Source: Flammeovirga pectinis
GTDB taxonomy: Bacteria > Bacteroidota > Bacteroidia > Cytophagales > Flammeovirgaceae
DNA: 64,000 nt
Assembly: GCF_003970675.1 (NCBI RefSeq)
Contig: NZ_CP034562.1
Coordinates: 3,038,001 to 3,102,000, forward strand
Direction of reading: 5' to 3'
Shown here: positions 1 through 64,000 of the stretch, in pieces
Layout of the letters: each line of letters opens with the position of its first letter
How positions within the stretch are numbered: position 1 is the first letter of the stretch
Position numbers and translations under genes: made by a program
Notes under the pieces: model-generated
The model's database searches: none
Seen by the model: only the letters and a program-made list of their open reading frames with translations
What the model was told of the DNA's origin: nothing

Positions 1-863
1 TCAGCACGGATATCGTTAATCAATTGCTCTTGTTTTTCTCTAGATGTACCTCTACGCATACGTTTCAACATTTCTGTAGAACCGTGTTGTAATGGAATAT
101 CAAGGTAATTAGCAATATTATCACGTTCTTTCATTACATCAATTACATCCATTGGGAAGCCCGTTGGGTAAGCATAATGCAAACGTATCCACTCTAAACC
201 TTCAACATCTGATAAAGCTCTAAGTAAATCTGCTAAACGTCTCTTTTTATAAATATCAAGACCATAATATGTTAAGTCTTGTGCAATAAGAAGTATCTCT
301 TTTACCCCTTTAGCAACCATGTCTTCAGCTTGTTTTACCAAATCTTCTATTGGAGTAGAAACATGTTTCCCTCTCATTAAAGGAATTGCACAGAAAGAAC
401 AAGGGCGGTCACAACCTTCTGCAATCTTAAGGTATCCAAAGTGTTTGTCTGTAGTAAGAAGACGCTCACCTAATAATTCTTTTTTATAATCTGCGTTTAA
501 AGCTCTCAACAAGTTTGGCACTTCTCTAGTACCAAAGAATGCATCAACTTCAGGAATCTCGTTTACTAAATCTTCTTTATATCTTTCTGATAAACAACCA
601 GAAACATATACTTTATCAATTAAACCTTCTTTTTTAGCATCTGCATAACGAAGAATCGTTTCAATAGATTCCGTTTTAGCATGCCCAATAAATCCACAAG
701 TGTTGATTAATACTATATTAAACTTATCATCTTCAGCTTCATGAACTACTTCAATGCCATTACCTTTTAACTGTGTCATAATTACCTCAGAGTCTACAAT
801 GTTCTTAGAACAACCGAGTGTAATAATATTGACTTTATTTTCTTTAAGTGTCTTGGTTTTCAA
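1..863 (-). CDS. rimO: Ribosomal protein S12 methylthiotransferase RimO (3' end outside window)
   Basis: Radical-SAM enzyme that adds a methylthio group to a conserved Asp of ribosomal protein S12. About 287 codons are visible. The N-terminal MTTase part has ITLGCSKN and INTCGF, then the third cluster cysteine in SGCLSERY. The radical-SAM CxxxCxxC is seen as GCDRPCSFCAIP, followed by RGKHVSTP. The C-terminal TRAM part lies beyond base 1. The start is a TTG at 863: an in-frame TAA lies eight codons upstream and no ATG occurs before the first motif. MiaB is the close relative, but the GCSKN and RGKHVS wording fits RimO. Confidence 0.93.
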   Translation of the reverse strand, partial: MKTKTLKENKVNIITLGCSKNIVDSEVIMTQLKGNGIEVVHEAEDDKFNIVLINTCGFIGHAKTESIETILRYADAKKEGLIDKVYVSGCLSERYKEDLVNEIPEVDAFFGTREVPNLLRALNADYKKELLGERLLTTDKHFGYLKIAEGCDRPCSFCAIPLMRGKHVSTPIEDLVKQAEDMVAKGVKEILLIAQDLTYYGLDIYKKRRLADLLRALSDVEGLEWIRLHYAYPTGFPMDVIDVMKERDNIANYLDIPLQHGSTEMLKRMRRGTSREKQEQLINDIRA

Positions 864-902
864 GAGATTACTTGTTTCGTGATTTTACTTTACTTCGAAC
901 TG

Positions 903-933
903 CAAAAGTATTGCTTTCCTTTGTGGTTAGCAA
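903..933 (-). promoter_or_regulatory. Probable rimO promoter
   Basis: On the minus strand TACTTTTG (910-903) fits the Bacteroidota -7 element TAnnTTTG, with TTG at 933-931 as the -33 element and a 20-base spacer. Transcription would begin near 897, giving a leader of about 34 bases before the TTG start. Pattern match only. Confidence 0.45.
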
Positions 934-1114
934 CCAAAACTTTAAAGAGATGTAAATCATTTGGTAACCTTAAGAAAAAAAGATGTAAAACTCCTCAATT
1001 AGTAAGATTTGAGAGGGAAGATCTAATAAAAAATAGATATTTTTGTAAATTAAAGTATTAACTCATGATTCGAAATGACTATTTATTTAAATAGTCTATT
1101 ATTCCATATATAAT

Positions 1115-3424
1115 ATGAAGCTCTTCGAGCAAGATAATAACAAACGTGAAAAAAAAGAGCACATCTCAGAGGCTACCTTTATCCCTGTAATGACTCTTTC
1201 TGTAATCGCTATTACTTTCTTAGTAGGCATTTGGTCTATTAAAGAATTGAGCGATTATAAAACTGATGTCGAAAAATTAGAACATGAGTTCACAGAGAAA
1301 CAAAAAAGTGTTACCATAAATGAAGTAGAAAATGCTTTCAAGTATATCAAGTACTTAGAAAATAACACTGAAAACACTTTAAAAAAGACATTAAAGAATA
1401 GAGTTGATGAGGCCTATCATATTGCTTCTAATATCTACGAAAGAAATAAGGGGAGATACAGTAAAAAACAGATTATTAATCTAATTAAAGATTCATTATA
1501 CCCTATTCGTTTCAATTCAAATAGAGGATATTACTTTATTGATCATATTGATGGGTATTCTGTAATGAATGTAACAGATCCTAAAGCAGAAGGTAAAAGA
1601 ATATTAGACTATCAAGATGCTAGAGGAAACTTTTTTATTAAAAAAGAATTTGAAATAGCCAAAACTAAAGGGGCTGGTTACTTTGAATATTATTGGCGTA
1701 AACCTGGACAAACAGATGCTACTCAATACCCAAAAACATCTTACTTAAGGTACTTTAAAGAGCTTGGATTAATTCTAGGAACAGGGGAATACATGGATAA
1801 TGTTACCTATGATATGCAACTGAAAGCACTTGAAAGAATGTCTGCTATTCATTTTGGAGAAGATGGTTATTTATTTGTAAACAAAAGAGGTAATCCACTT
1901 TTAATGGGATGGAAATTTTTCCAAGAAGAAAAGAAAATTAGTGATAAACAGCTTAGGTCTTTACCTCTAACTACAGAAAAAGGGGATACTACTTACTTCC
2001 AAGATATACCATCACATTTAATGAATAAAAATCAGACTGGAGATTTTTATTATTATAATTATAAGAAGCCAACATCCAATGAGGTTACTAAGAAGTTTTC
2101 TTACATATTATATTTTAAAGAGTGGGACTGGACAATTGGTGCTGGAGTATATTTAGATGCTTTAGACGATCAAATTGCAGCCAAAAGATCTTTACTCATT
2201 AATGAACTTACCACAGAATTATTCCGAATTCTATCATTATCAACACTTCTTATCGCTATTCTTTGGTGGAGATTAAGAAAGGTGGCAACAGGTATTACAA
2301 ACAATATCCAAGAGTTTGCTACTTTCTTTGATGACGCCTCTAAAGAACATGTGAAGATTAATAAAGATCGTTTAGCTTATGCCGAGTTTGATCATTTAGC
2401 CGGTTTAGCAAACAAAATGCTTGATGATAGAGAAACGGATAAGAAAAAAATTATTGAGGCTTATCACGAAATTCAGACCTCAGAAGAAGAGCTTAGACAA
2501 CAATCTGAAAGTTTGCTTTACACTAATCAAAAATTAGAAGAAGCAATGCAAGAAGTTAAAGCTGCTCAGGTTCGTTTAATTAATTCTGAGAAAATGGCTT
2601 CTCTTGGTCAATTAACGGCCGGAATTGCACACGAAATTAATAATCCAATTAACTTTGTATCTTCAAATGTACAACCTCTTAAAGATGATATAGAAGATTT
2701 GCTGACGTTATTAAATAGCTGCAATGATCTTACTAAAGAATTTGAGAGTAAAGAAGCTTTTGATAAAAGGGTAAGTGAAATTAATTCTCTAGCCAATGAG
2801 ATAGAGGTTGATGTAATTACCGAAGAAATTAAGCAATTACTAAATGGTATAGAAGAAGGTGCGTTACGAACAAAAGAAATTGTTCTTGGTTTACGTACTT
2901 TCTCTCGTTTAGATGAAGATACTTTTAAATACGCTAGTATTAACGAGGGTATAAATTCTACGCTTACAATCCTTAATAATAAAGCAAAAAAGAAAAACGC
3001 TATTATTAAAAGTGAGTTACAAGATAAATTACCTGATATAGAATGTTTACCTGGTCGAATTAATCAGGTTTTCATGAATATTATTAATAACGCAATTCAA
3101 GCTGTAGATCAAAATACAGGTTTAATTACTATAAAATCTAGTTACTTAGAAGGCGATGAACATATATCAATATCAATTAAAGATAATGGTGTAGGTATGC
3201 CGCAGGCAGTAATTGATAAGATATTCGAACCGTTCTTCACTACTAAAGATGTTGGTGAAGGAACTGGTTTAGGACTTTCTATTTCATACGGTATTATTCA
3301 GAAACATGGAGGTGAAATTATGGTTGCCAGTAAACCAAAAACCGAACAAAACCCTGAATCTTATACCGAATTTACTATACACCTACCAATTGTAGGCAAA
3401 AATGATTTAAAACACGATTATTAG
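1115..3424 (+). CDS. Cache-domain sensor histidine kinase
   Basis: Membrane sensor kinase of 769 residues. A transmembrane helix at about 22-44 and a second near 365-385 enclose a large periplasmic region with two Cache-like modules (NRGYYFID..., then [11 protein letters not shown] and [15 protein letters not shown]), usual for small-molecule sensing. A coiled linker (460-500) leads to HisKA with GIAHEINNP (phosphorylated His506) and a HATPase domain with NNAIQAV (N box), DNGVGMP (G1) and GTGLGLS (G2). No receiver domain is fused and no regulator gene adjoins. Only four bases separate its stop from rsmH, so the two are probably co-transcribed. The ligand cannot be read from sequence. Confidence 0.9.
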
Positions 3425-3428
3425 ATAT

Positions 3429-4352
3429 ATGAGCGATTATCATGTTCCCGTGATGCTTCACGAATGTGTAGAAGGACTAAATATTGATCCTACAAAAGTT
3501 TATGTTGATGTCACTTTCGGTGGAGGTGGCCACACAAGAGAAATATTAAAACACCTTACAACAGGTAAGCTTGTTGTATTTGATCAAGATCCTGACGCAA
3601 AGAAAAATGCTGATGAGATTAATGATGATCGTTTAATTTTCTGTGCAGCAAATTTTAGATATTTAAAGAGATATTTAAGATTACACGGCATAAAAGAAGT
3701 AGCCGGTATTTTAGGTGATTTAGGAATTTCTTCTCATCAAATTGATGAAACCTCTCGTGGTTTTTCTACAAGAGGAGATGCTCCTTTAGATATGCGAATG
3801 GCACAATCTGGAACTTTATCTGCTAAAACACTTATTAATGAGTACGAAGAAAGCAAGTTAAAGAGTATTTTCAGGTTGTATGGAGAATTAACGCATCCTC
3901 ATAAAGCTGCTAGTTTAATTGTACAAGCAAGAGCAAGTGCTGAGATAGAAACTACAGTAGATTTAATGAATGTCTTAAGACCAATGGCACCTAGAGGTAA
4001 GGAAAATAGATTCTTTGCACAGGTATTTCAAGCAATTCGTATTGAAGTAAACGAAGAGCTAGAAACTTTAAAAGAAATGATTGAGCAAGGTACCGAAATT
4101 CTAGAAGTAGGCGGACACTTTGTTATCGAATCATACCATTCTTTGGAAGACAGATTAGTTAAAAACTTTTTCAAATCTGGAAACTTTGAAGGTACGCAAG
4201 AAAAAGACTTTTTTGGTAATTTAATCCGACCTCTTAAGCCTACAAAAAGCAAACCGATTACTGCTACTCCAGAAGAAATTGCACTCAATAGAAGGGCAAG
4301 AAGTGCCAAATTAAGAGTTGCGGTTAAACAACCCCCTCTTCCTAAGAAGTAG
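3429..4352 (+). CDS. rsmH: 16S rRNA (cytosine-1402-N4)-methyltransferase RsmH
   Basis: SAM-dependent methyltransferase acting on C1402 in the decoding centre of 16S rRNA, 307 residues as usual. It opens with the family signature YHVPVMLHECV; the SAM-binding loop is TFGGGGHT. LGDLGISSHQID, RGFSTRGDAPLDMRM and the C-terminal ESYHSLEDRLVKNFF are all characteristic. In many bacteria rsmH (mraW) heads the division and cell-wall cluster next to ftsL and ftsI. Here it follows a Cache histidine kinase and is closed by a terminator, so it is detached from that cluster. Confidence 0.96.
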   Translation: MSDYHVPVMLHECVEGLNIDPTKVYVDVTFGGGGHTREILKHLTTGKLVVFDQDPDAKKNADEINDDRLIFCAANFRYLKRYLRLHGIKEVAGILGDLGISSHQIDETSRGFSTRGDAPLDMRMAQSGTLSAKTLINEYEESKLKSIFRLYGELTHPHKAASLIVQARASAEIETTVDLMNVLRPMAPRGKENRFFAQVFQAIRIEVNEELETLKEMIEQGTEILEVGGHFVIESYHSLEDRLVKNFFKSGNFEGTQEKDFFGNLIRPLKPTKSKPITATPEEIALNRRARSAKLRVAVKQPPLPKK

Positions 4353-4374
4353 ATTTAAAAATTTGACACAAAAA

Positions 4375-4406
4375 AACCGTTTGATTAACTCAAACGGTTT
4401 TTTTTT
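4375..4406 (+). terminator. Bidirectional intrinsic terminator (rsmH / skp cluster)
   Basis: Perfect 10-bp stem AACCGTTTGA / TCAAACGGTT around a 5-base loop. It has a T-run on the plus strand (to 4406) and an A-run before the stem, so it can end both rsmH and the convergent chaperone operon. Confidence 0.9.
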
Positions 4407-4424
4407 ATGCTTATTACTAAGTAA

Positions 4425-4931
4425 CTATTTTACTTTTGTAATTACAGCATCTGTAATATCATCTGCACCATCTTTGTAAAGTAACATCTCTACAGGTAAT
4501 ACATATTGGTATCCTTGTGCTTTTGCTACTTCTGCTAAAGCTACTTCAGCTCTTTTACGAAGTGGTGTAATTGCAGCATCCTGACGTTTAGCAAAGTTTT
4601 GCTGAGCAGTTTGTTGAAACTCTTGTAAGTTTCTTTGTAACAACTCTAACTCTTGTGCTTTTTGTTGAATGATTTCTGGTAACCAATTAGTTTGGTTTTG
4701 TTGGAAATCAGCATATTTAGATTGGAACTCTTGTTGTTGTTGTTGCATAGATGTATACAACTGATTTTGGTAGCTTTCCAATTCCTTCATTTTAGATTCA
4801 AATTCAGGAATAGCTCTAACAACACTATCAAGGTTTGCGTAAGCAAAGATTTTCGTTTGAGCAGAGCTTTCAGTAGCAAAACTCATTAATATAACCGCAA
4901 ATAAAGATGCGAATAAAGCTTTTAATTTCAT
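4425..4931 (-). CDS. OmpH/Skp family periplasmic chaperone (third of three)
   Basis: Exported chaperone of the Skp/OmpH family, which holds unfolded outer-membrane proteins on the way to the BAM complex. The start is set at MKLKALFASL (168 residues) because this begins a clean signal peptide ending SSAQ; an ATG seven codons upstream would spoil it. The mature protein opens with the family strand (KIFAYANLDSVV). A Gln-rich coiled coil (YQNQLYTSMQQQQQEF...) forms the arm, and the C-terminal strand contains YQYVLPVE. It follows the second paralogue after 36 bases. Confidence 0.88.
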   Translation of the reverse strand: MKLKALFASLFAVILMSFATESSAQTKIFAYANLDSVVRAIPEFESKMKELESYQNQLYTSMQQQQQEFQSKYADFQQNQTNWLPEIIQQKAQELELLQRNLQEFQQTAQQNFAKRQDAAITPLRKRAEVALAEVAKAQGYQYVLPVEMLLYKDGADDITDAVITKVK

Positions 4932-4967
4932 TGTTTCTTGTTTGTAAGTCAATAAATATCTTAGGTA

Positions 4968-5483
4968 TTATTGCCCGTTCATTTTAGCAATAACTTTACC
5001 TGTAATGTCTTCACCGTTCGCATCAATTAAGTATGCTCCAATTCTTGCCATTACACCACGAGCAATTACAATTGTATAACCGCCTTCTTTAGCTACAATT
5101 GCTACTTGTCCCTCTAACTTTTTCATTAAAGGTTCCATAGCTTCAGCCTGTTTCTTGTTGATACCTTCCTGAGCACGTTGCTGTAAAGCTTGTATCTCTT
5201 GTTGTAACTCTTGTAACTCTTGTTCCTTTGATTGAATCTCCGCAGGGGCTAAAGTTGCTTGGCTTTGCGACAATTGCTGGTATTTCTCCTGCAATGTACG
5301 TTGTTTCATCTCGATCTGAGTTTTAAACTGTTTTGCATAAGATTCAATAATCTTTTGCTGAGTTTTAAACTCTGCCATAGAAGTAATCACACTATCTTCA
5401 TTGATATAGGCTACTTTCTGTTGAGCCATTGCCACTGAAGATAGCATCATCAACGACCAAAGCGCGAATAACATTTTCTTCAT
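4968..5483 (-). CDS. OmpH/Skp family periplasmic chaperone (second of three)
   Basis: 171-residue exported chaperone. Signal peptide MKKMLFALWSLMMLSSVAMAQ, then QKVAYINEDSVIT, a long Gln/Glu-rich coiled coil (about 45-115) and the C-terminal strand GGYTIVIARGVMARIGAYLI. The layout matches Skp: a short beta body with helical tentacles. It lies between two paralogues on the same strand (36 bases to the next gene, 72 from the previous one), which suggests an operon from local duplication. Confidence 0.9.
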   Translation of the reverse strand: MKKMLFALWSLMMLSSVAMAQQKVAYINEDSVITSMAEFKTQQKIIESYAKQFKTQIEMKQRTLQEKYQQLSQSQATLAPAEIQSKEQELQELQQEIQALQQRAQEGINKKQAEAMEPLMKKLEGQVAIVAKEGGYTIVIARGVMARIGAYLIDANGEDITGKVIAKMNGQ

Positions 5484-5555
5484 TTGTGTAATTTAATTTC
5501 TCTGTTTATACGTAAATTTCTACTTGGAGAAAATTTTCAACTGCAAAAATATAAA

Positions 5556-6089
5556 TTATCTTGGAGAATCCTCAGGATCGCCCTCATCAAGTTCGTCTAA
5601 AACGAAATCTGTGTAATTATATTTAGGATCTGAGTAGATTAAAGTGATATCTGATGCCTTATCGAAGATAAAATTCAACTTTTTTTGTCTAGCAACTGTT
5701 TGACAAGCTTTTGAAATTTTATCCTGAAGTGGTTTCATATATTCCATTCTCTTCGAATACAACAATCCTTCATACCCAAAATGATTGGTTTGAAACTCTC
5801 GCAAAGCCTGTTTTAATTCAGCAATGTTTTCTAGTTTCTCTGCTTTCATTTCTGGTGTAAGCAAGATTTCTTCATGAGAATAAGCTCTTTCAAGATCGGC
5901 AATTTCAGATTTCATATTGTCGAGTTCTTTTAACCACTTATCCGTCAATTTCTTTAATTTCCCTTCAGCCTCATTATACTCAGGTAATTGTTCAATTATT
6001 ACCTGTGAATCAATATATCCAAACCTTTGAGCATTCACTAAAGGCAGATTAATGAGAAAGAATAGAGTAATCAAGAGGAAGTTCTTCAT
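5556..6089 (-). CDS. OmpH/Skp family periplasmic chaperone (first of three)
   Basis: 177 residues. Signal peptide ending LPLVNAQ, then RFGYIDSQVIIEQLPEY, the classic Bacteroidota OmpH opening, a coiled coil from about 40 to 130, and the strand LNFIFDKASDITLIYSDPKYNYTD. The acidic tail ends in DEGDPEDSPR. It is the most diverged of the three neighbours and the most like the OmpH usually encoded behind bamA; no bamA adjoins here. Forty bases separate it from the methyltransferase gene upstream on the same strand. Confidence 0.9.
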   Translation of the reverse strand: MKNFLLITLFFLINLPLVNAQRFGYIDSQVIIEQLPEYNEAEGKLKKLTDKWLKELDNMKSEIADLERAYSHEEILLTPEMKAEKLENIAELKQALREFQTNHFGYEGLLYSKRMEYMKPLQDKISKACQTVARQKKLNFIFDKASDITLIYSDPKYNYTDFVLDELDEGDPEDSPR

Positions 6090-6129
6090 ATTTCTCCAGT
6101 TTAATTATCCTTAAAGATGTTTATATTCT

Positions 6130-6783
6130 TTATTTTATCAAAGTATAGATTGCTCTTATCAAATGCGTCGTAGTTTCGTAAGTTTGCAACGAATGCGAGC
6201 TAAAACCTGCCCTAGATGAATATAAAGCGATATCTTCCGCATCTACAAGTGTTGCATCTAAGACACCCCAATCCTCCTTTACGACAACTTTTTTATCATT
6301 TGATAACATTCCGACCTTAGAAATTGAATTATTTTTAGGACATTCTATGATTAAACGTCCTCCTTCTTTCAGCCAAGAGTGTGCTTTTTTAATAACTAAT
6401 TGTTGATCTTCTGGTTTTAATTCCAAAATTCCAGACCACATCCATAGAATTGTATCAATTGAATTTTCTTCCCATTCTAAATCACAAAGGTCTTCGTGTA
6501 GCACCTTTACTTGAGACGAGTAGTTTGATTTTAAAAGAGCTACTAAATCACTAACTCTTTCAACAGCAATTACATTTCCTTTAAAATTTTTATGAGATAA
6601 TGCCTTTATAATTCTACCATATCCAGATCCAAACTCCATTAAAGTGGGTGAGTTATTAATAGAATCAAAAACTACGTCTAAATCTTCTCCGTTTGCTAAC
6701 CCTATTTGGTTGGCAAAGTTTTGAAACGTATCGAGAGGCATATTTTCATAGAAAGCAGTATTACTATCTTTCACTTGTTTCAT
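6130..6783 (-). CDS. Class I SAM-dependent methyltransferase
   Basis: About 217 residues from the start MKQVKDSNTA; an ATG 14 codons upstream is possible but adds an unlikely Cys-rich tail. SAM-binding motif I is LMEFGSGYGRIIKAL, the acidic end of strand 2 is VIAVERV, and the strand 4 region is DTILWMWSGILEL. The C-terminal half is a plain Rossmann-type methyltransferase with no target-recognition domain. The substrate is unknown. It probably heads the transcript that continues into the three chaperone genes. Confidence 0.75.
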   Translation of the reverse strand: MKQVKDSNTAFYENMPLDTFQNFANQIGLANGEDLDVVFDSINNSPTLMEFGSGYGRIIKALSHKNFKGNVIAVERVSDLVALLKSNYSSQVKVLHEDLCDLEWEENSIDTILWMWSGILELKPEDQQLVIKKAHSWLKEGGRLIIECPKNNSISKVGMLSNDKKVVVKEDWGVLDATLVDAEDIALYSSRAGFSSHSLQTYETTTHLIRAIYTLIK

Positions 6784-6836
6784 ATAAATTATTTTAACAC
6801 AGTAATAGCACTGCATTGAACACATTCATAACGGTT

Positions 6837-6863
6837 CAAAAATAATGCAAATTGTATCATCAA
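6837..6863 (-). promoter_or_regulatory. Probable promoter of the methyltransferase-chaperone genes
   Basis: Minus strand TATTTTTG (6844-6837) fits TAnnTTTG, with TTG at 6863-6861 after a 16-base spacer. The start would be near 6830, about 47 bases before the chosen ATG. Pattern match only. Confidence 0.45.
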
Positions 6864-6983
6864 GTGTAAATATTACTAATTAGATAGTTTTAGTGTTAAT
6901 AAAAGTAAGTTTTTAAAGGTGGTTTATAATTAAGTACTCTTGTTACTTATAATAATCCTTATTTCTAATTTTACTAAAACATA

Positions 6984-7020
6984 AAAAGACCTCTTCCAAT
7001 TGCTCGGAAAAGGTCTTTTT
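6984..7020 (-). terminator. Intrinsic terminator after idh
   Basis: AAAAGACCT pairs with AGGTCTTTT, with an inner TTCC/GGAA pairing and a loop of about 8 bases. On the minus strand it ends in a T-run, 20 bases past the idh stop codon. Confidence 0.85.
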
Positions 7021-7039
7021 TATTGTAAAAATTAAATCT

Positions 7040-9597
<2,558 letters not shown>

Positions 9598-10710
9598 ATG
9601 ACCTTTCAATTAAAAAATAAAATTAAGCAAGATACAGTATGGCAAGTACTTCTAATACTTGCTTATTTCTTTCTTACATTTAACTTTTTTAATCAACGTT
9701 TTGGCAATCAATATGCATTAATGAAAGCTTTATTATTGATAAGTTGTCAAATATTCATCTGGCAGGTCAATATCACTTTCCTTCTCCCAAAACTTTTACT
9801 TCAGAAAAAACACATACTATATGCCGTTGTATTATTTACAATGGTAATTATTGTCGCTTTTGTATATCAAAAAGTAGAACGATACATAATAGACTCTTGG
9901 AAGCTATCTGTTAGAGAAGAGTTACTGTTTCCTTTTGATGATCCAGAATTTACAGGTAGAAATCACAGGCCTAATTTAAAGAAATTAAAAAGGGGTTTTA
10001 AACTATTTGAATCAACTTATAACTTAATCTTATTTAGTGTAATTGCATTAGCTTCTACTGCTTACAAAATGACTACATATAGCCTTAAAAAAGAAAATGA
10101 AGCATCAAGTTTAAGAGAAGAAAAAGTGAAATCTGAGATGGATTTTCTTAAATCCCAAGTAAACCCACATTTCTTATTTAATGTTTTAAATAATATCTAT
10201 TCACTTTCTTTTCTAAAATCTGATAAAACTCCTGATGTTGTTTTACAATTATCAAATATGCTGAGGTATATGCTTTATGATACCGGTACTGCAACTGTAC
10301 CCCTTCAAAAAGAGATAGATTACCTAAATAACTTTATAGGATTACATATTCTTAAAGATGATGCTATTAAAGATAACATTGATATAAATTGGGATATACA
10401 AAATAGTAATTTACCTATTGCTCCTTTGTTATTTGCTCCATTTATAGAAAATGCTTTTAAACATAGTCATATAGAAGATGAAACAAATGGGTGGATTAAA
10501 ATTTCACTGTCCTCATCTTTAGATGGCCAAATCACTTTTAAAGTTAGTAATAGTCAGCCTTTAAATAATTTATCAAAAGATAAACAAGGAGGAATAGGTT
10601 TGGAGAATGTAAAAAAACGTCTCAACTTGCAATACAAGAATAAACACTCAATGGTAATACATGATTCATCTAAAGAGTATTCCATTATACTAAATATCAA
10701 CACACAATAA
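9598..10710 (+). CDS. LytS-type sensor histidine kinase
   Basis: Membrane kinase of the His_kinase (PF06580) class, 370 residues from ATG 9598; a TTG 22 codons upstream is a weaker option. Four hydrophobic helices fill residues 15-155. A short coil precedes the phospho-acceptor motif NPHFLFNVLNNIYSLS (His about 190). The ATPase part has PFIENAFKHS (N box) and GGIGLENVKKRL (G box). These kinases normally pair with LytTR-domain regulators; none is adjacent. Instead icmF starts 22 bases downstream, apparently in the same transcript. Confidence 0.9.
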   Translation: MTFQLKNKIKQDTVWQVLLILAYFFLTFNFFNQRFGNQYALMKALLLISCQIFIWQVNITFLLPKLLLQKKHILYAVVLFTMVIIVAFVYQKVERYIIDSWKLSVREELLFPFDDPEFTGRNHRPNLKKLKRGFKLFESTYNLILFSVIALASTAYKMTTYSLKKENEASSLREEKVKSEMDFLKSQVNPHFLFNVLNNIYSLSFLKSDKTPDVVLQLSNMLRYMLYDTGTATVPLQKEIDYLNNFIGLHILKDDAIKDNIDINWDIQNSNLPIAPLLFAPFIENAFKHSHIEDETNGWIKISLSSSLDGQITFKVSNSQPLNNLSKDKQGGIGLENVKKRLNLQYKNKHSMVIHDSSKEYSIILNINTQ

Positions 10711-10732
10711 ACATTAAACACATACCACAGAA

Positions 10733-13700
10733 ATGACCACACAAATTAACAACCAACCTTACAAACCTAAACATAAAATTAGGCTTGTAACGGCAGGATC
10801 CTTATTTGATGGACACGATGCTTCCATCAACATCATGCGTAGAATTATGCAATCTACGGGTGCAGAAATCATACATCTTGGACACAACCGTTCCGCACAA
10901 GAAATTGTAGATTGTGCAATTCAAGAAGATGTACAAGGTATTGCAATTACTTCTTACCAAGGGGGACACCTAGAGTATTTTAAATATATCCATGATCTTC
11001 TTAAAGAAAGAGGTGCAGAATATATTGGTATTTATGGTGGTGGTGGCGGAACTATTCTTCCTTCTGAAATCAAAGAGCTCCATAATTATGGAATTAACCG
11101 TATTTACTCTCCAGATGATGGTAGGTTAATGGGATTACAAGGCATGATTAATGACATTTTAAAACAATGTGATCATCCTACAGGAAAAAAAGTTAATAAG
11201 GAATTATTAAACCTCGAGAAGAAATCTCACCGTAATCTTGGGCGAATTATTTCTGCTATAGAAAATTTCAAAGCTGATAATAATGAGTTACTTGATACCA
11301 TAAAAGAAAAAGCAGCTACCTCTAACACACCTGTTTTAGGTATAACTGGTACAGGTGGAGCCGGTAAATCTAGCCTCGTAGATGAATTAATTCGTCGTTT
11401 TTTGTTGACTTCAGACGATAAGCAAATTGCTATTATCTCTGTAGATCCATCAAAAAGAAAAACAGGAGGCGCTTTACTAGGCGATAGAATTAGAATGAAT
11501 GCAATTGCTGATAATCGTATCTATATGCGTTCTTTGGCAACAAGACAAGCGCATATAGCTTTATCAGAACATATTCAAGAAGTAATTAATTTGATGAAGG
11601 CGGCAAAGTTCGATTTAATCATTTTAGAAACTTCGGGTATAGGTCAATCTGGAACTGAAATAATAGATTTTAGTGATGTTTCTCTATATGTAATGACTCC
11701 TGAATATGGAGCTGCAACTCAATTAGAGAAAATAGACATGCTTGATTATGCGGACATCATTGCTTTAAATAAATTTGATAAAAAAGGTGCCCAAGATGCA
11801 CTACGTGATGTCTGTAAACAATACCGTAGAAATCACAATCAATTTGAATTACCCGATGAGAACACTCCAGTTTTTGGTACAATGGCGTCTCAATTTAACG
11901 ATAGTGGGGTAAATCAATTGTACAATAAATTAGCAGAGCTTCTTAACGAGAAAAGTACATCTTTACATCTTACTAAAATTGAGAAAGGTTCTCTTGATGA
12001 ACGCTATCATATAATCCCTCCTGCAAGAGTTCGTTACCTATCAGAGATTTCTGAAGTAGTCAGAAGTTATAATTTAAATGTATCTGAACAAGCTGAAATA
12101 GCCGATAAATTGTATGGTCTACAAAAAGCCATTGAGGTTGTTGCTAGTGATTTGAATACAAAAAAAGTATTAGAAGATGCTTTCTCATCATTAAAAAAAC
12201 AATTGGACCATGAAGTAATTGATCTAATTGAAGGATGGAAAAGTAAAGTTGAAGCGTATAGTCAAGAAACCTTCACATATAAAGTAAGAGGGAAAGCTAT
12301 AAATGTTGCGGCAAAGAGCACTTCACTTTCTGGTACAAAAATCACTAAAGTAAGTCTTCCTAAATACAAAGGTTGGGGAGATATTACAAAGTGGGCCATG
12401 CAAGAAAATGTACCCGGTGAGTTTCCATATACTGCTGGTGTATTTCCTTTTAAAAGAACAGGTGAAGATCCAACAAGGATGTTTGCTGGAGAAGGTAATC
12501 CTGAAAGAACAAATAAAAGGTTTCATTACCTTTCGGAAGGTCAACCTGCAGCTAGATTATCTACTGCATTCGATTCTGTAACACTATATGGAGAAGACCC
12601 TGCCTTTAGACCTGATATTTATGGTAAAATTGGTAATTCTGGAGTAAATGTTTGTTGTTTAGATGATGCTAAGAGGTTGTACTCTGGATTTGATCTTTGT
12701 GCTGCAAGTACTTCCGTTTCTATGACCATAAATGGACCTGCGGCTACCATGACTGCTTTTTTCATGAATGCAGCTATTGATCAACAATGTGAGTTGTATA
12801 TTCATGAAAATGGGTTAATTGAGTCTACCAAAAAAATTATTAATTCCATTTTTAAAAATGGAAAGCAACCTGTATATAGATCTGATCTTCCTTCTAATCA
12901 CAATGGCCTCGGTTTACTTCTTCTAGGAGTTACAGGAGATCAAGTTCTTCCTTTGGATGTCTATTTAAAAATAAAAGCCACAACTATTGCCAAAGTTAGA
13001 GGTACAGTCCAGGCTGATATCCTAAAAGAAGATCAGGCACAGAATACTTGTATATTTTCTACAGAGTTTTCTTTGCGATTAATGGGTGATATGCAAGAGT
13101 ATTTCACTAAACAGAGTATTAAAAACTTTTATTCTGTTTCCATATCAGGATATCATATTGCAGAAGCTGGTGCAAATCCAATTTCCCAATTGGCTTTTAC
13201 CTTGGCAAATGGGTTTACATTCATAGAATATTACTTAAATAGAGGAATGAAAATTGATGATTTCGCTCCTAACTTTTCTTTCTTTTTCTCTAATGGCGTT
13301 GACCCTGAATATGCTGTTATTGGAAGAGTAGCAAGAAAAATATGGGCTAAAGCATTAAAATATAAATATAAAGCAACAGATAGGTCTCAAAAATTGAAGT
13401 ACCATATCCAAACTTCTGGAAGGTCACTTCATGCTCAAGAAATTGCTTTTAATGATATTAGAACAACACTACAAGCTTTGTATGCCATTTACGACAACTG
13501 TAATTCATTACATACAAATGCTTACGACGAAGCAATTACAACACCTACAGAAGAGTCTGTACGTAGAGCAGTTGCCATTCAACTGATTATCAATAAGGAA
13601 TTAGGGTTAACAAAAAATGAGAACCCAATACAAGGTGCATTTATTATTGAAGAACTCACAGATTTAGTAGAAGAAGCTGTAATGGCCGAATTTGATAGAA

Positions 13701-14098
13701 TTACTGAAAGAGGCGGTGTTCTTGGTGCTATGGAAACGATGTACCAACGTTCAAAAATTCAAGAAGAATCTTTGTATTATGAAACGCTAAAACATAATGG
13801 TGAATTTCCAATTATTGGTGTAAATACTTTCTTATCAAAAAATGGGTCACCCACAGTAATTCCTGAAGAGGTAATTCGATCTACTAAAGAAGAAAAAGAT
13901 GAACAAATTCATTCTTTAGAAAAATCACAAGAGTTTAATAAAAAAGAAACGACAAAAGCTTTAGCTGATTTACAACTGAAAGCTTTGGAACAAAAAAACA
14001 CTTTCGAAGCGTTAATGGATGCTTCAAAGGTATGTTCATTAGGTCAGATAACTGCTGCACTTTTTAATGTAGGCGGACAGTATAGAAGAAATATGTAA
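10733..14098 (+). CDS. icmF: Fused isobutyryl-CoA mutase (IcmF)
   Basis: Adenosylcobalamin-dependent acyl-CoA mutase fused to its own G-protein chaperone, 1121 residues. Order: B12-binding domain (15-150; DGHDASI supplies the His ligand), MeaI-like GTPase (200-440; P-loop GTGGAGKSS at 206-214, then [18 protein letters not shown] and LNKFDK), linker, then the mutase barrel (545-1121). Substrate markers favour IcmF over methylmalonyl-CoA mutase: the Arg of the mutase motif VRNTY is Gln770 here (AQNTC), and the Tyr of TMY is Phe571 (GVFPFKR). It interconverts isobutyryl- and n-butyryl-CoA in characterised relatives. It follows a LytS-like kinase gene. Confidence 0.95.
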
Positions 14099-14107
14099 AA
14101 TATTAAT

Positions 14108-14139
14108 GGGGAATGAAAACAAATTCATTCCCCTTTTTT
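14108..14139 (+). terminator. Intrinsic terminator after icmF
   Basis: Perfect 10-bp stem GGGGAATGAA / TTCATTCCCC, a 6-base loop and six Ts, starting 10 bases past the icmF stop. Confidence 0.92.
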
Positions 14140-14213
14140 AAAATCACTTACCCACAAAATGATCTAAGTGAAACACTAACTATTACTATCAACTAACTCA
14201 ATAAAATTTCGGA

Positions 14214-14582
14214 TTATATAAATTCAATTCGATCAATTTTTTGTTCTACATCAAGATATAATTTTAAATAATACCCCAAAACAACAATTTCACTAAAAGA
14301 ACCAAAAGCCTGTCTTGTAAAATATTCTTTATCAATTTCAAAAAGAAATACATTATAAAATACTAATACTGTCATCATCAAAAGCATTACTCCTTTAGTT
14401 CTTTCGGCTGATTTAAAAGACATTAAAATGTAGAGTAAACTTAAAAACCCTGCTAATATCGTTTCAGAAAATGTAGCGATTTCGATATAAATAAAAAGAA
14501 GATTCCAGATTGCCAATACAATAAATACGTATTTGATTTTATTGCTTATTGTACCTAATCTTTCTAGATGTGACTTTAACAT
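14214..14582 (-). CDS. Small integral membrane protein, unknown function
   Basis: 122 residues with four predicted membrane helices (roughly 18-35, 42-58, 65-82 and 88-110) and short charged ends; the C-terminal tail is YLDVEQKIDRIEFI. No family recognised. It stands alone between icmF and a secreted barrel-like protein. Its hydrophobic pattern and clean stop and start make it a likely real gene, but nothing points to a role. Confidence 0.6.
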   Translation of the reverse strand: MLKSHLERLGTISNKIKYVFIVLAIWNLLFIYIEIATFSETILAGFLSLLYILMSFKSAERTKGVMLLMMTVLVFYNVFLFEIDKEYFTRQAFGSFSEIVVLGYYLKLYLDVEQKIDRIEFI

Positions 14583-14678
14583 AATGCTTAATTTAAGTAA
14601 TGAAGAGATTCATCATCTTATATCAAGACACCAAAAATATCACCTTTGTAATCTGTATTTTTTTATTAAAATTGAAGC

Positions 14679-14708
14679 AAAAAAAAAGAGTAGCATAAAA
14701 CGCTACTC
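14679..14708 (-). terminator. Intrinsic terminator after 14750-15229 gene
   Basis: Stem GAGTAGC / GCTACTC with a 7-base loop. Nine As on the plus strand before the stem give a T-run on the minus strand. Confidence 0.8.
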
Positions 14709-14749
14709 CTTTCTATCTTAACTTTATTTACTCTAAAACTCTCTTTATC

Positions 14750-15229
14750 TTAAAGGCCGAAACAAATACCTATTTGTGCTCCAGTACCTATATTTCCTTG
14801 AATACCGATTTTATCAGAGATGTGATATTTTGCACCTACACCAATACCCAAGTGTAAAGCATTTCCCTCTCCAAATTTAAACCCTGCATCACCTACTGCG
14901 TAGACATCCCATTTTGGATTAGTGATGTTTAAAACTCTATCTGCATACCATCTAAATCTTGCTCCAGCTCCAAAAGAGCTTCCTTTACCACTCCATGACT
15001 GATAATCTACAAATGCACCCACAGTAAAATCTCTACCTAATTGTGCTATTTCATAATCAGCCATAAAGCCTATTGTATTATTAGAAAACCCTGTAGTTAA
15101 ACCTAAATTTAATGTACCAGGACCTTTAAAATTTGCTGCTCCTGCTTTCTTCGTATTATCTTGTGCTATTGTTGTTGTAGAAAAGCCTAATAATAATGTT
15201 GAGACGAATACAAATAATAACTTTTTCAT
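14750..15229 (-). CDS. Exported barrel-like protein, unknown function
   Basis: 159 residues from the start MKKLLFVFVS; the longer reading frame adds 22 residues before this signal peptide and is less likely. Cleavage is after TTIAQ. The mature part alternates Gly and aromatic residues (LNLGLTTGFSNNTIGFMADY, FRWYADRVL, AVGDAGFKFGEG), as in small outer-membrane beta-barrels, and ends GAQIGICFGL. Probably an outer-membrane protein, but too short for a confident family. No partner adjoins. Confidence 0.65.
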   Translation of the reverse strand: MKKLLFVFVSTLLLGFSTTTIAQDNTKKAGAANFKGPGTLNLGLTTGFSNNTIGFMADYEIAQLGRDFTVGAFVDYQSWSGKGSSFGAGARFRWYADRVLNITNPKWDVYAVGDAGFKFGEGNALHLGIGVGAKYHISDKIGIQGNIGTGAQIGICFGL

Positions 15230-15347
15230 AGTAGATGTTTTTTTGAATAATGATAACTTAATTGAAGATTGTAATGGCTTATTGCCTTTGTTCAATTACT
15301 AATATCCCTACTTAAAAAATGTCACCACATCCTCAGATTTTTTTCCG

Positions 15348-15386
15348 AAAAAAAATCCCTTCCTAAATAAATTAGAAAGGGATTTC
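15348..15386 (-). terminator. Intrinsic terminator after TPR gene
   Basis: AAATCCCTT...TAA pairs with TTA...AAGGGATTT around a short AT loop. An A-run precedes it on the plus strand, so it acts on the minus strand, 22 bases past the stop. Confidence 0.8.
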
Positions 15387-15407
15387 TTTGAATTTGATTA
15401 AGAACAA

Positions 15408-16751
15408 TTAGTTCATTGCCTCAATCTCTTTCATATCTTTTAATTTTTGAATTTCTGAAAATTCATAGCGAACTGTATTTTTAAACGATCCACCATAAGC
15501 TGCTTTTAAGAAATTCTCTGCTTGTTTATAATCTCCAGCTTCTTTATAAACTAGTGCAATAGCAAAATTATACTTTGCTTTTGTTGGAGGATTTATACTT
15601 GGGTTATGAATAACCTTTTTTAATTTCTCTGTAGAAGCACCTACCTGCATTAGGTTTTTCTCACACATTGTTTTAATGAAAATTACATTTATGTTTCTTT
15701 CATTTTGAGGCAATACATTTTGGAACTCTTCTAAATGTATATATGCAGTAGAATAATCTGCAGATTGATAATTTAAAATAGCTAATTCTAATAATTTTGC
15801 AGAACGCTTCTTTATATCTTTTTCAGCCATTAATGCTCTATCCTGAGCTGCAATCACTTTTGTTTTAGTAGTATGTATAGCTGCAAGTTGTTTCTGTAGA
15901 TCAAATGCTTCTATATACGATGAGTTGATGCCTAATGTGATATCAATCATAGCTTGACTCTTTTCATAGTCCATTACATCAAAGTAAGTATCAGCTAAGC
16001 TAAAATAGTAATCTTCTCTAAAGATCATAAACATTGCTTCTGCCTCTGAAGTAGTAATCTTATCCATCCATTGACTTGCTTCAGAATATTTTCCTTGAGA
16101 GAAAAGTGACCAAATGTACTGATAGTAATAACGCTCATTTCCTGAAAGCGGCTCAATATCACCAATAATCTTAGCCATTAAATCTTCCGCTTTTTCTGGA
16201 CTATCCATTTCGTTCCAGTACATCGCTTCATAATAATCAAGATCAAAAGACTCGACTAAATTTAAAGATCTAACATCATCAATATGAGGTTTAGAAAAAC
16301 GGTGTCTATTTGCTTGATCAAGGATATCTAATATTTTTAATTTATATAAATATCTCTGGTCAATACTTGGGTCTTTTTGAAAAGCAAGGTCATAAAAATT
16401 AACAGCTTTAATTGGCTGCTTTCTTTGTGAATATAAATCACCAAGCATTTCATAAGCTCTAAAATAACTAGGGTCTGCTTGAACACAACTTTCTAAAGTT
16501 GCGATAGCTTCACTAAATTTTGTTACAGCTAAATATGTATTTGCCTTTTTAAAATAAACACTTCCATCAGATGGATTTGCTTGAATTGCTTTTTCCAATT
16601 CATCTAGAGCTTCTGAATATCGATTATTTGCTAATAAAAAATCCGCAGTCTCTAGGTGTGCTTTAGCTTCGCTATTTTGAGCAATACCTTCATTTAGAAA
16701 AAATATTGAGCAGAATAACGTAATAATAATATTTAATTTAGATAGTCTCAT
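15408..16751 (-). CDS. Exported TPR-repeat protein
   Basis: 447 residues with a signal peptide ending NEGIAQ. Tetratricopeptide repeats run from about 28 to 135 (AHLETADFLLANNRYSEALD, AIQANPSDGSVYFKKANTYL, ESCVQADPSYFRAYEMLGDL) and weaker ones reach the C-terminus (NFAIALVYKEAGDYKQAENF). A periplasmic scaffold is likely; the partner is unknown. It follows the SPOR-like gene after 63 bases on the same strand, so both may share a transcript and an envelope role. Confidence 0.82.
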   Translation of the reverse strand: MRLSKLNIIITLFCSIFFLNEGIAQNSEAKAHLETADFLLANNRYSEALDELEKAIQANPSDGSVYFKKANTYLAVTKFSEAIATLESCVQADPSYFRAYEMLGDLYSQRKQPIKAVNFYDLAFQKDPSIDQRYLYKLKILDILDQANRHRFSKPHIDDVRSLNLVESFDLDYYEAMYWNEMDSPEKAEDLMAKIIGDIEPLSGNERYYYQYIWSLFSQGKYSEASQWMDKITTSEAEAMFMIFREDYYFSLADTYFDVMDYEKSQAMIDITLGINSSYIEAFDLQKQLAAIHTTKTKVIAAQDRALMAEKDIKKRSAKLLELAILNYQSADYSTAYIHLEEFQNVLPQNERNINVIFIKTMCEKNLMQVGASTEKLKKVIHNPSINPPTKAKYNFAIALVYKEAGDYKQAENFLKAAYGGSFKNTVRYEFSEIQKLKDMKEIEAMN

Positions 16752-16814
16752 ATATTGTAATGTTGAAGAACTCGTTCTTTTGTACTTGCCTGATAAAAAA
16801 GTTTATTGAAAAAA

Positions 16815-17945
16815 TTAGTAAGACTTTAAGAAATCAACCAGTTGCCCATCAACTCCGTAAGATTGCAATTGCTTAAGATACGCTTGAGCACTTTCTTTAC
16901 TTACAAAATTTCCTGCAAACACCTGATATGTAATATCACCACTGTATTGATCAATCATAATAAATACTTCTTCTATGTTGTATTCATTTACAATATGACA
17001 ATGCTCTTGTGCAGATTCTAAATCGCCAACATCTGTTACTAGTACAGACCATCGGTTTTTTTCTATCCTCACTCCATTTGGATTGTATAAATATCTATAC
17101 ATTGGATCAAATGAAATGTATTCTGCAAAATATGTTGTCGGTTCAGCGCTTTCACCATCTTTGTTCTTAATATTAAAGAACCAATAGGCTTGTAAAACAT
17201 TGAAATTCGACACATCTTCTGTTCCTTTCACATACAAGTAGTACGTATTACCTTGATCTGTTAACTGTCTTGGAATACCTCTCCTCATAGTATAAGAGGT
17301 GATTAAGTAGTTTGTAACCACTTCACCTGCAATATGATCTTTAGGTGGTTTAGGTGCAACCCGTAAAAAATCTAATTTACCGTCATTATTATAGTCACCA
17401 AAACTATCAGTTCCTTGAAATAAACTTGAGAAAGAAGTTTGACGAATTGACCCTTTATCTGTTATATCAAATACATTATAGCATCTGTAACGACAATTAT
17501 CACCTAAACAATCTTCTCTAAAAGAGATTAGCATAAGGTAGCTTTTGCCTAAATAATCAAATTCTTTTGCTTCTAAAACGTTTGAATAATTCTGACGAAT
17601 AGATTTTTCCATTGAACAGAAAAAATTAAATTCTCTTCCATTCAAAATAATCCCTGTAGGGTTAGGATTAAATATGTTATCATACTGCGCTCCATTTACA
17701 AAATAAATTTTGAACGGAACGGATGCATCACCATAAATCGTGAAAGTTGTATCACCTACTTCGTTTGATGAAGTTGGGAATAATTCACTTTTTACATTTA
17801 CAGGTTCCTGTGATAAACCTGCAGGGGAATATGTCTGACCTTCGGTAACTTCTTGGGCAATACTAGTTGTTGATGTAACAAATAGTACCCCAATAAATAT
17901 TAAATTAAATAAATAAAGATTTAATATTTTATTTCTGATAATCAT
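16815..17945 (-). CDS. Exported protein with C-terminal SPOR-like domain
   Basis: 376 residues. The N-terminal hydrophobic segment (7-30) ends TSIAQ. The central part contains GTDSFGDYNNDGKLDFLRV, a calcium-loop-like FG-GAP fragment (DYNNDGKLD). The last about 70 residues look like a SPOR domain: ITYQVFAGNFVSKESAQAYL followed by KQLQSYGVDGQLV. SPOR domains bind denuded septal peptidoglycan, so a periplasmic or outer-envelope location is plausible. It probably leads the following TPR gene. Function unknown. Confidence 0.7.
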   Translation of the reverse strand: MIIRNKILNLYLFNLIFIGVLFVTSTTSIAQEVTEGQTYSPAGLSQEPVNVKSELFPTSSNEVGDTTFTIYGDASVPFKIYFVNGAQYDNIFNPNPTGIILNGREFNFFCSMEKSIRQNYSNVLEAKEFDYLGKSYLMLISFREDCLGDNCRYRCYNVFDITDKGSIRQTSFSSLFQGTDSFGDYNNDGKLDFLRVAPKPPKDHIAGEVVTNYLITSYTMRRGIPRQLTDQGNTYYLYVKGTEDVSNFNVLQAYWFFNIKNKDGESAEPTTYFAEYISFDPMYRYLYNPNGVRIEKNRWSVLVTDVGDLESAQEHCHIVNEYNIEEVFIMIDQYSGDITYQVFAGNFVSKESAQAYLKQLQSYGVDGQLVDFLKSY

Positions 17946-18248
17946 ATATGAAGTCTTATAGAATAAATTAACTACTATATTAACGCGAAAATTAACAATT
18001 GTTATCGACTAATACATATTTAATTTCCATCAATACTAATAATAGTTAAAATTTGTATACGAAAACTATGTTTATAAGGTTAAACCTTCTAAAATTTGAA
18101 GTGTAAACACTATAATTTTAACTCTAAAAGTTATACTAACAAATCCTGTTCCGTTTAATGTGATATATATGTGTACTATTTTTGCTTATTAGTTCGTTAA
18201 CAGAAAAAGAAGTTTTCTTTATATCAATACTCAGTAAAAATTTAATAG
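17946..18248. other. Divergent intergenic region
   Basis: 303 bases between the SPOR-like gene (minus) and the Ig-repeat gene (plus). It contains the 12-base palindrome TAACAATTGTTA at 17993-18004 and, on the plus strand, TATTTTTG at 18177-18184, a -7-like element without a good -33 partner. Nothing else seen. Confidence 0.4.
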
Positions 18249-19427
18249 ATGAGACTCTTACTTATCGCAGCATTAATATTATCTTATTCTTTATCTATCA
18301 ATGCTCAAAATCAATTAGATAGAACAAGAATAATATTTAAGTCAGGAAAATATTCGAACTCAACTTCTATAAATGTAGAGATTCATGGTGTTGGCATTAC
18401 AGAAATGATGGCCAATGGTAATGAATCTTTTAGTGGAAGTAGGTGGATAAAATTTCAAAAACTTTTTCATTATACACTTTCTAGTGGTGATGGAGTTAAA
18501 ACTGTATACTTTAAATTTAAAGATGCAGATGGAAACGAATCAAGTATTCTAAAAAAGAAAATTATTTTAGATACTACCCCTCCACAAAATACTAAAGTGG
18601 AAATTGATGTTCCTTCAAAATATTTCACAGATCAGAAAAGTTTAAAAGTTGGTGTTATACTTACTGCAAAAGATGCTAAGTATTATCAATTAGGAAACAC
18701 CTCTGCATTTCATGGTAGCAAATGGAGGCTTATTCAAGACGATTATGTTGAATGGGAGCTAGAAGCAGGTGACGATGGTATTAGAAGAGTATACGCTCGC
18801 TACAGAGACCAAGCTGGTAATATAACTCCTGTTATTCATGATGAGATTTTAGTGGATAGAACGGCTCCATTTGGTGCTAAATTGACTATAAATAATGGGG
18901 AAAAGATTACGAATAGACAAGATAGAAAAGTTGAACTCGAAATTTTCTGTAGACAAGCTGATTCTATGATAGTTTCTCAAGACCCTCAATTTATTGAGCA
19001 AAAGTGGGAAAGTTATAGCATCAAGAAATCAATTAGTTTAACAGAAGGAGATGGTCTTAAAAAGGTTTATGTAAAATTTAAAGACCTTGCAGGTAATATG
19101 ACTTCTACAACAACTTCTACAATTAATATAGATACACAAGCACCTAAAAATATTGAATTACAAATTGATAGTGGTGCTGAGTCTACAAATAATATTAATA
19201 AATTAGTAACGTTACAGATAAAAAGTGATGGTGCTGTACTCATGATGGTTTCTAATAGTTCTTCATTTAGTGGCGGACATTGGAAACAAGCTGACACCTC
19301 TGTTATTGATTGGAAATTAAAAGGAGAGACTGATGGCGTTAAACATGTTTATATAAAATTTAAAGATGAGGCAGGAAATATTTCTCGCCCAATTAGAGCC
19401 AGTATAGAACTAAAAAGAGGGTTTTAA
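18249..19427 (+). CDS. Exported protein of four tandem Ig-like repeats
   Basis: 392 residues with a signal peptide ending SINAQ. Four units of roughly 90-95 residues each close with a near-identical strand pair: DGVKTVYFKFKDADGNES, DGIRRVYARYRDQAGNIT, DGLKKVYVKFKDLAGNMT and DGVKHVYIKFKDEAGNIS. Linkers such as DTTPPQN, DRTAPFG and DTQAPKN mark the domain borders, as in bacterial Ig-like adhesin modules. No catalytic domain and no type IX sorting tail is visible; it ends ELKRGF. Probably an extracellular or periplasmic binding protein. Confidence 0.75.
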   Translation: MRLLLIAALILSYSLSINAQNQLDRTRIIFKSGKYSNSTSINVEIHGVGITEMMANGNESFSGSRWIKFQKLFHYTLSSGDGVKTVYFKFKDADGNESSILKKKIILDTTPPQNTKVEIDVPSKYFTDQKSLKVGVILTAKDAKYYQLGNTSAFHGSKWRLIQDDYVEWELEAGDDGIRRVYARYRDQAGNITPVIHDEILVDRTAPFGAKLTINNGEKITNRQDRKVELEIFCRQADSMIVSQDPQFIEQKWESYSIKKSISLTEGDGLKKVYVKFKDLAGNMTSTTTSTINIDTQAPKNIELQIDSGAESTNNINKLVTLQIKSDGAVLMMVSNSSSFSGGHWKQADTSVIDWKLKGETDGVKHVYIKFKDEAGNISRPIRASIELKRGF

Positions 19428-19460
19428 TTACTTTAAACCTTTCTTTTTCAAGAAATTAAA

Positions 19461-19495
19461 AATCTTCATTCAGTTGTGAATGAAGATTTTTTTTT
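19461..19495 (+). terminator. Intrinsic terminator after Ig-repeat gene
   Basis: Perfect 12-bp stem AATCTTCATTCA / TGAATGAAGATT with a GTTG loop and a run of Ts. Confidence 0.92.
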
Positions 19496-19580
19496 GCTGA
19501 AAATTTTGAAAAAAGTAGAAACTTTCATTACTTCGCATTAATCCTATATAATTAGTAGATTAAACAAAAGTAAATACAAT

Positions 19581-20288
19581 ATGTCATCGCAGAGCATTAT
19601 TACACAAGCTTCAGCAGTAACATTTGATCAGCGTGTTGATGAAATCGCGAAGCAGGTGGCTAAATACCATAAAGATGGTAAGAAGATTTTTGCAAGTTCT
19701 TCTTTCCAACCGCAAAGTGTTGTACTATTAGATATTATCAGTAGAGTTGACAAAACGATACCAATTTATTTTTTAGATACAAATTATCACTTTCCAGAAA
19801 CAATAGCATTTAGAGACCAGTTGGCTGAAAAGCTTGGGTTAAATATCATTGATATTAAATCTGATATTCCAGTTGATAAACAAGTTGATGAAAATGGTCA
19901 GCCATTACACGCTACTCAACCTGATAAATGCTGCCATATTAATAAGGTTGCTCCTTTGGAAGATGTACTACCTCAATTTGATGTTTGGATTAACGGCATT
20001 AGAAAAGGGCAGTCTTCTGTAAGAGCTCAAATGCAGAAAGAAGAAGAAGGGAAACATGGTATATTAAGATATCACCCTATTTTAGATTGGGATTCAAAAA
20101 TGGTTTTCCAATATATAAACGAAAGAAAATTACCATTGCACTCTCTTGTTGCTAAAGGCTACTTTAGTGTTGGATGTTTACCTTGTACTGGAAAAGCCGA
20201 CCCTACTAAACCGCTATGGTCTGATGATAGATCTGGACGTTGGCAAGGACAACAAAAAACAGAGTGTGGTTTACACACAAGTTTATAA
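19581..20288 (+). CDS. cysH: Assimilatory (phospho)adenylyl-sulfate reductase CysH
   Basis: Thioredoxin-dependent reduction of APS or PAPS to sulfite in sulfate assimilation, 235 residues. PP-loop fold: FASSSFQPQSVVLLDII, then FLDTNYHFPET. Cysteines in KCCHINK and SVGCLPCTGK give the CC...CxxC set that holds a [4Fe-4S] cluster, which favours APS as the substrate. The catalytic cysteine is in the C-terminal ECGLHTSL. No other sulfate-assimilation gene is adjacent. It is a monocistronic unit with its own terminator. Confidence 0.93.
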   Translation: MSSQSIITQASAVTFDQRVDEIAKQVAKYHKDGKKIFASSSFQPQSVVLLDIISRVDKTIPIYFLDTNYHFPETIAFRDQLAEKLGLNIIDIKSDIPVDKQVDENGQPLHATQPDKCCHINKVAPLEDVLPQFDVWINGIRKGQSSVRAQMQKEEEGKHGILRYHPILDWDSKMVFQYINERKLPLHSLVAKGYFSVGCLPCTGKADPTKPLWSDDRSGRWQGQQKTECGLHTSL

Positions 20289-20321
20289 ACTAGCTTATCT
20301 AACTAGAAATTATTAATAGAA

Positions 20322-20357
20322 AGGTCTCAAGTATTCAATACTCTGAGACTTTTTTTA
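20322..20357 (+). terminator. Intrinsic terminator after cysH
   Basis: GTCTCA...AGTATT pairs with AATACT...TGAGAC (one mismatch), followed by seven Ts. Confidence 0.85.
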
Positions 20358-20388
20358 TGCCCAATTTGTCAATTATTAAATTTATTTA

Positions 20389-20418
20389 TCCGTTGGTTGA
20401 AAATACTATACCGTTGGT
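20389..20418 (+). promoter_or_regulatory. Paired LytTR-type operator
   Basis: TCCGTTGGT (20389-20397) and ACCGTTGGT (20410-20418) both fit the published LytTR site [TA][AC][CA]GTTN[AG][TG]. They are 12 bases apart, the spacing known for this family. The identity extends to 13 bases (CCGTTGGTTGAAA) in each copy. They lie on one face of the helix, about 45-74 bases upstream of a start predicted from CATATTTG (20451-20458), consistent with activation of the next gene. Confidence 0.65.
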
Positions 20419-20501
20419 TGAAAGCTTTTAATTCCTTGAATCTTTTCTTTCATATTTGAAGTATACAAAATCAAAACAATCACTTAAAAAAATCTAGTGT
20501 C

Positions 20502-21161
20502 ATGAAAAAGTTAGGAATAATTGTAATAGCAATATTTATCGGGTTAGTCTCTTTTAAAAAAATTGCTCAAAAAGGAGATCCTAAAAAAAGGGAAGAAGCT
20601 AAAAAAGAAATCAATGCATACATGAAAGCAAACATGTTACCTGTTATGCTTGAAAACAGAAAAGAGTTCGACACGAAACTTTCTAAAAAAGAAAAAGCTA
20701 CTCTTGTTTCACTTAGAGAAAGACTTGATGCTTTAAAAGGTAAAAAAGATAGCATGAAGAAAGATAAGTCTTCTGGAGAACCTTCTGAAGCACAAAAAAG
20801 TGAAATGAAAGCCATGAAAACTGAAATGCGTCATATTATGACAGATGCATGGGTAATTGTAGATAATCATGAAAGTGATTTAGAAGCTATCAAAACAGCC
20901 AATAAAGCAAATGAAGAAAAATGGAAAACTGATATGAAAGCTATTTTTGAAAAATACAAACCAGAAAACTCAGAAATGGGTAAGAAAGGCAAGCATGGTA
21001 AAAAAGGGCATCGTTTCGGTCAAATGGATGATAAAAAACCCGTAATGTTTGTTCTAATGGATCCTTCTAAATCTGTTGATCAAATTGCCTCTGAAATGGA
21101 ACAAAGACAAGAACAGAGAGGTCATAGAGGTGGAAAAGGTCATCACGGTAACAAACGCTAA
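20502..21161 (+). CDS. Exported His/Lys-rich helical protein (Spy/CpxP-like)
   Basis: 219 residues. N-terminal signal or anchor helix (4-18), then a long charged helical region (KKREEAKKEINAYM; LSKKEKATLVSLRERLDAL) whose LxxLR pattern recalls Spy/CpxP periplasmic chaperones. The tail is rich in Gly, His and Lys (KGKHGKKGHRFG; RGHRGGKGHHGNKR), a possible metal- or polyanion-binding end. The family assignment is tentative. It has a bidirectional terminator and, upstream, a paired LytTR-type operator, so it is probably induced by a two-component system. Confidence 0.65.
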   Translation: MKKLGIIVIAIFIGLVSFKKIAQKGDPKKREEAKKEINAYMKANMLPVMLENRKEFDTKLSKKEKATLVSLRERLDALKGKKDSMKKDKSSGEPSEAQKSEMKAMKTEMRHIMTDAWVIVDNHESDLEAIKTANKANEEKWKTDMKAIFEKYKPENSEMGKKGKHGKKGHRFGQMDDKKPVMFVLMDPSKSVDQIASEMEQRQEQRGHRGGKGHHGNKR

Positions 21162-21180
21162 ACCTAATTTAAATAATAAA

Positions 21181-21219
21181 AAAAGCCACGAATGTTAATT
21201 CATTCGTGGCTTTTTCAAA
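21181..21219 (+). terminator. Bidirectional intrinsic terminator
   Basis: Perfect 14-bp stem AAAAGCCACGAATG / CATTCGTGGCTTTT, 6-base loop, between convergent genes. Confidence 0.92.
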
Positions 21220-21230
21220 ATCAATTAATA

Positions 21231-21524
21231 TTAATATTCAATATCTGCTACTACTAAGCTTTCTAGAATCGGCTTTACATTAGCACCTACAACTTCTACG
21301 TGTGCAGGGTGAACTTGGTAACGATCTAAAGCTACTTTATCCTCAAATAAAGAAAATAGAATTACAGTATACCCTTGCGATCTATCTGAAATATTTTTCT
21401 TTACTTGAATTTCCTTCAGCTCATCAATTTCCCCAGATAATGCTTGTAAAGCATCTATCATTCCTTGAATTTGATCTTCTGAAGCTTCTTCTTTTAACTT
21501 AAATAAAACGGTGTGATTAATCAT
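21231..21524 (-). CDS. Dabb (stress-responsive A/B barrel) family protein
   Basis: 97 residues covering one Dabb domain. It opens MINHTVLFKLKEE, has the helix QIQGMIDALQALSGEIDELK, the strand YTVILFSLFEDKVALDRYQ and the typical HPAHVEVV before the final helix. These ferredoxin-like dimers are widespread and mostly without known function. It stands alone, convergent with the His-rich gene. Confidence 0.88.
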   Translation of the reverse strand: MINHTVLFKLKEEASEDQIQGMIDALQALSGEIDELKEIQVKKNISDRSQGYTVILFSLFEDKVALDRYQVHPAHVEVVGANVKPILESLVVADIEY

Positions 21525-21598
21525 CTTGTCATGTTTTTTAGTTCATGACAAAAATAGAAACCTTTTACTCAATAACTAAAGATGTTGATCACTTTTTA

Positions 21599-22813
21599 TT
21601 ACTGAGCACTTACTTCGTTTTCAATACCGCCATTTAATAGAAGTTCTTCATCTTCATCATCATTAAATGATAAATTATATGAAGCCTTTGCTACAACAAG
21701 CCCTGATGATAAGGGCGTACCTTCAACTCTATAAACAATTACAAGAGGTGTTTTTGAATTTTCTTCAGATACAGAATATTCCCAATCTTCATCAGTTACA
21801 AATTCAACATTATTAAAACCTTCAGAAGTTATTGTCAGCCCTGCTCCTGCATATAATTCATTCAGTGTTCCTAAATGCTCAGAAAGCTTATTGTACTCAC
21901 TTAATTTCATTTCTCTTTTTTGCTGAAGTGCAACAACCTCATCAAAATTACCCAGGCGTTCCTTTGTTTCTGAAACAACTTGATCAAATTGACCTTTCTT
22001 TCTAAAAAAGTCTTTTTCAGAATGGTTTACAATAATTTCATCATATAAATAATCTTGAAGAGCAATGTAGAATACGTCTATAGTTTTCCCATCCACTTCC
22101 GTTTTTCTATGTTGATTATATATGTATTCGAATGCAAATAATGTTCTCAGTAAAGATCTTCCCTCTTCAAAAAGACGTGTATTAGCAACTTCTAATTCTT
22201 CTATTGCAGTACTTACTCCCCCCATGGTAACACGAGAGTTTCTTGCATCTTCTAATACAGTTAATACCTTATCAATATTCTCCTGCATTACATTAATATC
22301 TCTTATGTAACCATCTCTTGTAGATAAAAGCCTTGTTAAAGCAGATTTAACGGCACGACTTTGCCCACTAGCATCAGACTGAGAAATATTATCAGAAATT
22401 ACTTCTGTATGCTTATATATATCAGTCATATTATTAAGCTCTTCTTGTAATGACATTAAACTAGCTTCTAAATCACTAGTATCATCACCAAGAGACTGCA
22501 TAATTGATTTAATATCTGCATCAACTTGTCTTACATTCTGATCTGCTCTTTCTACAGCATTCTCTACCTGATCAAGGTTCATATTTGGCATACGAAGCGT
22601 GATGGCAACAGCACTACCTTCTACAGCATCTCCATTTAACTCCCAAACTGTGTTCTCCTTTATATATTCGTCTACAGTTACTAGTTTAGGGTCAATTTCA
22701 TCATCGCCACTAAAAATAAAAAAGGCGATTGTTGTTACTAATAGTATTCCACCAAAAACACTTCCTATTATGATAAGTAATTTGGTTGATGAGTTCTTTG
22801 AATTTTCATCCAT
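21599..22813 (-). CDS. Membrane-anchored coiled-coil protein, unknown function
   Basis: 404 residues. One transmembrane helix at about 12-34 after a short polar N-terminus, then an acidic extracytoplasmic domain. Residues 75-245 are helical and coiled-coil prone (DQVENAVERADQNVRQVDAD; LEASLMSLQEELNNM). A mixed region and a beta-rich end follow (TPLVIVYRVEGTPLSSGLVV), with an acidic tail. I recognise no family. It is divergent from porX across 357 bases that contain palindromes and repeats, so co-regulation with type IX secretion is possible but unproven. Confidence 0.65.
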   Translation of the reverse strand: MDENSKNSSTKLLIIIGSVFGGILLVTTIAFFIFSGDDEIDPKLVTVDEYIKENTVWELNGDAVEGSAVAITLRMPNMNLDQVENAVERADQNVRQVDADIKSIMQSLGDDTSDLEASLMSLQEELNNMTDIYKHTEVISDNISQSDASGQSRAVKSALTRLLSTRDGYIRDINVMQENIDKVLTVLEDARNSRVTMGGVSTAIEELEVANTRLFEEGRSLLRTLFAFEYIYNQHRKTEVDGKTIDVFYIALQDYLYDEIIVNHSEKDFFRKKGQFDQVVSETKERLGNFDEVVALQQKREMKLSEYNKLSEHLGTLNELYAGAGLTITSEGFNNVEFVTDEDWEYSVSEENSKTPLVIVYRVEGTPLSSGLVVAKASYNLSFNDDEDEELLLNGGIENEVSAQ

Positions 22814-23170
22814 AGTATTTGAGCTTATATTTGGTGATTTTGATCTTAGTCAAATTAATCGAAATCTTGGACAAACTTATTTACTTTTTATCTAAAATGA
22901 TGAAATATATTGAATTAATTCAATTTCATTACATAAGATTTGATCTTTATCAATTAGAACGCTGTAGAACGCAATTAATTTTAAATGTGAAGAAAAATAT
23001 TTTTTAATTCTCAATGGTTGATAAATTGTATTACAATTCCTTAAATTGTTATTAATCTTAATTAAAGGTTGATAAATGTATTCTTAAAATATCAATCATC
23101 AGAAACTCTAAAGGAGACTAGACGTAAGAATACTTAATATCTAATTGAAATTGAATTACAACAAAAATAG
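22814..23170. promoter_or_regulatory. Regulatory region between coiled-coil gene and porX
   Basis: 357 bases. A perfect 16-base palindrome ATTGAATTAATTCAAT sits at 22909-22924. Direct repeats of GGTTGATAAA followed by TGTATT begin at 23016 and 23067, 51 bases apart, and TATCAATC at 23090-23097 is an inverted copy of the second. No TAnnTTTG promoter with a proper -33 was found. The arrangement suggests a protein-binding region for one or both flanking genes. Confidence 0.4.
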
Positions 23171-24721
23171 ATGAGCCAACAAAAAATATTATGGGCCGAT
23201 GATGAAATCGACTTATTGAAACCTCATATTTTATTCCTTACTAAAAAAGGATATGATGTTACACCCGTTTTAAGTGGGCTTGATGCAATTGAAAAATGTG
23301 AAGAAGAAGAATTCGACATAATTTTTTTAGATGAAAATATGCCCGGTATGACAGGGCTTGAAGCACTTGAGCAGATTAAAAGAATAAAACCGAATATTCC
23401 TGTAGTAATGATTACTAAGAGTGAAGAGGAATATATTATGGAAGATGCCATAGGTGCTAAAATTGCTGATTACTTAATTAAACCTATCAACCCTAAACAA
23501 ATACTACTCTCCGTAAAAAGATTACTTGATACAAGAAAACTTGTAACAGAAAAAACAAACTCTGCTTACCAACAAGATTTTCAAAGTATCATGATGTCAT
23601 TTATGAATGACATGGATTGGGAAGATTGGGTAGAAACTTATAAAAAATTAGTCTATTGGGATTTAGAAATCAACCAGACAGAAAGCAAAAGTATGAGTGA
23701 GGTCTTTGAAATGCAGAAAAATGAGGCAAATCATAATTTCTGTAGATTTATTAAAGACAACTATGTGGATTGGATGGAAGAAACAGAAGGTAGACCTATC
23801 TTATCTCCTGAATTACTCCCTGAAAAGGTTTTTCCTTATGTGAAAGAAAACGACGAAAGTGTATTTTTCATACTCGTTGATAATCTTAGATATGATCAAT
23901 GGAAAGTAATAGAACCTTTAATTGCTGATTTATACAATATCAAAGAAGATGTTTATTGTCCAATTTTACCAACAACAACCGCTTACGCTCGTAATGCAAT
24001 ATTCTCTGGGTTAATGCCTGCTGAAATTGAAGCGACGTACCCTGAATGGTGGGTTAATGACAATGATGACGAAAGTAAAAATAACTACGAAGAGCAGCTT
24101 CTTGGAGAACAGCTACTTCGTAATGGTATAAACGAAAAATATAGCTACAATAAGATTATTAGAGCTTCACAAGGAAAGCAACTTAACGAACAAATAAATA
24201 CATTAATGCATAAGAAATTTAATGCTGTTGTATATAACTTCGTGGATATGCTTTCTCATGCAAGAACAGATACCAACATGGTAAGAGAACTTGCTCCTGA
24301 TGAAGCTGCTTATAGATCGATTACAAAATCTTGGTTTGAACACTCAACATTATTTGAGATGTTGAAAATTCTTGCTGAGAAAGATTGTAAAGTGTATATC
24401 ACTACAGATCACGGTACGGTTAGAACACGAAAACCTTATAAAATTGTTGGGGACCGTGAAACAAATACAAACTTGAGATACAAACAAGGCAAAAATCTTT
24501 CTTATAACAAGAAAGGGGTATTAATAGCTAAACACCCAGAAGATTTCGGGCTACCGAAAAATGAAATTTCGACTTCTTATGTATTTGCTATGGAAGATAC
24601 ATTTTTTGCTTATCCTAATAACTACAATTATTATGTTAGTTATTATAAAGATACCTTCCAACATGGAGGTGTTTCTATTGATGAGATGATTATTCCATTT
24701 ATAGAATTATCTAAAAAATAA
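23171..24721 (+). CDS. porX: PorX, type IX secretion response regulator with PglZ domain
   Basis: 516 residues. Receiver domain (1-120) with ADDE, phospho-acceptor Asp54 (IIFLDENMPG) and DYLIKPINP; a helical linker; then a PglZ (alkaline-phosphatase superfamily) effector from about 160 to the end. Metal-site motifs are VDNLRYDQW, LPTTTAYARNAIFSG, TTDHGTVR and HGGVSIDEMIIP. PorX with the kinase PorY controls type IX secretion genes, and in structural studies the PglZ domain acts as a phosphodiesterase on nucleotides. No por/spr genes adjoin, as is usual. A terminator follows directly. Confidence 0.95.
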   Translation: MSQQKILWADDEIDLLKPHILFLTKKGYDVTPVLSGLDAIEKCEEEEFDIIFLDENMPGMTGLEALEQIKRIKPNIPVVMITKSEEEYIMEDAIGAKIADYLIKPINPKQILLSVKRLLDTRKLVTEKTNSAYQQDFQSIMMSFMNDMDWEDWVETYKKLVYWDLEINQTESKSMSEVFEMQKNEANHNFCRFIKDNYVDWMEETEGRPILSPELLPEKVFPYVKENDESVFFILVDNLRYDQWKVIEPLIADLYNIKEDVYCPILPTTTAYARNAIFSGLMPAEIEATYPEWWVNDNDDESKNNYEEQLLGEQLLRNGINEKYSYNKIIRASQGKQLNEQINTLMHKKFNAVVYNFVDMLSHARTDTNMVRELAPDEAAYRSITKSWFEHSTLFEMLKILAEKDCKVYITTDHGTVRTRKPYKIVGDRETNTNLRYKQGKNLSYNKKGVLIAKHPEDFGLPKNEISTSYVFAMEDTFFAYPNNYNYYVSYYKDTFQHGGVSIDEMIIPFIELSKK

Positions 24722-24724
24722 ATC

Positions 24725-24764
24725 AAAAAGCTCTTAAGATTGATCTCTTAAGAGCTTTTTTTAG
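24725..24764 (+). terminator. Bidirectional intrinsic terminator after porX
   Basis: Perfect 15-bp stem AAAAAGCTCTTAAGA / TCTTAAGAGCTTTTT with a 6-base loop and extra Ts; the convergent AlbA_2 gene ends within it. Confidence 0.93.
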
Positions 24765-25429
24765 AACTTCCAATCAAGTTTTGATTTGGGGTTTATTTTA
24801 AATCTATCTTCTAAATCTTGTGGCACTTCCTTTAAAATATTAGATAAACATAAATTGACTAGAACATCTGATGCTTCTTCTTCCGAGAGGTCTCCGTGTT
24901 TCATCAACTGATTTAAAGTAATAAAATCGTTTTCGTCTAACAGTTTTAGAACCATGCGTTCTAACTCACCATACTGAAAAACATAATCAATATCTTTACT
25001 TCTCCCCTTAAGTATTCTACGTATTAGCTTACTCATCTGAACACTTTTATCCGCTACTCTGATATAAGCTTTACCTACTTTTCTTTTCAAGTTATAAAGT
25101 AAGAAAACAGGTTTATTGTGATAAGGATCTATTTCGAAAACAACTACTTGCCTAATATGAGATACCTGAACTATATGAATTTGATAATCTATTTTTTTTG
25201 ATATTCGAGTTTTTATAGCTTCTTCCAAAACATATTTTTCTCCCTCAATATCAGTAAAGCCATCAATTCTACCATCATCTGCTACGCCTACAATTAAGTA
25301 GCCTCCATAATTATTTGCAAAGGCAACTACCTCTTTCATAATTTTGACAGGATCGGCAGCCTTTTTCTTAAACTCAATTTTGAGTCCCTCTCCTTCTTGA
25401 ACTAACTGTTTTAAAAAATTAAGATCCAA
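24761..25429 (-). CDS. AlbA_2 (Schlafen-type) domain protein
   Basis: 222 residues. The N-terminal 140 match the AlbA_2 putative DNA-binding domain: EGEGLKIEFKKKA, VVAFANNYGGYLIVGVADDG, then KAYIRVADKSVQMSK. The C-terminal 75 residues look like a winged helix (MVLKLLDENDFITLNQLMKH). Such proteins are usually annotated as transcriptional regulators; the target is unknown. Its stop overlaps the T-run of the porX terminator. Confidence 0.82.
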   Translation of the reverse strand: MDLNFLKQLVQEGEGLKIEFKKKAADPVKIMKEVVAFANNYGGYLIVGVADDGRIDGFTDIEGEKYVLEEAIKTRISKKIDYQIHIVQVSHIRQVVVFEIDPYHNKPVFLLYNLKRKVGKAYIRVADKSVQMSKLIRRILKGRSKDIDYVFQYGELERMVLKLLDENDFITLNQLMKHGDLSEEEASDVLVNLCLSNILKEVPQDLEDRFKINPKSKLDWKF

Positions 25430-25663
25430 AACAATATATTTAATATCTAAAAATCACAAAAACAGAATATAACAATCTATAAAACGTTACGCACCAAGAT
25501 GTTTAACTGAAATACGTAATACATTTTGTCGTTAAGCCAATATTTCCGAAATTTATGTTGAAATAAGTAATTATTTCCGATTGACTTTTAACAACTTATC
25601 TATGCCATACAAAAAAGCCAAATAGGCTTAACGGTTATTCTAACTATTTTATTTTTATTAGCG

Positions 25664-25703
25664 AAAAAAGGTATCTCATAGTACATCTATAGATACCTTT
25701 TTT
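25664..25703 (-). terminator. Intrinsic terminator after lipoprotein gene
   Basis: AAAAAAGGTATCT pairs with AGATACCTTTTTT around a 14-base loop; A-run on the plus strand side, so active for the minus-strand accC-lipoprotein unit. Confidence 0.82.
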
Positions 25704-25712
25704 ATATCTTAA

Positions 25713-26096
25713 TTATAATATAGGCGAGACCTCTTTAACTAATTCTAAAGCATCAAAATAAATCTTGTAAGACTTACCATCTTCACCTGTTTTCCCTTTA
25801 CACTGGCTGCCTTCTGTTACATAGTAAACATATTGCTTGGTACTTCTAGTATCTAAATCTACACGATCTGGTTTACCCAAAATCTGTCTAATATCTGTAA
25901 TACTTGTACCTAACAATCTATCTTTAACAGATAAAAAATCGTCTTCTAATTTTTCTCTATCACCCTTACACGCAAACGGATCGTTCTTCCATGTCTTCAT
26001 GTCAAAATTTTCTTGTTTTATCTTTGAATCTTTAGCACAAGATGAAAATAAGACTATTGTGCAAATAAGTGGAAGGAAGAATATATTTCTTTTCAT
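25713..26096 (-). CDS. BamE/SmpA-like lipoprotein
   Basis: 127 residues. Lipobox LFSSC puts the lipidated Cys at 20. The core LLGTSITDIRQILGKPDRVD followed by QYVYYV resembles the SmpA/BamE repeat (G-x-xxx-LG-P ... Y-Y). The two later cysteines (in DPFACKG and GSQCKGK) could pair. Likely outer-membrane anchored; whether it binds BAM is unknown. It begins 10 bases after accC on the same strand and shares its terminator. Confidence 0.7.
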   Translation of the reverse strand: MKRNIFFLPLICTIVLFSSCAKDSKIKQENFDMKTWKNDPFACKGDREKLEDDFLSVKDRLLGTSITDIRQILGKPDRVDLDTRSTKQYVYYVTEGSQCKGKTGEDGKSYKIYFDALELVKEVSPIL

Positions 26097-26106
26097 TATC
26101 TAATTT

Positions 26107-27600
26107 CTATGTGAGCCTTCTCAGTTTCCAAGGTGTAAGGATATTTGTAAGGTCTGATGTTTCTTCTGATTTTTTCTTTTCAAAAAATAGCTTTGCAATT
26201 ACAGCAGCACCTACAAATTCTTCATCCTTGGTTAAAGGTTCAATCAATAATTCAGGTTTAAAAAACTTATTCACGAAGTTAGTACCAAAATTACCAGAAA
26301 CAAAAGCATCGTGTTTAAGAACAAACTTACAAAAGGGTAAAGTTGTTTCAAGTCCCGTAATTTTATATTCATCAATAGATCTAATCATTCTACTGATAGC
26401 CTCTTCTCTAGTTTTTCCCCATACAATTAACTTACTCATCATTGGATCGTAGTGCATGCTTACTTCCATGCCTTGCTTATAACCACTATCAACTCTTACA
26501 CCCATACCTGCAGGTTCTTCATAACGATTTAGAACGCCAGTATCTGGTAAGAAATTTTGATACGGATCTTCTGCATAAACGCGTATTTCTATTGCATGAC
26601 CATTAATCTTTAAGGCAGATTGATCATAACCTAACTCTTCTCCCTCTGCTATTCTAATTTGCTCTTTTACTAAATCTAATTGCGTAATTTCTTCGGTAAC
26701 TGTATGTTCTACCTGAAGGCGTGTATTCATTTCTAAGAAGTAATAAGAATTGTCTTCATCCAAAATAAATTCTACTGTACCTGCCCCAATGTAATCACAG
26801 GCTTTTGCTACACGTACAGCACAATCTCCCATTTCTTGTCTTAAAGCCTCCGTTAAAATAGAAGAAGGTGCTTCTTCAATAACTTTTTGATGTCTTCTTT
26901 GGATTGAACATTCTCTTTCAAATAAATGAACAACATTTCCATGTTTATCAGCTAATACTTGAAGCTCAATATGTCTAGGGTTTTGAATATATTTTTCAAT
27001 AAAAACAGCACCATCACCAAAAGAAGAAGTAGCTTCACTTACTGCTCTTTCCATCTGATTTTCAAAGTCATTCGGATCATCTACAACCCGCATTCCTTTT
27101 CCTCCACCACCAGCACTTGCTTTTATTAAAATAGGATAGCCAATTTCATCAGCCATTTTTTTAGCCGCTACTAGATCTGTTATTGCTTCTTCGCCACCGG
27201 GAACTAATGGAACATTGAACTTAGAAACTGTTGCTTTGGCTTCTAATTTACTTCCCATTACTTCTATAGCTTTTGCAGAAGGACCAATAAATATCATCCC
27301 TTCTTCTTCTACTCTTTTTGCAAAAGTTGAATTTTCAGATAAAAATCCATAACCTGGATGTATAGCATCTACCTTTAGTGTTCTACAAACTTTTAGTAGA
27401 TTATCAATATCAAGATAAGAGTGTGTAGAACTAGCAGGACCAATACAAACAGCGTGATCTGCTAAAGCTACGTGAGGAGCTTCTTCGTCTGCTTCGCTAT
27501 ACACTGCAATAGTAAAAATACCTAACTCTTTTGCAGAGCGTAATATTCGAACAGCTATTTCTCCTCTATTCGCAATCAGAAGGCGTGTAATTTTTTTCAT
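26107..27600 (-). CDS. accC: Biotin carboxylase subunit (AccC type)
   Basis: ATP-dependent carboxylation of biotin on a carrier protein, 497 residues. N-terminal LLIANRGEIAVRILRSA, ATP-grasp with KASAGGGGKGMR and IEKYIQNPRHIELQVLAD, ECSIQRRHQKV and EMNTRLQVEHTVTE are all intact. It is about 50 residues longer than E. coli AccC, with a charged end (FEKKKSEETSD). No biotin carrier or carboxyltransferase gene adjoins, so acetyl-CoA or propionyl-CoA carboxylase cannot be told apart here. Confidence 0.92.
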   Translation of the reverse strand: MKKITRLLIANRGEIAVRILRSAKELGIFTIAVYSEADEEAPHVALADHAVCIGPASSTHSYLDIDNLLKVCRTLKVDAIHPGYGFLSENSTFAKRVEEEGMIFIGPSAKAIEVMGSKLEAKATVSKFNVPLVPGGEEAITDLVAAKKMADEIGYPILIKASAGGGGKGMRVVDDPNDFENQMERAVSEATSSFGDGAVFIEKYIQNPRHIELQVLADKHGNVVHLFERECSIQRRHQKVIEEAPSSILTEALRQEMGDCAVRVAKACDYIGAGTVEFILDEDNSYYFLEMNTRLQVEHTVTEEITQLDLVKEQIRIAEGEELGYDQSALKINGHAIEIRVYAEDPYQNFLPDTGVLNRYEEPAGMGVRVDSGYKQGMEVSMHYDPMMSKLIVWGKTREEAISRMIRSIDEYKITGLETTLPFCKFVLKHDAFVSGNFGTNFVNKFFKPELLIEPLTKDEEFVGAAVIAKLFFEKKKSEETSDLTNILTPWKLRRLT

Positions 27601-27648
27601 TATATGTGTTAGTTGTATTTATTGTTTAAGTGTTCTGTTGGAAAGTAA

Positions 27649-28083
27649 TTAACTATACCAATACTTTTCTAAGGTCGAAATAAATAATGAAGGAACAAAA
27701 CCTTTCAAACCCACCCATTGAATAGTTTTTTGGTTTGATTTTAACTCCATTGCACGCACAATTCCTAATTTTTGGTCCTCAACTTTTTCGATCGATAGTA
27801 TCTGATTAAAGTCCCACGAAAATGTTTTTAATTCACCACTATTCGGGCTCGCCCCTATAAATTCTAAATTAGACTTATAGAGTATCATCATTCCAAAATA
27901 CCTTTCGTTACCTTCCATAAAAGAAGCCCACATTCCACCTTTCATATCGTTAGGTTCGATACCTCTTTTATTTAAAACAACCACCACTTGGTCTAACATG
28001 CTTATTAATGCATTTTTATCAAAGGTTTTTATTTCTAACATTGAAAAATGAGTATCCCATTTCTCTTTAAAATCACTATCCAT
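27649..28083 (-). CDS. Protein of unknown function
   Basis: 145 residues from MDSDFKEKWDTHF; a frame open a further 21 codons upstream starts with hydrophobic noise and is less likely. A single alpha/beta domain with no signal peptide: MLDQVVVVLNKRGIEPNDMK, then WASFMEGNERYFGMMILYKS, and SLFISTLEKYWYS at the end. No recognised family. It precedes accC by 49 bases on the same strand and may share its transcript. Confidence 0.6.
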   Translation of the reverse strand: MDSDFKEKWDTHFSMLEIKTFDKNALISMLDQVVVVLNKRGIEPNDMKGGMWASFMEGNERYFGMMILYKSNLEFIGASPNSGELKTFSWDFNQILSIEKVEDQKLGIVRAMELKSNQKTIQWVGLKGFVPSLFISTLEKYWYS

Positions 28084-28265
28084 TCTAATAATTAAATAAA
28101 ATATTAATTTACTTATATATTGATTATCAATTTTATAAGTAATCATCTAAAAACGTACGTAGGAATAAAATTATGATTAAATTCTGAAAAAAAAGTACAC
28201 TGCAAACGTTATATAAGTACCTATAAACATCATTTAAAAATAACTCACTATTTAACCCACTCAAT

Positions 28266-29591
28266 ATGATAAATTACTACTCCATTCTACTACTATTTCT
28301 CATTACTATTACCAACTTCGCTTTTTCTCAGAATAAAGATGCTGAAGACTATTACGTCAAAGGTGAAGTTTATGCTGAATTAGGACAATTCAAAGAAGCA
28401 ATTATGGCTTATGAAGTAGCAATAGCCAAAGATGACACAAATCCTAAATACAAATATAGGCTTGGTAATGTCATCTTAAAATCGGGTAATAAGAATGAAG
28501 CAATTCAAATGTTTAATAAAACACTTGAAACAGATCCTAATTACATAGATGCTCATTTAAAATTAGCAATTTTATACAAAGAGAAAAAAAATTATAATGA
28601 AGCAATCACTCATTTAGATGCTGCTTTTAATATCTCTACTAATAATAACAGAAAAATAGCCTACAAAACAAGAATTATTAATTTACTAGATAAAATTGGA
28701 GAATTTGATAAAGCCGGAGTTCATATTGCTGATGCAAAAGCACTAGACCCAAGAAACAATTATGTTTTATATATGGATGCCAAATACAATAATTACATCA
28801 CAAAAAATTATGAATTAGCTAAATCAAGTATGCAATTGGCTATTTCTCAAATGGAAGAAGATAAAGGCAAAGCACATGAACATTATTATTATGAATTAGG
28901 CTTTGCTCATCATTCTTTAGAAGAATACCAAAATGCAAACATTGCTTTTAAAGAAGTTAGAAATGACAAACTTAGAAGCAAAGTTAGTTCAATGACTCCT
29001 GAGTACTTTTATCAGGTTGCTTCGGCCTATTATAAAACCTATTATTTAGCAGAAGCTAAGGAGCTACTTGAGGCTGTAATAAAAATGGATGATAAGTTTG
29101 AACCAGCTTACGATTTATTGATTGAATTGGAAGAAAACCAATTGAATAGATCTGATATTGTAAAGTTATTGGAACATAAAGTAAGTATCCAAGAAGACAA
29201 CACCCAGAAAGTTAGAATTTTAGCCGATCTTATTGATCTTGAATTAAAATACAATGATTTAGAAACTTGCTTTACACACATCAAAGAATTTGATAATTGT
29301 GGTATTCCACTACCAAACGTAATGTTTATGGAAGCAAAAGCAAATGCATTAAGAAAAGAATATCCTAGATCTGAAGACATTTTAAAACAAATTATAGAAA
29401 ATTACAAAGATTCTAATATTCGCTATAAATGTTTATTTCTCTTAGGAATGATTTATCAAGAACAAGGAAAAATAAACGAAGCCAAACTTATTTATGCGAA
29501 TAATTTCCCTGGAGATTTTAATGTAGCAGTACGTGAACAGTTAAAACAGATCACCACAAATAAAAAAGAAACTCTAGTGAAAAAGAATTAA
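28266..29591 (+). CDS. Exported TPR-repeat protein
   Basis: 441 residues. Signal peptide ending NFAFSQ, then consecutive tetratricopeptide repeats: KGEVYAELGQFKEAIMAYEV, DDTNPKYKYRLGNVILKSGN, DPNYIDAHLKLAILYKEKKN, and more to the C-terminus (YKCLFLLGMIYQEQGKINEA). Architecture and size recall the TPR protein at 15408-16751, so the two may be distant paralogues. Probably periplasmic; partner unknown. Followed by its own terminator. Confidence 0.82.
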   Translation: MINYYSILLLFLITITNFAFSQNKDAEDYYVKGEVYAELGQFKEAIMAYEVAIAKDDTNPKYKYRLGNVILKSGNKNEAIQMFNKTLETDPNYIDAHLKLAILYKEKKNYNEAITHLDAAFNISTNNNRKIAYKTRIINLLDKIGEFDKAGVHIADAKALDPRNNYVLYMDAKYNNYITKNYELAKSSMQLAISQMEEDKGKAHEHYYYELGFAHHSLEEYQNANIAFKEVRNDKLRSKVSSMTPEYFYQVASAYYKTYYLAEAKELLEAVIKMDDKFEPAYDLLIELEENQLNRSDIVKLLEHKVSIQEDNTQKVRILADLIDLELKYNDLETCFTHIKEFDNCGIPLPNVMFMEAKANALRKEYPRSEDILKQIIENYKDSNIRYKCLFLLGMIYQEQGKINEAKLIYANNFPGDFNVAVREQLKQITTNKKETLVKKN

Positions 29592-29611
29592 TTGTAATAA
29601 ACACTAAAAAT

Positions 29612-29645
29612 AGACGTCTATCATTCATTTGATAGGCGTCTTTTT
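29612..29645 (+). terminator. Intrinsic terminator after TPR gene
   Basis: 12-bp stem AGACGTCTATCA / TGATAGGCGTCT (one G-T pair), 6-base loop, T-run. Confidence 0.88.
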
Positions 29646-29695
29646 GTTTTAAAACTAGTAAGATTTAGTAACTTTAAAATCTGAATATAGACTGA

Positions 29696-32600
29696 ATGTT
29701 ATTAAGTAAACTAGAAATAAAAGGCTTTAAAAGTTTTGGTGAAAAAGTTACACTAAACTTTGACAAGGGTATAACCGCAGTAGTTGGTCCTAACGGAAGT
29801 GGGAAATCCAATGTAGTTGATGCTATCCGATGGGTTCTTGGTGAGCAAAGCACAAAAGCATTGCGTTCCGAGAAAATGGATAATATCATCTTTAATGGAA
29901 CAAAAACGCGTAGACCTCTACAAATGGCAGAGGTATACCTTACTTTTATTAATAACAAAAATTTACTCCCTACAGAATATACAGAAGTAACTATTGGTCG
30001 CCGATTTTACCGTTCTGGTGATGGCGAGTATTCATTAAACGGTGTTCCATGTAGACTTAAAGATATCCATGGTTTATTTATGGATACCGGTATTGGGTCT
30101 GATAGTTATGCAATTATCGAATTAAAGATGATTGATGAGATTTTGAACGATACTCAAAATGCTCGTAGAACTCTCTTTGAAGAAGCTGCAGGAATTTCAA
30201 AATTCAAGAAGAGTAAAAAAGAAACCATGAAAAAACTCAAGGATACAGATGCTGACCTTGAGCGTGTGGACGATTTACTTTTTGAAGTTGAAAAAAATAT
30301 GCGTTCTCTAGAACGTCAGGCCAAACAAGCCCAACGTTACTTAAAACTTAAAGAAACTTACAAGGGAGCAAGTATTGCTTTAGCACAGAAAAAAGTAGCA
30401 AGTCAGGCTACGGAGCTTCATGAACTAGCAGATACAATGACTAGTAAAAATGAAGAACGTAATACTACATTAAAATTAATTGATGAATTAGAAGCCTCTA
30501 TTTCTAAAGAGAAAAAAGAAGCTATAGATAAAGAATCCTTATTTGGTTCTCGACAAAAAACACTGAATGAGCATATCCTTAAAATGCGTCAAACAGAAAG
30601 TGAGAAACGAATTAAAGGGGAAAGACGTCGTTTTCTAGAAGAAAAGAGAATGACATTAGAAAATCAATCATCTATAGATCGAGAAGCGGTAGCACTTGCA
30701 CAACAAGGTATTGAAGGTTTGCAGATACAGCTTCAATCTATTGATAGAATGGTTGGAGAAGTTGAAACAGAATTATTTGCGACACAACAAGAAAAAGATG
30801 CTCAAGCAAATAAAACTAGTGACTTAGAAGCAACCACTTCAGAATACGAACAACAAGTAAAAAATAAACAAGCTATTATCTTTCAACTTAAACAAAGAGT
30901 TGAAATTAATGAGGTACAACTTTCTGCATTAAAACAAGAGCTTGAAAGAGCACATATAGAGTCTTCTGATAAAACGTCTAGTTTAGATGAGTTTGACACA
31001 CAGTATGCCTCTTTAGAAGGAGAAAGATTAAGTGCTACTGTTCAATTTGATGAAATAAAGGAAGTCCACCAACAACATCAAGAACAATTAAAGAAATGTA
31101 GAGAAGATCTTGAACACATAAAAGATCGTTCTTCTGAAATTTTCAGAGTGCTAGATGCCAAGAAAAATGAAAAAGCCTTAACAAAATCTTTAGTAGATAA
31201 CTTAGAGGGTTACCCTGAAGCTATAAAGTATTTAAAACAAAATACCGAATGGGCAAAAGAAGCTCCAATGCTTTCTGATACTTTACATTGTGAAGAGGAA
31301 TATAGAGTTGCTATTGAAGGCTACCTTTCTCCTTATTTAAATTACTTTGTTTTAGAAAATGAGGAGGAAGCGTGGAGAGCTGTCAATCTATTAGATGAAA
31401 TGAAAAAAGGAAAAGCCAATTTCCTTTTATTAGATAAATTTGAAGGCTATAGTGCTTCTCCTAGAAAAGCAATAGAAGATGCCATTTCTGCCATTGATGT
31501 TGTAGATTTTGATGATAAATACAGCTCTCTAATAATGTATTTATTAGATGGTGTCTATATTGTACAACGGAATCAGAATAATTTAGCAAAGAATGATAGC
31601 GTTATTCTAGTTACCAAAAATGGTAAAGCTATACGAAGAAAATCAGCTATTTCTGGGGGTTCTATTGGTTCTTTTGAAGGGAAATCATTAGGTAGAATAA
31701 GACACCTTGAAAACCTTACAGAAGAGATAGAAAATCTAGAAACTGAAGCAGAAAATATACATATACAGAAAGTTGAAAAGCAAGCTGAACACAAAGAGTT
31801 ATTACAAATTAATCATCAACATGATTTAGAAAGTGCTCAACATAATGTTCAAATTGTAACTCAAGAACTTATTAAAATCAAAACTCAGAAAGAAGAGTTT
31901 GCTAAGTTCTTGGAAGCTAGCTCAAATAAAAAAGACGAAATACTAGAACGTATTGGCGATGCTGAAGTTGCTATATCAGAAGGCAGACCGCAGTTAGATG
32001 AAGACTCATACACTCTAGAATTTATGGTAGAGCAACTTGAAGAAATGCAAGATAACTTGACCATAGAAAAAGAAAAACGAGTTGAATTAACTACAAAATA
32101 CAACCAGCTTCATATTAATTTTCTACAGCATGAAAACCAATATAACGGTTTAAAAAAGGAAATTGATTTTAAAGAAGAAGAACTCCTGAAAGCTCAAAAC
32201 CGAATTGATCAGAATATAGGTGAAATAGAAAAAGTAAATAATGATTTACAAAAATCTGACTCTACTGATGAAGAAGGTAATCAAGAACTAGAAAGAATGG
32301 AAGCTGAAAAAACTTCTATTGAACAAGGAGTACTTGAGGCTGAACGTAATTATAAAGAAGCAAGAGAGTTAATTGCTGATACTGAAATTGAAATCAAACT
32401 AAAACAAAGTAGCAAAGAGGAAATTGATCAACAATTACTTACTTACAACGAAAAGATAAATGCTTTGCGTCTTTCTCTTACTTCAGTAAAAGAAAAGGTT
32501 GCAGTAGAATTTGAAATTGATCTAGAACAACTTCTATTACATAAACCTACTCAAGAAGAAGAGGAAGAAAATCCATACAAAGATTCTTCATTGCAAGAAT

Positions 32601-33271
32601 TAGAACACCTGAGTGAAGATTCAAAAAGGAAATTACATTCCTTAGGTGCAATTAACCACACGGCTATCGATGCATATAATGAAATAAAAGAACGAAACTC
32701 ATTCATTTTAGAGCAAAGAGAAGATTTAAACAAAGCAAAAGAACAACTTTTAGCTACTATCGAAGAAATAGATGGTATTGCACAAGAAAAGTTCATGACA
32801 GCATTTACGCAGATAAGAGATAACTTTATGGAAGTATTTAGGTCTCTATTTACTGATGAAGACAACTGTGACCTAAGGCTTGCTGATGACAGTGACCCTC
32901 TAAATTCTAAAATTGAAATCCTAGCCCAACCAAAAGGAAAGCGACCTCTTACAATCAATCAATTGTCTGGTGGAGAAAAAACTTTAACAGCAACTGCTTT
33001 ACTTTTTGCAATTTATCTGATTAAACCTGCTCCCTTCTGTATTTTTGACGAAGTTGATGCACCTTTAGATGATGCAAATGTTGATAAATTCAATAAGATC
33101 ATTAATAAATTCTCACATAACTCACAGTTTATTATTGTTACTCATAACAAAAGAACAATGTCTAGTACAGATGTTATTTATGGCGTTACAATGATTGAAC
33201 AAGGTGTTACAACTGTAGTTCCTGTTGATATCAGAGATAGTCCTACATTAGATGCCTTTACATCTAAATAA
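29696..33271 (+). CDS. smc: Chromosome segregation ATPase SMC
   Basis: Condensin ATPase that organises and segregates the chromosome, 1191 residues as usual. N-terminal head: MLLSKLEIKGFKSFGEKV, Walker A GPNGSGKS (31-38). Two long antiparallel coiled coils flank a hinge at about 505-665 (YPEAIKYLKQ..., SGGSIGSFEGKSLGR). C-terminal head: signature LSGGEKTLTATALLFAIY and Walker B CIFDEVDAPLDD. scpA and scpB are not adjacent. The start is ATG 29696. Confidence 0.97.
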   Translation: MLLSKLEIKGFKSFGEKVTLNFDKGITAVVGPNGSGKSNVVDAIRWVLGEQSTKALRSEKMDNIIFNGTKTRRPLQMAEVYLTFINNKNLLPTEYTEVTIGRRFYRSGDGEYSLNGVPCRLKDIHGLFMDTGIGSDSYAIIELKMIDEILNDTQNARRTLFEEAAGISKFKKSKKETMKKLKDTDADLERVDDLLFEVEKNMRSLERQAKQAQRYLKLKETYKGASIALAQKKVASQATELHELADTMTSKNEERNTTLKLIDELEASISKEKKEAIDKESLFGSRQKTLNEHILKMRQTESEKRIKGERRRFLEEKRMTLENQSSIDREAVALAQQGIEGLQIQLQSIDRMVGEVETELFATQQEKDAQANKTSDLEATTSEYEQQVKNKQAIIFQLKQRVEINEVQLSALKQELERAHIESSDKTSSLDEFDTQYASLEGERLSATVQFDEIKEVHQQHQEQLKKCREDLEHIKDRSSEIFRVLDAKKNEKALTKSLVDNLEGYPEAIKYLKQNTEWAKEAPMLSDTLHCEEEYRVAIEGYLSPYLNYFVLENEEEAWRAVNLLDEMKKGKANFLLLDKFEGYSASPRKAIEDAISAIDVVDFDDKYSSLIMYLLDGVYIVQRNQNNLAKNDSVILVTKNGKAIRRKSAISGGSIGSFEGKSLGRIRHLENLTEEIENLETEAENIHIQKVEKQAEHKELLQINHQHDLESAQHNVQIVTQELIKIKTQKEEFAKFLEASSNKKDEILERIGDAEVAISEGRPQLDEDSYTLEFMVEQLEEMQDNLTIEKEKRVELTTKYNQLHINFLQHENQYNGLKKEIDFKEEELLKAQNRIDQNIGEIEKVNNDLQKSDSTDEEGNQELERMEAEKTSIEQGVLEAERNYKEARELIADTEIEIKLKQSSKEEIDQQLLTYNEKINALRLSLTSVKEKVAVEFEIDLEQLLLHKPTQEEEEENPYKDSSLQELEHLSEDSKRKLHSLGAINHTAIDAYNEIKERNSFILEQREDLNKAKEQLLATIEEIDGIAQEKFMTAFTQIRDNFMEVFRSLFTDEDNCDLRLADDSDPLNSKIEILAQPKGKRPLTINQLSGGEKTLTATALLFAIYLIKPAPFCIFDEVDAPLDDANVDKFNKIINKFSHNSQFIIVTHNKRTMSSTDVIYGVTMIEQGVTTVVPVDIRDSPTLDAFTSK

Positions 33272-33431
33272 CTGTTCTAGTTTGAAAAAAGTGTTCGCTC
33301 ACGTTCATTAACAAATTAACTCTTCAAACAATCAACCAACTGATAATCAACAAATTAATGCATAAGGTATATTATTAGACAATAGATAGTTGTAACCGAA
33401 CTGAATGTCTATCTCTCTTAATTATACTAAA

Positions 33432-33854
33432 ATGAAATATCGAGTCATAAAACACCTGTTTTTATCCTTTACCCTTATTTTTATACTTTTCACTAGCTCT
33501 ACACTATCTGCTTCTACACATCATGGAAAACAAGATAAAGTAACATCAAAGAAAAATAATTCTGAAAAGGAAGAGTGGCTTCATTATGCAAATTCTGCAA
33601 GACAGTGTATTGAAACCAGTAATCTGATGGATGCCCTAGAATTGATTGATATAAGCATAGAAATCAATAAAAATAGTACAAATTTGGAAATTAAAGGTGA
33701 TTACTACACTAGTATGGGTAATCTAACAAAAGCATTCGAACATTATCAGTTAGCAATTCAGCATTTTAATAATAATGGATACAATAATATAATGTTAAAA
33801 GCTTTACACAATAAAGTTAATTTAACAAAAAATGCCTTAACAATCAGAAAATAA
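33432..33854 (+). CDS. Small exported TPR-like protein
   Basis: 140 residues from MKYRVIKHLFLSF; a start nine codons upstream is possible. Signal peptide to about residue 28 (STLSAS). The mature part fits two TPR units: WLHYANSARQCIETSNLMDA and IKGDYYTSMGNLTKAFEHYQ. No other domain. A weak hairpin (GAACCTCAACA / TGTTGAGGTTC, 33874-33901) without a long T-run follows. Function unknown. Confidence 0.65.
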   Translation: MKYRVIKHLFLSFTLIFILFTSSTLSASTHHGKQDKVTSKKNNSEKEEWLHYANSARQCIETSNLMDALELIDISIEINKNSTNLEIKGDYYTSMGNLTKAFEHYQLAIQHFNNNGYNNIMLKALHNKVNLTKNALTIRK

Positions 33855-33873
33855 AAAATGCTTTTAAACAACT

Positions 33874-33901
33874 GAACCTCAACACTTTCATGTTGAGGTT
33901 C
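33874..33901 (+). terminator. Possible weak terminator
   Basis: Perfect 11-bp stem with a 6-base loop 20 bases past the small TPR gene, but no uridine run follows; it may be a processing or stabilising hairpin instead. Confidence 0.45.
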
Positions 33902-34107
33902 TTATACGATTTTCATCAGTAGTTGCGTCAGATAGGAAAAAAATAACCGACTAAGTTAAAAAAATCTTCGAATAGGAATATTATTCCTTTGAAGTATTAC
34001 AAATATAGGGAACTATTAATAAATATCAATAGAATCTTAAAATATTAACAAATAAATGTCAATTTAACCCTATATATGTTAAAATAGACTACTGAGTCTA
34101 ATTCTGA

Positions 34108-35052
34108 CTACTTTTTAATTGCTTCAATAAGCTTAGGAACTACTTCAAAAGCATCTCCTACAACTCCATAATCTGCCGCTTTAAAGAAAGGTGCATCTGG
34201 ATCTTTATTAATAGCGACAATCACTTTAGAAGAGTTCACCCCTGCCAAATGCTGAATTGCACCAGAAATACCAACCGCAATATATAATTGAGGAGCTACT
34301 TTAATTCCTGTTTGTCCAACATGCTCGTGGTGAGGTCTCCAATCCATATCAGATACAGGTTTTGAACAAGCAGTTGCTGCACCCAATGTAGAAGCTAAGT
34401 CTTCAATCATTTGCCAATTTTCTGGGCCTTTCATTCCTCTACCTGCAGAAACTACTAAATCTGCTTCTGGTAATAAAATATCACCTTCTTGTTTATGAAC
34501 ACCGATACGTTTTACACCAAAATCAGCAGCATCAAAAGCAACAGAAATTTCTTCTATGGCTGCTTCTGAAGAAGTAGGTTCTAATTGAACTACATTCTTT
34601 GTAACAGTAATAACTTTTTTACCATCAGGAACTGATACAAACGCAAAGGCTTTCCCTGTAAATACTCCTCTTTTTACTACAAAACCATTTGATGTATCTG
34701 GAAAATCTTGAACGTTAGTTACTACACTAGCTCCAATTTTTATTGCTACTCTAGCAGCTACCGCATCTACTAAAGAAGAGCGCGACATTACAACAGTTTC
34801 TGCTCCAGATTGACCTACAGCCTCTGCTATTAATTTTGCAGTTGCAGCAATTACACCATCATTTAGACGATCATCAGAACAGTGTAATACTTTCTCTGCA
34901 CCATAATTGCCTACTTTAGCTAATTCAGAAGCATCAATACTTCCCATAGCTACAACAGTTACGGCTCCTATTTTTGCTCCATACGCTACAGCTTCTAATG
35001 AAGATTTTTTTATAACTCCATTATCTGCTTCTATAAATACTAATACTGACAT
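34108..35052 (-). CDS. etfA: Electron transfer flavoprotein alpha subunit
   Basis: FAD-binding subunit of ETF, which takes electrons from acyl-CoA dehydrogenases, 314 residues. N-terminal VLVFIEADNGVIKKSSLEAV; the C-terminal FAD domain has VVSAGRGMKGPENW, ACSKPVSDMDW, VGQTGIKVAPQLYIAVGISGA-type signature (GISGAIQHLAG) and INKDPDAPFFKAADYGVVGD. It follows etfB after 44 bases. A role in fatty or branched acyl-CoA oxidation would fit the icmF gene elsewhere in the window. Confidence 0.96.
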   Translation of the reverse strand: MSVLVFIEADNGVIKKSSLEAVAYGAKIGAVTVVAMGSIDASELAKVGNYGAEKVLHCSDDRLNDGVIAATAKLIAEAVGQSGAETVVMSRSSLVDAVAARVAIKIGASVVTNVQDFPDTSNGFVVKRGVFTGKAFAFVSVPDGKKVITVTKNVVQLEPTSSEAAIEEISVAFDAADFGVKRIGVHKQEGDILLPEADLVVSAGRGMKGPENWQMIEDLASTLGAATACSKPVSDMDWRPHHEHVGQTGIKVAPQLYIAVGISGAIQHLAGVNSSKVIVAINKDPDAPFFKAADYGVVGDAFEVVPKLIEAIKK

Positions 35053-35096
35053 GTCTTTTTTGTTTTATGTGTTAAAGTTTAAAATGAAATGGTGAA

Positions 35097-35828
35097 TTAA
35101 AGTACGCGTGCTTCATTTTTTAATAAGCCCACTAATTCATCCATTTGATCCGCGTCTACCATTTTACATTCCCCTTTTTCTTCAGGTAATTCAAAAGATT
35201 GATATGTAGTTACGCCATCAACAGCTACCGCCTCAACTACTTCAAGAGGTTTCTTTCTAGCCATCATAATACCACGCATGTTAGGAATTTTCCACTCTGC
35301 GATTGGTTCTTGACAACCTGCTACAAAAGGTAACTGAACTTCAACATCTTCGTGTCCTCCTTCAATTTCTCTACTTAATTTAGCAGTAGTTCCATCTACA
35401 TCTAACTTCATTGCTGGAGCAATTGATGGCCACCCAAGGAGTTCACCTACAAGACCATGAACCAAACCAGAATTAAAATCTGAAGATTCACGTCCCATTA
35501 AGATCATATCATAATTTTCTGATGCTGCATGTGCAACTATTTGCTTTGCTACAAATAGAGAGTCTGACGGTTCAGCATTTACTCTTACTGCGTTATCAGC
35601 TCCAATTGCTAATGCCTTTCTAATTGAAGGTTCTGTATCTACAGTTCCTACATTAAGTACTGTAACTGTTCCACCAGAAGCCTCTTTTAATTCTACAGCT
35701 CTTGCAAGTGCAAAATCATCGTAAGGTCCTATAATAAATTGTACCCCGTTTGTATCAAGCTTGTTGTCTACAAACTTGATTTTCGTTGTTGTATCAGGAA
35801 CGTGACTAATGCAAACTAAAATTTTCAT
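35097..35828 (-). CDS. etfB: Electron transfer flavoprotein beta subunit
   Basis: AMP-binding subunit of ETF, 243 residues. MKILVCISHVPDTTTKIKF, IGPYDDFALARAVELKE, then AVRVNAEPSDSLFVAKQI and LMGRESSDFNSGLVHGLVGE; the usual beta-subunit recognition region is present (LSREIEGGHEDVEVQLP). First gene of the etfB-etfA pair. The 238-base gap upstream to the divergent ferritin gene shows no clear consensus promoter on this strand. Confidence 0.96.
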   Translation of the reverse strand: MKILVCISHVPDTTTKIKFVDNKLDTNGVQFIIGPYDDFALARAVELKEASGGTVTVLNVGTVDTEPSIRKALAIGADNAVRVNAEPSDSLFVAKQIVAHAASENYDMILMGRESSDFNSGLVHGLVGELLGWPSIAPAMKLDVDGTTAKLSREIEGGHEDVEVQLPFVAGCQEPIAEWKIPNMRGIMMARKKPLEVVEAVAVDGVTTYQSFELPEEKGECKMVDADQMDELVGLLKNEARVL

Positions 35829-36066
35829 GTGTTATGTTGTTAATTGGTGATTACTTTTAATGGTTTAAAAGCAATAATTATCTTAAATTCGTTTTATTGG
35901 TAAGGCTAAAATAGTATGCAAGCATAATAAATTCCAAACTTTCTTTAGAATAAATATTAATTATTATTCATTATAGGGTAGAAATAATGTGCTTAAACAA
36001 AATTGTTATAAAAATACTTTAGTATATAGCGCTACAAAAGAATTCATTTAACTCAAATATTTAGAT

Positions 36067-36624
36067 ATGGGAATTGCAAAAAAACGTTTACAATCTTCTC
36101 TGAACAGTGAAGTAGAAAAAATGCTAAACGAGCAAGTTCAATTAGAGGATCAATCATCTCAATTTTATTTATCTTTTGCATCTTGGTGCGAAACTGAGGG
36201 ATATGTAAAATCTGCAGAGTTTTTATATGACCACGCAGAAGAAGAAAGAACTCATATGTTGAAGTTCTTTAAGTACATTAATGCTGTTGGTGGCCATGCA
36301 TTAGCTGCAGAAATTACAGCTGTTCCTCATGAATTTAAATCTTTAAGACACGTCTTTGAACAAGTGTTAGAGCACGAAATTAAAGTAACAAAAGCTATTA
36401 ATGAGATTGTTGACTGCTGTTTTCAACAAAAAGATTTCAGTACATTCCAATTTTTACAATGGTTTGTTGCTGAACAAAGAGAAGAAGAAGAAACTGCTCG
36501 TACAATTTTAGATGCTTTTGATTTAATTGGAGAAGATAGTCCTCAGGGATTATGGTTAATTGACCAAGAGATTGGAAGAATTGGTACAGAGGGTGTCGAT
36601 TCGGATCCTTCTGCAACTGCATAA
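36067..36624 (+). CDS. ftnA: Non-haem ferritin
   Basis: Iron-storage protein, 185 residues. Four-helix bundle with ferroxidase ligands visible in NEQVQLEDQSSQFYLSFASW (Glu27) and HAEEERTHM (Glu60, His63), then LEHEIKVTKAINEI and QWFVAEQREEEETAR. No haem-binding Met of bacterioferritin type is obvious. It runs a little past the usual length with a polar tail. Monocistronic, sharing a terminator with the convergent nicotinamidase gene. Confidence 0.93.
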   Translation: MGIAKKRLQSSLNSEVEKMLNEQVQLEDQSSQFYLSFASWCETEGYVKSAEFLYDHAEEERTHMLKFFKYINAVGGHALAAEITAVPHEFKSLRHVFEQVLEHEIKVTKAINEIVDCCFQQKDFSTFQFLQWFVAEQREEEETARTILDAFDLIGEDSPQGLWLIDQEIGRIGTEGVDSDPSATA

Positions 36625-36625
36625 T

Positions 36626-36662
36626 AAAAAAGGGTATTGATTAAAATCAATACCCTTTTTTA
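36626..36662 (+). terminator. Bidirectional intrinsic terminator (ferritin / pncA)
   Basis: AAAAAGGGTATTGATT pairs perfectly with its complement across a 2-base centre, A-run before and T-run after. Confidence 0.92.
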
Positions 36663-36681
36663 TATCATTTGACCATACAGC

Positions 36682-37296
36682 CTAAATAATCTCTTTACTA
36701 TTTACTACTTTAATACCAGATACCTTTAAATCGATAACAGCATTCTGCACATCAGTTGGCTTTATATTAACGCCTCTTGTTGCATCTTCTACTAAAAAAG
36801 TCTTATACCCGCAACCTTTAGCGTCTAATGCTGTAAACTTAACACAATATTCGGTTGCTAACCCAGCAATATAAATTTCAGTAACTCCTTTTAAGGTCAG
36901 AAATTTATTTAAACCAGTATCATTTCTTTTATCGTTATCAAAAAAACCACTGTAGCTATCAACCTCAGTATCTGTCCCTTTTTTAAAAACAGCATCAATA
37001 TGTTCTGTGTTTAATGATGAAACAAATTCAGCTCCATCAGTATTCTCTACACAGTGTTCTGGCCAAAGAATTTGCGGGAGACCGTTAAGCTCTACAATTT
37101 CCCCAATTTCTTTTTTCTTATGATTTTTAGCAAAACTTTTATGGCCAACTGGATGCCAATCCTTGGTTGCTACTACTACATCAAACTTAGATGATATATT
37201 ATTAATAATGGGAATAATATGATCTCCTTCTGGAACTTGTAAAGCTCCACCAGGTATAAAATCATTTTGTACATCTATGATTAATAATGCGCGCAT
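36682..37296 (-). CDS. pncA: Nicotinamidase
   Basis: Hydrolyses nicotinamide to nicotinate for NAD salvage, 204 residues. Catalytic triad Asp8 (LIIDVQNDF), Lys105 or 106 (VFKKGTDT) and Cys151 (GLATEYCVKFTALDA). Metal ligands fit ATKDWHPVGHKSF and PEHCV. GTDTEVDSYSGFFDN is the family stretch before the lid. With nadC near 53 kb this window covers both salvage and de novo NAD routes, but the two are not linked. Confidence 0.95.
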   Translation of the reverse strand: MRALLIIDVQNDFIPGGALQVPEGDHIIPIINNISSKFDVVVATKDWHPVGHKSFAKNHKKKEIGEIVELNGLPQILWPEHCVENTDGAEFVSSLNTEHIDAVFKKGTDTEVDSYSGFFDNDKRNDTGLNKFLTLKGVTEIYIAGLATEYCVKFTALDAKGCGYKTFLVEDATRGVNIKPTDVQNAVIDLKVSGIKVVNSKEII

Positions 37297-37512
37297 GTTA
37301 GATTATAATATTATAAAAAGATATACAGTTGTAAGTATCTGCTAAAATTGGAATTTTTTGAATTAACTATATATCAAAATTTCAAATTCAAAACGTCACA
37401 ATTTAATATATCATCAAAAAAAAACATAAAGATGATACAAGAATAAACTGAACTATGTAACTTAACGTAGCAGAAACGATTATCGGTCAATAATTTAATT
37501 TTTTTTAATAAA

Positions 37513-38586
37513 ATGGATACTCAAAGCAAAGATTTTTTATACAAATATTTAAATAATGCTTCACCTACGGGACATGAAGCTGAGGGACAGCGTATTTGGT
37601 TAGATTATGTAAAACCTTACGTTGATACTACCTTTGTAGACAATTACGGCACTGCTGTGGGAGTGATTAACCCAGAAGCTCCTTTTAAAGTAGTTATAGA
37701 AGCACATGCTGACGAAATTGGTTGGTATGTAAATTATATTACTGCAGAGGGTTACATTTATGTAATTAGAAATGGTGGTTCAGACCATCAAATAGCCCCG
37801 TCTAAACGTGTATTATTACATGGTGAAAATGGTGTTGTTGAAGGTATCTTTGGATGGCCAGCAATCCATACAAGAAAACCTGGTAAAGAGGCAACACCAT
37901 CTTTAGATAATATCTTTATTGATGTTGGAGCTGCTTCAAAAGAAGAAGTTGAGGAAATGGGTATTTTTGTAGGTACTGTTATTACTTATGAGGATGAACT
38001 AAGAGAACTGAATAAAGGTAGATTCTTTTCTGGTAGAGCACTAGATAACAGAATTGGTGGCTTTATGATTGCTGAAGTTGCTCGAAGACTAAAAGAAGAA
38101 GGTCATGAAGTACCGTTTGGACTTTATGTAGTAAATGCTGTTCAGGAAGAAGTTGGTTTAAGAGGTGCTGAGATGATCACTCAAACAATAAAGCCAAATG
38201 TAGCAATCGTTACAGATGTTTGTCATGATTCTTCTGCTCCTATGTATAACAAACAACTTGAAGGTGATACTAAAGGTGGTAATGGACCTGTACTTACTTT
38301 TGCTCCTGCTGTTCAGAACAATTTATTAAAGATGTTAATTGATACTGCTAAAGAGAAAGAGATTCCTTTCCAACGTGCAGCTTCATCTAGAGTAACAGGA
38401 ACGGATACTGATGCCTTTGCTTATTCTAATGGAGGTGTTCCTTCGGCATTAATATCATTACCATTAAAATATATGCATACTACAGTAGAAACTGCACATG
38501 CAGATGACATTGAAAATACTATTAAATTGATGTATGAGTTTATTAAGCAGCTGCCTAATGAACATGATTTTAGATACATTAAGTAA
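37513..38586 (+). CDS. M42 family metallo-aminopeptidase
   Basis: Dinuclear-metal aminopeptidase of the FrvX/glutamyl-aminopeptidase type, 357 residues. Ligands and catalytic residues: EAHADEIG (first His), SGRALDNRIGG (bridging Asp), VQEEVGLRGAE (catalytic Glu pair), IVTDVCHD (Asp) and KYMHTTVETAH (last His). The N-terminal SPTGHEAEG is also typical. Cytosolic, no signal peptide. Monocistronic, ending in a strong bidirectional terminator. Confidence 0.93.
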   Translation: MDTQSKDFLYKYLNNASPTGHEAEGQRIWLDYVKPYVDTTFVDNYGTAVGVINPEAPFKVVIEAHADEIGWYVNYITAEGYIYVIRNGGSDHQIAPSKRVLLHGENGVVEGIFGWPAIHTRKPGKEATPSLDNIFIDVGAASKEEVEEMGIFVGTVITYEDELRELNKGRFFSGRALDNRIGGFMIAEVARRLKEEGHEVPFGLYVVNAVQEEVGLRGAEMITQTIKPNVAIVTDVCHDSSAPMYNKQLEGDTKGGNGPVLTFAPAVQNNLLKMLIDTAKEKEIPFQRAASSRVTGTDTDAFAYSNGGVPSALISLPLKYMHTTVETAHADDIENTIKLMYEFIKQLPNEHDFRYIK

Positions 38587-38587
38587 T

Positions 38588-38626
38588 AAAAAAAGAGATT
38601 GTCGTGATGACAATCTCTTTTTTTAT
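38588..38626 (+). terminator. Bidirectional intrinsic terminator
   Basis: 16-bp perfect stem AAAAAAAGAGATTGTC / GACAATCTCTTTTTTT with loop GTGAT, between convergent genes. Confidence 0.93.
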
Positions 38627-38641
38627 AGATAAAATATTTTG

Positions 38642-39055
38642 TTAGTTCTTTACTTTTGGTACCGAAACACCATGGCTTTTAGAAATAATTACATTTATCT
38701 TATTCATTTTATTTTTTGATAGTTTAGAAGATTTCAAACCATCTTCAGAAACTTGATCACCTTTTTTTGCTACAACATAATAGGCTTGTTCTTTCAATCC
38801 TTTGGTAAATTTAACTCTACCATTTTTATTTGTTTTATCCTTCGCCTTCATGCCATTTTCTTCATCCCAGGCGTCATCTTCGTTTGCGTAAAGTGTTACT
38901 TCCGCTCCTTCTATCACATTTCCTTTTTCATCTAATACAGTTACTTGTAACCCTATTAAAGCAAAAGGCTTTTCTGCTGATATAGTTGTAAAACTTGTAC
39001 TTATGCATACACAAATCATAAGTACTATTACTGAATAAATGCTAGTCTTTTTCAT
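38642..39055 (-). CDS. Exported protein with transthyretin/Cna-B-like domain
   Basis: 137 residues from MKKTSIYSVIVLM; ten codons of upstream open frame overlap the preceding gene and are unlikely. Signal peptide to about residue 30. The mature part is a small beta domain of the carboxypeptidase-regulatory/Cna-B style: QVTVLDEKGNVIEGAEVTLY, TNKNGRVKFTKGL, YYVVAKKGD. The end is Lys-rich (SSKLSKNKMNKINVII). It starts 20 bases after the stop of the large propeller-barrel gene and may be co-transcribed. Function unknown. Confidence 0.7.
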   Translation of the reverse strand: MKKTSIYSVIVLMICVCISTSFTTISAEKPFALIGLQVTVLDEKGNVIEGAEVTLYANEDDAWDEENGMKAKDKTNKNGRVKFTKGLKEQAYYVVAKKGDQVSEDGLKSSKLSKNKMNKINVIISKSHGVSVPKVKN

Positions 39056-39074
39056 ACCAAAAAAATTGTTTGAA

Positions 39075-42000
39075 TTAGAAATCATGACCTAAAGTTACAT
39101 AATACTTTGGTTTAGTTTGTCTAAATCCATCTTCAATTCCCCAAGCAACATCTAATTTTAAATAATAGCCTAATAAAGTTGTTCTAGCACCAACTCCATG
39201 TCCCATTAAGAATGGGTATCTAAAGTTTTTCACTGTTGCATCAAATCCACCAACCGGACCAATCTCTTCTGTATTTAAAGCATTATCTTCTTCGAATGGA
39301 TTTACACCAGTCCAAGCAGAGCCAATATCATAGAAAATTACTAATTGTAAATCTCTAAGTATTTTTGATTTTGTAGGCTTCTTCGTAAGGAATTTCATTA
39401 CTGGCATTCTTAATTCTGCATTAAATACCATGTAGTTTTCGCCTTCCCACTTATTCCAATTAAAACCTCTAACAGGTGTTGTAAATTGAGTAAATAATAA
39501 ATCAGTAAGATCTGGTTGAACAGGACTTTCTGGGTTACCACCTCTAGGATCGTTGTCCATCTGGCCAAATGCCCAGTTATCCATACCTCCCATTCTATAC
39601 GTTTTAGGACTATCCCCAAAAAACTTACCTGCAGAAACTCTCATTGCTAAAGACATTGATCGTAATACTTTTTGATAACGTCTAACATCTATAGAAATGT
39701 TCTGAAAGTTCTGTGAAATACTAGTAAGCCCGACATAATTTTCATATCTAACTTTTGCTCTAGTACCTGTCAACATATTTTTACCTCTCTCTAAACTATT
39801 ATCAAATACATATTCTACATTAAAACCTGTCCATGCTCTGGTTACATCGGGAACTGATAATCCTTGAATTGATGTATCAGAATATCTTGTAAAAGATAAA
39901 AATGGTTGTACTTCAATTCTACTTCTAATACTTACAGGTAAAGAAACTCCACCTTCGTAGTAATTTTTAGCATAACGTTGTTGATTAATCTCTAAAGTTT
40001 GTCTTTCATACCTTATACTATAATCTAAACGATGTCTTAAATAAAGATATTCTGCAAAGAAGTTGCCATTACTTAAAGAGAATGTTCCAAATAACCCCGC
40101 ATTAATTTTATGGTTTTCCATTGCGTCAGTCATCATTACCTCAAACTGAAGGCCTGAGCCCATAAGAGGATCGAAACGTAGGTTTGTATTAAAACCATCT
40201 ATTGAAAATCTTGGTAAATAATCTTGAGATTTAGAGAACATCGATTTTTTAGACGATGCATCTTGTTTTGCTTTTAAACGTTCGTTGTATTTTGCCCAGA
40301 ATGCATCTCGCTTATTTTTGCTATACGAGAAAAATTTATAGTTATCAGTATTTACATCACCTTCTTCATCTACTTCATTATCATATGTAGGTTTCTGAGG
40401 TAAATTTCCAATATCAGGGCCTGTTCCTTTTGCTGTATTGATTGTAACAAATTCATAATTGTCAATATCAATTTCTTCATCAAGTGGATCTATTTCTACT
40501 TCTTTAATTGGTTCTTGCTCAATTACTGGCTCTTGGTTTTCAATAACTACAGCTTCAGTCATATCTTTTACATCAATAGAATCTTCCCAATCTATATTTT
40601 CTGTATCGATAGAATCTTGAGCTAAAATCTGTTTAAGTTGTTCTTCTTCTTGAATGGCCTGATAAATTGAATCTTGCACTCGCTTTAATTCATTTTGACG
40701 TTGTTGCTCTCTAAACAAAGCCATACGAGCTTCTGCTTCTCGTTTTCTTTTCTCTTGTAGTGCTTTTTTCTTTTTAATGATTTGTAACTCCCTAAGATCC
40801 ATTATTTGTTGCCTTCGGGTTTTGGGGGTAAAAACATTTTTATCTGGATTTACCTTACCCGTATAAATATGTTCTTTTTCATTACTATATAATACATAAG
40901 CAACTTGATTTCCATAAGTAGTAAAGTCTTTTACACTATATAAAAAGTTTGATACTTGATGTGTTACAGAATCTTGAAAATCATAAACAAAGAAATTTGT
41001 GATTCCTTTTCTATCACTTAAGAATAATAAATGTCTATCATCTAATACTCTTGGTTTAAAATCTCTACCTAAATTATTGGTTATTCTTTCTAGCTCTAAG
41101 GGTTTTTCTTTTTTATAGATAAACAAATTAAATGTACTAGAAATGTCCTCTAAATCTCCTGTTCTAGTTTTTGTAGAATCAACCGTTCTATTTGAACTAA
41201 AAACTATATCCGAACCATTTTTTAAATAAGAAGGTGAAAGGTTATCAAAATAATCTTTTGTAATCTGACGTGTTCTTCTTCTTGCAATGTTGTGTTCGTA
41301 AATATCAGTTTGCCCTCTTCTTTCTGCACTCATGGCAATTTTTTTACCATTTGGCGAAACAGCTACATCATTTATGTGATCAAACTTAAATTCAATTTCA
41401 CGTTTTACGTACCTAAAGAATGTATTAAAACCACCTTTTGATAGGTTATAAATCCACATATAGTTTTGTCCTTTCCTCTGAGAAAAAACAACTAATTCAT
41501 CTTTGCTAACCCAATCTACCAAAGGAACATCGTAATCAATTTGCTGATTAACGACCTTATAACCACTTTTAAATACCGTTTTAAGTCTCTTTTTCTCTAA
41601 ATCATATACATTGATCTTATACTTACCTTTTTCATTTTCTGTATAAGCCAAGCGAGTACCATCAGGACTAATATTTATTTTATTATAAATACGTGATTTC
41701 CTATTTCGCGCAATCGCTTCTTTTTCATCAATATCTTTATAGTTATTATTTAGTTTCTCCTGCTCTCCTAGGTAGAACTTTTTCCAACCATCAATAAACT
41801 CTTCGTAAGAAATACCTAAAGTATTTTGTAATGCTACTTTTTCATCCCTTACAATTCTTGTAAGATTTAAAATACTAGCCATATTACTTTTACCATAAGC
41901 TTCTACTAAGTAATTCCATATGGACTGACCTACAATTTTGGCGTCATCTCCTTCTAAGAAGCGAATATTTGGAAACTTTTTAGGGTGTCTAGAGAAAAAG

Positions 42001-42587
42001 TCTCTTACTTTATCATCCATTTCTCTAGACCAACCTCTAGAAATATAATCTGAAGCTCCAACAATGAACCAATTTGGCAAATTCATTAAGTAACTAGACT
42101 TAATCATATCTTTAAGGGACCCACCGTACATCATTTCAAATATTAACGCATCTGCAATACTACGTTTAATATCTTCTTCAAAAATGTATTTGCTACCACT
42201 AAAAGCAACTTCTACTTCCGAACGGATAAAACTTGTTTGTCCAGTAATAGCATACCCTTGCTGATTTAAACCAATATTACTCTGCCTTAAATCTTGAATA
42301 GAATTATAGACTAATATTTTAGTTTTATAATAAGGAGCATACCCGACTGTTTCTGTTACATTCTGGTATTCACGTTCCGCAATTTGTCCTGCAATTTTAG
42401 CTATAGTAATTCCATAGCCATAGTAATACAGTTCAAAGTGTTCTGTTTCTATGTAACTCCAATCAAATACTTCGTACTGTACTCTATTCTTTCCAAATTT
42501 ATCTAGATGAAAAAAATGTTGAGCATTAACTTCCGAGGCAATTGCGAAGAAGAAGAAGAGTAATATTAATTTGCAGTGTTGGTTCAT
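39075..42587 (-). CDS. Large outer-membrane protein: degenerate peptidase MA, TolB-like propeller, BamA-like barrel
   Basis: 1170 residues. Signal peptide ends EVNAQ. Residues 40-280 look like the peptidase MA-like fold (HFELYYYGYG, NLPNWFIVGASDYISRG), but the HExxH helix is ADALIFEMMYGG, so the metal site is gone. Residues 300-600 are a WD40/TolB-type propeller (SPDGTRLAYTENEKGKYKIN, SPNGKKIAMSAERRGQTDIY). A Lys/Glu-rich coil (605-670) and an acidic linker (680-750) follow. The last 370 residues are a surface-antigen/BamA-like barrel ending YYVTLGHDF. Probably outer-membrane inserted; function unknown. Confidence 0.82.
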   Translation of the reverse strand: MNQHCKLILLFFFFAIASEVNAQHFFHLDKFGKNRVQYEVFDWSYIETEHFELYYYGYGITIAKIAGQIAEREYQNVTETVGYAPYYKTKILVYNSIQDLRQSNIGLNQQGYAITGQTSFIRSEVEVAFSGSKYIFEEDIKRSIADALIFEMMYGGSLKDMIKSSYLMNLPNWFIVGASDYISRGWSREMDDKVRDFFSRHPKKFPNIRFLEGDDAKIVGQSIWNYLVEAYGKSNMASILNLTRIVRDEKVALQNTLGISYEEFIDGWKKFYLGEQEKLNNNYKDIDEKEAIARNRKSRIYNKINISPDGTRLAYTENEKGKYKINVYDLEKKRLKTVFKSGYKVVNQQIDYDVPLVDWVSKDELVVFSQRKGQNYMWIYNLSKGGFNTFFRYVKREIEFKFDHINDVAVSPNGKKIAMSAERRGQTDIYEHNIARRRTRQITKDYFDNLSPSYLKNGSDIVFSSNRTVDSTKTRTGDLEDISSTFNLFIYKKEKPLELERITNNLGRDFKPRVLDDRHLLFLSDRKGITNFFVYDFQDSVTHQVSNFLYSVKDFTTYGNQVAYVLYSNEKEHIYTGKVNPDKNVFTPKTRRQQIMDLRELQIIKKKKALQEKRKREAEARMALFREQQRQNELKRVQDSIYQAIQEEEQLKQILAQDSIDTENIDWEDSIDVKDMTEAVVIENQEPVIEQEPIKEVEIDPLDEEIDIDNYEFVTINTAKGTGPDIGNLPQKPTYDNEVDEEGDVNTDNYKFFSYSKNKRDAFWAKYNERLKAKQDASSKKSMFSKSQDYLPRFSIDGFNTNLRFDPLMGSGLQFEVMMTDAMENHKINAGLFGTFSLSNGNFFAEYLYLRHRLDYSIRYERQTLEINQQRYAKNYYEGGVSLPVSIRSRIEVQPFLSFTRYSDTSIQGLSVPDVTRAWTGFNVEYVFDNSLERGKNMLTGTRAKVRYENYVGLTSISQNFQNISIDVRRYQKVLRSMSLAMRVSAGKFFGDSPKTYRMGGMDNWAFGQMDNDPRGGNPESPVQPDLTDLLFTQFTTPVRGFNWNKWEGENYMVFNAELRMPVMKFLTKKPTKSKILRDLQLVIFYDIGSAWTGVNPFEEDNALNTEEIGPVGGFDATVKNFRYPFLMGHGVGARTTLLGYYLKLDVAWGIEDGFRQTKPKYYVTLGHDF

Positions 42588-42925
42588 ATTATTAATGTCC
42601 CTCCTTTGAGACAGTCAGAATTAAAATAGATAATGCGTTAATGGTACTAGGTCCAAAAACATTGACAATAGAGTTAATAACTAATAGTTTACTAGAACAA
42701 GTTGAAATGAAAAGAGTTTTTTCAAATTGCTTCTGATCTAAATTAAGAAAAAAAAATGGTCTAGCACTACTGATTTTAAGAAAAAATGTGCCTTTATAGC
42801 CATTTACTAAATTTATATTTAATACTAAATGATAATAATTTCCCGAAAATCAAATAATCTCCTTATTTTTGGCTTGAAAACGAAAAATAATAGAGGCAAT
42901 TAAAATAAAGTCTTACAATTAGATT
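42588..42925. other. Divergent intergenic region upstream of E2 gene
   Basis: 338 A+T-rich bases between the propeller-barrel gene (minus) and the E2 gene (plus). Apart from the E2 promoter candidate (42839-42871) I see no repeat, hairpin or coding frame of note. Confidence 0.45.
42839..42871 (+). promoter_or_regulatory. Probable promoter of the pyruvate dehydrogenase E2 gene
   Basis: TATTTTTG at 42864-42871 matches TAnnTTTG; TTTC at 42839-42842 is one base off the -33 TTTG with a 21-base spacer. Start near 42877, leader about 50 bases. Confidence 0.4.
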
Positions 42926-44584
42926 ATGGCGGAAATAATCAGAATGCCTAAGATGTCTGATACGATGACAGAAGGCGTTATCGCATCTTGGCTAGTAAAA
43001 GTAGGTGATCAAATAGCATCTGGAGATGTGATCGCTGAGGTTGAAACAGATAAAGCAACAATGGAACTTGAGAACTATGAAGATGGTACTTTATTGTACA
43101 TCGCAGTTCAAGAGAAAGAAGCTGTTGCTATCGATGGAATTATTGCAATTGTTGGAGAAGAAGGTGAAGATTACCAATCACTTCTTTCTGGAGATACTGC
43201 TGCTGCTCCTGCAGAAGCTCCTGCGGCACCTGCCGCTCCGGAAGCTCCTGCTGCTGCTCCAGCACCTGCTGCAGAAGCAATAGATACTTCTGGTATCAAT
43301 GCAACTGTAGTTAAAATGCCAAAAATGTCAGATACAATGACTGATGGTACTATTTCATCTTGGTTGATGAAAGTTGGTGACGAAGTAAATGCTGGTGATA
43401 TTTTAGCTGAAGTTCAAACGGACAAAGCTACAATGGAATTAGAATCTTACGATGAAGGTAAACTTCTATACGTTGCTGTTGAAGATGGTGGTTCTGTTCC
43501 TGTAGATGGTGTTATTGCCATTATTGGTGAAGAAGGCGCTGATTACGAAACTTTATTAAAAGCTGAAGCGGCAAAATCTGCTGCTCCTACTACTGAAGCT
43601 GCTCCAGTTGCTGAGGCTGCTCCTGCACCCAAAGCCGCCGCTGCTGCTCCAGTTGCTAAGAAAACTTCTGCACCTGCTGTAGCTCAATCAAGAGATGCGG
43701 CTCCTGCTCCAGAGCATGATGGAAAAAGAGTATTTGCTTCTCCATTAGCTAAGAAAATGGCTGAAGACAAAGGTTTTAATATTGCTATGATTCCTGGATC
43801 TGGAGATCACGGTAGAGTAATTAAGCGTGATGTTGAAGCATTCGTTCCTGCACCAACAACTGCTCCTGCTACTCCTCCTGTAGCTGCTGTGCCTGCTGGT
43901 GTTGAAAGCTTTGATGATCAGCCTATGAATAATATGCGTAAGGCGATCACTAGAAACCTTAACTCTAGCCAATTTGGTGCTCCTCACTTCTATTTAACAA
44001 TGGATATCGACATGGACAATGCTATGGCAGCAAGAAAGTCTATGAACGAGGTTGCAGATGTTAAAATTTCTTTCAATGATATGGTTGTTAAAGCTGTTGC
44101 TGCTTCTTTAAAGAAGCATCCAATGGTTAACTCATTAGTTGAAGGTGATGTTATTAGAGTAGCAAGCCATGTAAATGTAGGTGTAGCTGTTGCTATTCCT
44201 GATGGTTTAGTAGTACCAGTAATTAGACATACAGATTCATTATCTTTATCTCAAATTTCTGGAACTGTTAAAGAGATGGCTGGTAAAGCAAAAGATAAAA
44301 AATTATCTTTAGATGAAATGACAGGTGCAACATTTACAATTTCAAACTTAGGTATGTTTGGAATTGAACAGTTCACTTCGATTTTAAATGCTCCTGCTTC
44401 TTGTATTTTAGCTGTTGGTGGTATTAAGCAAGTTCCTGTTGTTAAAAACGGTCAAATTGTTCCTGGTAACGTAATGAAAATTACACTTACTTGTGATCAT
44501 AGATCTGTTGATGGTGCAATCGGTGCTGCATTCTTACATACACTTAAAGGTCTTTTAGAAGATCCTGTTAGAATCTTAATCTAA
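42926..44584 (+). CDS. pdhC: Pyruvate dehydrogenase complex E2 (dihydrolipoyl acetyltransferase)
   Basis: Transfers acetyl groups from lipoyl arms to CoA, 552 residues. Two lipoyl domains (1-80 and about 128-208), each with TDKATMELE carrying the lipoylated Lys (Lys43 in the first). Ala/Pro-rich swinging linkers follow. The E1/E3-binding domain is VFASPLAKKMAEDKGFNIAM plus GDHGRVIKRDVEAF. The catalytic domain (about 325-552) has the DHRSVDGAIGAAFL active-site motif. The neighbouring E1 and E3 genes are absent, so the complex is encoded at scattered loci. Confidence 0.94.
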   Translation: MAEIIRMPKMSDTMTEGVIASWLVKVGDQIASGDVIAEVETDKATMELENYEDGTLLYIAVQEKEAVAIDGIIAIVGEEGEDYQSLLSGDTAAAPAEAPAAPAAPEAPAAAPAPAAEAIDTSGINATVVKMPKMSDTMTDGTISSWLMKVGDEVNAGDILAEVQTDKATMELESYDEGKLLYVAVEDGGSVPVDGVIAIIGEEGADYETLLKAEAAKSAAPTTEAAPVAEAAPAPKAAAAAPVAKKTSAPAVAQSRDAAPAPEHDGKRVFASPLAKKMAEDKGFNIAMIPGSGDHGRVIKRDVEAFVPAPTTAPATPPVAAVPAGVESFDDQPMNNMRKAITRNLNSSQFGAPHFYLTMDIDMDNAMAARKSMNEVADVKISFNDMVVKAVAASLKKHPMVNSLVEGDVIRVASHVNVGVAVAIPDGLVVPVIRHTDSLSLSQISGTVKEMAGKAKDKKLSLDEMTGATFTISNLGMFGIEQFTSILNAPASCILAVGGIKQVPVVKNGQIVPGNVMKITLTCDHRSVDGAIGAAFLHTLKGLLEDPVRILI

Positions 44585-44607
44585 TTCACACGAATTAGTT
44601 TACATAT

Positions 44608-44645
44608 AAAAAGGACTACTGCAATTAATTGTAGTAGTCTTTTTG
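44608..44645 (+). terminator. Intrinsic terminator after E2 gene
   Basis: GGACTACTGCAATT pairs with AATTGTAGTAGTC (one G-T pair), then five Ts, 25 bases past the stop. Confidence 0.88.
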
Positions 44646-44663
44646 CTTTTAAAAAATCTAGTA

Positions 44664-44701
44664 CAAAAAAATGCAATATACTTTTACAGTATATTGCATT
44701 T
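44664..44701 (-). terminator. Intrinsic terminator for the S41 peptidase unit
   Basis: Perfect 14-bp stem AAATGCAATATACT / AGTATATTGCATTT with a 5-base loop. Seven As on the plus-strand side give a minus-strand T-run. It lies about 115 bases past the peptidase stop. Confidence 0.75.
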
Positions 44702-44817
44702 CTGAGTGATTGGATTAATCGTCCTGTCGGTTAGACAGCTTTTATTTAGTATTATTCGCAGTAGTTAATAACGAATACTGCATGAATAAGTTTCAAAAAA
44801 AATGACATTTTTCACCT

Positions 44818-45927
44818 TTACCAACTCCCATTAAATATTTCTGTTATTGCACTTTCTAGTTGAGTATCTTTATCCATCTCTGTATCAATAGGTTGCTGAG
44901 TTACTAAGATATCTGGAGGAACTCCCAATTCAAAATCTAAATCTCCATCAACAGATCGAGTCTGCGTAACAGACATTCTGTAATACCATCCATTAGGTAA
45001 TTGACCGCCTCTTGGTGCTCCAAGGCCACCACCTGTTGGTACTCCTATTATCTTTACATCCCTTAGTTTCTGTACTGATTTCATTGCAGTAGCAAAGTAT
45101 GATGTTGCACTATAACAACCTCTATCTGTAAGAATAACTATCTTACCTGGATAATATAATCCACTTGGAGATATATTAGCAGGAATCCAATCATCAAAGT
45201 CATCTGCTCCAGGCCCTGTCTTATTTCTACTATAATACAATGTAACTTCACCAGAATCAGAAGGTATAAACCTTTGACACATTTTAAAAATATTCAATGG
45301 AGAGCCTCCTCCATTACTTCTTACATCGATTACCATTCCATAGGTTGTTTTTCCATATCTAGAAATAACATAATCAATATCGTAGCTAGAAATCATTGAA
45401 GAAAAACTACTATATCTTACATAGGCAATACCTTTGGGTACTCCATTCTCAATCTTAACAATAGGCTTTTTTTCTCCATCAGCTGGATCAATAGCATGAA
45501 TAAAGTCATGCTGTAAAGGTCCTGTTATAGTGTAGTAATCACTTAAGTAAGTGGTTCTTATAATCCTTGTACTATAATTAGAATCAGGAACAGCTAATTC
45601 GGGATATCTAGAAACATTAAATGCCGAATATAGATTTACATGTCCATCTTCTAATGTCTCTAGCATATTAAACATACTTCGGAAAAATACTTCTTGTGGC
45701 ATATCATTCGTAACCTGCACTCTATAAACAGAATAAACACTGTCCCAATCAATATTTTTTAATTCTAGATAAGAATATTGATCATGAACTTTTTGCCATA
45801 AATATTCAAAAGTTTCTGTATTTGAAGAAGTAGGATCAGCCTCAATAAACATTTTCTCACAACTAAATAATGTGAGTAGTAAGGCAATTGAAATAGCCTT
45901 ACACACTAGCTTTTTTATATTTTTCAT
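44818..45927 (-). CDS. S41 family peptidase lipoprotein
   Basis: 369 residues. Lipobox LTLFSC places the lipidated Cys at 23. The tail-specific-protease fold shows GIAYVRYSSFSS, VIDVRSNGGGSPL and the catalytic serine loop DRGCYSATSYFATAM, then GVPTGGGLGAPRGG. There is no clear PDZ insertion, so it belongs to the shorter Bacteroidota S41 lipoproteins. It follows the 295-residue barrel-like protein gene by a single base, so translation is probably coupled. Substrate unknown. Confidence 0.87.
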   Translation of the reverse strand: MKNIKKLVCKAISIALLLTLFSCEKMFIEADPTSSNTETFEYLWQKVHDQYSYLELKNIDWDSVYSVYRVQVTNDMPQEVFFRSMFNMLETLEDGHVNLYSAFNVSRYPELAVPDSNYSTRIIRTTYLSDYYTITGPLQHDFIHAIDPADGEKKPIVKIENGVPKGIAYVRYSSFSSMISSYDIDYVISRYGKTTYGMVIDVRSNGGGSPLNIFKMCQRFIPSDSGEVTLYYSRNKTGPGADDFDDWIPANISPSGLYYPGKIVILTDRGCYSATSYFATAMKSVQKLRDVKIIGVPTGGGLGAPRGGQLPNGWYYRMSVTQTRSVDGDLDFELGVPPDILVTQQPIDTEMDKDTQLESAITEIFNGSW

Positions 45928-45928
45928 C

Positions 45929-46816
45929 TTATTTCTTATTTCCAGTTACGTTAAACATAAATGCCAAACCTAAACGGTGGTACGCTCCTTTAGATGTACC
46001 ACTACTTCCTTCGTTTACAGCATAATATTTCCATTCGTATTGTAATCTAAATGCATTAAGATTATGTAATTTGTAATACATTTCTAAACGAGATTGAAAT
46101 TGAACTAGCTTTCCAATAAAAGCAAACTCTTGCTGTCCCCCTCCTGATAAGAAGTTGGCTCCTGTAGTAAAATCACTTATTGTATTGTAACTAGGGCGCA
46201 TGTAACTACCCATTAAAGGCAAAGAAATTGACCATAGAAAAGTAAGGTCTCGATCTCTTTTCCTAAAGAACTTACCTGTTTTCCCTATACTTACATCCCA
46301 TTCTAATTGCCCTCCTAAACCAAAACCAGAAATATATTCAAAATTTAAAGCTGAATTTGTATAGGAGAAATTACCCCTATAATTCCCTAAAAAATCAATT
46401 GCACCTCCTAATTTTAAAGAAGCTCCTTTTGTACCACTAAATACCGGGTTGATTTTCCATAAGGCGTGGGTGTGCACAGGTATCGTATAATATATATTCC
46501 CACCTGTATCTGTACTCCCTGAAAGATCTGTATACATTAAGCCAAAATTAAAACCACCATCAATTAGAAATTCAAAATGATCGCTTGTATTTAAGTAACC
46601 TCCAGATGCTCCTATTCCCATACCTGAATAGGTTAAAGGAGAAAACGCAGCATCTCTAGATTTAACGTTAGCAACAAAATTTGACCCAAGTAAAATATAT
46701 TGATTTTGCTTTCTATCTTTTTTAATTTCTTCTACTTCTTCTTGTGCAAAGGAAATAGTAGAAACAAAAGAGAGTAACATCAGCAAAGGAAAACCAATAG
46801 CCTTTGTTTTATTCAT
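45929..46816 (-). CDS. Outer-membrane barrel-like protein, unknown function
   Basis: 295 residues. Signal peptide ending ISFAQ, then a short acidic/basic stretch (EEVEEIKKDRKQ) and alternating aromatic/Gly strands typical of a beta-barrel (FEFLIDGGFNFGLMYTDLSG; FEYISGFGLGGQLEWDVSIG). It ends HRLGLAFMFNVTGNKK. No named family recognised. First gene of a two-gene unit with the S41 lipoprotein; a substrate-channel or partner relation is only a guess. Confidence 0.7.
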   Translation of the reverse strand: MNKTKAIGFPLLMLLSFVSTISFAQEEVEEIKKDRKQNQYILLGSNFVANVKSRDAAFSPLTYSGMGIGASGGYLNTSDHFEFLIDGGFNFGLMYTDLSGSTDTGGNIYYTIPVHTHALWKINPVFSGTKGASLKLGGAIDFLGNYRGNFSYTNSALNFEYISGFGLGGQLEWDVSIGKTGKFFRKRDRDLTFLWSISLPLMGSYMRPSYNTISDFTTGANFLSGGGQQEFAFIGKLVQFQSRLEMYYKLHNLNAFRLQYEWKYYAVNEGSSGTSKGAYHRLGLAFMFNVTGNKK

Positions 46817-47065
46817 TGTAATTGATTGAAGGATTAATAATAGTTAGTACGTAATTCTTCTTACGACTAGTTTACTTTAAACTAATATTAAATTAATGAA
46901 CCTTTTTGAGTAAAAAAATAATTTTTGCAATAGATAATTCTTATTTTTATTACTTAATTTTTTAGAAGCTCCATATTTCTTAAAAATTATCTCTCTCAAA
47001 AACATATATCTCTTTATTCTGAAATCAAATTATTGTATTTTTTGTTTATTCTCTTCTTTTGAATT

Positions 47066-48550
47066 ATGTCTAGATCAAACTATAAATATTCTTTTTTAAT
47101 CCTTATTCTACTCTACCAAATACCGTCATTAGCTCAAACAGGTAGGTATTGGAGTAATAGCTTTAATACAGATGCAAGTTTACTATCTGGTGCGGTGGTA
47201 GGTGGTGGTAGTGGAATTGCAGCTATCTTTTATAACCCTGCCCAAGTTGCAGATATTGACTATCAAAAATTCTCTATTACAGCAAATATTTTTAGTACTT
47301 ATATATATAACTATAGCGATGCTTTAGGAAGTGGTAATAGTTACAGTGATTGGAATTTTAAAGTACAGCCTCGATTTGTTGCTTTTTTACTTAGACCCAA
47401 AAATTGGGATAAAACAAGTATAGAATTAGCAAGTTTTACTAGAGATAATGCCAATACAGAATTAAGATCAAGAACTACTCATCAGTTAGATATATTAAGT
47501 GCAACACCTGGCATAGATGAATATATAGGAGATTTTTACTATAGATTAGACTATGAAGATTATTGGTTAGGTGCAAGTATCGCTAAAAAAATGTCAGATA
47601 AATTCAGTTTAGGTATAAGTGCATTCCATTCTTATGTATCTATGAATTATACCTACGATATAGAAGCTAATGCCTATAACCTAAATCAAAGTAAGCAAAT
47701 TGATAATGAAGATTTCTATGTAGCTAATTTCAAAAATACACAAAGTATAAAAGGATATACTTCTAGAATAATTTTAAAAATAGGACTTAAATATTCTCTA
47801 AAAAATCTAGATCTAGGTCTTGCTGTAACTACACCTACAATGGCTTATGCAGGAGAATCTGAAATATACAGAGAGGTTGCTGTTAATAATGTTAGTGTAA
47901 ATAGTACTACTCCATTACCTAATATGTTGGTTACTGAGTTTCAGGACGAACTAGTAACTAATTTTAAAGAACCTTTTTCTGTAGCTGTAGGCGGAACCTA
48001 TTATAGAGAGAAATCTTCTTTCTATTTTACAGCAGAATATTTTGCTGCGATAAAGAAATATAATCAGATAACAGATAGACCTCCAGGACCTGAAGTAACA
48101 AACAATTTAATAGGAATTAGAACAGAAAATTGGTTAAATAATACAACAAGTAAAGATCAAGTAACCAATGTTGCTATTGGTTGGAGAAATAGAGTTAGCA
48201 AAAATGTAGAAATTATAAGTGGTTTTAGAACTGATTTTACTTATGATGAATATGATGGGGGAAGTGATAACCTATATCCATCAGAAATTACAATATTTTC
48301 TTTAGATCAATATCACGTAACTGCTGGTGCTCAATTTAGGGTATTGAAAACTGATATTATTGCAGGATTGCAATATTCTATATCTTATAAAGATAACTTA
48401 CCTCAGATCGCTAATTTTGATAATCCCATTGAGTTTTCTGCAAAAGACCGTGTAGTATTACAAGGATATAGAAATAATACAATGAGTATAAATGAAAATA
48501 CATTAAGTTTATTCCTTGGTTTCACTTACAATATTGGAGAGGATAACTAA
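47066..48550 (+). CDS. FadL/OmpP1-type outer-membrane transporter
   Basis: 494 residues. Signal peptide ending SLAQ. The N-terminal hatch motif GSGIAAIFYNPAQVADID resembles the FadL/TodX NPA motif. Barrel strands follow (DYEDYWLGASIAKKMSDKFS; LGLAVTTPTMAYAGE; TAGAQFRVLKTDIIAGLQYS), ending LGFTYNIGEDN. Probably imports hydrophobic compounds. It heads a tight five-gene plus-strand run; its stop overlaps the next start by one base. Confidence 0.75.
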   Translation: MSRSNYKYSFLILILLYQIPSLAQTGRYWSNSFNTDASLLSGAVVGGGSGIAAIFYNPAQVADIDYQKFSITANIFSTYIYNYSDALGSGNSYSDWNFKVQPRFVAFLLRPKNWDKTSIELASFTRDNANTELRSRTTHQLDILSATPGIDEYIGDFYYRLDYEDYWLGASIAKKMSDKFSLGISAFHSYVSMNYTYDIEANAYNLNQSKQIDNEDFYVANFKNTQSIKGYTSRIILKIGLKYSLKNLDLGLAVTTPTMAYAGESEIYREVAVNNVSVNSTTPLPNMLVTEFQDELVTNFKEPFSVAVGGTYYREKSSFYFTAEYFAAIKKYNQITDRPPGPEVTNNLIGIRTENWLNNTTSKDQVTNVAIGWRNRVSKNVEIISGFRTDFTYDEYDGGSDNLYPSEITIFSLDQYHVTAGAQFRVLKTDIIAGLQYSISYKDNLPQIANFDNPIEFSAKDRVVLQGYRNNTMSINENTLSLFLGFTYNIGEDN

Positions 48551-49065
48551 TGAATTTACGAAAATGGTTTACTAATTTTTTTACATCTGCAAACAAACAA
48601 AATATAGATTTTTGGGACGGTGCTACCTCTATCATAAATATTAAAGCTCGTTTTATATCCTTACAACAAGGATATATAGAGATGCACGCTTTAAAGCATT
48701 TAAAAAAAGAGCAAGATGTTATAAAGTTAGAAAACGTTCAAGGTTATTATTCTTTTAATGGTCATAACTCTTGGGCGACTACTAGTACTTATACTGGAAA
48801 TCTAAAAATAGAGCATTTAAAAGATAATAAATACGATTGTACCTGGGAAATGGGTATTGGTAATCAGACACAAAAGGGAAATGGTTTTCTTTTTGAAGAC
48901 TTATTATGTATTAATTTCACTTATAAAGATAAAGACAGTTTATTTAAAGGAATTACTATCTATAAATTTATTAATCAAACAGAAGCTAAAGGTTTTTGGA
49001 TTGAAGAGGGAATTTATGAAGTTGGGTTTGAAGAAATAAGTTTAAAGAATAAAGGGTTTATATGA
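48550..49065 (+). CDS. Unknown cytosolic protein in FadL-like operon
   Basis: 171 residues, no signal peptide. Predicted all-beta with aromatic strands (GNLKIEHLKDNKYDCTWEM; GFLFEDLLCINFTYKDKD; AKGFWIEEGIYEVGFEEI), which recalls a lipocalin-like sheet but without a recognisable motif. Its start is coupled to the preceding stop (TAATG) and its own stop overlaps the next start (ATGA region). I recognise no family. Confidence 0.6.
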   Translation: MNLRKWFTNFFTSANKQNIDFWDGATSIINIKARFISLQQGYIEMHALKHLKKEQDVIKLENVQGYYSFNGHNSWATTSTYTGNLKIEHLKDNKYDCTWEMGIGNQTQKGNGFLFEDLLCINFTYKDKDSLFKGITIYKFINQTEAKGFWIEEGIYEVGFEEISLKNKGFI

Positions 49066-49283
49066 ATAGTAGACAAATATATGAGAAGTTATTAGCTGAT
49101 AAGAGTACTGCTAAAAACTATGCGAAGTACAATCAACTTTCAGAATATCAAAAAAAATGCTTGTACAACTCTAATTATTGGAGGGTACAAACAGGAGAAG
49201 AACCTATTTCAGTTCCAGAAAGTGATACCTCATATTGGGAAGATATTGAGAAAAATTTGGAGAAATGTCACAATGAAAGTTAA
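49062..49283 (+). CDS. Small unknown protein in FadL-like operon
   Basis: 73 residues: mostly helical, Tyr/Asn/Lys rich, with YNQLSEYQKKCLYNSNYWRV and an acidic end (DTSYWEDIEKNLEK). Its start overlaps the upstream stop by four bases, and the next gene follows after 38, so translation coupling supports it as a real gene despite its size. No family recognised. Confidence 0.55.
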   Translation: MNSRQIYEKLLADKSTAKNYAKYNQLSEYQKKCLYNSNYWRVQTGEEPISVPESDTSYWEDIEKNLEKCHNES

Positions 49284-49321
49284 CTTACAGATAACAATTA
49301 AACACAAATAACAATTAAACT

Positions 49322-49963
49322 ATGAGTATCGAGCCAAATGATATCATTAATAGTAATATCAAAAAGAAAATTTTTGGAGGTTACGACACTAAAGATGTGA
49401 CTAGACTATTACATACTGTAGCACAAGAAATTTCTGCATTAAGAGATCAAAATACTTTACTATTAGACCAACTTTCAGAACAAAGACAAAGAGTTAATCA
49501 ATTTGAACGTTTAGAAACCAAAATGATTGACAGTATCAATAGTGCTGAAAAGGCAAAAAGAGTTGCTTTAAAAGATGTACAGGTACAATCTGACGCAATG
49601 ATTGAATCTGCAAAAATGAAAGCTAATTTTATTATACAAGAAGCTGAATCTAAAGCTCAAAAAGCAATGGAAGAAGTTCATTTACGTTACCAAGCTGAAA
49701 TGAACAAATTAAGAAAAGATACTTCTCTTATTAAAAGAGATTATAATGCTATTGACAGCTATTCTGATAAGCTATTAAATGCTTTAAGTGAAATGGCTGA
49801 AAAGACCTTATCAGAAGCAAGAAGGTTAAAAGCAATAAAAGATGTTGCCCATAGCGACCAAACTGCTTTGAAAATACAAAGAGAAAAGGTTGACAGATTA
49901 AATAAGGAGATGCCAAAGAACAATTCTGTATCTTCTAACTTTTTTGAAGAATTAAATATTTGA
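49322..49963 (+). CDS. DivIVA-domain protein
   Basis: 213 residues. The N-terminal motif PNDIINSNIKKKIFGGYDTK followed by DVTRLLHTVAQEIS matches the DivIVA lipid-binding and early coil segment (FxxxxxGYDxxDVxxFL). A long coiled coil fills 60-190 (SAEKAKRVALKDVQVQSDAM). Such proteins mark curved membrane or guide division and growth; in Bacteroidota the role is not established. It lies three bases before folB. Confidence 0.85.
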   Translation: MSIEPNDIINSNIKKKIFGGYDTKDVTRLLHTVAQEISALRDQNTLLLDQLSEQRQRVNQFERLETKMIDSINSAEKAKRVALKDVQVQSDAMIESAKMKANFIIQEAESKAQKAMEEVHLRYQAEMNKLRKDTSLIKRDYNAIDSYSDKLLNALSEMAEKTLSEARRLKAIKDVAHSDQTALKIQREKVDRLNKEMPKNNSVSSNFFEELNI

Positions 49964-49966
49964 TTA

Positions 49967-50323
49967 ATGGAACATACTATTGCATTAGAGGGCATGGAAT
50001 TTTTTGCCTACCATGGCTATTTTAAAGAAGAGCAGAAAATTGGAAATAAATATGGTGTTGATCTTATTGTTGCGACAAACTTTGAAAAAGCTGCATTAAC
50101 AGATGATCTTGATGGCACAATTAATTATATGGAATTATATGAAATAGTAAAACAACGAATGGCTATCTCTACAAAATTACTAGAGCATATTGGGCAAAAT
50201 ATAGTTGATGATATTTATAAAAAATGGGAAAAATCTACAAATGAGGTTTCTGTAACAATTAAGAAATTTAACCCCCCAATTGGAGGTATTTGTACAGCTT
50301 CTAGTATAACGATTAAACAGTAG
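49967..50323 (+). CDS. folB: Dihydroneopterin aldolase
   Basis: Folate pathway enzyme cleaving 7,8-dihydroneopterin, 118 residues as expected. ALEGMEFFAYHGYFKEEQKIG carries the catalytic Glu and Tyr region; LDGTINYMELYEIVKQRM and LLEHIGQNIVDDIY follow, and KKFNPPIGGICTASSI holds the catalytic-Lys loop. Last gene of the FadL-like run. Its 3' end overlaps the convergent CarH-like gene by 11 bases. Confidence 0.93.
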   Translation: MEHTIALEGMEFFAYHGYFKEEQKIGNKYGVDLIVATNFEKAALTDDLDGTINYMELYEIVKQRMAISTKLLEHIGQNIVDDIYKKWEKSTNEVSVTIKKFNPPIGGICTASSITIKQ

Positions 50324-51215
50324 CCGTTTCTGATGCTATACTATCCATTAAACTTAAGAAATAAGGCATACTTACTAATACTTCCATATTTTCACCAAGC
50401 TTAAAATCATTACCAACAACCTGTCTACCTGTAATCATTATTTTTGAATCGGGAAATGATGAACTGATTTGATCTAGGTATTTTTGCACATCATTTATCT
50501 GTGTTAATGACGTCATTACTGTCAACAAATATTCTGATTTACATCCTTTATATACATCTTTAATTTCGTGAAGTGGTAATGATTGCCCAAGGTATATAAC
50601 CTTAAAACCACGTGCTCTTATTACATAAGAAGCGAATAGTAAAGATATTTCGTGCAATTCTCCTTCTGGTAAAAAAAGCATAAAAGAAGGCTTATCAGGA
50701 ACATTAGATGTTACTTGTGCATCAATTGCTACAATTAACTTTTGGCGAATTAGGTTCGATATAAAATGTTCTTGTGCAGGAGAAACTGCACCTGTTAACC
50801 ATAGCACCCCAATACGCATCATAAATGGTAAAATAATATTCACCATAGATCCTTCAAAACCCTTTTTTAATATATTAGATGATATGATCTTCTCGAAATG
50901 AGCCTCATCAAATTCGAGCATGCACATTGTCAATGCACTAATCTGATCTTGATAATTGTCGTTAACATCAAGTACTTTATAAACTTCTTGATTTATTTCT
51001 TCAGGTGTAAATTTTGCAATCTTTGAGATTTTAAACCCGTTATTATTTAGTAGTGACACATTCAACATGTGCTTCAAATCGTCATCTGTATAGTACCTAA
51101 TATTGGTATCAGATCTTTTGGGTGTTATTATTTCGTATCTCTGTTCCCAAATACGAACCGTATGTGCTTTTACACCAGTTAGGTGTTCCAAGTCTTTTAT
51201 TGAATAATTACTCAT
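50313..51215 (-). CDS. CarH/LitR-like MerR regulator with B12-binding domains
   Basis: 300 residues. MerR winged helix (1-70; IKDLEHLTGVKAHTVRIWEQ then RYEIITPKRS). B12 light-sensing four-helix bundle (85-165) with the W-x9-EH motif as Trp139...Glu149-His150 (LWLTGAVSPAQEHF). C-terminal Rossmann domain with His188 in PEGELHEIS: it keeps the cobalamin His of ExHxxG, but Gly is Ser191. Proteins of this family repress carotenoid genes until light breaks the Co-C bond. Divergent from a hydrolase across 62 bases. No carotenoid gene is nearby. Confidence 0.87.
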   Translation of the reverse strand: MSNYSIKDLEHLTGVKAHTVRIWEQRYEIITPKRSDTNIRYYTDDDLKHMLNVSLLNNNGFKISKIAKFTPEEINQEVYKVLDVNDNYQDQISALTMCMLEFDEAHFEKIISSNILKKGFEGSMVNIILPFMMRIGVLWLTGAVSPAQEHFISNLIRQKLIVAIDAQVTSNVPDKPSFMLFLPEGELHEISLLFASYVIRARGFKVIYLGQSLPLHEIKDVYKGCKSEYLLTVMTSLTQINDVQKYLDQISSSFPDSKIMITGRQVVGNDFKLGENMEVLVSMPYFLSLMDSIASETATV

Positions 51216-51277
51216 GTTTTTTCTGCAACTAATTTATTATATCTTTAACAAGCTTTACAATATAATTGTTTTACTAG

Positions 51278-52084
51278 TTGAAGGATTTAGATACAAAATA
51301 CAATATTTTTAATGTCTTTGGCAAAGGGGAAGACTTACTTATTTGTATCCATGGTTATGGACAGACATATAAGGTATTTACTACTCTACCAAATATTCTA
51401 AAGAATACTATTATTCTGACTATCAACTTACCTCATCATCCTTTTAAGGGTAAATTAGATGATTTAGACTCAGAAATTTATTTTAAAGAAATGAAAATTT
51501 TCATTGAAAAGTTTACTTCTGAAAAAAAAATAAAAAGTTGGTCTATTTGTGGATATTCTATTGGTGCTAGGGTTGCATGTTACCTCTATTTACATTATCC
51601 GACAAAATGTAGAGAATTACATCTTGTTGCCCCAGATGGTGTAGGAAATAATTTTATATTTCCATTTGCTACATCCAAATTAATACAACCAGTATTTAAA
51701 TTAATAATGACCAATACTGTAAAGGTCAGTAAATTAATATCAGTAGCAAAGTTTTTAAATTTAATTTCTGTAAAGCAAGAACACTTTATTAAATTAAATT
51801 TAGCTAATAAGCTATATTCTACTAGAGTTGCAAAAACATGGATAGCAATTTCTCAAACCAAGTTTTCAAAAACAGATTTGATCAAAAAAGCAATTAATTC
51901 TGATACTTGCCTAATTCTTTTCTTAGGAAAACATGATGCTATCATTCTAAAAAAAGACTTAAAGAGTTTTATCCATCAACTTCCAGAAGATTCCGTTATC
52001 TACTTAGAAGCAGACCATAATAGAGTATTATTTAAATATTTTGAATGGTTGAAAACAAAAAAAACCTCTCAAGATGCTTCTTAA
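51278..52084 (+). CDS. Alpha/beta hydrolase
   Basis: 268 residues. LLICIHGYGQ forms the oxyanion loop, the nucleophile elbow is CGYSIGARVA (Ser in GYSIG), and the C-terminal part shows ILFLGKHDAI (acid) and LEADHNRVLF (His). Translation must start at the TTG at 51278: a TAG stop lies immediately upstream in frame, and the first ATG would remove the catalytic core. Divergent from the CarH-like gene, which could be its regulator. A terminator overlaps its 3' end. Confidence 0.82.
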   Translation: MKDLDTKYNIFNVFGKGEDLLICIHGYGQTYKVFTTLPNILKNTIILTINLPHHPFKGKLDDLDSEIYFKEMKIFIEKFTSEKKIKSWSICGYSIGARVACYLYLHYPTKCRELHLVAPDGVGNNFIFPFATSKLIQPVFKLIMTNTVKVSKLISVAKFLNLISVKQEHFIKLNLANKLYSTRVAKTWIAISQTKFSKTDLIKKAINSDTCLILFLGKHDAIILKKDLKSFIHQLPEDSVIYLEADHNRVLFKYFEWLKTKKTSQDAS

Positions 52085-52119
52085 GAGGTTTCTAAAATAG
52101 TTTTTTTTAAAAAAAACTA
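52063..52119 (+). terminator. Terminator overlapping hydrolase stop, plus poly-T palindrome
   Basis: AACCTCT.AAGA pairs with TCTT.AGAGGTT (one mismatch) across the stop codon at 52084. A second palindrome ATAGTTTTTTTT / AAAAAAAACTAT (about 52097-52119) adds a T-run and A-run, allowing termination from both sides. Confidence 0.6.
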
Positions 52120-52671
52120 TGCTTCTTTTGTCGTTTCAGGTACTTCTACAAGACCTTTACGTTGAAGAAGTTTAATCATAAAACCTTTTTGTACTTCTGT
52201 AGTGAAGATAGAATAAGGTAAGTACAATGGCATACCTAATTTCTGAGCAAAAAACTTCTGAAGTTTATTAGCATCAACGTTATCATTACCTAACATTAAA
52301 ACAAAAGCATCGTCAGTCATTTTTGCACTTTTAACCATCTCCCATTTTACAGGCATACCTTCTTTAGCGTTACGCTTCATCATAATGAATCTGCTATCAA
52401 TCTCATAAGAAAGTTTCTCGAAGAACATTTTACTTTGCTCCATCTGAGTAGCTCCCATAAATTGTGCCCACCAAAATAAAATATAAAGTACAGATAATAA
52501 TACACCTACACCAACCATCCACCATAGTGAACTTGGCCATATTAATGAAGGTATAATAACAATAGCAGCTGGAATAAACCAAAACCACCATAATTCTTTC
52601 ATTACCCCAATCAAACCTAATTTTACATATTGGTTCGATTCTAATTGATATTTTTTTGTCTTGATTGTCAT
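52117..52671 (-). CDS. YcxB-like membrane protein
   Basis: 184 residues. Two adjacent transmembrane helices (roughly 28-45 and 48-66; LWWFWFIPAAIVIIPSLIWP) are followed by a soluble domain with YEIDSRFIMMKRNAKEG, then WEMVKSAKMTDDAFVLML and a C-terminal proteolytic-tail-like region. This fits the YcxB-like family of unknown function. Stop lies just after the poly-T palindrome. It begins 13 bases after nadC, so both are probably co-transcribed. Confidence 0.7.
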   Translation of the reverse strand: MTIKTKKYQLESNQYVKLGLIGVMKELWWFWFIPAAIVIIPSLIWPSSLWWMVGVGVLLSVLYILFWWAQFMGATQMEQSKMFFEKLSYEIDSRFIMMKRNAKEGMPVKWEMVKSAKMTDDAFVLMLGNDNVDANKLQKFFAQKLGMPLYLPYSIFTTEVQKGFMIKLLQRKGLVEVPETTKEA

Positions 52672-52684
52672 CTTAATAATACAT

Positions 52685-53539
52685 TTATACAGCCTTTAGA
52701 CTGATATCTTTACTTAGACTAGAATGAGTTAAAGCTCCTAAAGAAATAAAGTCAACTCCTGTTTCTGCTACTTCAGCAACATTACTTTCTGTTATTCCTC
52801 CAGATGCTTCTGTTTCACATTGTCCTCCAACAATACGAACGGCTTCTTTCATTGTTGCAATATCCATATTATCTAACATGATAACATCTACTTTTGCAGC
52901 TAATGCCTCTTTCACTTCATCAAGGTTTCTAGTTTCGACCTCAATACGTAGTGATTTATTATTTTCTGATAGATATTGTTTTGTATCACTTACAGCTTTA
53001 GTAATTCCTCCAGCATAATCTATATGATTATCTTTTAGCATAACCATATCATACAAACCAAATCTATGATTTTTTCCTCCACCCAAGAAAACTGCCCATT
53101 TTTCCATTAACCTGAAATTTGGAGTAGTTTTACGAGTATCTAAAATCTTAGTCTTTGAGTTTTCAATAAGTTTTACTACACGGTGTGTATGAGATGCTAT
53201 TCCACTCATACGTTGTGCACAATTTAGAGCAAGGCGTTCTGCCATTAAAATAGCTTGAGCTTTACCTTTGATAGTCATTACAATGTCGCCATAATTTAGA
53301 CTATCGCCTTCATTAGCAAAACATTTAATTTCCATATCAGGGTCTAAAGTTAAGAAAATGCGTTTTGCCATTTCTATACCAGCAATAACCCCTTGATCTT
53401 TAAAAATCATTTTTGCAGATTCTACTGCATCTTTTGGCACAGCAGAGAGCGTGGAATGATCGCCATCTTCGATATCTTCTTTTAATGCACTCTTAATAAA
53501 TGCATTAATAGCTTCTTCTGTTAAGTACTTTGGTTTCAC
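52685..53539 (-). CDS. nadC: Nicotinate-nucleotide pyrophosphorylase (quinolinate PRTase)
   Basis: De novo NAD synthesis: quinolinate plus PRPP to nicotinate mononucleotide. About 284 residues. Motifs: LKEDIEDGDHST, NCAQRMSGIASHTH, LDTRKTTPNFRLMEKWAV, GGGKNHRFGLYDMVMLKDNH, LDNMDIATMKEA and ASGGITESNV. The start is not ATG: GTG at 53539 is preferred because TTG at 53557 adds six hydrophobic residues; an in-frame TAA lies just above. Minus-strand TATTTTTG (53552-53545) would start transcription nearly at the GTG, hinting at a leaderless message, though no -33 element is seen. Confidence 0.92.
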   Translation of the reverse strand: MKPKYLTEEAINAFIKSALKEDIEDGDHSTLSAVPKDAVESAKMIFKDQGVIAGIEMAKRIFLTLDPDMEIKCFANEGDSLNYGDIVMTIKGKAQAILMAERLALNCAQRMSGIASHTHRVVKLIENSKTKILDTRKTTPNFRLMEKWAVFLGGGKNHRFGLYDMVMLKDNHIDYAGGITKAVSDTKQYLSENNKSLRIEVETRNLDEVKEALAAKVDVIMLDNMDIATMKEAVRIVGGQCETEASGGITESNVAEVAETGVDFISLGALTHSSLSKDISLKAV

Positions 53540-53654
53540 GGACGCAAAAATAAACAAATGATGTTACTGTTCCACTTTATTTGTTATTGATCTCAAAAAA
53601 AATTAAAAATATGAGATCAGTTGTTTGTTAACTTTAATCAATTGTAGTGAGAAC

Positions 53655-53677
53655 AATAAAAAAAGCCATGCAATGCA
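53655..53677 (-). terminator. Second terminator-like hairpin downstream of ncRNA
   Basis: Minus-strand GCGATGCATTGCATGGC folds into a short hairpin (one G-G mismatch) followed by seven Ts. It backs up the U-run that ends the candidate RNA. Confidence 0.5.
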
Positions 53678-53689
53678 TCGCTTTAAAAT

Positions 53690-53869
53690 AAAAAAGGGTC
53701 GGTTGGAATTTCTCCATTTATAACAGGTTTAGGCTTCCCGATTATATGTCGACCTTCCACTGTTAACATTCAAAAGAATGACTTTACCAAAATAAAGTTG
53801 AGGCCTGCTCTTCAAAAATCAGTACACCTTATATGAGTTCACGTTGAAAAATCCAAATGTTACCGACCC
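53690..53869 (-). ncRNA. Candidate structured non-coding RNA (possibly 6S-like)
   Basis: On the minus strand GGGTCGGT (53869-53862) pairs perfectly with ACCGACCC (53703-53696), closing a 174-nt span, directly followed by six Ts (53695-53690). A second stretch (TTTGGA with TCCAA) continues the helix with bulges. Internal hairpins include CATTC/GAATG and ACTTTA/TAAAGT. A promoter ends 6 bases before the 5' G. No coding frame fits. Length and end-to-end pairing recall 6S RNA, but I cannot confirm the family. A nadC leader is an alternative. Confidence 0.6.
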
Positions 53870-53874
53870 ATGTA

Positions 53875-53905
53875 CAAATGTCATCAAAAACAGTTAAAAA
53901 CACAA
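53875..53905 (-). promoter_or_regulatory. Promoter of the candidate ncRNA
   Basis: Minus strand TTG (53905-53903), 20-base spacer, GACATTTG (53882-53875; one mismatch to TAnnTTTG). The expected start coincides with the first G of the closing helix at 53869. Confidence 0.5.
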
Positions 53906-53945
53906 CTTTATTAAGAATATTTACACGACAAAATCAATTGATTTA

Positions 53946-55136
53946 TTACACTATAATCGGCATTGTTATTCTAAATGTCGTTCCCTCTCCTGGTATAGAT
54001 TCTAAAACTATTATTTTTCCTTTATGATAATCTTCTACAATTCGTTTTACTAATGTAAGACCTAAGCCCCACCCTCTTTTCTTTGTTGTATACCCAGGGT
54101 TAAATACTTTGTTCAGTTTATTCTTAGGAATTCCCTTACCCGTATCTTTAACATCTATCGTTACAGAAGTCTTATGTTGAGTTAGTTCCATAGTAATATC
54201 TAACCTACCAACACCGTTCATTGCATCTACAGCATTTCTACATAAGTTCTCTACAACCCACTCAAATAATGGCAAACTAATATTAATATCTGCTTGCCCT
54301 TCTAGATTATAATGAACATTCATACTCACTTTTGCAGAGATACGTTTAGACATATATTCTACAGCTCCACGAACAGAAGATTCTAAATTTGCAGGTTTCA
54401 ATACTGGTTCAGACCCAATATTAGAAAACCTTGCAGTTATCATTTCTAGTCTCGTAATATCTTTCTGCAACTCTTCTATTATGGATTGATCAAAATCCTC
54501 ATCAGTTTTAAAATATTCAATCCATGCAACTAAAGAAGATATTGGTGTACCTAATTGATGTGCTGTTTCTTTGGCTAACCCTGCCCATACTTGATTCTGT
54601 TCAGCTCTTCTTGATGTAGAGAATACTAAATATGCTGCTAATGCTAAGATTGCTAAAACAGAAAGTTGAATCATTGGTGCAAAACGTAAATTACGTACCA
54701 ATTTAGAATCTGCATAATAGATGTATTGCTCTTCTCCGTCTGTAAAATCAATTTTTATTGGAGCATAATTCTTTTTCATTTCTTGAACTTCCTTTTTAAG
54801 GTAATCCATTCGCTGAACGTAATTAAGATCAGAAGGCAATTCAATATTTTTAGAACTGATAGGCTCTCCTTTATCATCAGTGAGTACAACAGGAATTAGA
54901 TCATTCCCTTTAATAACTTCCATTAAAAGGAAAGTAACATCAGCATTATCTTCCGTTCCCATTGTAGCTAATTTAGCCTGAACTTTAGCAAAGAAATCTA
55001 TTTGATCATATTCTCTTTGTCTTAATTCATCAACAAGAAGTTCCGTATAAATTAAAGAAGTGATACCGATTACTAAACCCATTAAGATTACGATAATCTT
55101 TAGACTATATCGGTTTGAATATATTTTTCCTTTCAC
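53946..55136 (-). CDS. Sensor histidine kinase (PorY-like candidate)
   Basis: 396 residues. Transmembrane helices at about 12-33 and 153-173 bracket a 120-residue periplasmic domain (VVLTDDKGEPISSKN). HisKA motif ETAHQLGTPISSLVAW (His193) is the HQLGTP variant common in Bacteroidota. HATPase: ENLCRNAVDAM, DTGKGIPKNK and GWGLGLTLVKRIVE. No HAMP domain and no adjacent regulator. Size and architecture would fit PorY, the PorX partner, but this is inference; porX lies 29 kb away. It follows the 177-residue membrane protein gene on the same strand. Confidence 0.85.
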   Translation of the reverse strand: MKGKIYSNRYSLKIIVILMGLVIGITSLIYTELLVDELRQREYDQIDFFAKVQAKLATMGTEDNADVTFLLMEVIKGNDLIPVVLTDDKGEPISSKNIELPSDLNYVQRMDYLKKEVQEMKKNYAPIKIDFTDGEEQYIYYADSKLVRNLRFAPMIQLSVLAILALAAYLVFSTSRRAEQNQVWAGLAKETAHQLGTPISSLVAWIEYFKTDEDFDQSIIEELQKDITRLEMITARFSNIGSEPVLKPANLESSVRGAVEYMSKRISAKVSMNVHYNLEGQADINISLPLFEWVVENLCRNAVDAMNGVGRLDITMELTQHKTSVTIDVKDTGKGIPKNKLNKVFNPGYTTKKRGWGLGLTLVKRIVEDYHKGKIIVLESIPGEGTTFRITMPIIV

Positions 55137-55183
55137 AATTAGAAGAGTTAGTGAAATTTAATTTTAATAAGCTGCCTCTTAAT

Positions 55184-55717
55184 TTATGGCTTTTCTACAA
55201 TAGCAGATTGAATTACTGTAGATTTTGTAGGGTAATATTCTAAATATTTATTAGGAACAGTTCCAAAAGATACTTCGATTAAGTCGTTAATCTGATTTAT
55301 TACATTTTCTGGGTTAGGCGTAAAAAGCTCACCCATTGTTATTTCAGAATATACTTCTAAATACGGCCCTTGTTTGTATACCTTATAATTATGTTGACTT
55401 GCTGCTTTTTTATTAGAAAGCGCTCCAACAATTGCTTTAATAGGTTTTTCTGTATTTGGGTTTTGAAAAAAAAGAACAGCCAATTTACCTGATAGTTTAC
55501 CTTTTTCTAATTCTTTTGAAATAGAATCGTACAAACTAATAAATGCCTGTGAATCAGCTTTGCCTTCGTATTCTATTCCTACTAATTCCCATCCATCAGA
55601 TTCTCTTTGATCAATTTTCACTTCAGAATAAACACCAGTCATGATACTTATTATACCAATCGATATAAAACCAAATAAGGTTATTACCCAAAATCGAGTA
55701 CTTTTTAAAAAATCCAT
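55184..55717 (-). CDS. Membrane-anchored protein, unknown function
   Basis: 177 residues. N-terminal transmembrane helix (9-28; TRFWVITLFGFISIGIISIM), then a periplasmic alpha/beta domain: GWELVGIEYEGKADSQAFIS, LAVLFFQNPNTEKPIKAIVG and YLEVYSEITMGELFTPNP. No family recognised; the fold may resemble a GyrI-like effector domain, which would fit the ligand sensing of the kinase gene 47 bases downstream. That relation is speculative. Confidence 0.6.
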   Translation of the reverse strand: MDFLKSTRFWVITLFGFISIGIISIMTGVYSEVKIDQRESDGWELVGIEYEGKADSQAFISLYDSISKELEKGKLSGKLAVLFFQNPNTEKPIKAIVGALSNKKAASQHNYKVYKQGPYLEVYSEITMGELFTPNPENVINQINDLIEVSFGTVPNKYLEYYPTKSTVIQSAIVEKP

Positions 55718-55838
55718 TCTTACTTTTTTACTATTAATCTCTTAATTTGAAGTCGAATTATATATACAAACCTACTAAAGTTCAATTTACCTTCAACTTT
55801 TTTATTAAAAATATTACACCTGTTAGAAAATTGTTTTT

Positions 55839-56255
55839 TTATTTCTTTCTTATTAAGGCAATTGTCATTCTAGAAATACAAAGTAAATTATCTTCATCAT
55901 CATAGATTTTAATCTCCCATACATGAGATTTCTTACCTATATGAATAGGTTTTGCAAAACCTGTTACTATACCGTTTCTAGCACTTTTTATATGGTTAGC
56001 ATTGATTTCTTGACCTACAGGTACTGTTTCTCTATCAATTGCATGTGTTAATGCTCCTACGCTTCCTAACGTTTCTGCTAACACCATAGATGCACCCCCA
56101 TGTAACAATCCCATTGGTTGTTTTGTTCTTTGATCTACAGGCATTGTGGCTACAATTAATCCATCTTCTACACTGATAAATTCAATATCTAAATGCCCTA
56201 ACATGTTATCCCTGAGGTCATTTAAAGATTTTTTTGTAATTTTACTGTTAAACAT
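55839..56255 (-). CDS. Hotdog-fold thioesterase (PaaI/MenI type)
   Basis: 138 residues. The PaaI-like signature is MGLLHGGASMVLAETLGSVG, with the catalytic acidic residue in AETLGS, then GQEINANHIKSARNG and VWEIKIYDDEDNLLC. This group includes 1,4-dihydroxy-2-naphthoyl-CoA thioesterase of menaquinone synthesis and phenylacetyl-CoA thioesterases; neighbours do not decide between them. Stands alone, divergent from a phosphatase gene. Confidence 0.88.
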   Translation of the reverse strand: MFNSKITKKSLNDLRDNMLGHLDIEFISVEDGLIVATMPVDQRTKQPMGLLHGGASMVLAETLGSVGALTHAIDRETVPVGQEINANHIKSARNGIVTGFAKPIHIGKKSHVWEIKIYDDEDNLLCISRMTIALIRKK

Positions 56256-56394
56256 ACATTCTTATTATTTGTTTTATATACTAAAGCACTTACTATTACG
56301 TAGTGTTAATTAGGCAATTATAACAATTGCACACAAAATTCATTTATGTTTCACCTCTAAATCATTAAGAAAATGATTTTATTATTTAAAAATT

Positions 56395-57036
56395 ATGAAC
56401 GCAAAACACATTTACATAATCAGACATGGAGAAACTGATTTTAATAAAAAAGGATTCGTCCAAGGAAGTAGTATAGATTCAAACCTTAATGGTTTAGGAA
56501 AACTACAAGCAAATGCATTTTTCTCTAAATACAATCACATTGCCTTTGATAAAATTTATACTTCTAAATTAAAACGTACCCATCAAACGGTTCAACCTTT
56601 TGTAGCTTCAGGAATTCCAATCGACACCCATTATGGCTTAAATGAAATTAGCTGGGGAGAAAAAGAAGGAAGAGAATTAACTGAGCAAGACGAAATAAAT
56701 TACATTAAACTATTATCTGAATGGAATAATGGAAATTATGATTATAAATTAGAAGGAGCAGAATCTCCTCAAGAAGTTGTTAAACGTCAGAAAGAAGCAT
56801 TCGAATTAATTCTTCAACAATCTGATGAAAAAAACATACTCATTTGTACTCATGGTAGAGCTATGAAAATCTTAATTTCTACGCTTATGGATGAACCTTT
56901 ATGTAAGATGAATCAGTACGAACATTCTAATCTAGCTTTATATCATATTATTTATCAGAATAATCGATTTAGGATTGTTCAAGCCAATGATATTAGACAT
57001 CTAAATCATATCACTAAAAAGGCACATGCATATTAA
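56395..57036 (+). CDS. Histidine phosphatase (phosphoglycerate mutase-like)
   Basis: 213 residues. Phospho-histidine motif IYIIRHGETDFNKKG, then QGSSIDSNLNGLGKLQA, YTSKLKRTHQT, catalytic Glu in LNEISWGEKEGRE and second His in ILICTHGRAMKIL. Close to cobalamin-phosphatase/PhoE-type enzymes rather than glycolytic dPGM (too short, GRAM instead of GNSL). The substrate cannot be read. The convergent HAD gene ends nine bases away, leaving no room for a separate terminator. Confidence 0.87.
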   Translation: MNAKHIYIIRHGETDFNKKGFVQGSSIDSNLNGLGKLQANAFFSKYNHIAFDKIYTSKLKRTHQTVQPFVASGIPIDTHYGLNEISWGEKEGRELTEQDEINYIKLLSEWNNGNYDYKLEGAESPQEVVKRQKEAFELILQQSDEKNILICTHGRAMKILISTLMDEPLCKMNQYEHSNLALYHIIYQNNRFRIVQANDIRHLNHITKKAHAY

Positions 57037-57045
57037 TTTTTCACC

Positions 57046-57714
57046 TCAACCATTAATCTTTTTGATTAATAAAGGGAGTTCTGACATACTTTGAATTACG
57101 TGTTTTACACCAATTTCTTTCAAAGTATGTTCGTGCCCTTTTTTTATGTGCGATGCTCCCGTAAAACCAATTACATACATCCCTGCCGCAACAGCAGACT
57201 TTGCTCCACTTGCACTATCTTCAATTACAATTACCTTAGACGGTTTTACATTAAGTACTTTTGCTGTATGTAAATATATATCAGGAGCAGGTTTAGGATT
57301 CAAAACATCTTCCACACCAGAAAACACCCTATCACTAAACAAACCTCTCATCCCTGTAAACTCTATAGCATGGTTTATTTGTTCTTTATAACTATTAGAA
57401 ATTATTGCTTTCGGTAAATCAATTAGTTCATAAGCAGCTTTTGTTCCTTCAATTGCTTTTTCTTCCTGGGCTGCTGCTTTTTTGTATAATGATGTGATAT
57501 CATTTACATAATTATCAGGTAACTCAAAGTTGTATTTTTTTGCTAAACCTGTCATTATACCTGAAAACGTTTGCCCGGAAAAGTTAATCAAATACTCATC
57601 TAAAGTGATGGGAACGTTATAAGATTGTATGTATTTTACCATTACTCTAGCTGCGATAATCTCACTATCTATGATTACACCATCACAATCGGAGAATAAA
57701 TATTCAAATTTCAT
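57046..57714 (-). CDS. HAD-family hydrolase (beta-phosphoglucomutase-like)
   Basis: 222 residues. Motif I FSDCDGVIIDSE (nucleophile and acid Asp), motif II PKAIISNS, motif III Lys in NPKPAPDIYLHTA, motif IV VIVIEDSASGAKSAVAAGM. A C1 cap helical domain sits at about 20-85. Likely a small phosphatase or phosphomutase for sugar phosphates. Its start lies 11 bases after the MFS transporter stop on the same strand, so the pair is probably one operon. Confidence 0.9.
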   Translation of the reverse strand: MKFEYLFSDCDGVIIDSEIIAARVMVKYIQSYNVPITLDEYLINFSGQTFSGIMTGLAKKYNFELPDNYVNDITSLYKKAAAQEEKAIEGTKAAYELIDLPKAIISNSYKEQINHAIEFTGMRGLFSDRVFSGVEDVLNPKPAPDIYLHTAKVLNVKPSKVIVIEDSASGAKSAVAAGMYVIGFTGASHIKKGHEHTLKEIGVKHVIQSMSELPLLIKKING

Positions 57715-57725
57715 TATTTATCTAT

Positions 57726-58901
57726 TTAAGCTGATCTTTCTTTTAAAGGGGCAAACATCACATACAGGAATGCACAGAAACAGGCAAAACCTGACGCCAT
57801 AAATGCCCATCCTATTCTCTCGTCAACATTATCGTATAGAAGACCTGATAGAAACGCCCCCATTCCTATACCAATTTCTAAAGCAATATACATGGTAGCA
57901 ATTGCTCTTCCTCTATGTAAGGAATTACTCCTATCAATTGTCCAAGCATATATAGTAGGCGAGTTTGTACCTATTCCTAAACCTAGTAAAATTGCAGCAG
58001 CATATAATTCAAAAGCGGAAGATGCTACTCCAACCCAACACAATGAAATGACTAATAATATTGTTGATAATTTTAGAACAGGTAATCTTCCATATTTATC
58101 AGAAAGTTTACCCGCTAACACTCTTACTAACATTGATGCTCCTGTAAAAAACATAAAGAACATTCCTTTATTTTCTATACCAAGTGATTTACTTAAATCT
58201 GGAATTAATGTTAGAATAACTCCATAAGAGGTTGTACAAAGCAACATTACTATTGCAGGAGGTAATGCATTTACATCAATAATTTCATTTTTACGAATTC
58301 TAAAATGCTCCAATTTTAATTTTTCTGGGTGCTCTAAAGTTTCTTTCATACCCGAAAGAATTAATATTGACAATAATGAAACTGCCGAAGAACAATAGAA
58401 CATTGTATTTATATCAGTTTCCATAGTTAACCAACTACCTAAAATTGGCCCAACACCAATTCCAGTACTTGAACAAAAACCTAAAATACCCATTGCTTCT
58501 CCTCTTCTATTAGCAGGAACAATATCTGCCAAGAAAGCAGAAGTACCTGTTGGTTTAAAACCTGTAGAAAAACCATGAAAAAACCGAAGTAATAAAAAGC
58601 CAGCAACAGTACCTACAATTGGATAAAAAAGTGTACAAACACAGCTTACTACTACTCCAACAACCATTACAGGTACACGCCCAACTCTATCTGTTAATTT
58701 ACCACTAAATGGCCTAGACAAACCTGCTGTCAATGTAAATAAGGCTATAATCAATCCCTTATAATCTCCTCCTCCCAATGATGTTAAGTAATCTGGAAGT
58801 TCTGGGATTATCATATTAAAGCTCGTGAAAAATAATAACGAACTCGTACATAACAACCAAAATTGTAATGTGTATATATTTTCTTTTTTCTGATCTGTCA
58901 A
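57726..58901 (-). CDS. MFS transporter
   Basis: About 391 residues with 12 predicted membrane helices. The cytoplasmic loop 2-3 motif is GKLTDRVGRVPVMVVG and the equivalent loop 8-9 is GKLSDKYGRLPVL, both major-facilitator signatures; RFFHGFSTGFKPTGTSAF is helix 4. The start is taken as TTG at 58901 (TDQKKENIYTLQFW follows), because the only upstream ATG (59003) lies inside the terminator of the next gene. Substrate unknown; an efflux or sugar role fits the HAD partner equally. Confidence 0.85.
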   Translation of the reverse strand: MTDQKKENIYTLQFWLLCTSSLLFFTSFNMIIPELPDYLTSLGGGDYKGLIIALFTLTAGLSRPFSGKLTDRVGRVPVMVVGVVVSCVCTLFYPIVGTVAGFLLLRFFHGFSTGFKPTGTSAFLADIVPANRRGEAMGILGFCSSTGIGVGPILGSWLTMETDINTMFYCSSAVSLLSILILSGMKETLEHPEKLKLEHFRIRKNEIIDVNALPPAIVMLLCTTSYGVILTLIPDLSKSLGIENKGMFFMFFTGASMLVRVLAGKLSDKYGRLPVLKLSTILLVISLCWVGVASSAFELYAAAILLGLGIGTNSPTIYAWTIDRSNSLHRGRAIATMYIALEIGIGMGAFLSGLLYDNVDERIGWAFMASGFACFCAFLYVMFAPLKERSA

Positions 58902-58982
58902 ATTCTTTATCTTTTGGATGTTTCTTAAAGTAAAGGTGATGATTAAATTTATAGGATTCTTAGATTCTAAGAACAATTGAAC

Positions 58983-59019
58983 AAAAAAAAGAGATGTACC
59001 CATAAGTAGAATACATCTC
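58983..59019 (-). terminator. Intrinsic terminator after S1/P1 nuclease
   Basis: GAGATGTA / TACATCTC stem with a 13-base loop; eight As on the plus strand side give a minus-strand T-run. Confidence 0.8.
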
Positions 59020-59038
59020 TTTCCTGCAAAAATTTGAT

Positions 59039-59821
59039 TTATCCTAAGATATCATTCAATATACCAGCTAAACGAATTCCTGCATACTCAATTCTTTCTT
59101 CTACAGTTTTATAATTATCATATAAATATCTGTATCCAAGTTTACCATCTCCTACGTCATACAGGTTAGTACATAAAGCATAAGATTCTTGCATCATGTC
59201 TACAGTTGTAGCACTCTGAATTACCTTAACTTCCTCTGGAGTTGCATGATCTACATATTTAGCTATTTCAGAATAACTTAACCCTTTAGATCCCAACATT
59301 TCAGAATCCCAAACTCTATGAATGTTTGAAGGGTTACCAAACCAAGTAACTTTTACTTTATTACCACCCCAATCACTAGCATGACCTACATGAAAAGGTT
59401 GGTGTAAATCTCCTACTAAATGAGTTAAAATTTTAACTGCTTGAGCTTTTTGTCTTTTTGATGAAGAGGGATCTTTCAATACACTCTTCATTTCTTCAAT
59501 TGTTTTTATGATATCTCCTTTAGGGTTTCTCTCTAAAGTTTCAAAAGTTTGGCCTTCATCAATGTTAATAAAATGCCAAGTATACATAAAACTATATTTA
59601 TTATCCGATTTAATATCGTCCATCCAAGTAGACACCATTGGCAAATAAGCCGAATCTCCTAAAATAGCCTGTAATTGCTTTTTTGCTTTCTTTGTTAAAT
59701 GATTATCAGCGACTTCGGCTACAGCTCTATGACCAGTATGCCCCCAAGCCAAAACATCTTGATTTAAGAAAGTAACAAAGACTATAAGTAAACTTAAAAA
59801 TAATTTGAATTGATCCTTCAT
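59039..59821 (-). CDS. S1/P1-type zinc nuclease, exported
   Basis: 260 residues. Signal peptide cleaves after DVLA so the mature protein begins Trp26-Gly-His-Thr-Gly-His31; the N-terminal Trp itself binds zinc in this family. Further ligands: HFINIDEGQ, ILTHLVGDLHQPFHVGH and SDWGGNKV, all as in S1/P1 nucleases. It degrades single-stranded DNA and RNA, here presumably for nutrient scavenging in the periplasm or outside. Single-gene unit. Confidence 0.93.
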   Translation of the reverse strand: MKDQFKLFLSLLIVFVTFLNQDVLAWGHTGHRAVAEVADNHLTKKAKKQLQAILGDSAYLPMVSTWMDDIKSDNKYSFMYTWHFINIDEGQTFETLERNPKGDIIKTIEEMKSVLKDPSSSKRQKAQAVKILTHLVGDLHQPFHVGHASDWGGNKVKVTWFGNPSNIHRVWDSEMLGSKGLSYSEIAKYVDHATPEEVKVIQSATTVDMMQESYALCTNLYDVGDGKLGYRYLYDNYKTVEERIEYAGIRLAGILNDILG

Positions 59822-59992
59822 CTTTTAATGATTGGTTAAATTTTTGTGTCTAACGAACTGCAAGTTAAATTGTAGTACATAGGTATCAAAAATTATCTTG
59901 ATAGATTATAATTTAACGTACTGATATTGACATACATTTAATCTTAGTTGTCTAATCTATAGAATACAACTATTTTTTATTTAAAAACAATC

Positions 59993-60574
59993 ATGAAAAA
60001 AATCTTAACTCTTTTAATCGGTCTATTTTTAATTGGTGCTACTGCAAATGCACAAGATGGCTTATTTAGCCTTGGTGTAAAAGGTGGTATTGGTGCATCT
60101 AGTTATGACTTAAGTGGTCCTGTTACTGGATGGACAACAGAAGGATCAGCCTCATGGCATGTAGGTGGTATGTTTAGAACAAACATTCCTGTATTACCAA
60201 TTTATGCTCAAATTGAAGCTTTATACTCTAGAGTTGGAGGTACTATCTCATATCAAGGTGTTTCAGATGAGGCATATATTAACAGATTTGATGTTCCGAT
60301 CCTAGTTGGTCTTAAATTTGGTCTTTTAGGTATCAGTGCTCGTGCATTTGGTGGTGCTGTTGCTCAATCAAACTTCCCTGAAGATGCAGGAGACTTAGAG
60401 TATGAAAACTTTACTTGGGGATGGCAAGCAGGTTTAGGTGCAGATATCAAAAAATTAACTGTTGATGTTAAATATGAAAGTGGTTCAGATTTGATTACAC
60501 AACAAACTAATGCTCCATCAATTAAATCAACTCAATGGATTTTAAGTGTTGGTTATTTCTTCGGAGGAAACTAA
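59993..60574 (+). CDS. Outer-membrane beta-barrel protein (PorT-like family)
   Basis: 193 residues. Signal peptide ending ATANAQ. Barrel strands: LFSLGVKGGIGASSYDLSG, MFRTNIPVLPIYAQIEALYS, WGWQAGLGADIKKLTVDVKY, and a final strand ending VGYFFGGN. Fits the outer-membrane beta-barrel (PF13568-type) domain. No partner; ends at a bidirectional terminator. Function unknown. Confidence 0.82.
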   Translation: MKKILTLLIGLFLIGATANAQDGLFSLGVKGGIGASSYDLSGPVTGWTTEGSASWHVGGMFRTNIPVLPIYAQIEALYSRVGGTISYQGVSDEAYINRFDVPILVGLKFGLLGISARAFGGAVAQSNFPEDAGDLEYENFTWGWQAGLGADIKKLTVDVKYESGSDLITQQTNAPSIKSTQWILSVGYFFGGN

Positions 60575-60596
60575 AAATACGAATCTAGTATAAAAT

Positions 60597-60637
60597 AAAA
60601 GCCATTCAATTTAAAATTGAATGGCTTTTATTTTTTA
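60597..60637 (+). terminator. Bidirectional intrinsic terminator
   Basis: AAAAGCCATTCAATTT pairs with AAATTGAATGGCTTTT around a 1-2 base centre, with T-run; the convergent DUF6089-like gene ends inside it. Confidence 0.88.
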
Positions 60638-61345
60638 TTGATATCTAGGAGTTTTCGGACAATTAACCCGAATCAGATGATAACTTAAAGTCACACCCAA
60701 AAAATAATAATTATCTCTCCAAGATTCATCAACAAATAAACCTGCTACGCTTTCAGTACTTCTATATACTCCATCAGTTTTATCTGTCCATAATGGCTTA
60801 GTGATACTAAACTCCATACCTATATCTAAATAAGTGCTTATTCTTTTCTTAAAACCCATACCTACAGGCATTGTTACTGCTATTGCCGTATCGCTATAAG
60901 ATTCTCCTGTAGCTGGATTTGAAACTTTATTTATAAATGTCCCAACACCTAATTGTAAAAAGAAATAAGGTGTAAAGTTATCTTTATGACGTTTGTCTTC
61001 TCGAAACTGCAAGAAGTTATATTCAAAACCTGTAGATGCATTCCCCATGTGAATTTCTGTTTTGTATTCAGGAAGGTTATCTTGAATACTACCCACTCCT
61101 TGGTACCAACCGTAATCAATGTCTGTTCTCCACAGTAAATACGATTTCATTTTATATTTAGCAAAGAGTTTTGCTCCAACTCGGTAATCCACAGGGTTTG
61201 GAAATGTAGATAAATCACCTGCATATCCTGTAGCACCTAAAGCACCTCCATAAACCCAATATTTACTTTGTGCGTTAGTCTTATTTATTGTGCAAAAAAA
61301 TAGTATTAAAAATACTGTTGCAACTGAAAAAAAATGCTTCATCAT
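60635..61345 (-). CDS. DUF6089-like outer-membrane protein
   Basis: 236 residues. Signal peptide ending KTNAQ. Then SKYWVYGGALGATGYAGDL, the characteristic opening of the DUF6089 group, and barrel strands (FEYNFLQFRED; YFFLQLGVGTFINKV; DIGMEFSITKPLWTDK; YYFLGVTLSYHLI). The second Met (61342) is an equally good start. It lies about 100 bases downstream of a paralogue on the same strand. Confidence 0.8.
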   Translation of the reverse strand: MMKHFFSVATVFLILFFCTINKTNAQSKYWVYGGALGATGYAGDLSTFPNPVDYRVGAKLFAKYKMKSYLLWRTDIDYGWYQGVGSIQDNLPEYKTEIHMGNASTGFEYNFLQFREDKRHKDNFTPYFFLQLGVGTFINKVSNPATGESYSDTAIAVTMPVGMGFKKRISTYLDIGMEFSITKPLWTDKTDGVYRSTESVAGLFVDESWRDNYYFLGVTLSYHLIRVNCPKTPRYQ

Positions 61346-61388
61346 ACTTTATTTATTATGGGTACAAAAGTATTCAATTTATTAGTAC

Positions 61389-61422
61389 AAAAAAGTCCGA
61401 ACAGTGTACTGCACGGACTTTT
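61389..61422 (-). terminator. Intrinsic terminator between the two DUF6089-like genes
   Basis: AAAAGTCCG / CGGACTTTT with inner ACAGT/ACTGC-like pairing and a T-run on the minus strand, so the two paralogues are probably separate or only partly coupled transcripts. Confidence 0.7.
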
Positions 61423-61442
61423 AAGTATTAAAAACTTTATCG

Positions 61443-62213
61443 TTAACGGAATTTAGGCATTTTAATAGTACCTCCCAATATATAATTAAGTGAAAAACCT
61501 AATGTCATAAATGCGTCATTCAACTGACTTGATGTACTTCCGTTAATCTCGTTATTTATACCATCCACCATGTCACTTCCTGCGTAATTCACAGTAGCTT
61601 CAAAAGCAATATCCATGTGTGTAGATAGTTTATATCTTACTCCAAGAGCAACAGGAATTACATATGTAACTTCTGTATTTTTTTGTTCTCCCGAAATTAT
61701 TTCTCCTTGGTAATTAGGGTCAGGTTTCTGTGAAACTGTAGATGCAACAAACATTCCCCCTATTCCAAGACCAATATATGGAATAGGAATTTTAGGTCTT
61801 CTATAATATACACCTGCATTGGGAAATAAATCAATAATTCCCATCACATTAATTTGAGTGGCATAAGTGAAGAATTCTAAACCTCTATCTGCATTACGCC
61901 CTGCATCTGCATCGCTTCCTGAGAAAAAGTTATTATTCAAAGATACTCTACCAGAAATTCTGGGTAAATACCTTCTTTGTACAAAACCTCCAAACTGTAC
62001 TAAAGTGTTAGACCAATCAATACTACCTTTGTTAGGTGTTGGTGATAAGTCTCCCATAAAGTTTGAAGAGGTTATCATACCTCCAAAACTCCAATATTTC
62101 TTTTTTGATGTGAATCGTGCTCTTCCTCTAACTCCTTGTGCAGAAACTTCAGAAAAAGCGAAAAACATTAACACTAAAAATAAAACAGCTTGAAATGAAG
62201 TCTTTATTTTCAT
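61443..62213 (-). CDS. DUF6089-like outer-membrane protein
   Basis: 256 residues from MKIKTSFQAVLFLVL; fifteen upstream codons are open but lack signal-peptide character. Cleavage after EVSAQ. KKYWSFGGMITSSNFMGDLS mirrors the opening of the downstream paralogue. Other strands: LVQFGGFVQRRYLPRISGRV, IPIPYIGLGIGGMFVAS, VALGVRYKLSTHMDIAFEAT. Ends NYILGGTIKMPKFR. The two probably arose by duplication. Confidence 0.8.
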   Translation of the reverse strand: MKIKTSFQAVLFLVLMFFAFSEVSAQGVRGRARFTSKKKYWSFGGMITSSNFMGDLSPTPNKGSIDWSNTLVQFGGFVQRRYLPRISGRVSLNNNFFSGSDADAGRNADRGLEFFTYATQINVMGIIDLFPNAGVYYRRPKIPIPYIGLGIGGMFVASTVSQKPDPNYQGEIISGEQKNTEVTYVIPVALGVRYKLSTHMDIAFEATVNYAGSDMVDGINNEINGSTSSQLNDAFMTLGFSLNYILGGTIKMPKFR

Positions 62214-62436
62214 TATAAAATTTTTTATAAGTAGACTCAAATTGTTAGTAGGAGCCAAAAAATGTCATTTTAAAGAGTAATTACAATTACCTATTATACT
62301 CATACACGTATTATGCCAAATTCATGAAAATCATGTACATAATTAATGAAGAGAAATAGTTAATTGTAGAATACAGCAAAACAATACAAAGCCAAATATA
62401 TTAATTTTACAATAAAATATTAACATTATTAAAGAT

Positions 62437-63333
62437 TTATTTCACTACTTCTTCTAAACCTTTGTTAAATGAGATTGGTTCATATCCAAGTATGTTTTTT
62501 GATTTACTAATATCAAAACCCGTTTTCAAAGGTCTTTTTCCATTTTCTTTAAAAGTTCCCGCGGTAACTTCAGTAATTAAATTTGTAGAGAAATTAAGCT
62601 TTTTAGCCACTTTCAATGCTATCGCATAGGGAGTTAAATAATCTTTACCCGAAATATGAAAAACTCCTTCGGCTTCTTTATCTAAAATTAAAAAACACCC
62701 TTGAGCTAAATCTTTAACATAAGTAGGCGTTCTGTATTGATCATTTACAACTTTTATTGGATTACCTTTTTTTAGATTATTTTTCACCCATAACATTATA
62801 TTAGTCCTACTCATATCTTTTACCTGACCATATACAAGGCATGTTCTTACAATGGATGTTTTAAAAGGCCAATTTTGCATTACGCAGTCTTCAGCCATTA
62901 ATTTAGTTTGTCCATAAAAATTAGGCGGATCTCTTCTTTCCTCTTCTGTTAGCATTCCTTTATCTCCTGAAAAAACAAAATCTGTAGATATAAAAATAAA
63001 ATGCTTTAATCCATTATTCTTACCCGCTTTTAATAAAAACGCTGTAGCACTAACATTTTGTAAAATAGCTTCGTTGTTATTATCCTCACAATTTTCTACT
63101 TTAGAAATTGCAGCAGCATGAATAATTATATCTGGTTTAACAGATGCAATTACATCGTCAACTTCTTTTTCTATAGATACATCCATAGAAATATAATTGT
63201 AACCCTGTTCTAATAAACGGTCCTTTCCTCTTCCTGAAGCAAACACTTCAATATTCTTTTTTGTTAATAACAATTTTGTGAGGTGCTGACCTAATAGCCC
63301 ATTAGCTCCAGTTATGAGTACTCTATTTCTCAT
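62437..63333 (-). CDS. RmlD-like sugar-nucleotide reductase (extended SDR)
   Basis: 298 residues. Rossmann motif VLITGANGLLGQHLTKLLL, then HAAAISKVENCEDN, FISTDFVFSGDKG and the catalytic FYGQTKLMAEDCV (YxxxK). GVFHISGKDYLTPYAIA and the TGFDISKSKNILGYEP end are typical of dTDP-4-dehydrorhamnose reductase relatives. No other rhamnose genes adjoin, so the exact sugar is open. Confidence 0.87.
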   Translation of the reverse strand: MRNRVLITGANGLLGQHLTKLLLTKKNIEVFASGRGKDRLLEQGYNYISMDVSIEKEVDDVIASVKPDIIIHAAAISKVENCEDNNNEAILQNVSATAFLLKAGKNNGLKHFIFISTDFVFSGDKGMLTEEERRDPPNFYGQTKLMAEDCVMQNWPFKTSIVRTCLVYGQVKDMSRTNIMLWVKNNLKKGNPIKVVNDQYRTPTYVKDLAQGCFLILDKEAEGVFHISGKDYLTPYAIALKVAKKLNFSTNLITEVTAGTFKENGKRPLKTGFDISKSKNILGYEPISFNKGLEEVVK

Positions 63334-63434
63334 TTTTTGTGTTTTATTGATTTTATTTTGTACTATTAACGCAAACTAAATCAATAGTTCTAATGTTATA
63401 TAGTGTGTGATTAGTTAAATATAATCATGATCGT

Positions 63435-63442
63435 TATTTTTG
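63435..63442 (+). promoter_or_regulatory. Possible -7 element upstream of clpS-recR
   Basis: TATTTTTG matches TAnnTTTG, 25 bases before the clpS ATG, but no TTG was found at the -33 distance. Confidence 0.3.
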
Positions 63443-63466
63443 TGTATTCAAATCTTATACTTTCGT

Positions 63467-63757
63467 ATGTTAAAATTTGCAACTCAACCAGATATAGATG
63501 TTCAAGTACTTGAGGAAACTGAAGTAGACTCTGAACTTAATAGAGAACTTGTAGTGTTCAATGATGAGGTCAATACTTTTGATCATGTAATTGATGCACT
63601 TGTTCAAGTTTGTGAACACACAACACATCAAGCAGAACAATGTACTTGGATTATCCATTACAATGGAAAATGTGCCGTTAAAAATGGTACTTTCGATGAA
63701 CTTGCTCCTATGCGTAATTCAATGTCAGACAGAGGTATATCCTCTGAAATTCTCTAA
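63467..63757 (+). CDS. clpS: ATP-dependent Clp protease adaptor ClpS
   Basis: N-degron adaptor that hands substrates with N-terminal bulky residues to ClpAP/ClpCP, 96 residues from ATG 63467 (nine further codons are open upstream). Core motif VVFNDEVNTFDHVIDALVQV, then HTTHQAEQCTWIIHYNGKCA and the C-terminal LAPMRNSMSDRGISSEI. This matches the Bacteroidota ClpS version, shorter at the N-terminus than E. coli. recR follows after 17 bases. Confidence 0.9.
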   Translation: MLKFATQPDIDVQVLEETEVDSELNRELVVFNDEVNTFDHVIDALVQVCEHTTHQAEQCTWIIHYNGKCAVKNGTFDELAPMRNSMSDRGISSEIL

Positions 63758-63774
63758 TCTAAAATTACCTTTTC

Positions 63775-64000
63775 GTGTTAAACCTTCCTTCAAAATCTTT
63801 AGAGCAAGCAGTTGCTCAGCTTTCAAAATTACCAGGTATTGGTAATAAGTCTGCTTTACGCCTTGCATTACATATTTTGAAGGAGGATGAATTGTACGCA
63901 AAAGATTTAGCTACATCAATTGCTGCATTACGCTTAAATGTAAAATACTGTAAAAAATGCCACAATATTTCTGATGAAGAACTTTGTGGAATTTGTAAAA
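63775..64000 (+). CDS. recR: Recombination protein RecR (N-terminal part; runs past window)
   Basis: Recombination mediator acting with RecO on single-strand gaps. 75 codons visible: LPSKSLEQAVAQLSKLPGIG (helix-hairpin-helix), NKSALRLALHIL, then the start of the C4 zinc finger (YCKKCHNISDEELCGICK). The start is GTG at 63775; an in-frame TAA at 63760 excludes an earlier one. Co-transcribed with clpS. Confidence 0.93.
   Translation, partial: MLNLPSKSLEQAVAQLSKLPGIGNKSALRLALHILKEDELYAKDLATSIAALRLNVKYCKKCHNISDEELCGICK

Follow-up and report, generated by a model that had tools for sequence, protein, structure and literature searches.

Many bacteria use 6S RNA to restrain their own RNA polymerase. 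The housekeeping sigma factor and promoter of Bacteroidota are atypical, which makes the 6S RNAs of this phylum a natural test of mimicry following the promoter. E. coli 6S RNA makes its key contacts through two regions, one −10-like in the 3′ central bubble and the other −35-like in the apical arm; synthesis of the pRNA opens helix P2 downstream and frees the polymerase (PMC8876501). Within Bacteroidota, dRNA-seq detected a Bacteroides 6S RNA and its pRNAs (PMC7366714). The RNAs found in F. psychrophilum also include 6S, and the Bacteroidota −7 consensus, TAnnTTTG, lies at −12 to −5 of real sigma-A promoters (PMC9723704). The Rfam families closest to the RNA described here are 6S/SsrS (RF00013), 6S-Flavo (RF01685) and Bacteroidales-1 (RF01693, annotated as '6S-Bacteroidales suggested').

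We analysed a 64,000-nucleotide stretch of the Flammeovirga pectinis genome (contig NZ_CP034562.1, positions 3,038,001 to 3,102,000), hereafter the window. Its minus strand carries a structured 174-nt RNA closed by an 8-bp end helix. We conclude, mainly from comparative sequence analysis and with a probability of roughly 92%, that this is the 6S RNA (ssrS) of Flammeovirga, encoded by a free-standing, single-copy gene. The locus is a real gene missed in annotation and specifies a known kind of RNA. The elements on which the original prediction had been built were all found where it had placed them: the end helix pairs GGGTCGGT with ACCGACCC without a mismatch, TTTTTT follows on the minus strand, the promoter elements GACATTTG and TTG lie upstream, and the number of overlapping open reading frames of at least 60 amino acids is zero. 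The predicted start at the 5′ G is exact to about 1 nt (G53869 or T53870). In aligned relatives, the −7 box lies 4–5 nt ahead of the first G; it reads GA[CT][AC]TTTG in the genus and is the exact consensus TACATTTG in a copy from another genus (L010). The spacing from TTG to the −7 box reads as kept in several Flammeovirga members. Judged by its sequence, the promoter is of the sigma-ABfr type. Because a canonical hairpin with a T-run, AAAGCGATGCATTGCATGGCTTT, lies further downstream, the end helix and its six U are not the sole terminator. This second hairpin is nearly palindromic, with an A-run on one side and a T-run on the other, so termination on the plus strand is also possible and the element is probably bidirectional. 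The gene is predicted to yield a stand-alone transcript within the 160–200 nt looked for in a 6S RNA, with its own promoter and 3′ end (Table 1).

Table 1. Features of the 6S RNA locus (window coordinates).
Feature	Position	Strand	Evidence
6S RNA gene (ssrS homologue), 174 nt	53696–53869	−	Genus conservation, covariation, R1/R2 model matches
−7 promoter box GACATTTG	53875–53882	−	Sequence; kept in genus and L010
−33 TTG, 20 nt 5′ of −7 box	53903–53905	−	Sequence, genus alignment
P1 closing helix, 5′ strand	53862–53869	−	Covariation
P1 closing helix, 3′ strand	53696–53703	−	Covariation
P2 inner closing stem, 5′ strand (pairs with 53714–53704); predicted downstream part of pRNA template	53846–53855	−	Covariation, unconstrained fold
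P2 inner closing stem, 3′ strand	53704–53714	−	Covariation, unconstrained fold
5′ central bubble; predicted pRNA start C53843 (CAAC) or U53841	53830–53845	−	Conserved AAC/CAAC; start by analogy
3′ central bubble, conserved AANC(U/C)UGU	53715–53730	−	Column counts
Candidate −7/−10 mimic UAAACCUG in 3′ bubble	53731–53724	−	Proposed role; location from PMC8876501
P3, 5′ strand (pairs with 53733–53731), apical side of bubble	53827–53829	−	Covariation
P4, 5′ strand (pairs with 53741–53738)	53819–53822	−	Covariation
Apical stem, CCUC pairing with GUGG 53760–53757	53800–53803	−	Column counts
P5 apical hairpin	53781–53798	−	Covariation, unconstrained fold
P6 second apical hairpin	53767–53780	−	Covariation
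U-run directly 3′ of P1	53690–53695	−	Sequence; U-rich across genus
Second terminator hairpin AAAGCGATGCATTGCATGGCTTT and T-run	53662–53684	−	Sequence; kept in genus

The locus is single in its own genome, and the RNA is kept in all nine Flammeovirga genomes at 88–97% identity, with copies of lower identity in two further genera of the family (L010 and L012). A covariance model made from 11 sequences (R1) gave matches in 31 of the 241 genomes of the order, spanning six families, with one full-length match in each; the relatives are likewise single-copy once stray second matches, which score close to chance, are set aside. The model searches thus recognise the RNA across Cytophagales. Models R1–R3 gave no credible match in genomes G009, G011 and G013–G017, which represent genera of the same family and include some near-complete assemblies, nor in many other Cytophagales genomes, reflecting loss, divergence or the limits of the search. 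A more diverged copy was seen in another family of the order (L118, G022 C53:292-475; 47 bits with R3). Beyond Flammeovirga, a scan for the exact core pattern returned chance matches in Treponema, Bradyrhizobium, Rhodoferax and viral contigs, with no credible R2 match there.

The Rfam search suggested with the original prediction was uninformative for the window RNA itself, which matched no family at or around its locus even at an E-value of 5, but at low threshold it succeeded for two relatives. One (L049) matched RF01693 at 35.2 bits and the other (L043) matched RF01685 at 33.2 bits, in both cases over the full length and exactly at the R1 match, with scores below the family cut-offs of 60 and 85 bits, respectively. 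Neither the window RNA nor any of 37 relatives gave an RF00013 match, and RF00013 revealed no other 6S RNA in the F. pectinis genome or in 37 relatives. As the window RNA scores for no Rfam family, its membership has to be traced through a chain of intermediates.

That chain runs through R2, a model built from Cytophagales sequences only. R2 matched all 13 loci that RF01685 or RF01693 had retrieved, at the identical place and on the identical strand, and across the phylum it gave matches in 30 of 395 genomes. Among its matches in family f74 were 11 loci that score 74.3–115.9 bits for RF01685, nine of them above the cut-off. At one locus (G260 C1:875172-875320; L064 and L070), the RF01685 and RF01693 matches coincide; the two families thus overlap and seem to be one. 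R2 matches in another class coincided with RF00013 matches at 32.7 bits (L097, E-value 0.003) and 25 bits (L084), and R2 also detected L098, which at 47.1 bits exceeds the RF00013 cut-off, along with L105, L113 and L115. The model R3 matched all 17 remaining RF00013-derived loci tested; three RF00013-fetched loci had been taken into its training, so these matches are only partly independent. L098 excepted, the individual links to RF00013 are weak. E. coli ssrS gave no R2 match, as expected at such a distance. The reciprocal, in-place matches tie the RNA to the 6S-Flavo, Bacteroidales-1 and RF00013 6S loci, in line with the 6S type that had been surmised, and through this indirect chain they point to sequence–structure homology with accepted 6S RNAs. 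Since R1, R2 and R3 match at RF01685, RF01693 and RF00013 loci, we read the RNA as the 6S RNA of its lineage, a Bacteroidota form so diverged that Rfam does not recognise it in the window.

A common signature accompanies these matches: the 5′ bubble has CAAC, the apical arm GCAGGCC and AGUGGAAG, and the 3′ bubble AANCUUGU; the RF00013 consensus carries the matching apical motif GCC...GGAAG. From the alignment of 56 sequences, RF01685, RF01693 and RNAs of RF00013 type from the phylum's other classes would seem to form a single Bacteroidota family. 6S-Flavo resembles the window RNA in its closing stem, in the CAAC of the 5′ bubble and in the 3′-bubble sequence AAACUUGU, and R2 locates its members at their own places. 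However, the Rfam model covers a 108-nt core only, without the end helix and with one apical hairpin, whereas the apex of the Cytophagales RNA carries two, making it a structural variant among 6S RNAs; the flavobacterial matches are also shorter (about 140–170 nt) and AT-rich. Bacteroidales-1 gives full-length, in-register matches in Cytophagales (L049, L051 and L073) and has AAAUCUUGU and GGAGUUU in common with the Cytophagales RNA, although its Rfam model leaves the closing stem unpaired and Cytophagales scores fall below its cut-off. The likeness to 6S/SsrS lies in the rod, the closing stem, the central bubble and the apical arm with GCC...GGAAG; the window RNA differs in having no direct RF00013 score and an apex of two hairpins.

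Folded as a single sequence, the RNA retains its end helix and has a minimum free energy of −45.0 against a shuffle mean of −36.7, but the z-score of −2.2 is modest and the case for the structure therefore rests on comparison among relatives. In 11 sequences, the 37-pair structure has 96.5% of its cells paired, and 13 of the 37 pairs show double-sided changes, compared with a shuffle mean of 4.0 and with none of 500 shuffles as high. In 56 sequences aligned with R2, and hence fitted to that model, compensatory changes occur in 34 of 35 pairs. The covariation score of 0.68 compares with 0.21 in shuffles and no more than 0.14 when partners are slid. P1 covaries in this alignment at each of its eight pairs, so the closing helix has the covariation among relatives that its original description called for. 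An unconstrained MAFFT/RNAalifold analysis of 23 Cytophagales sequences returned P2 together with an apical hairpin, and 13 of the 17 pairs carry double changes. These comparisons support every helix, the end helix included, through compensatory changes, and argue for the architecture of a 6S RNA, in which a large central bubble lies between a closing stem and an apical arm. The apical CCUC/GUGG stem contains a U–U mismatch in the window RNA, at which some relatives have G–C or C–G. A forked apex of two hairpins is seen in several Cytophagales RNAs (L040, L041, L077, L087, L092 and others) and apparently in some members from another class. RNAalifold also suggested a pseudoknot between ACAG in the apical arm (53763–53760) and CUGU/UUGU in the 3′ bubble (53726–53723). 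We did not adopt it because variation is one-sided only (G–U to G–C); ACAG itself is invariant, and the possible pairing is broken in some relatives.

The main alternative named originally, a riboswitch or attenuator acting in cis as the leader of nadC (quinolinate phosphoribosyltransferase), takes its appeal from the window, where the RNA lies upstream of that gene on the same strand. Two terminators separate RNA and gene, however, and linkage to nadC is not kept across genera: the L010 copy is flanked on one side by a PAD_porph deiminase gene and on the other by a divergent pair encoding an ABC-2 permease and a polyprenyl synthetase, and the L012 copy adjoins the same pair. As the neighbouring genes change while the RNA stays, we take it to have its own gene. 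Flavobacterial and other homologues, moreover, score as Rfam sRNA genes, and we reject a nadC leader as highly improbable. The stand-alone ncRNA originally proposed, with its own promoter and terminators, agrees with these neighbourhoods.

With a gene of its own, the RNA could still belong to the 6S-Flavo/Bacteroidales-1 superfamily and yet act otherwise than 6S RNA, for example as a protein-binding or base-pairing sRNA. The 6S status of both families is mainly prediction plus pRNA reads in one species, and the most conserved bases (GCAGGCC and AACAGUGGAAGG) lie in the apical arm rather than in the bubble alone. Against this, R2 matches coincide with RF00013 matches, one of them above the cut-off, the central bubble is flanked by two stems, the GCC...GGAAG apical motif is present in RF00013 itself, and the Bacteroides homologue has pRNAs (PMC7366714). 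We therefore judge a different mode of action unlikely. Less plausible still is an RNA like the actinobacterial Ms1, which binds core RNA polymerase and makes no pRNA: a structural relationship of Ms1 to 6S RNA has been described (PMC9130861), but the homology found here leads to 6S families, and the Bacteroides homologue is reported to have pRNAs (PMC7366714). A 6S RNA remains our reading.

As a 6S RNA, the 174-nt transcript would be made from the sigma-ABfr-type promoter, ended by its own terminators and folded into a rod with P1 and P2 as closing stem, a large central bubble and an apical arm bearing two small hairpins. In this form it would imitate a Bacteroidota promoter in its open DNA complex and, by analogy, bind the housekeeping (sigma-ABfr) holoenzyme and keep it off DNA promoters under nutrient scarcity. 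Once nucleotides return, the polymerase would start on the 5′ bubble strand (CAAC/CAACGU) and copy towards the 5′ end of the RNA, and this pRNA synthesis would open P2 and release the enzyme. We infer polymerase binding, pRNA synthesis and a growth-phase role from known 6S RNAs. Taking the 6S RNAs of E. coli and B. subtilis as a guide, we place the pRNA start opposite C53843 or U53841, which gives a predicted 5′ end of GUUGAAAAAUCC or one two bases longer (alternatives GUUGAAAAAUCC and ACGUUGAAAAAUCC). Refolding with the pRNA-bound stretch blocked gave no clear new release hairpin.

The conserved AANCUUGU in the 3′ bubble occupies the expected place of a −10/−7 mimic. Here, UAAACCUG is a partial match to the −7 consensus TAnnTTTG. 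The A, T and G columns are conserved in 46, 54 and 50 of 56 sequences, respectively, but 49 of 56 have C instead of T at the fifth position. With U53841 as the start, the box falls at −12 to −5, but this start was picked after the sequence had been seen, so the −7 mimic is offered as a hypothesis. That the Bacteroidota 6S RNA has both a forked two-hairpin apex and, within the 3′ bubble, an RNA copy of the −7 box (xAnnCUUG for TAnnTTTG, at −12 to −5 from U53841) is a tentative proposal, which we think somewhat doubtful.

Our claim to novelty is limited to non-detection by Rfam 15 at this locus, and we do not present Cytophagales 6S RNAs as undescribed; the main 6S survey, that of Wehner et al. 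in 2014, is the likeliest to include them. The finding exposes an annotation gap, in which Rfam misses a global transcription regulator in Flammeovirga and in much of Cytophagales, and R3 is a model that could find the remaining Bacteroidota 6S RNAs. If the copy of the −7 box and the forked apex proved true, the RNA mimic would have co-evolved with sigma-ABfr.
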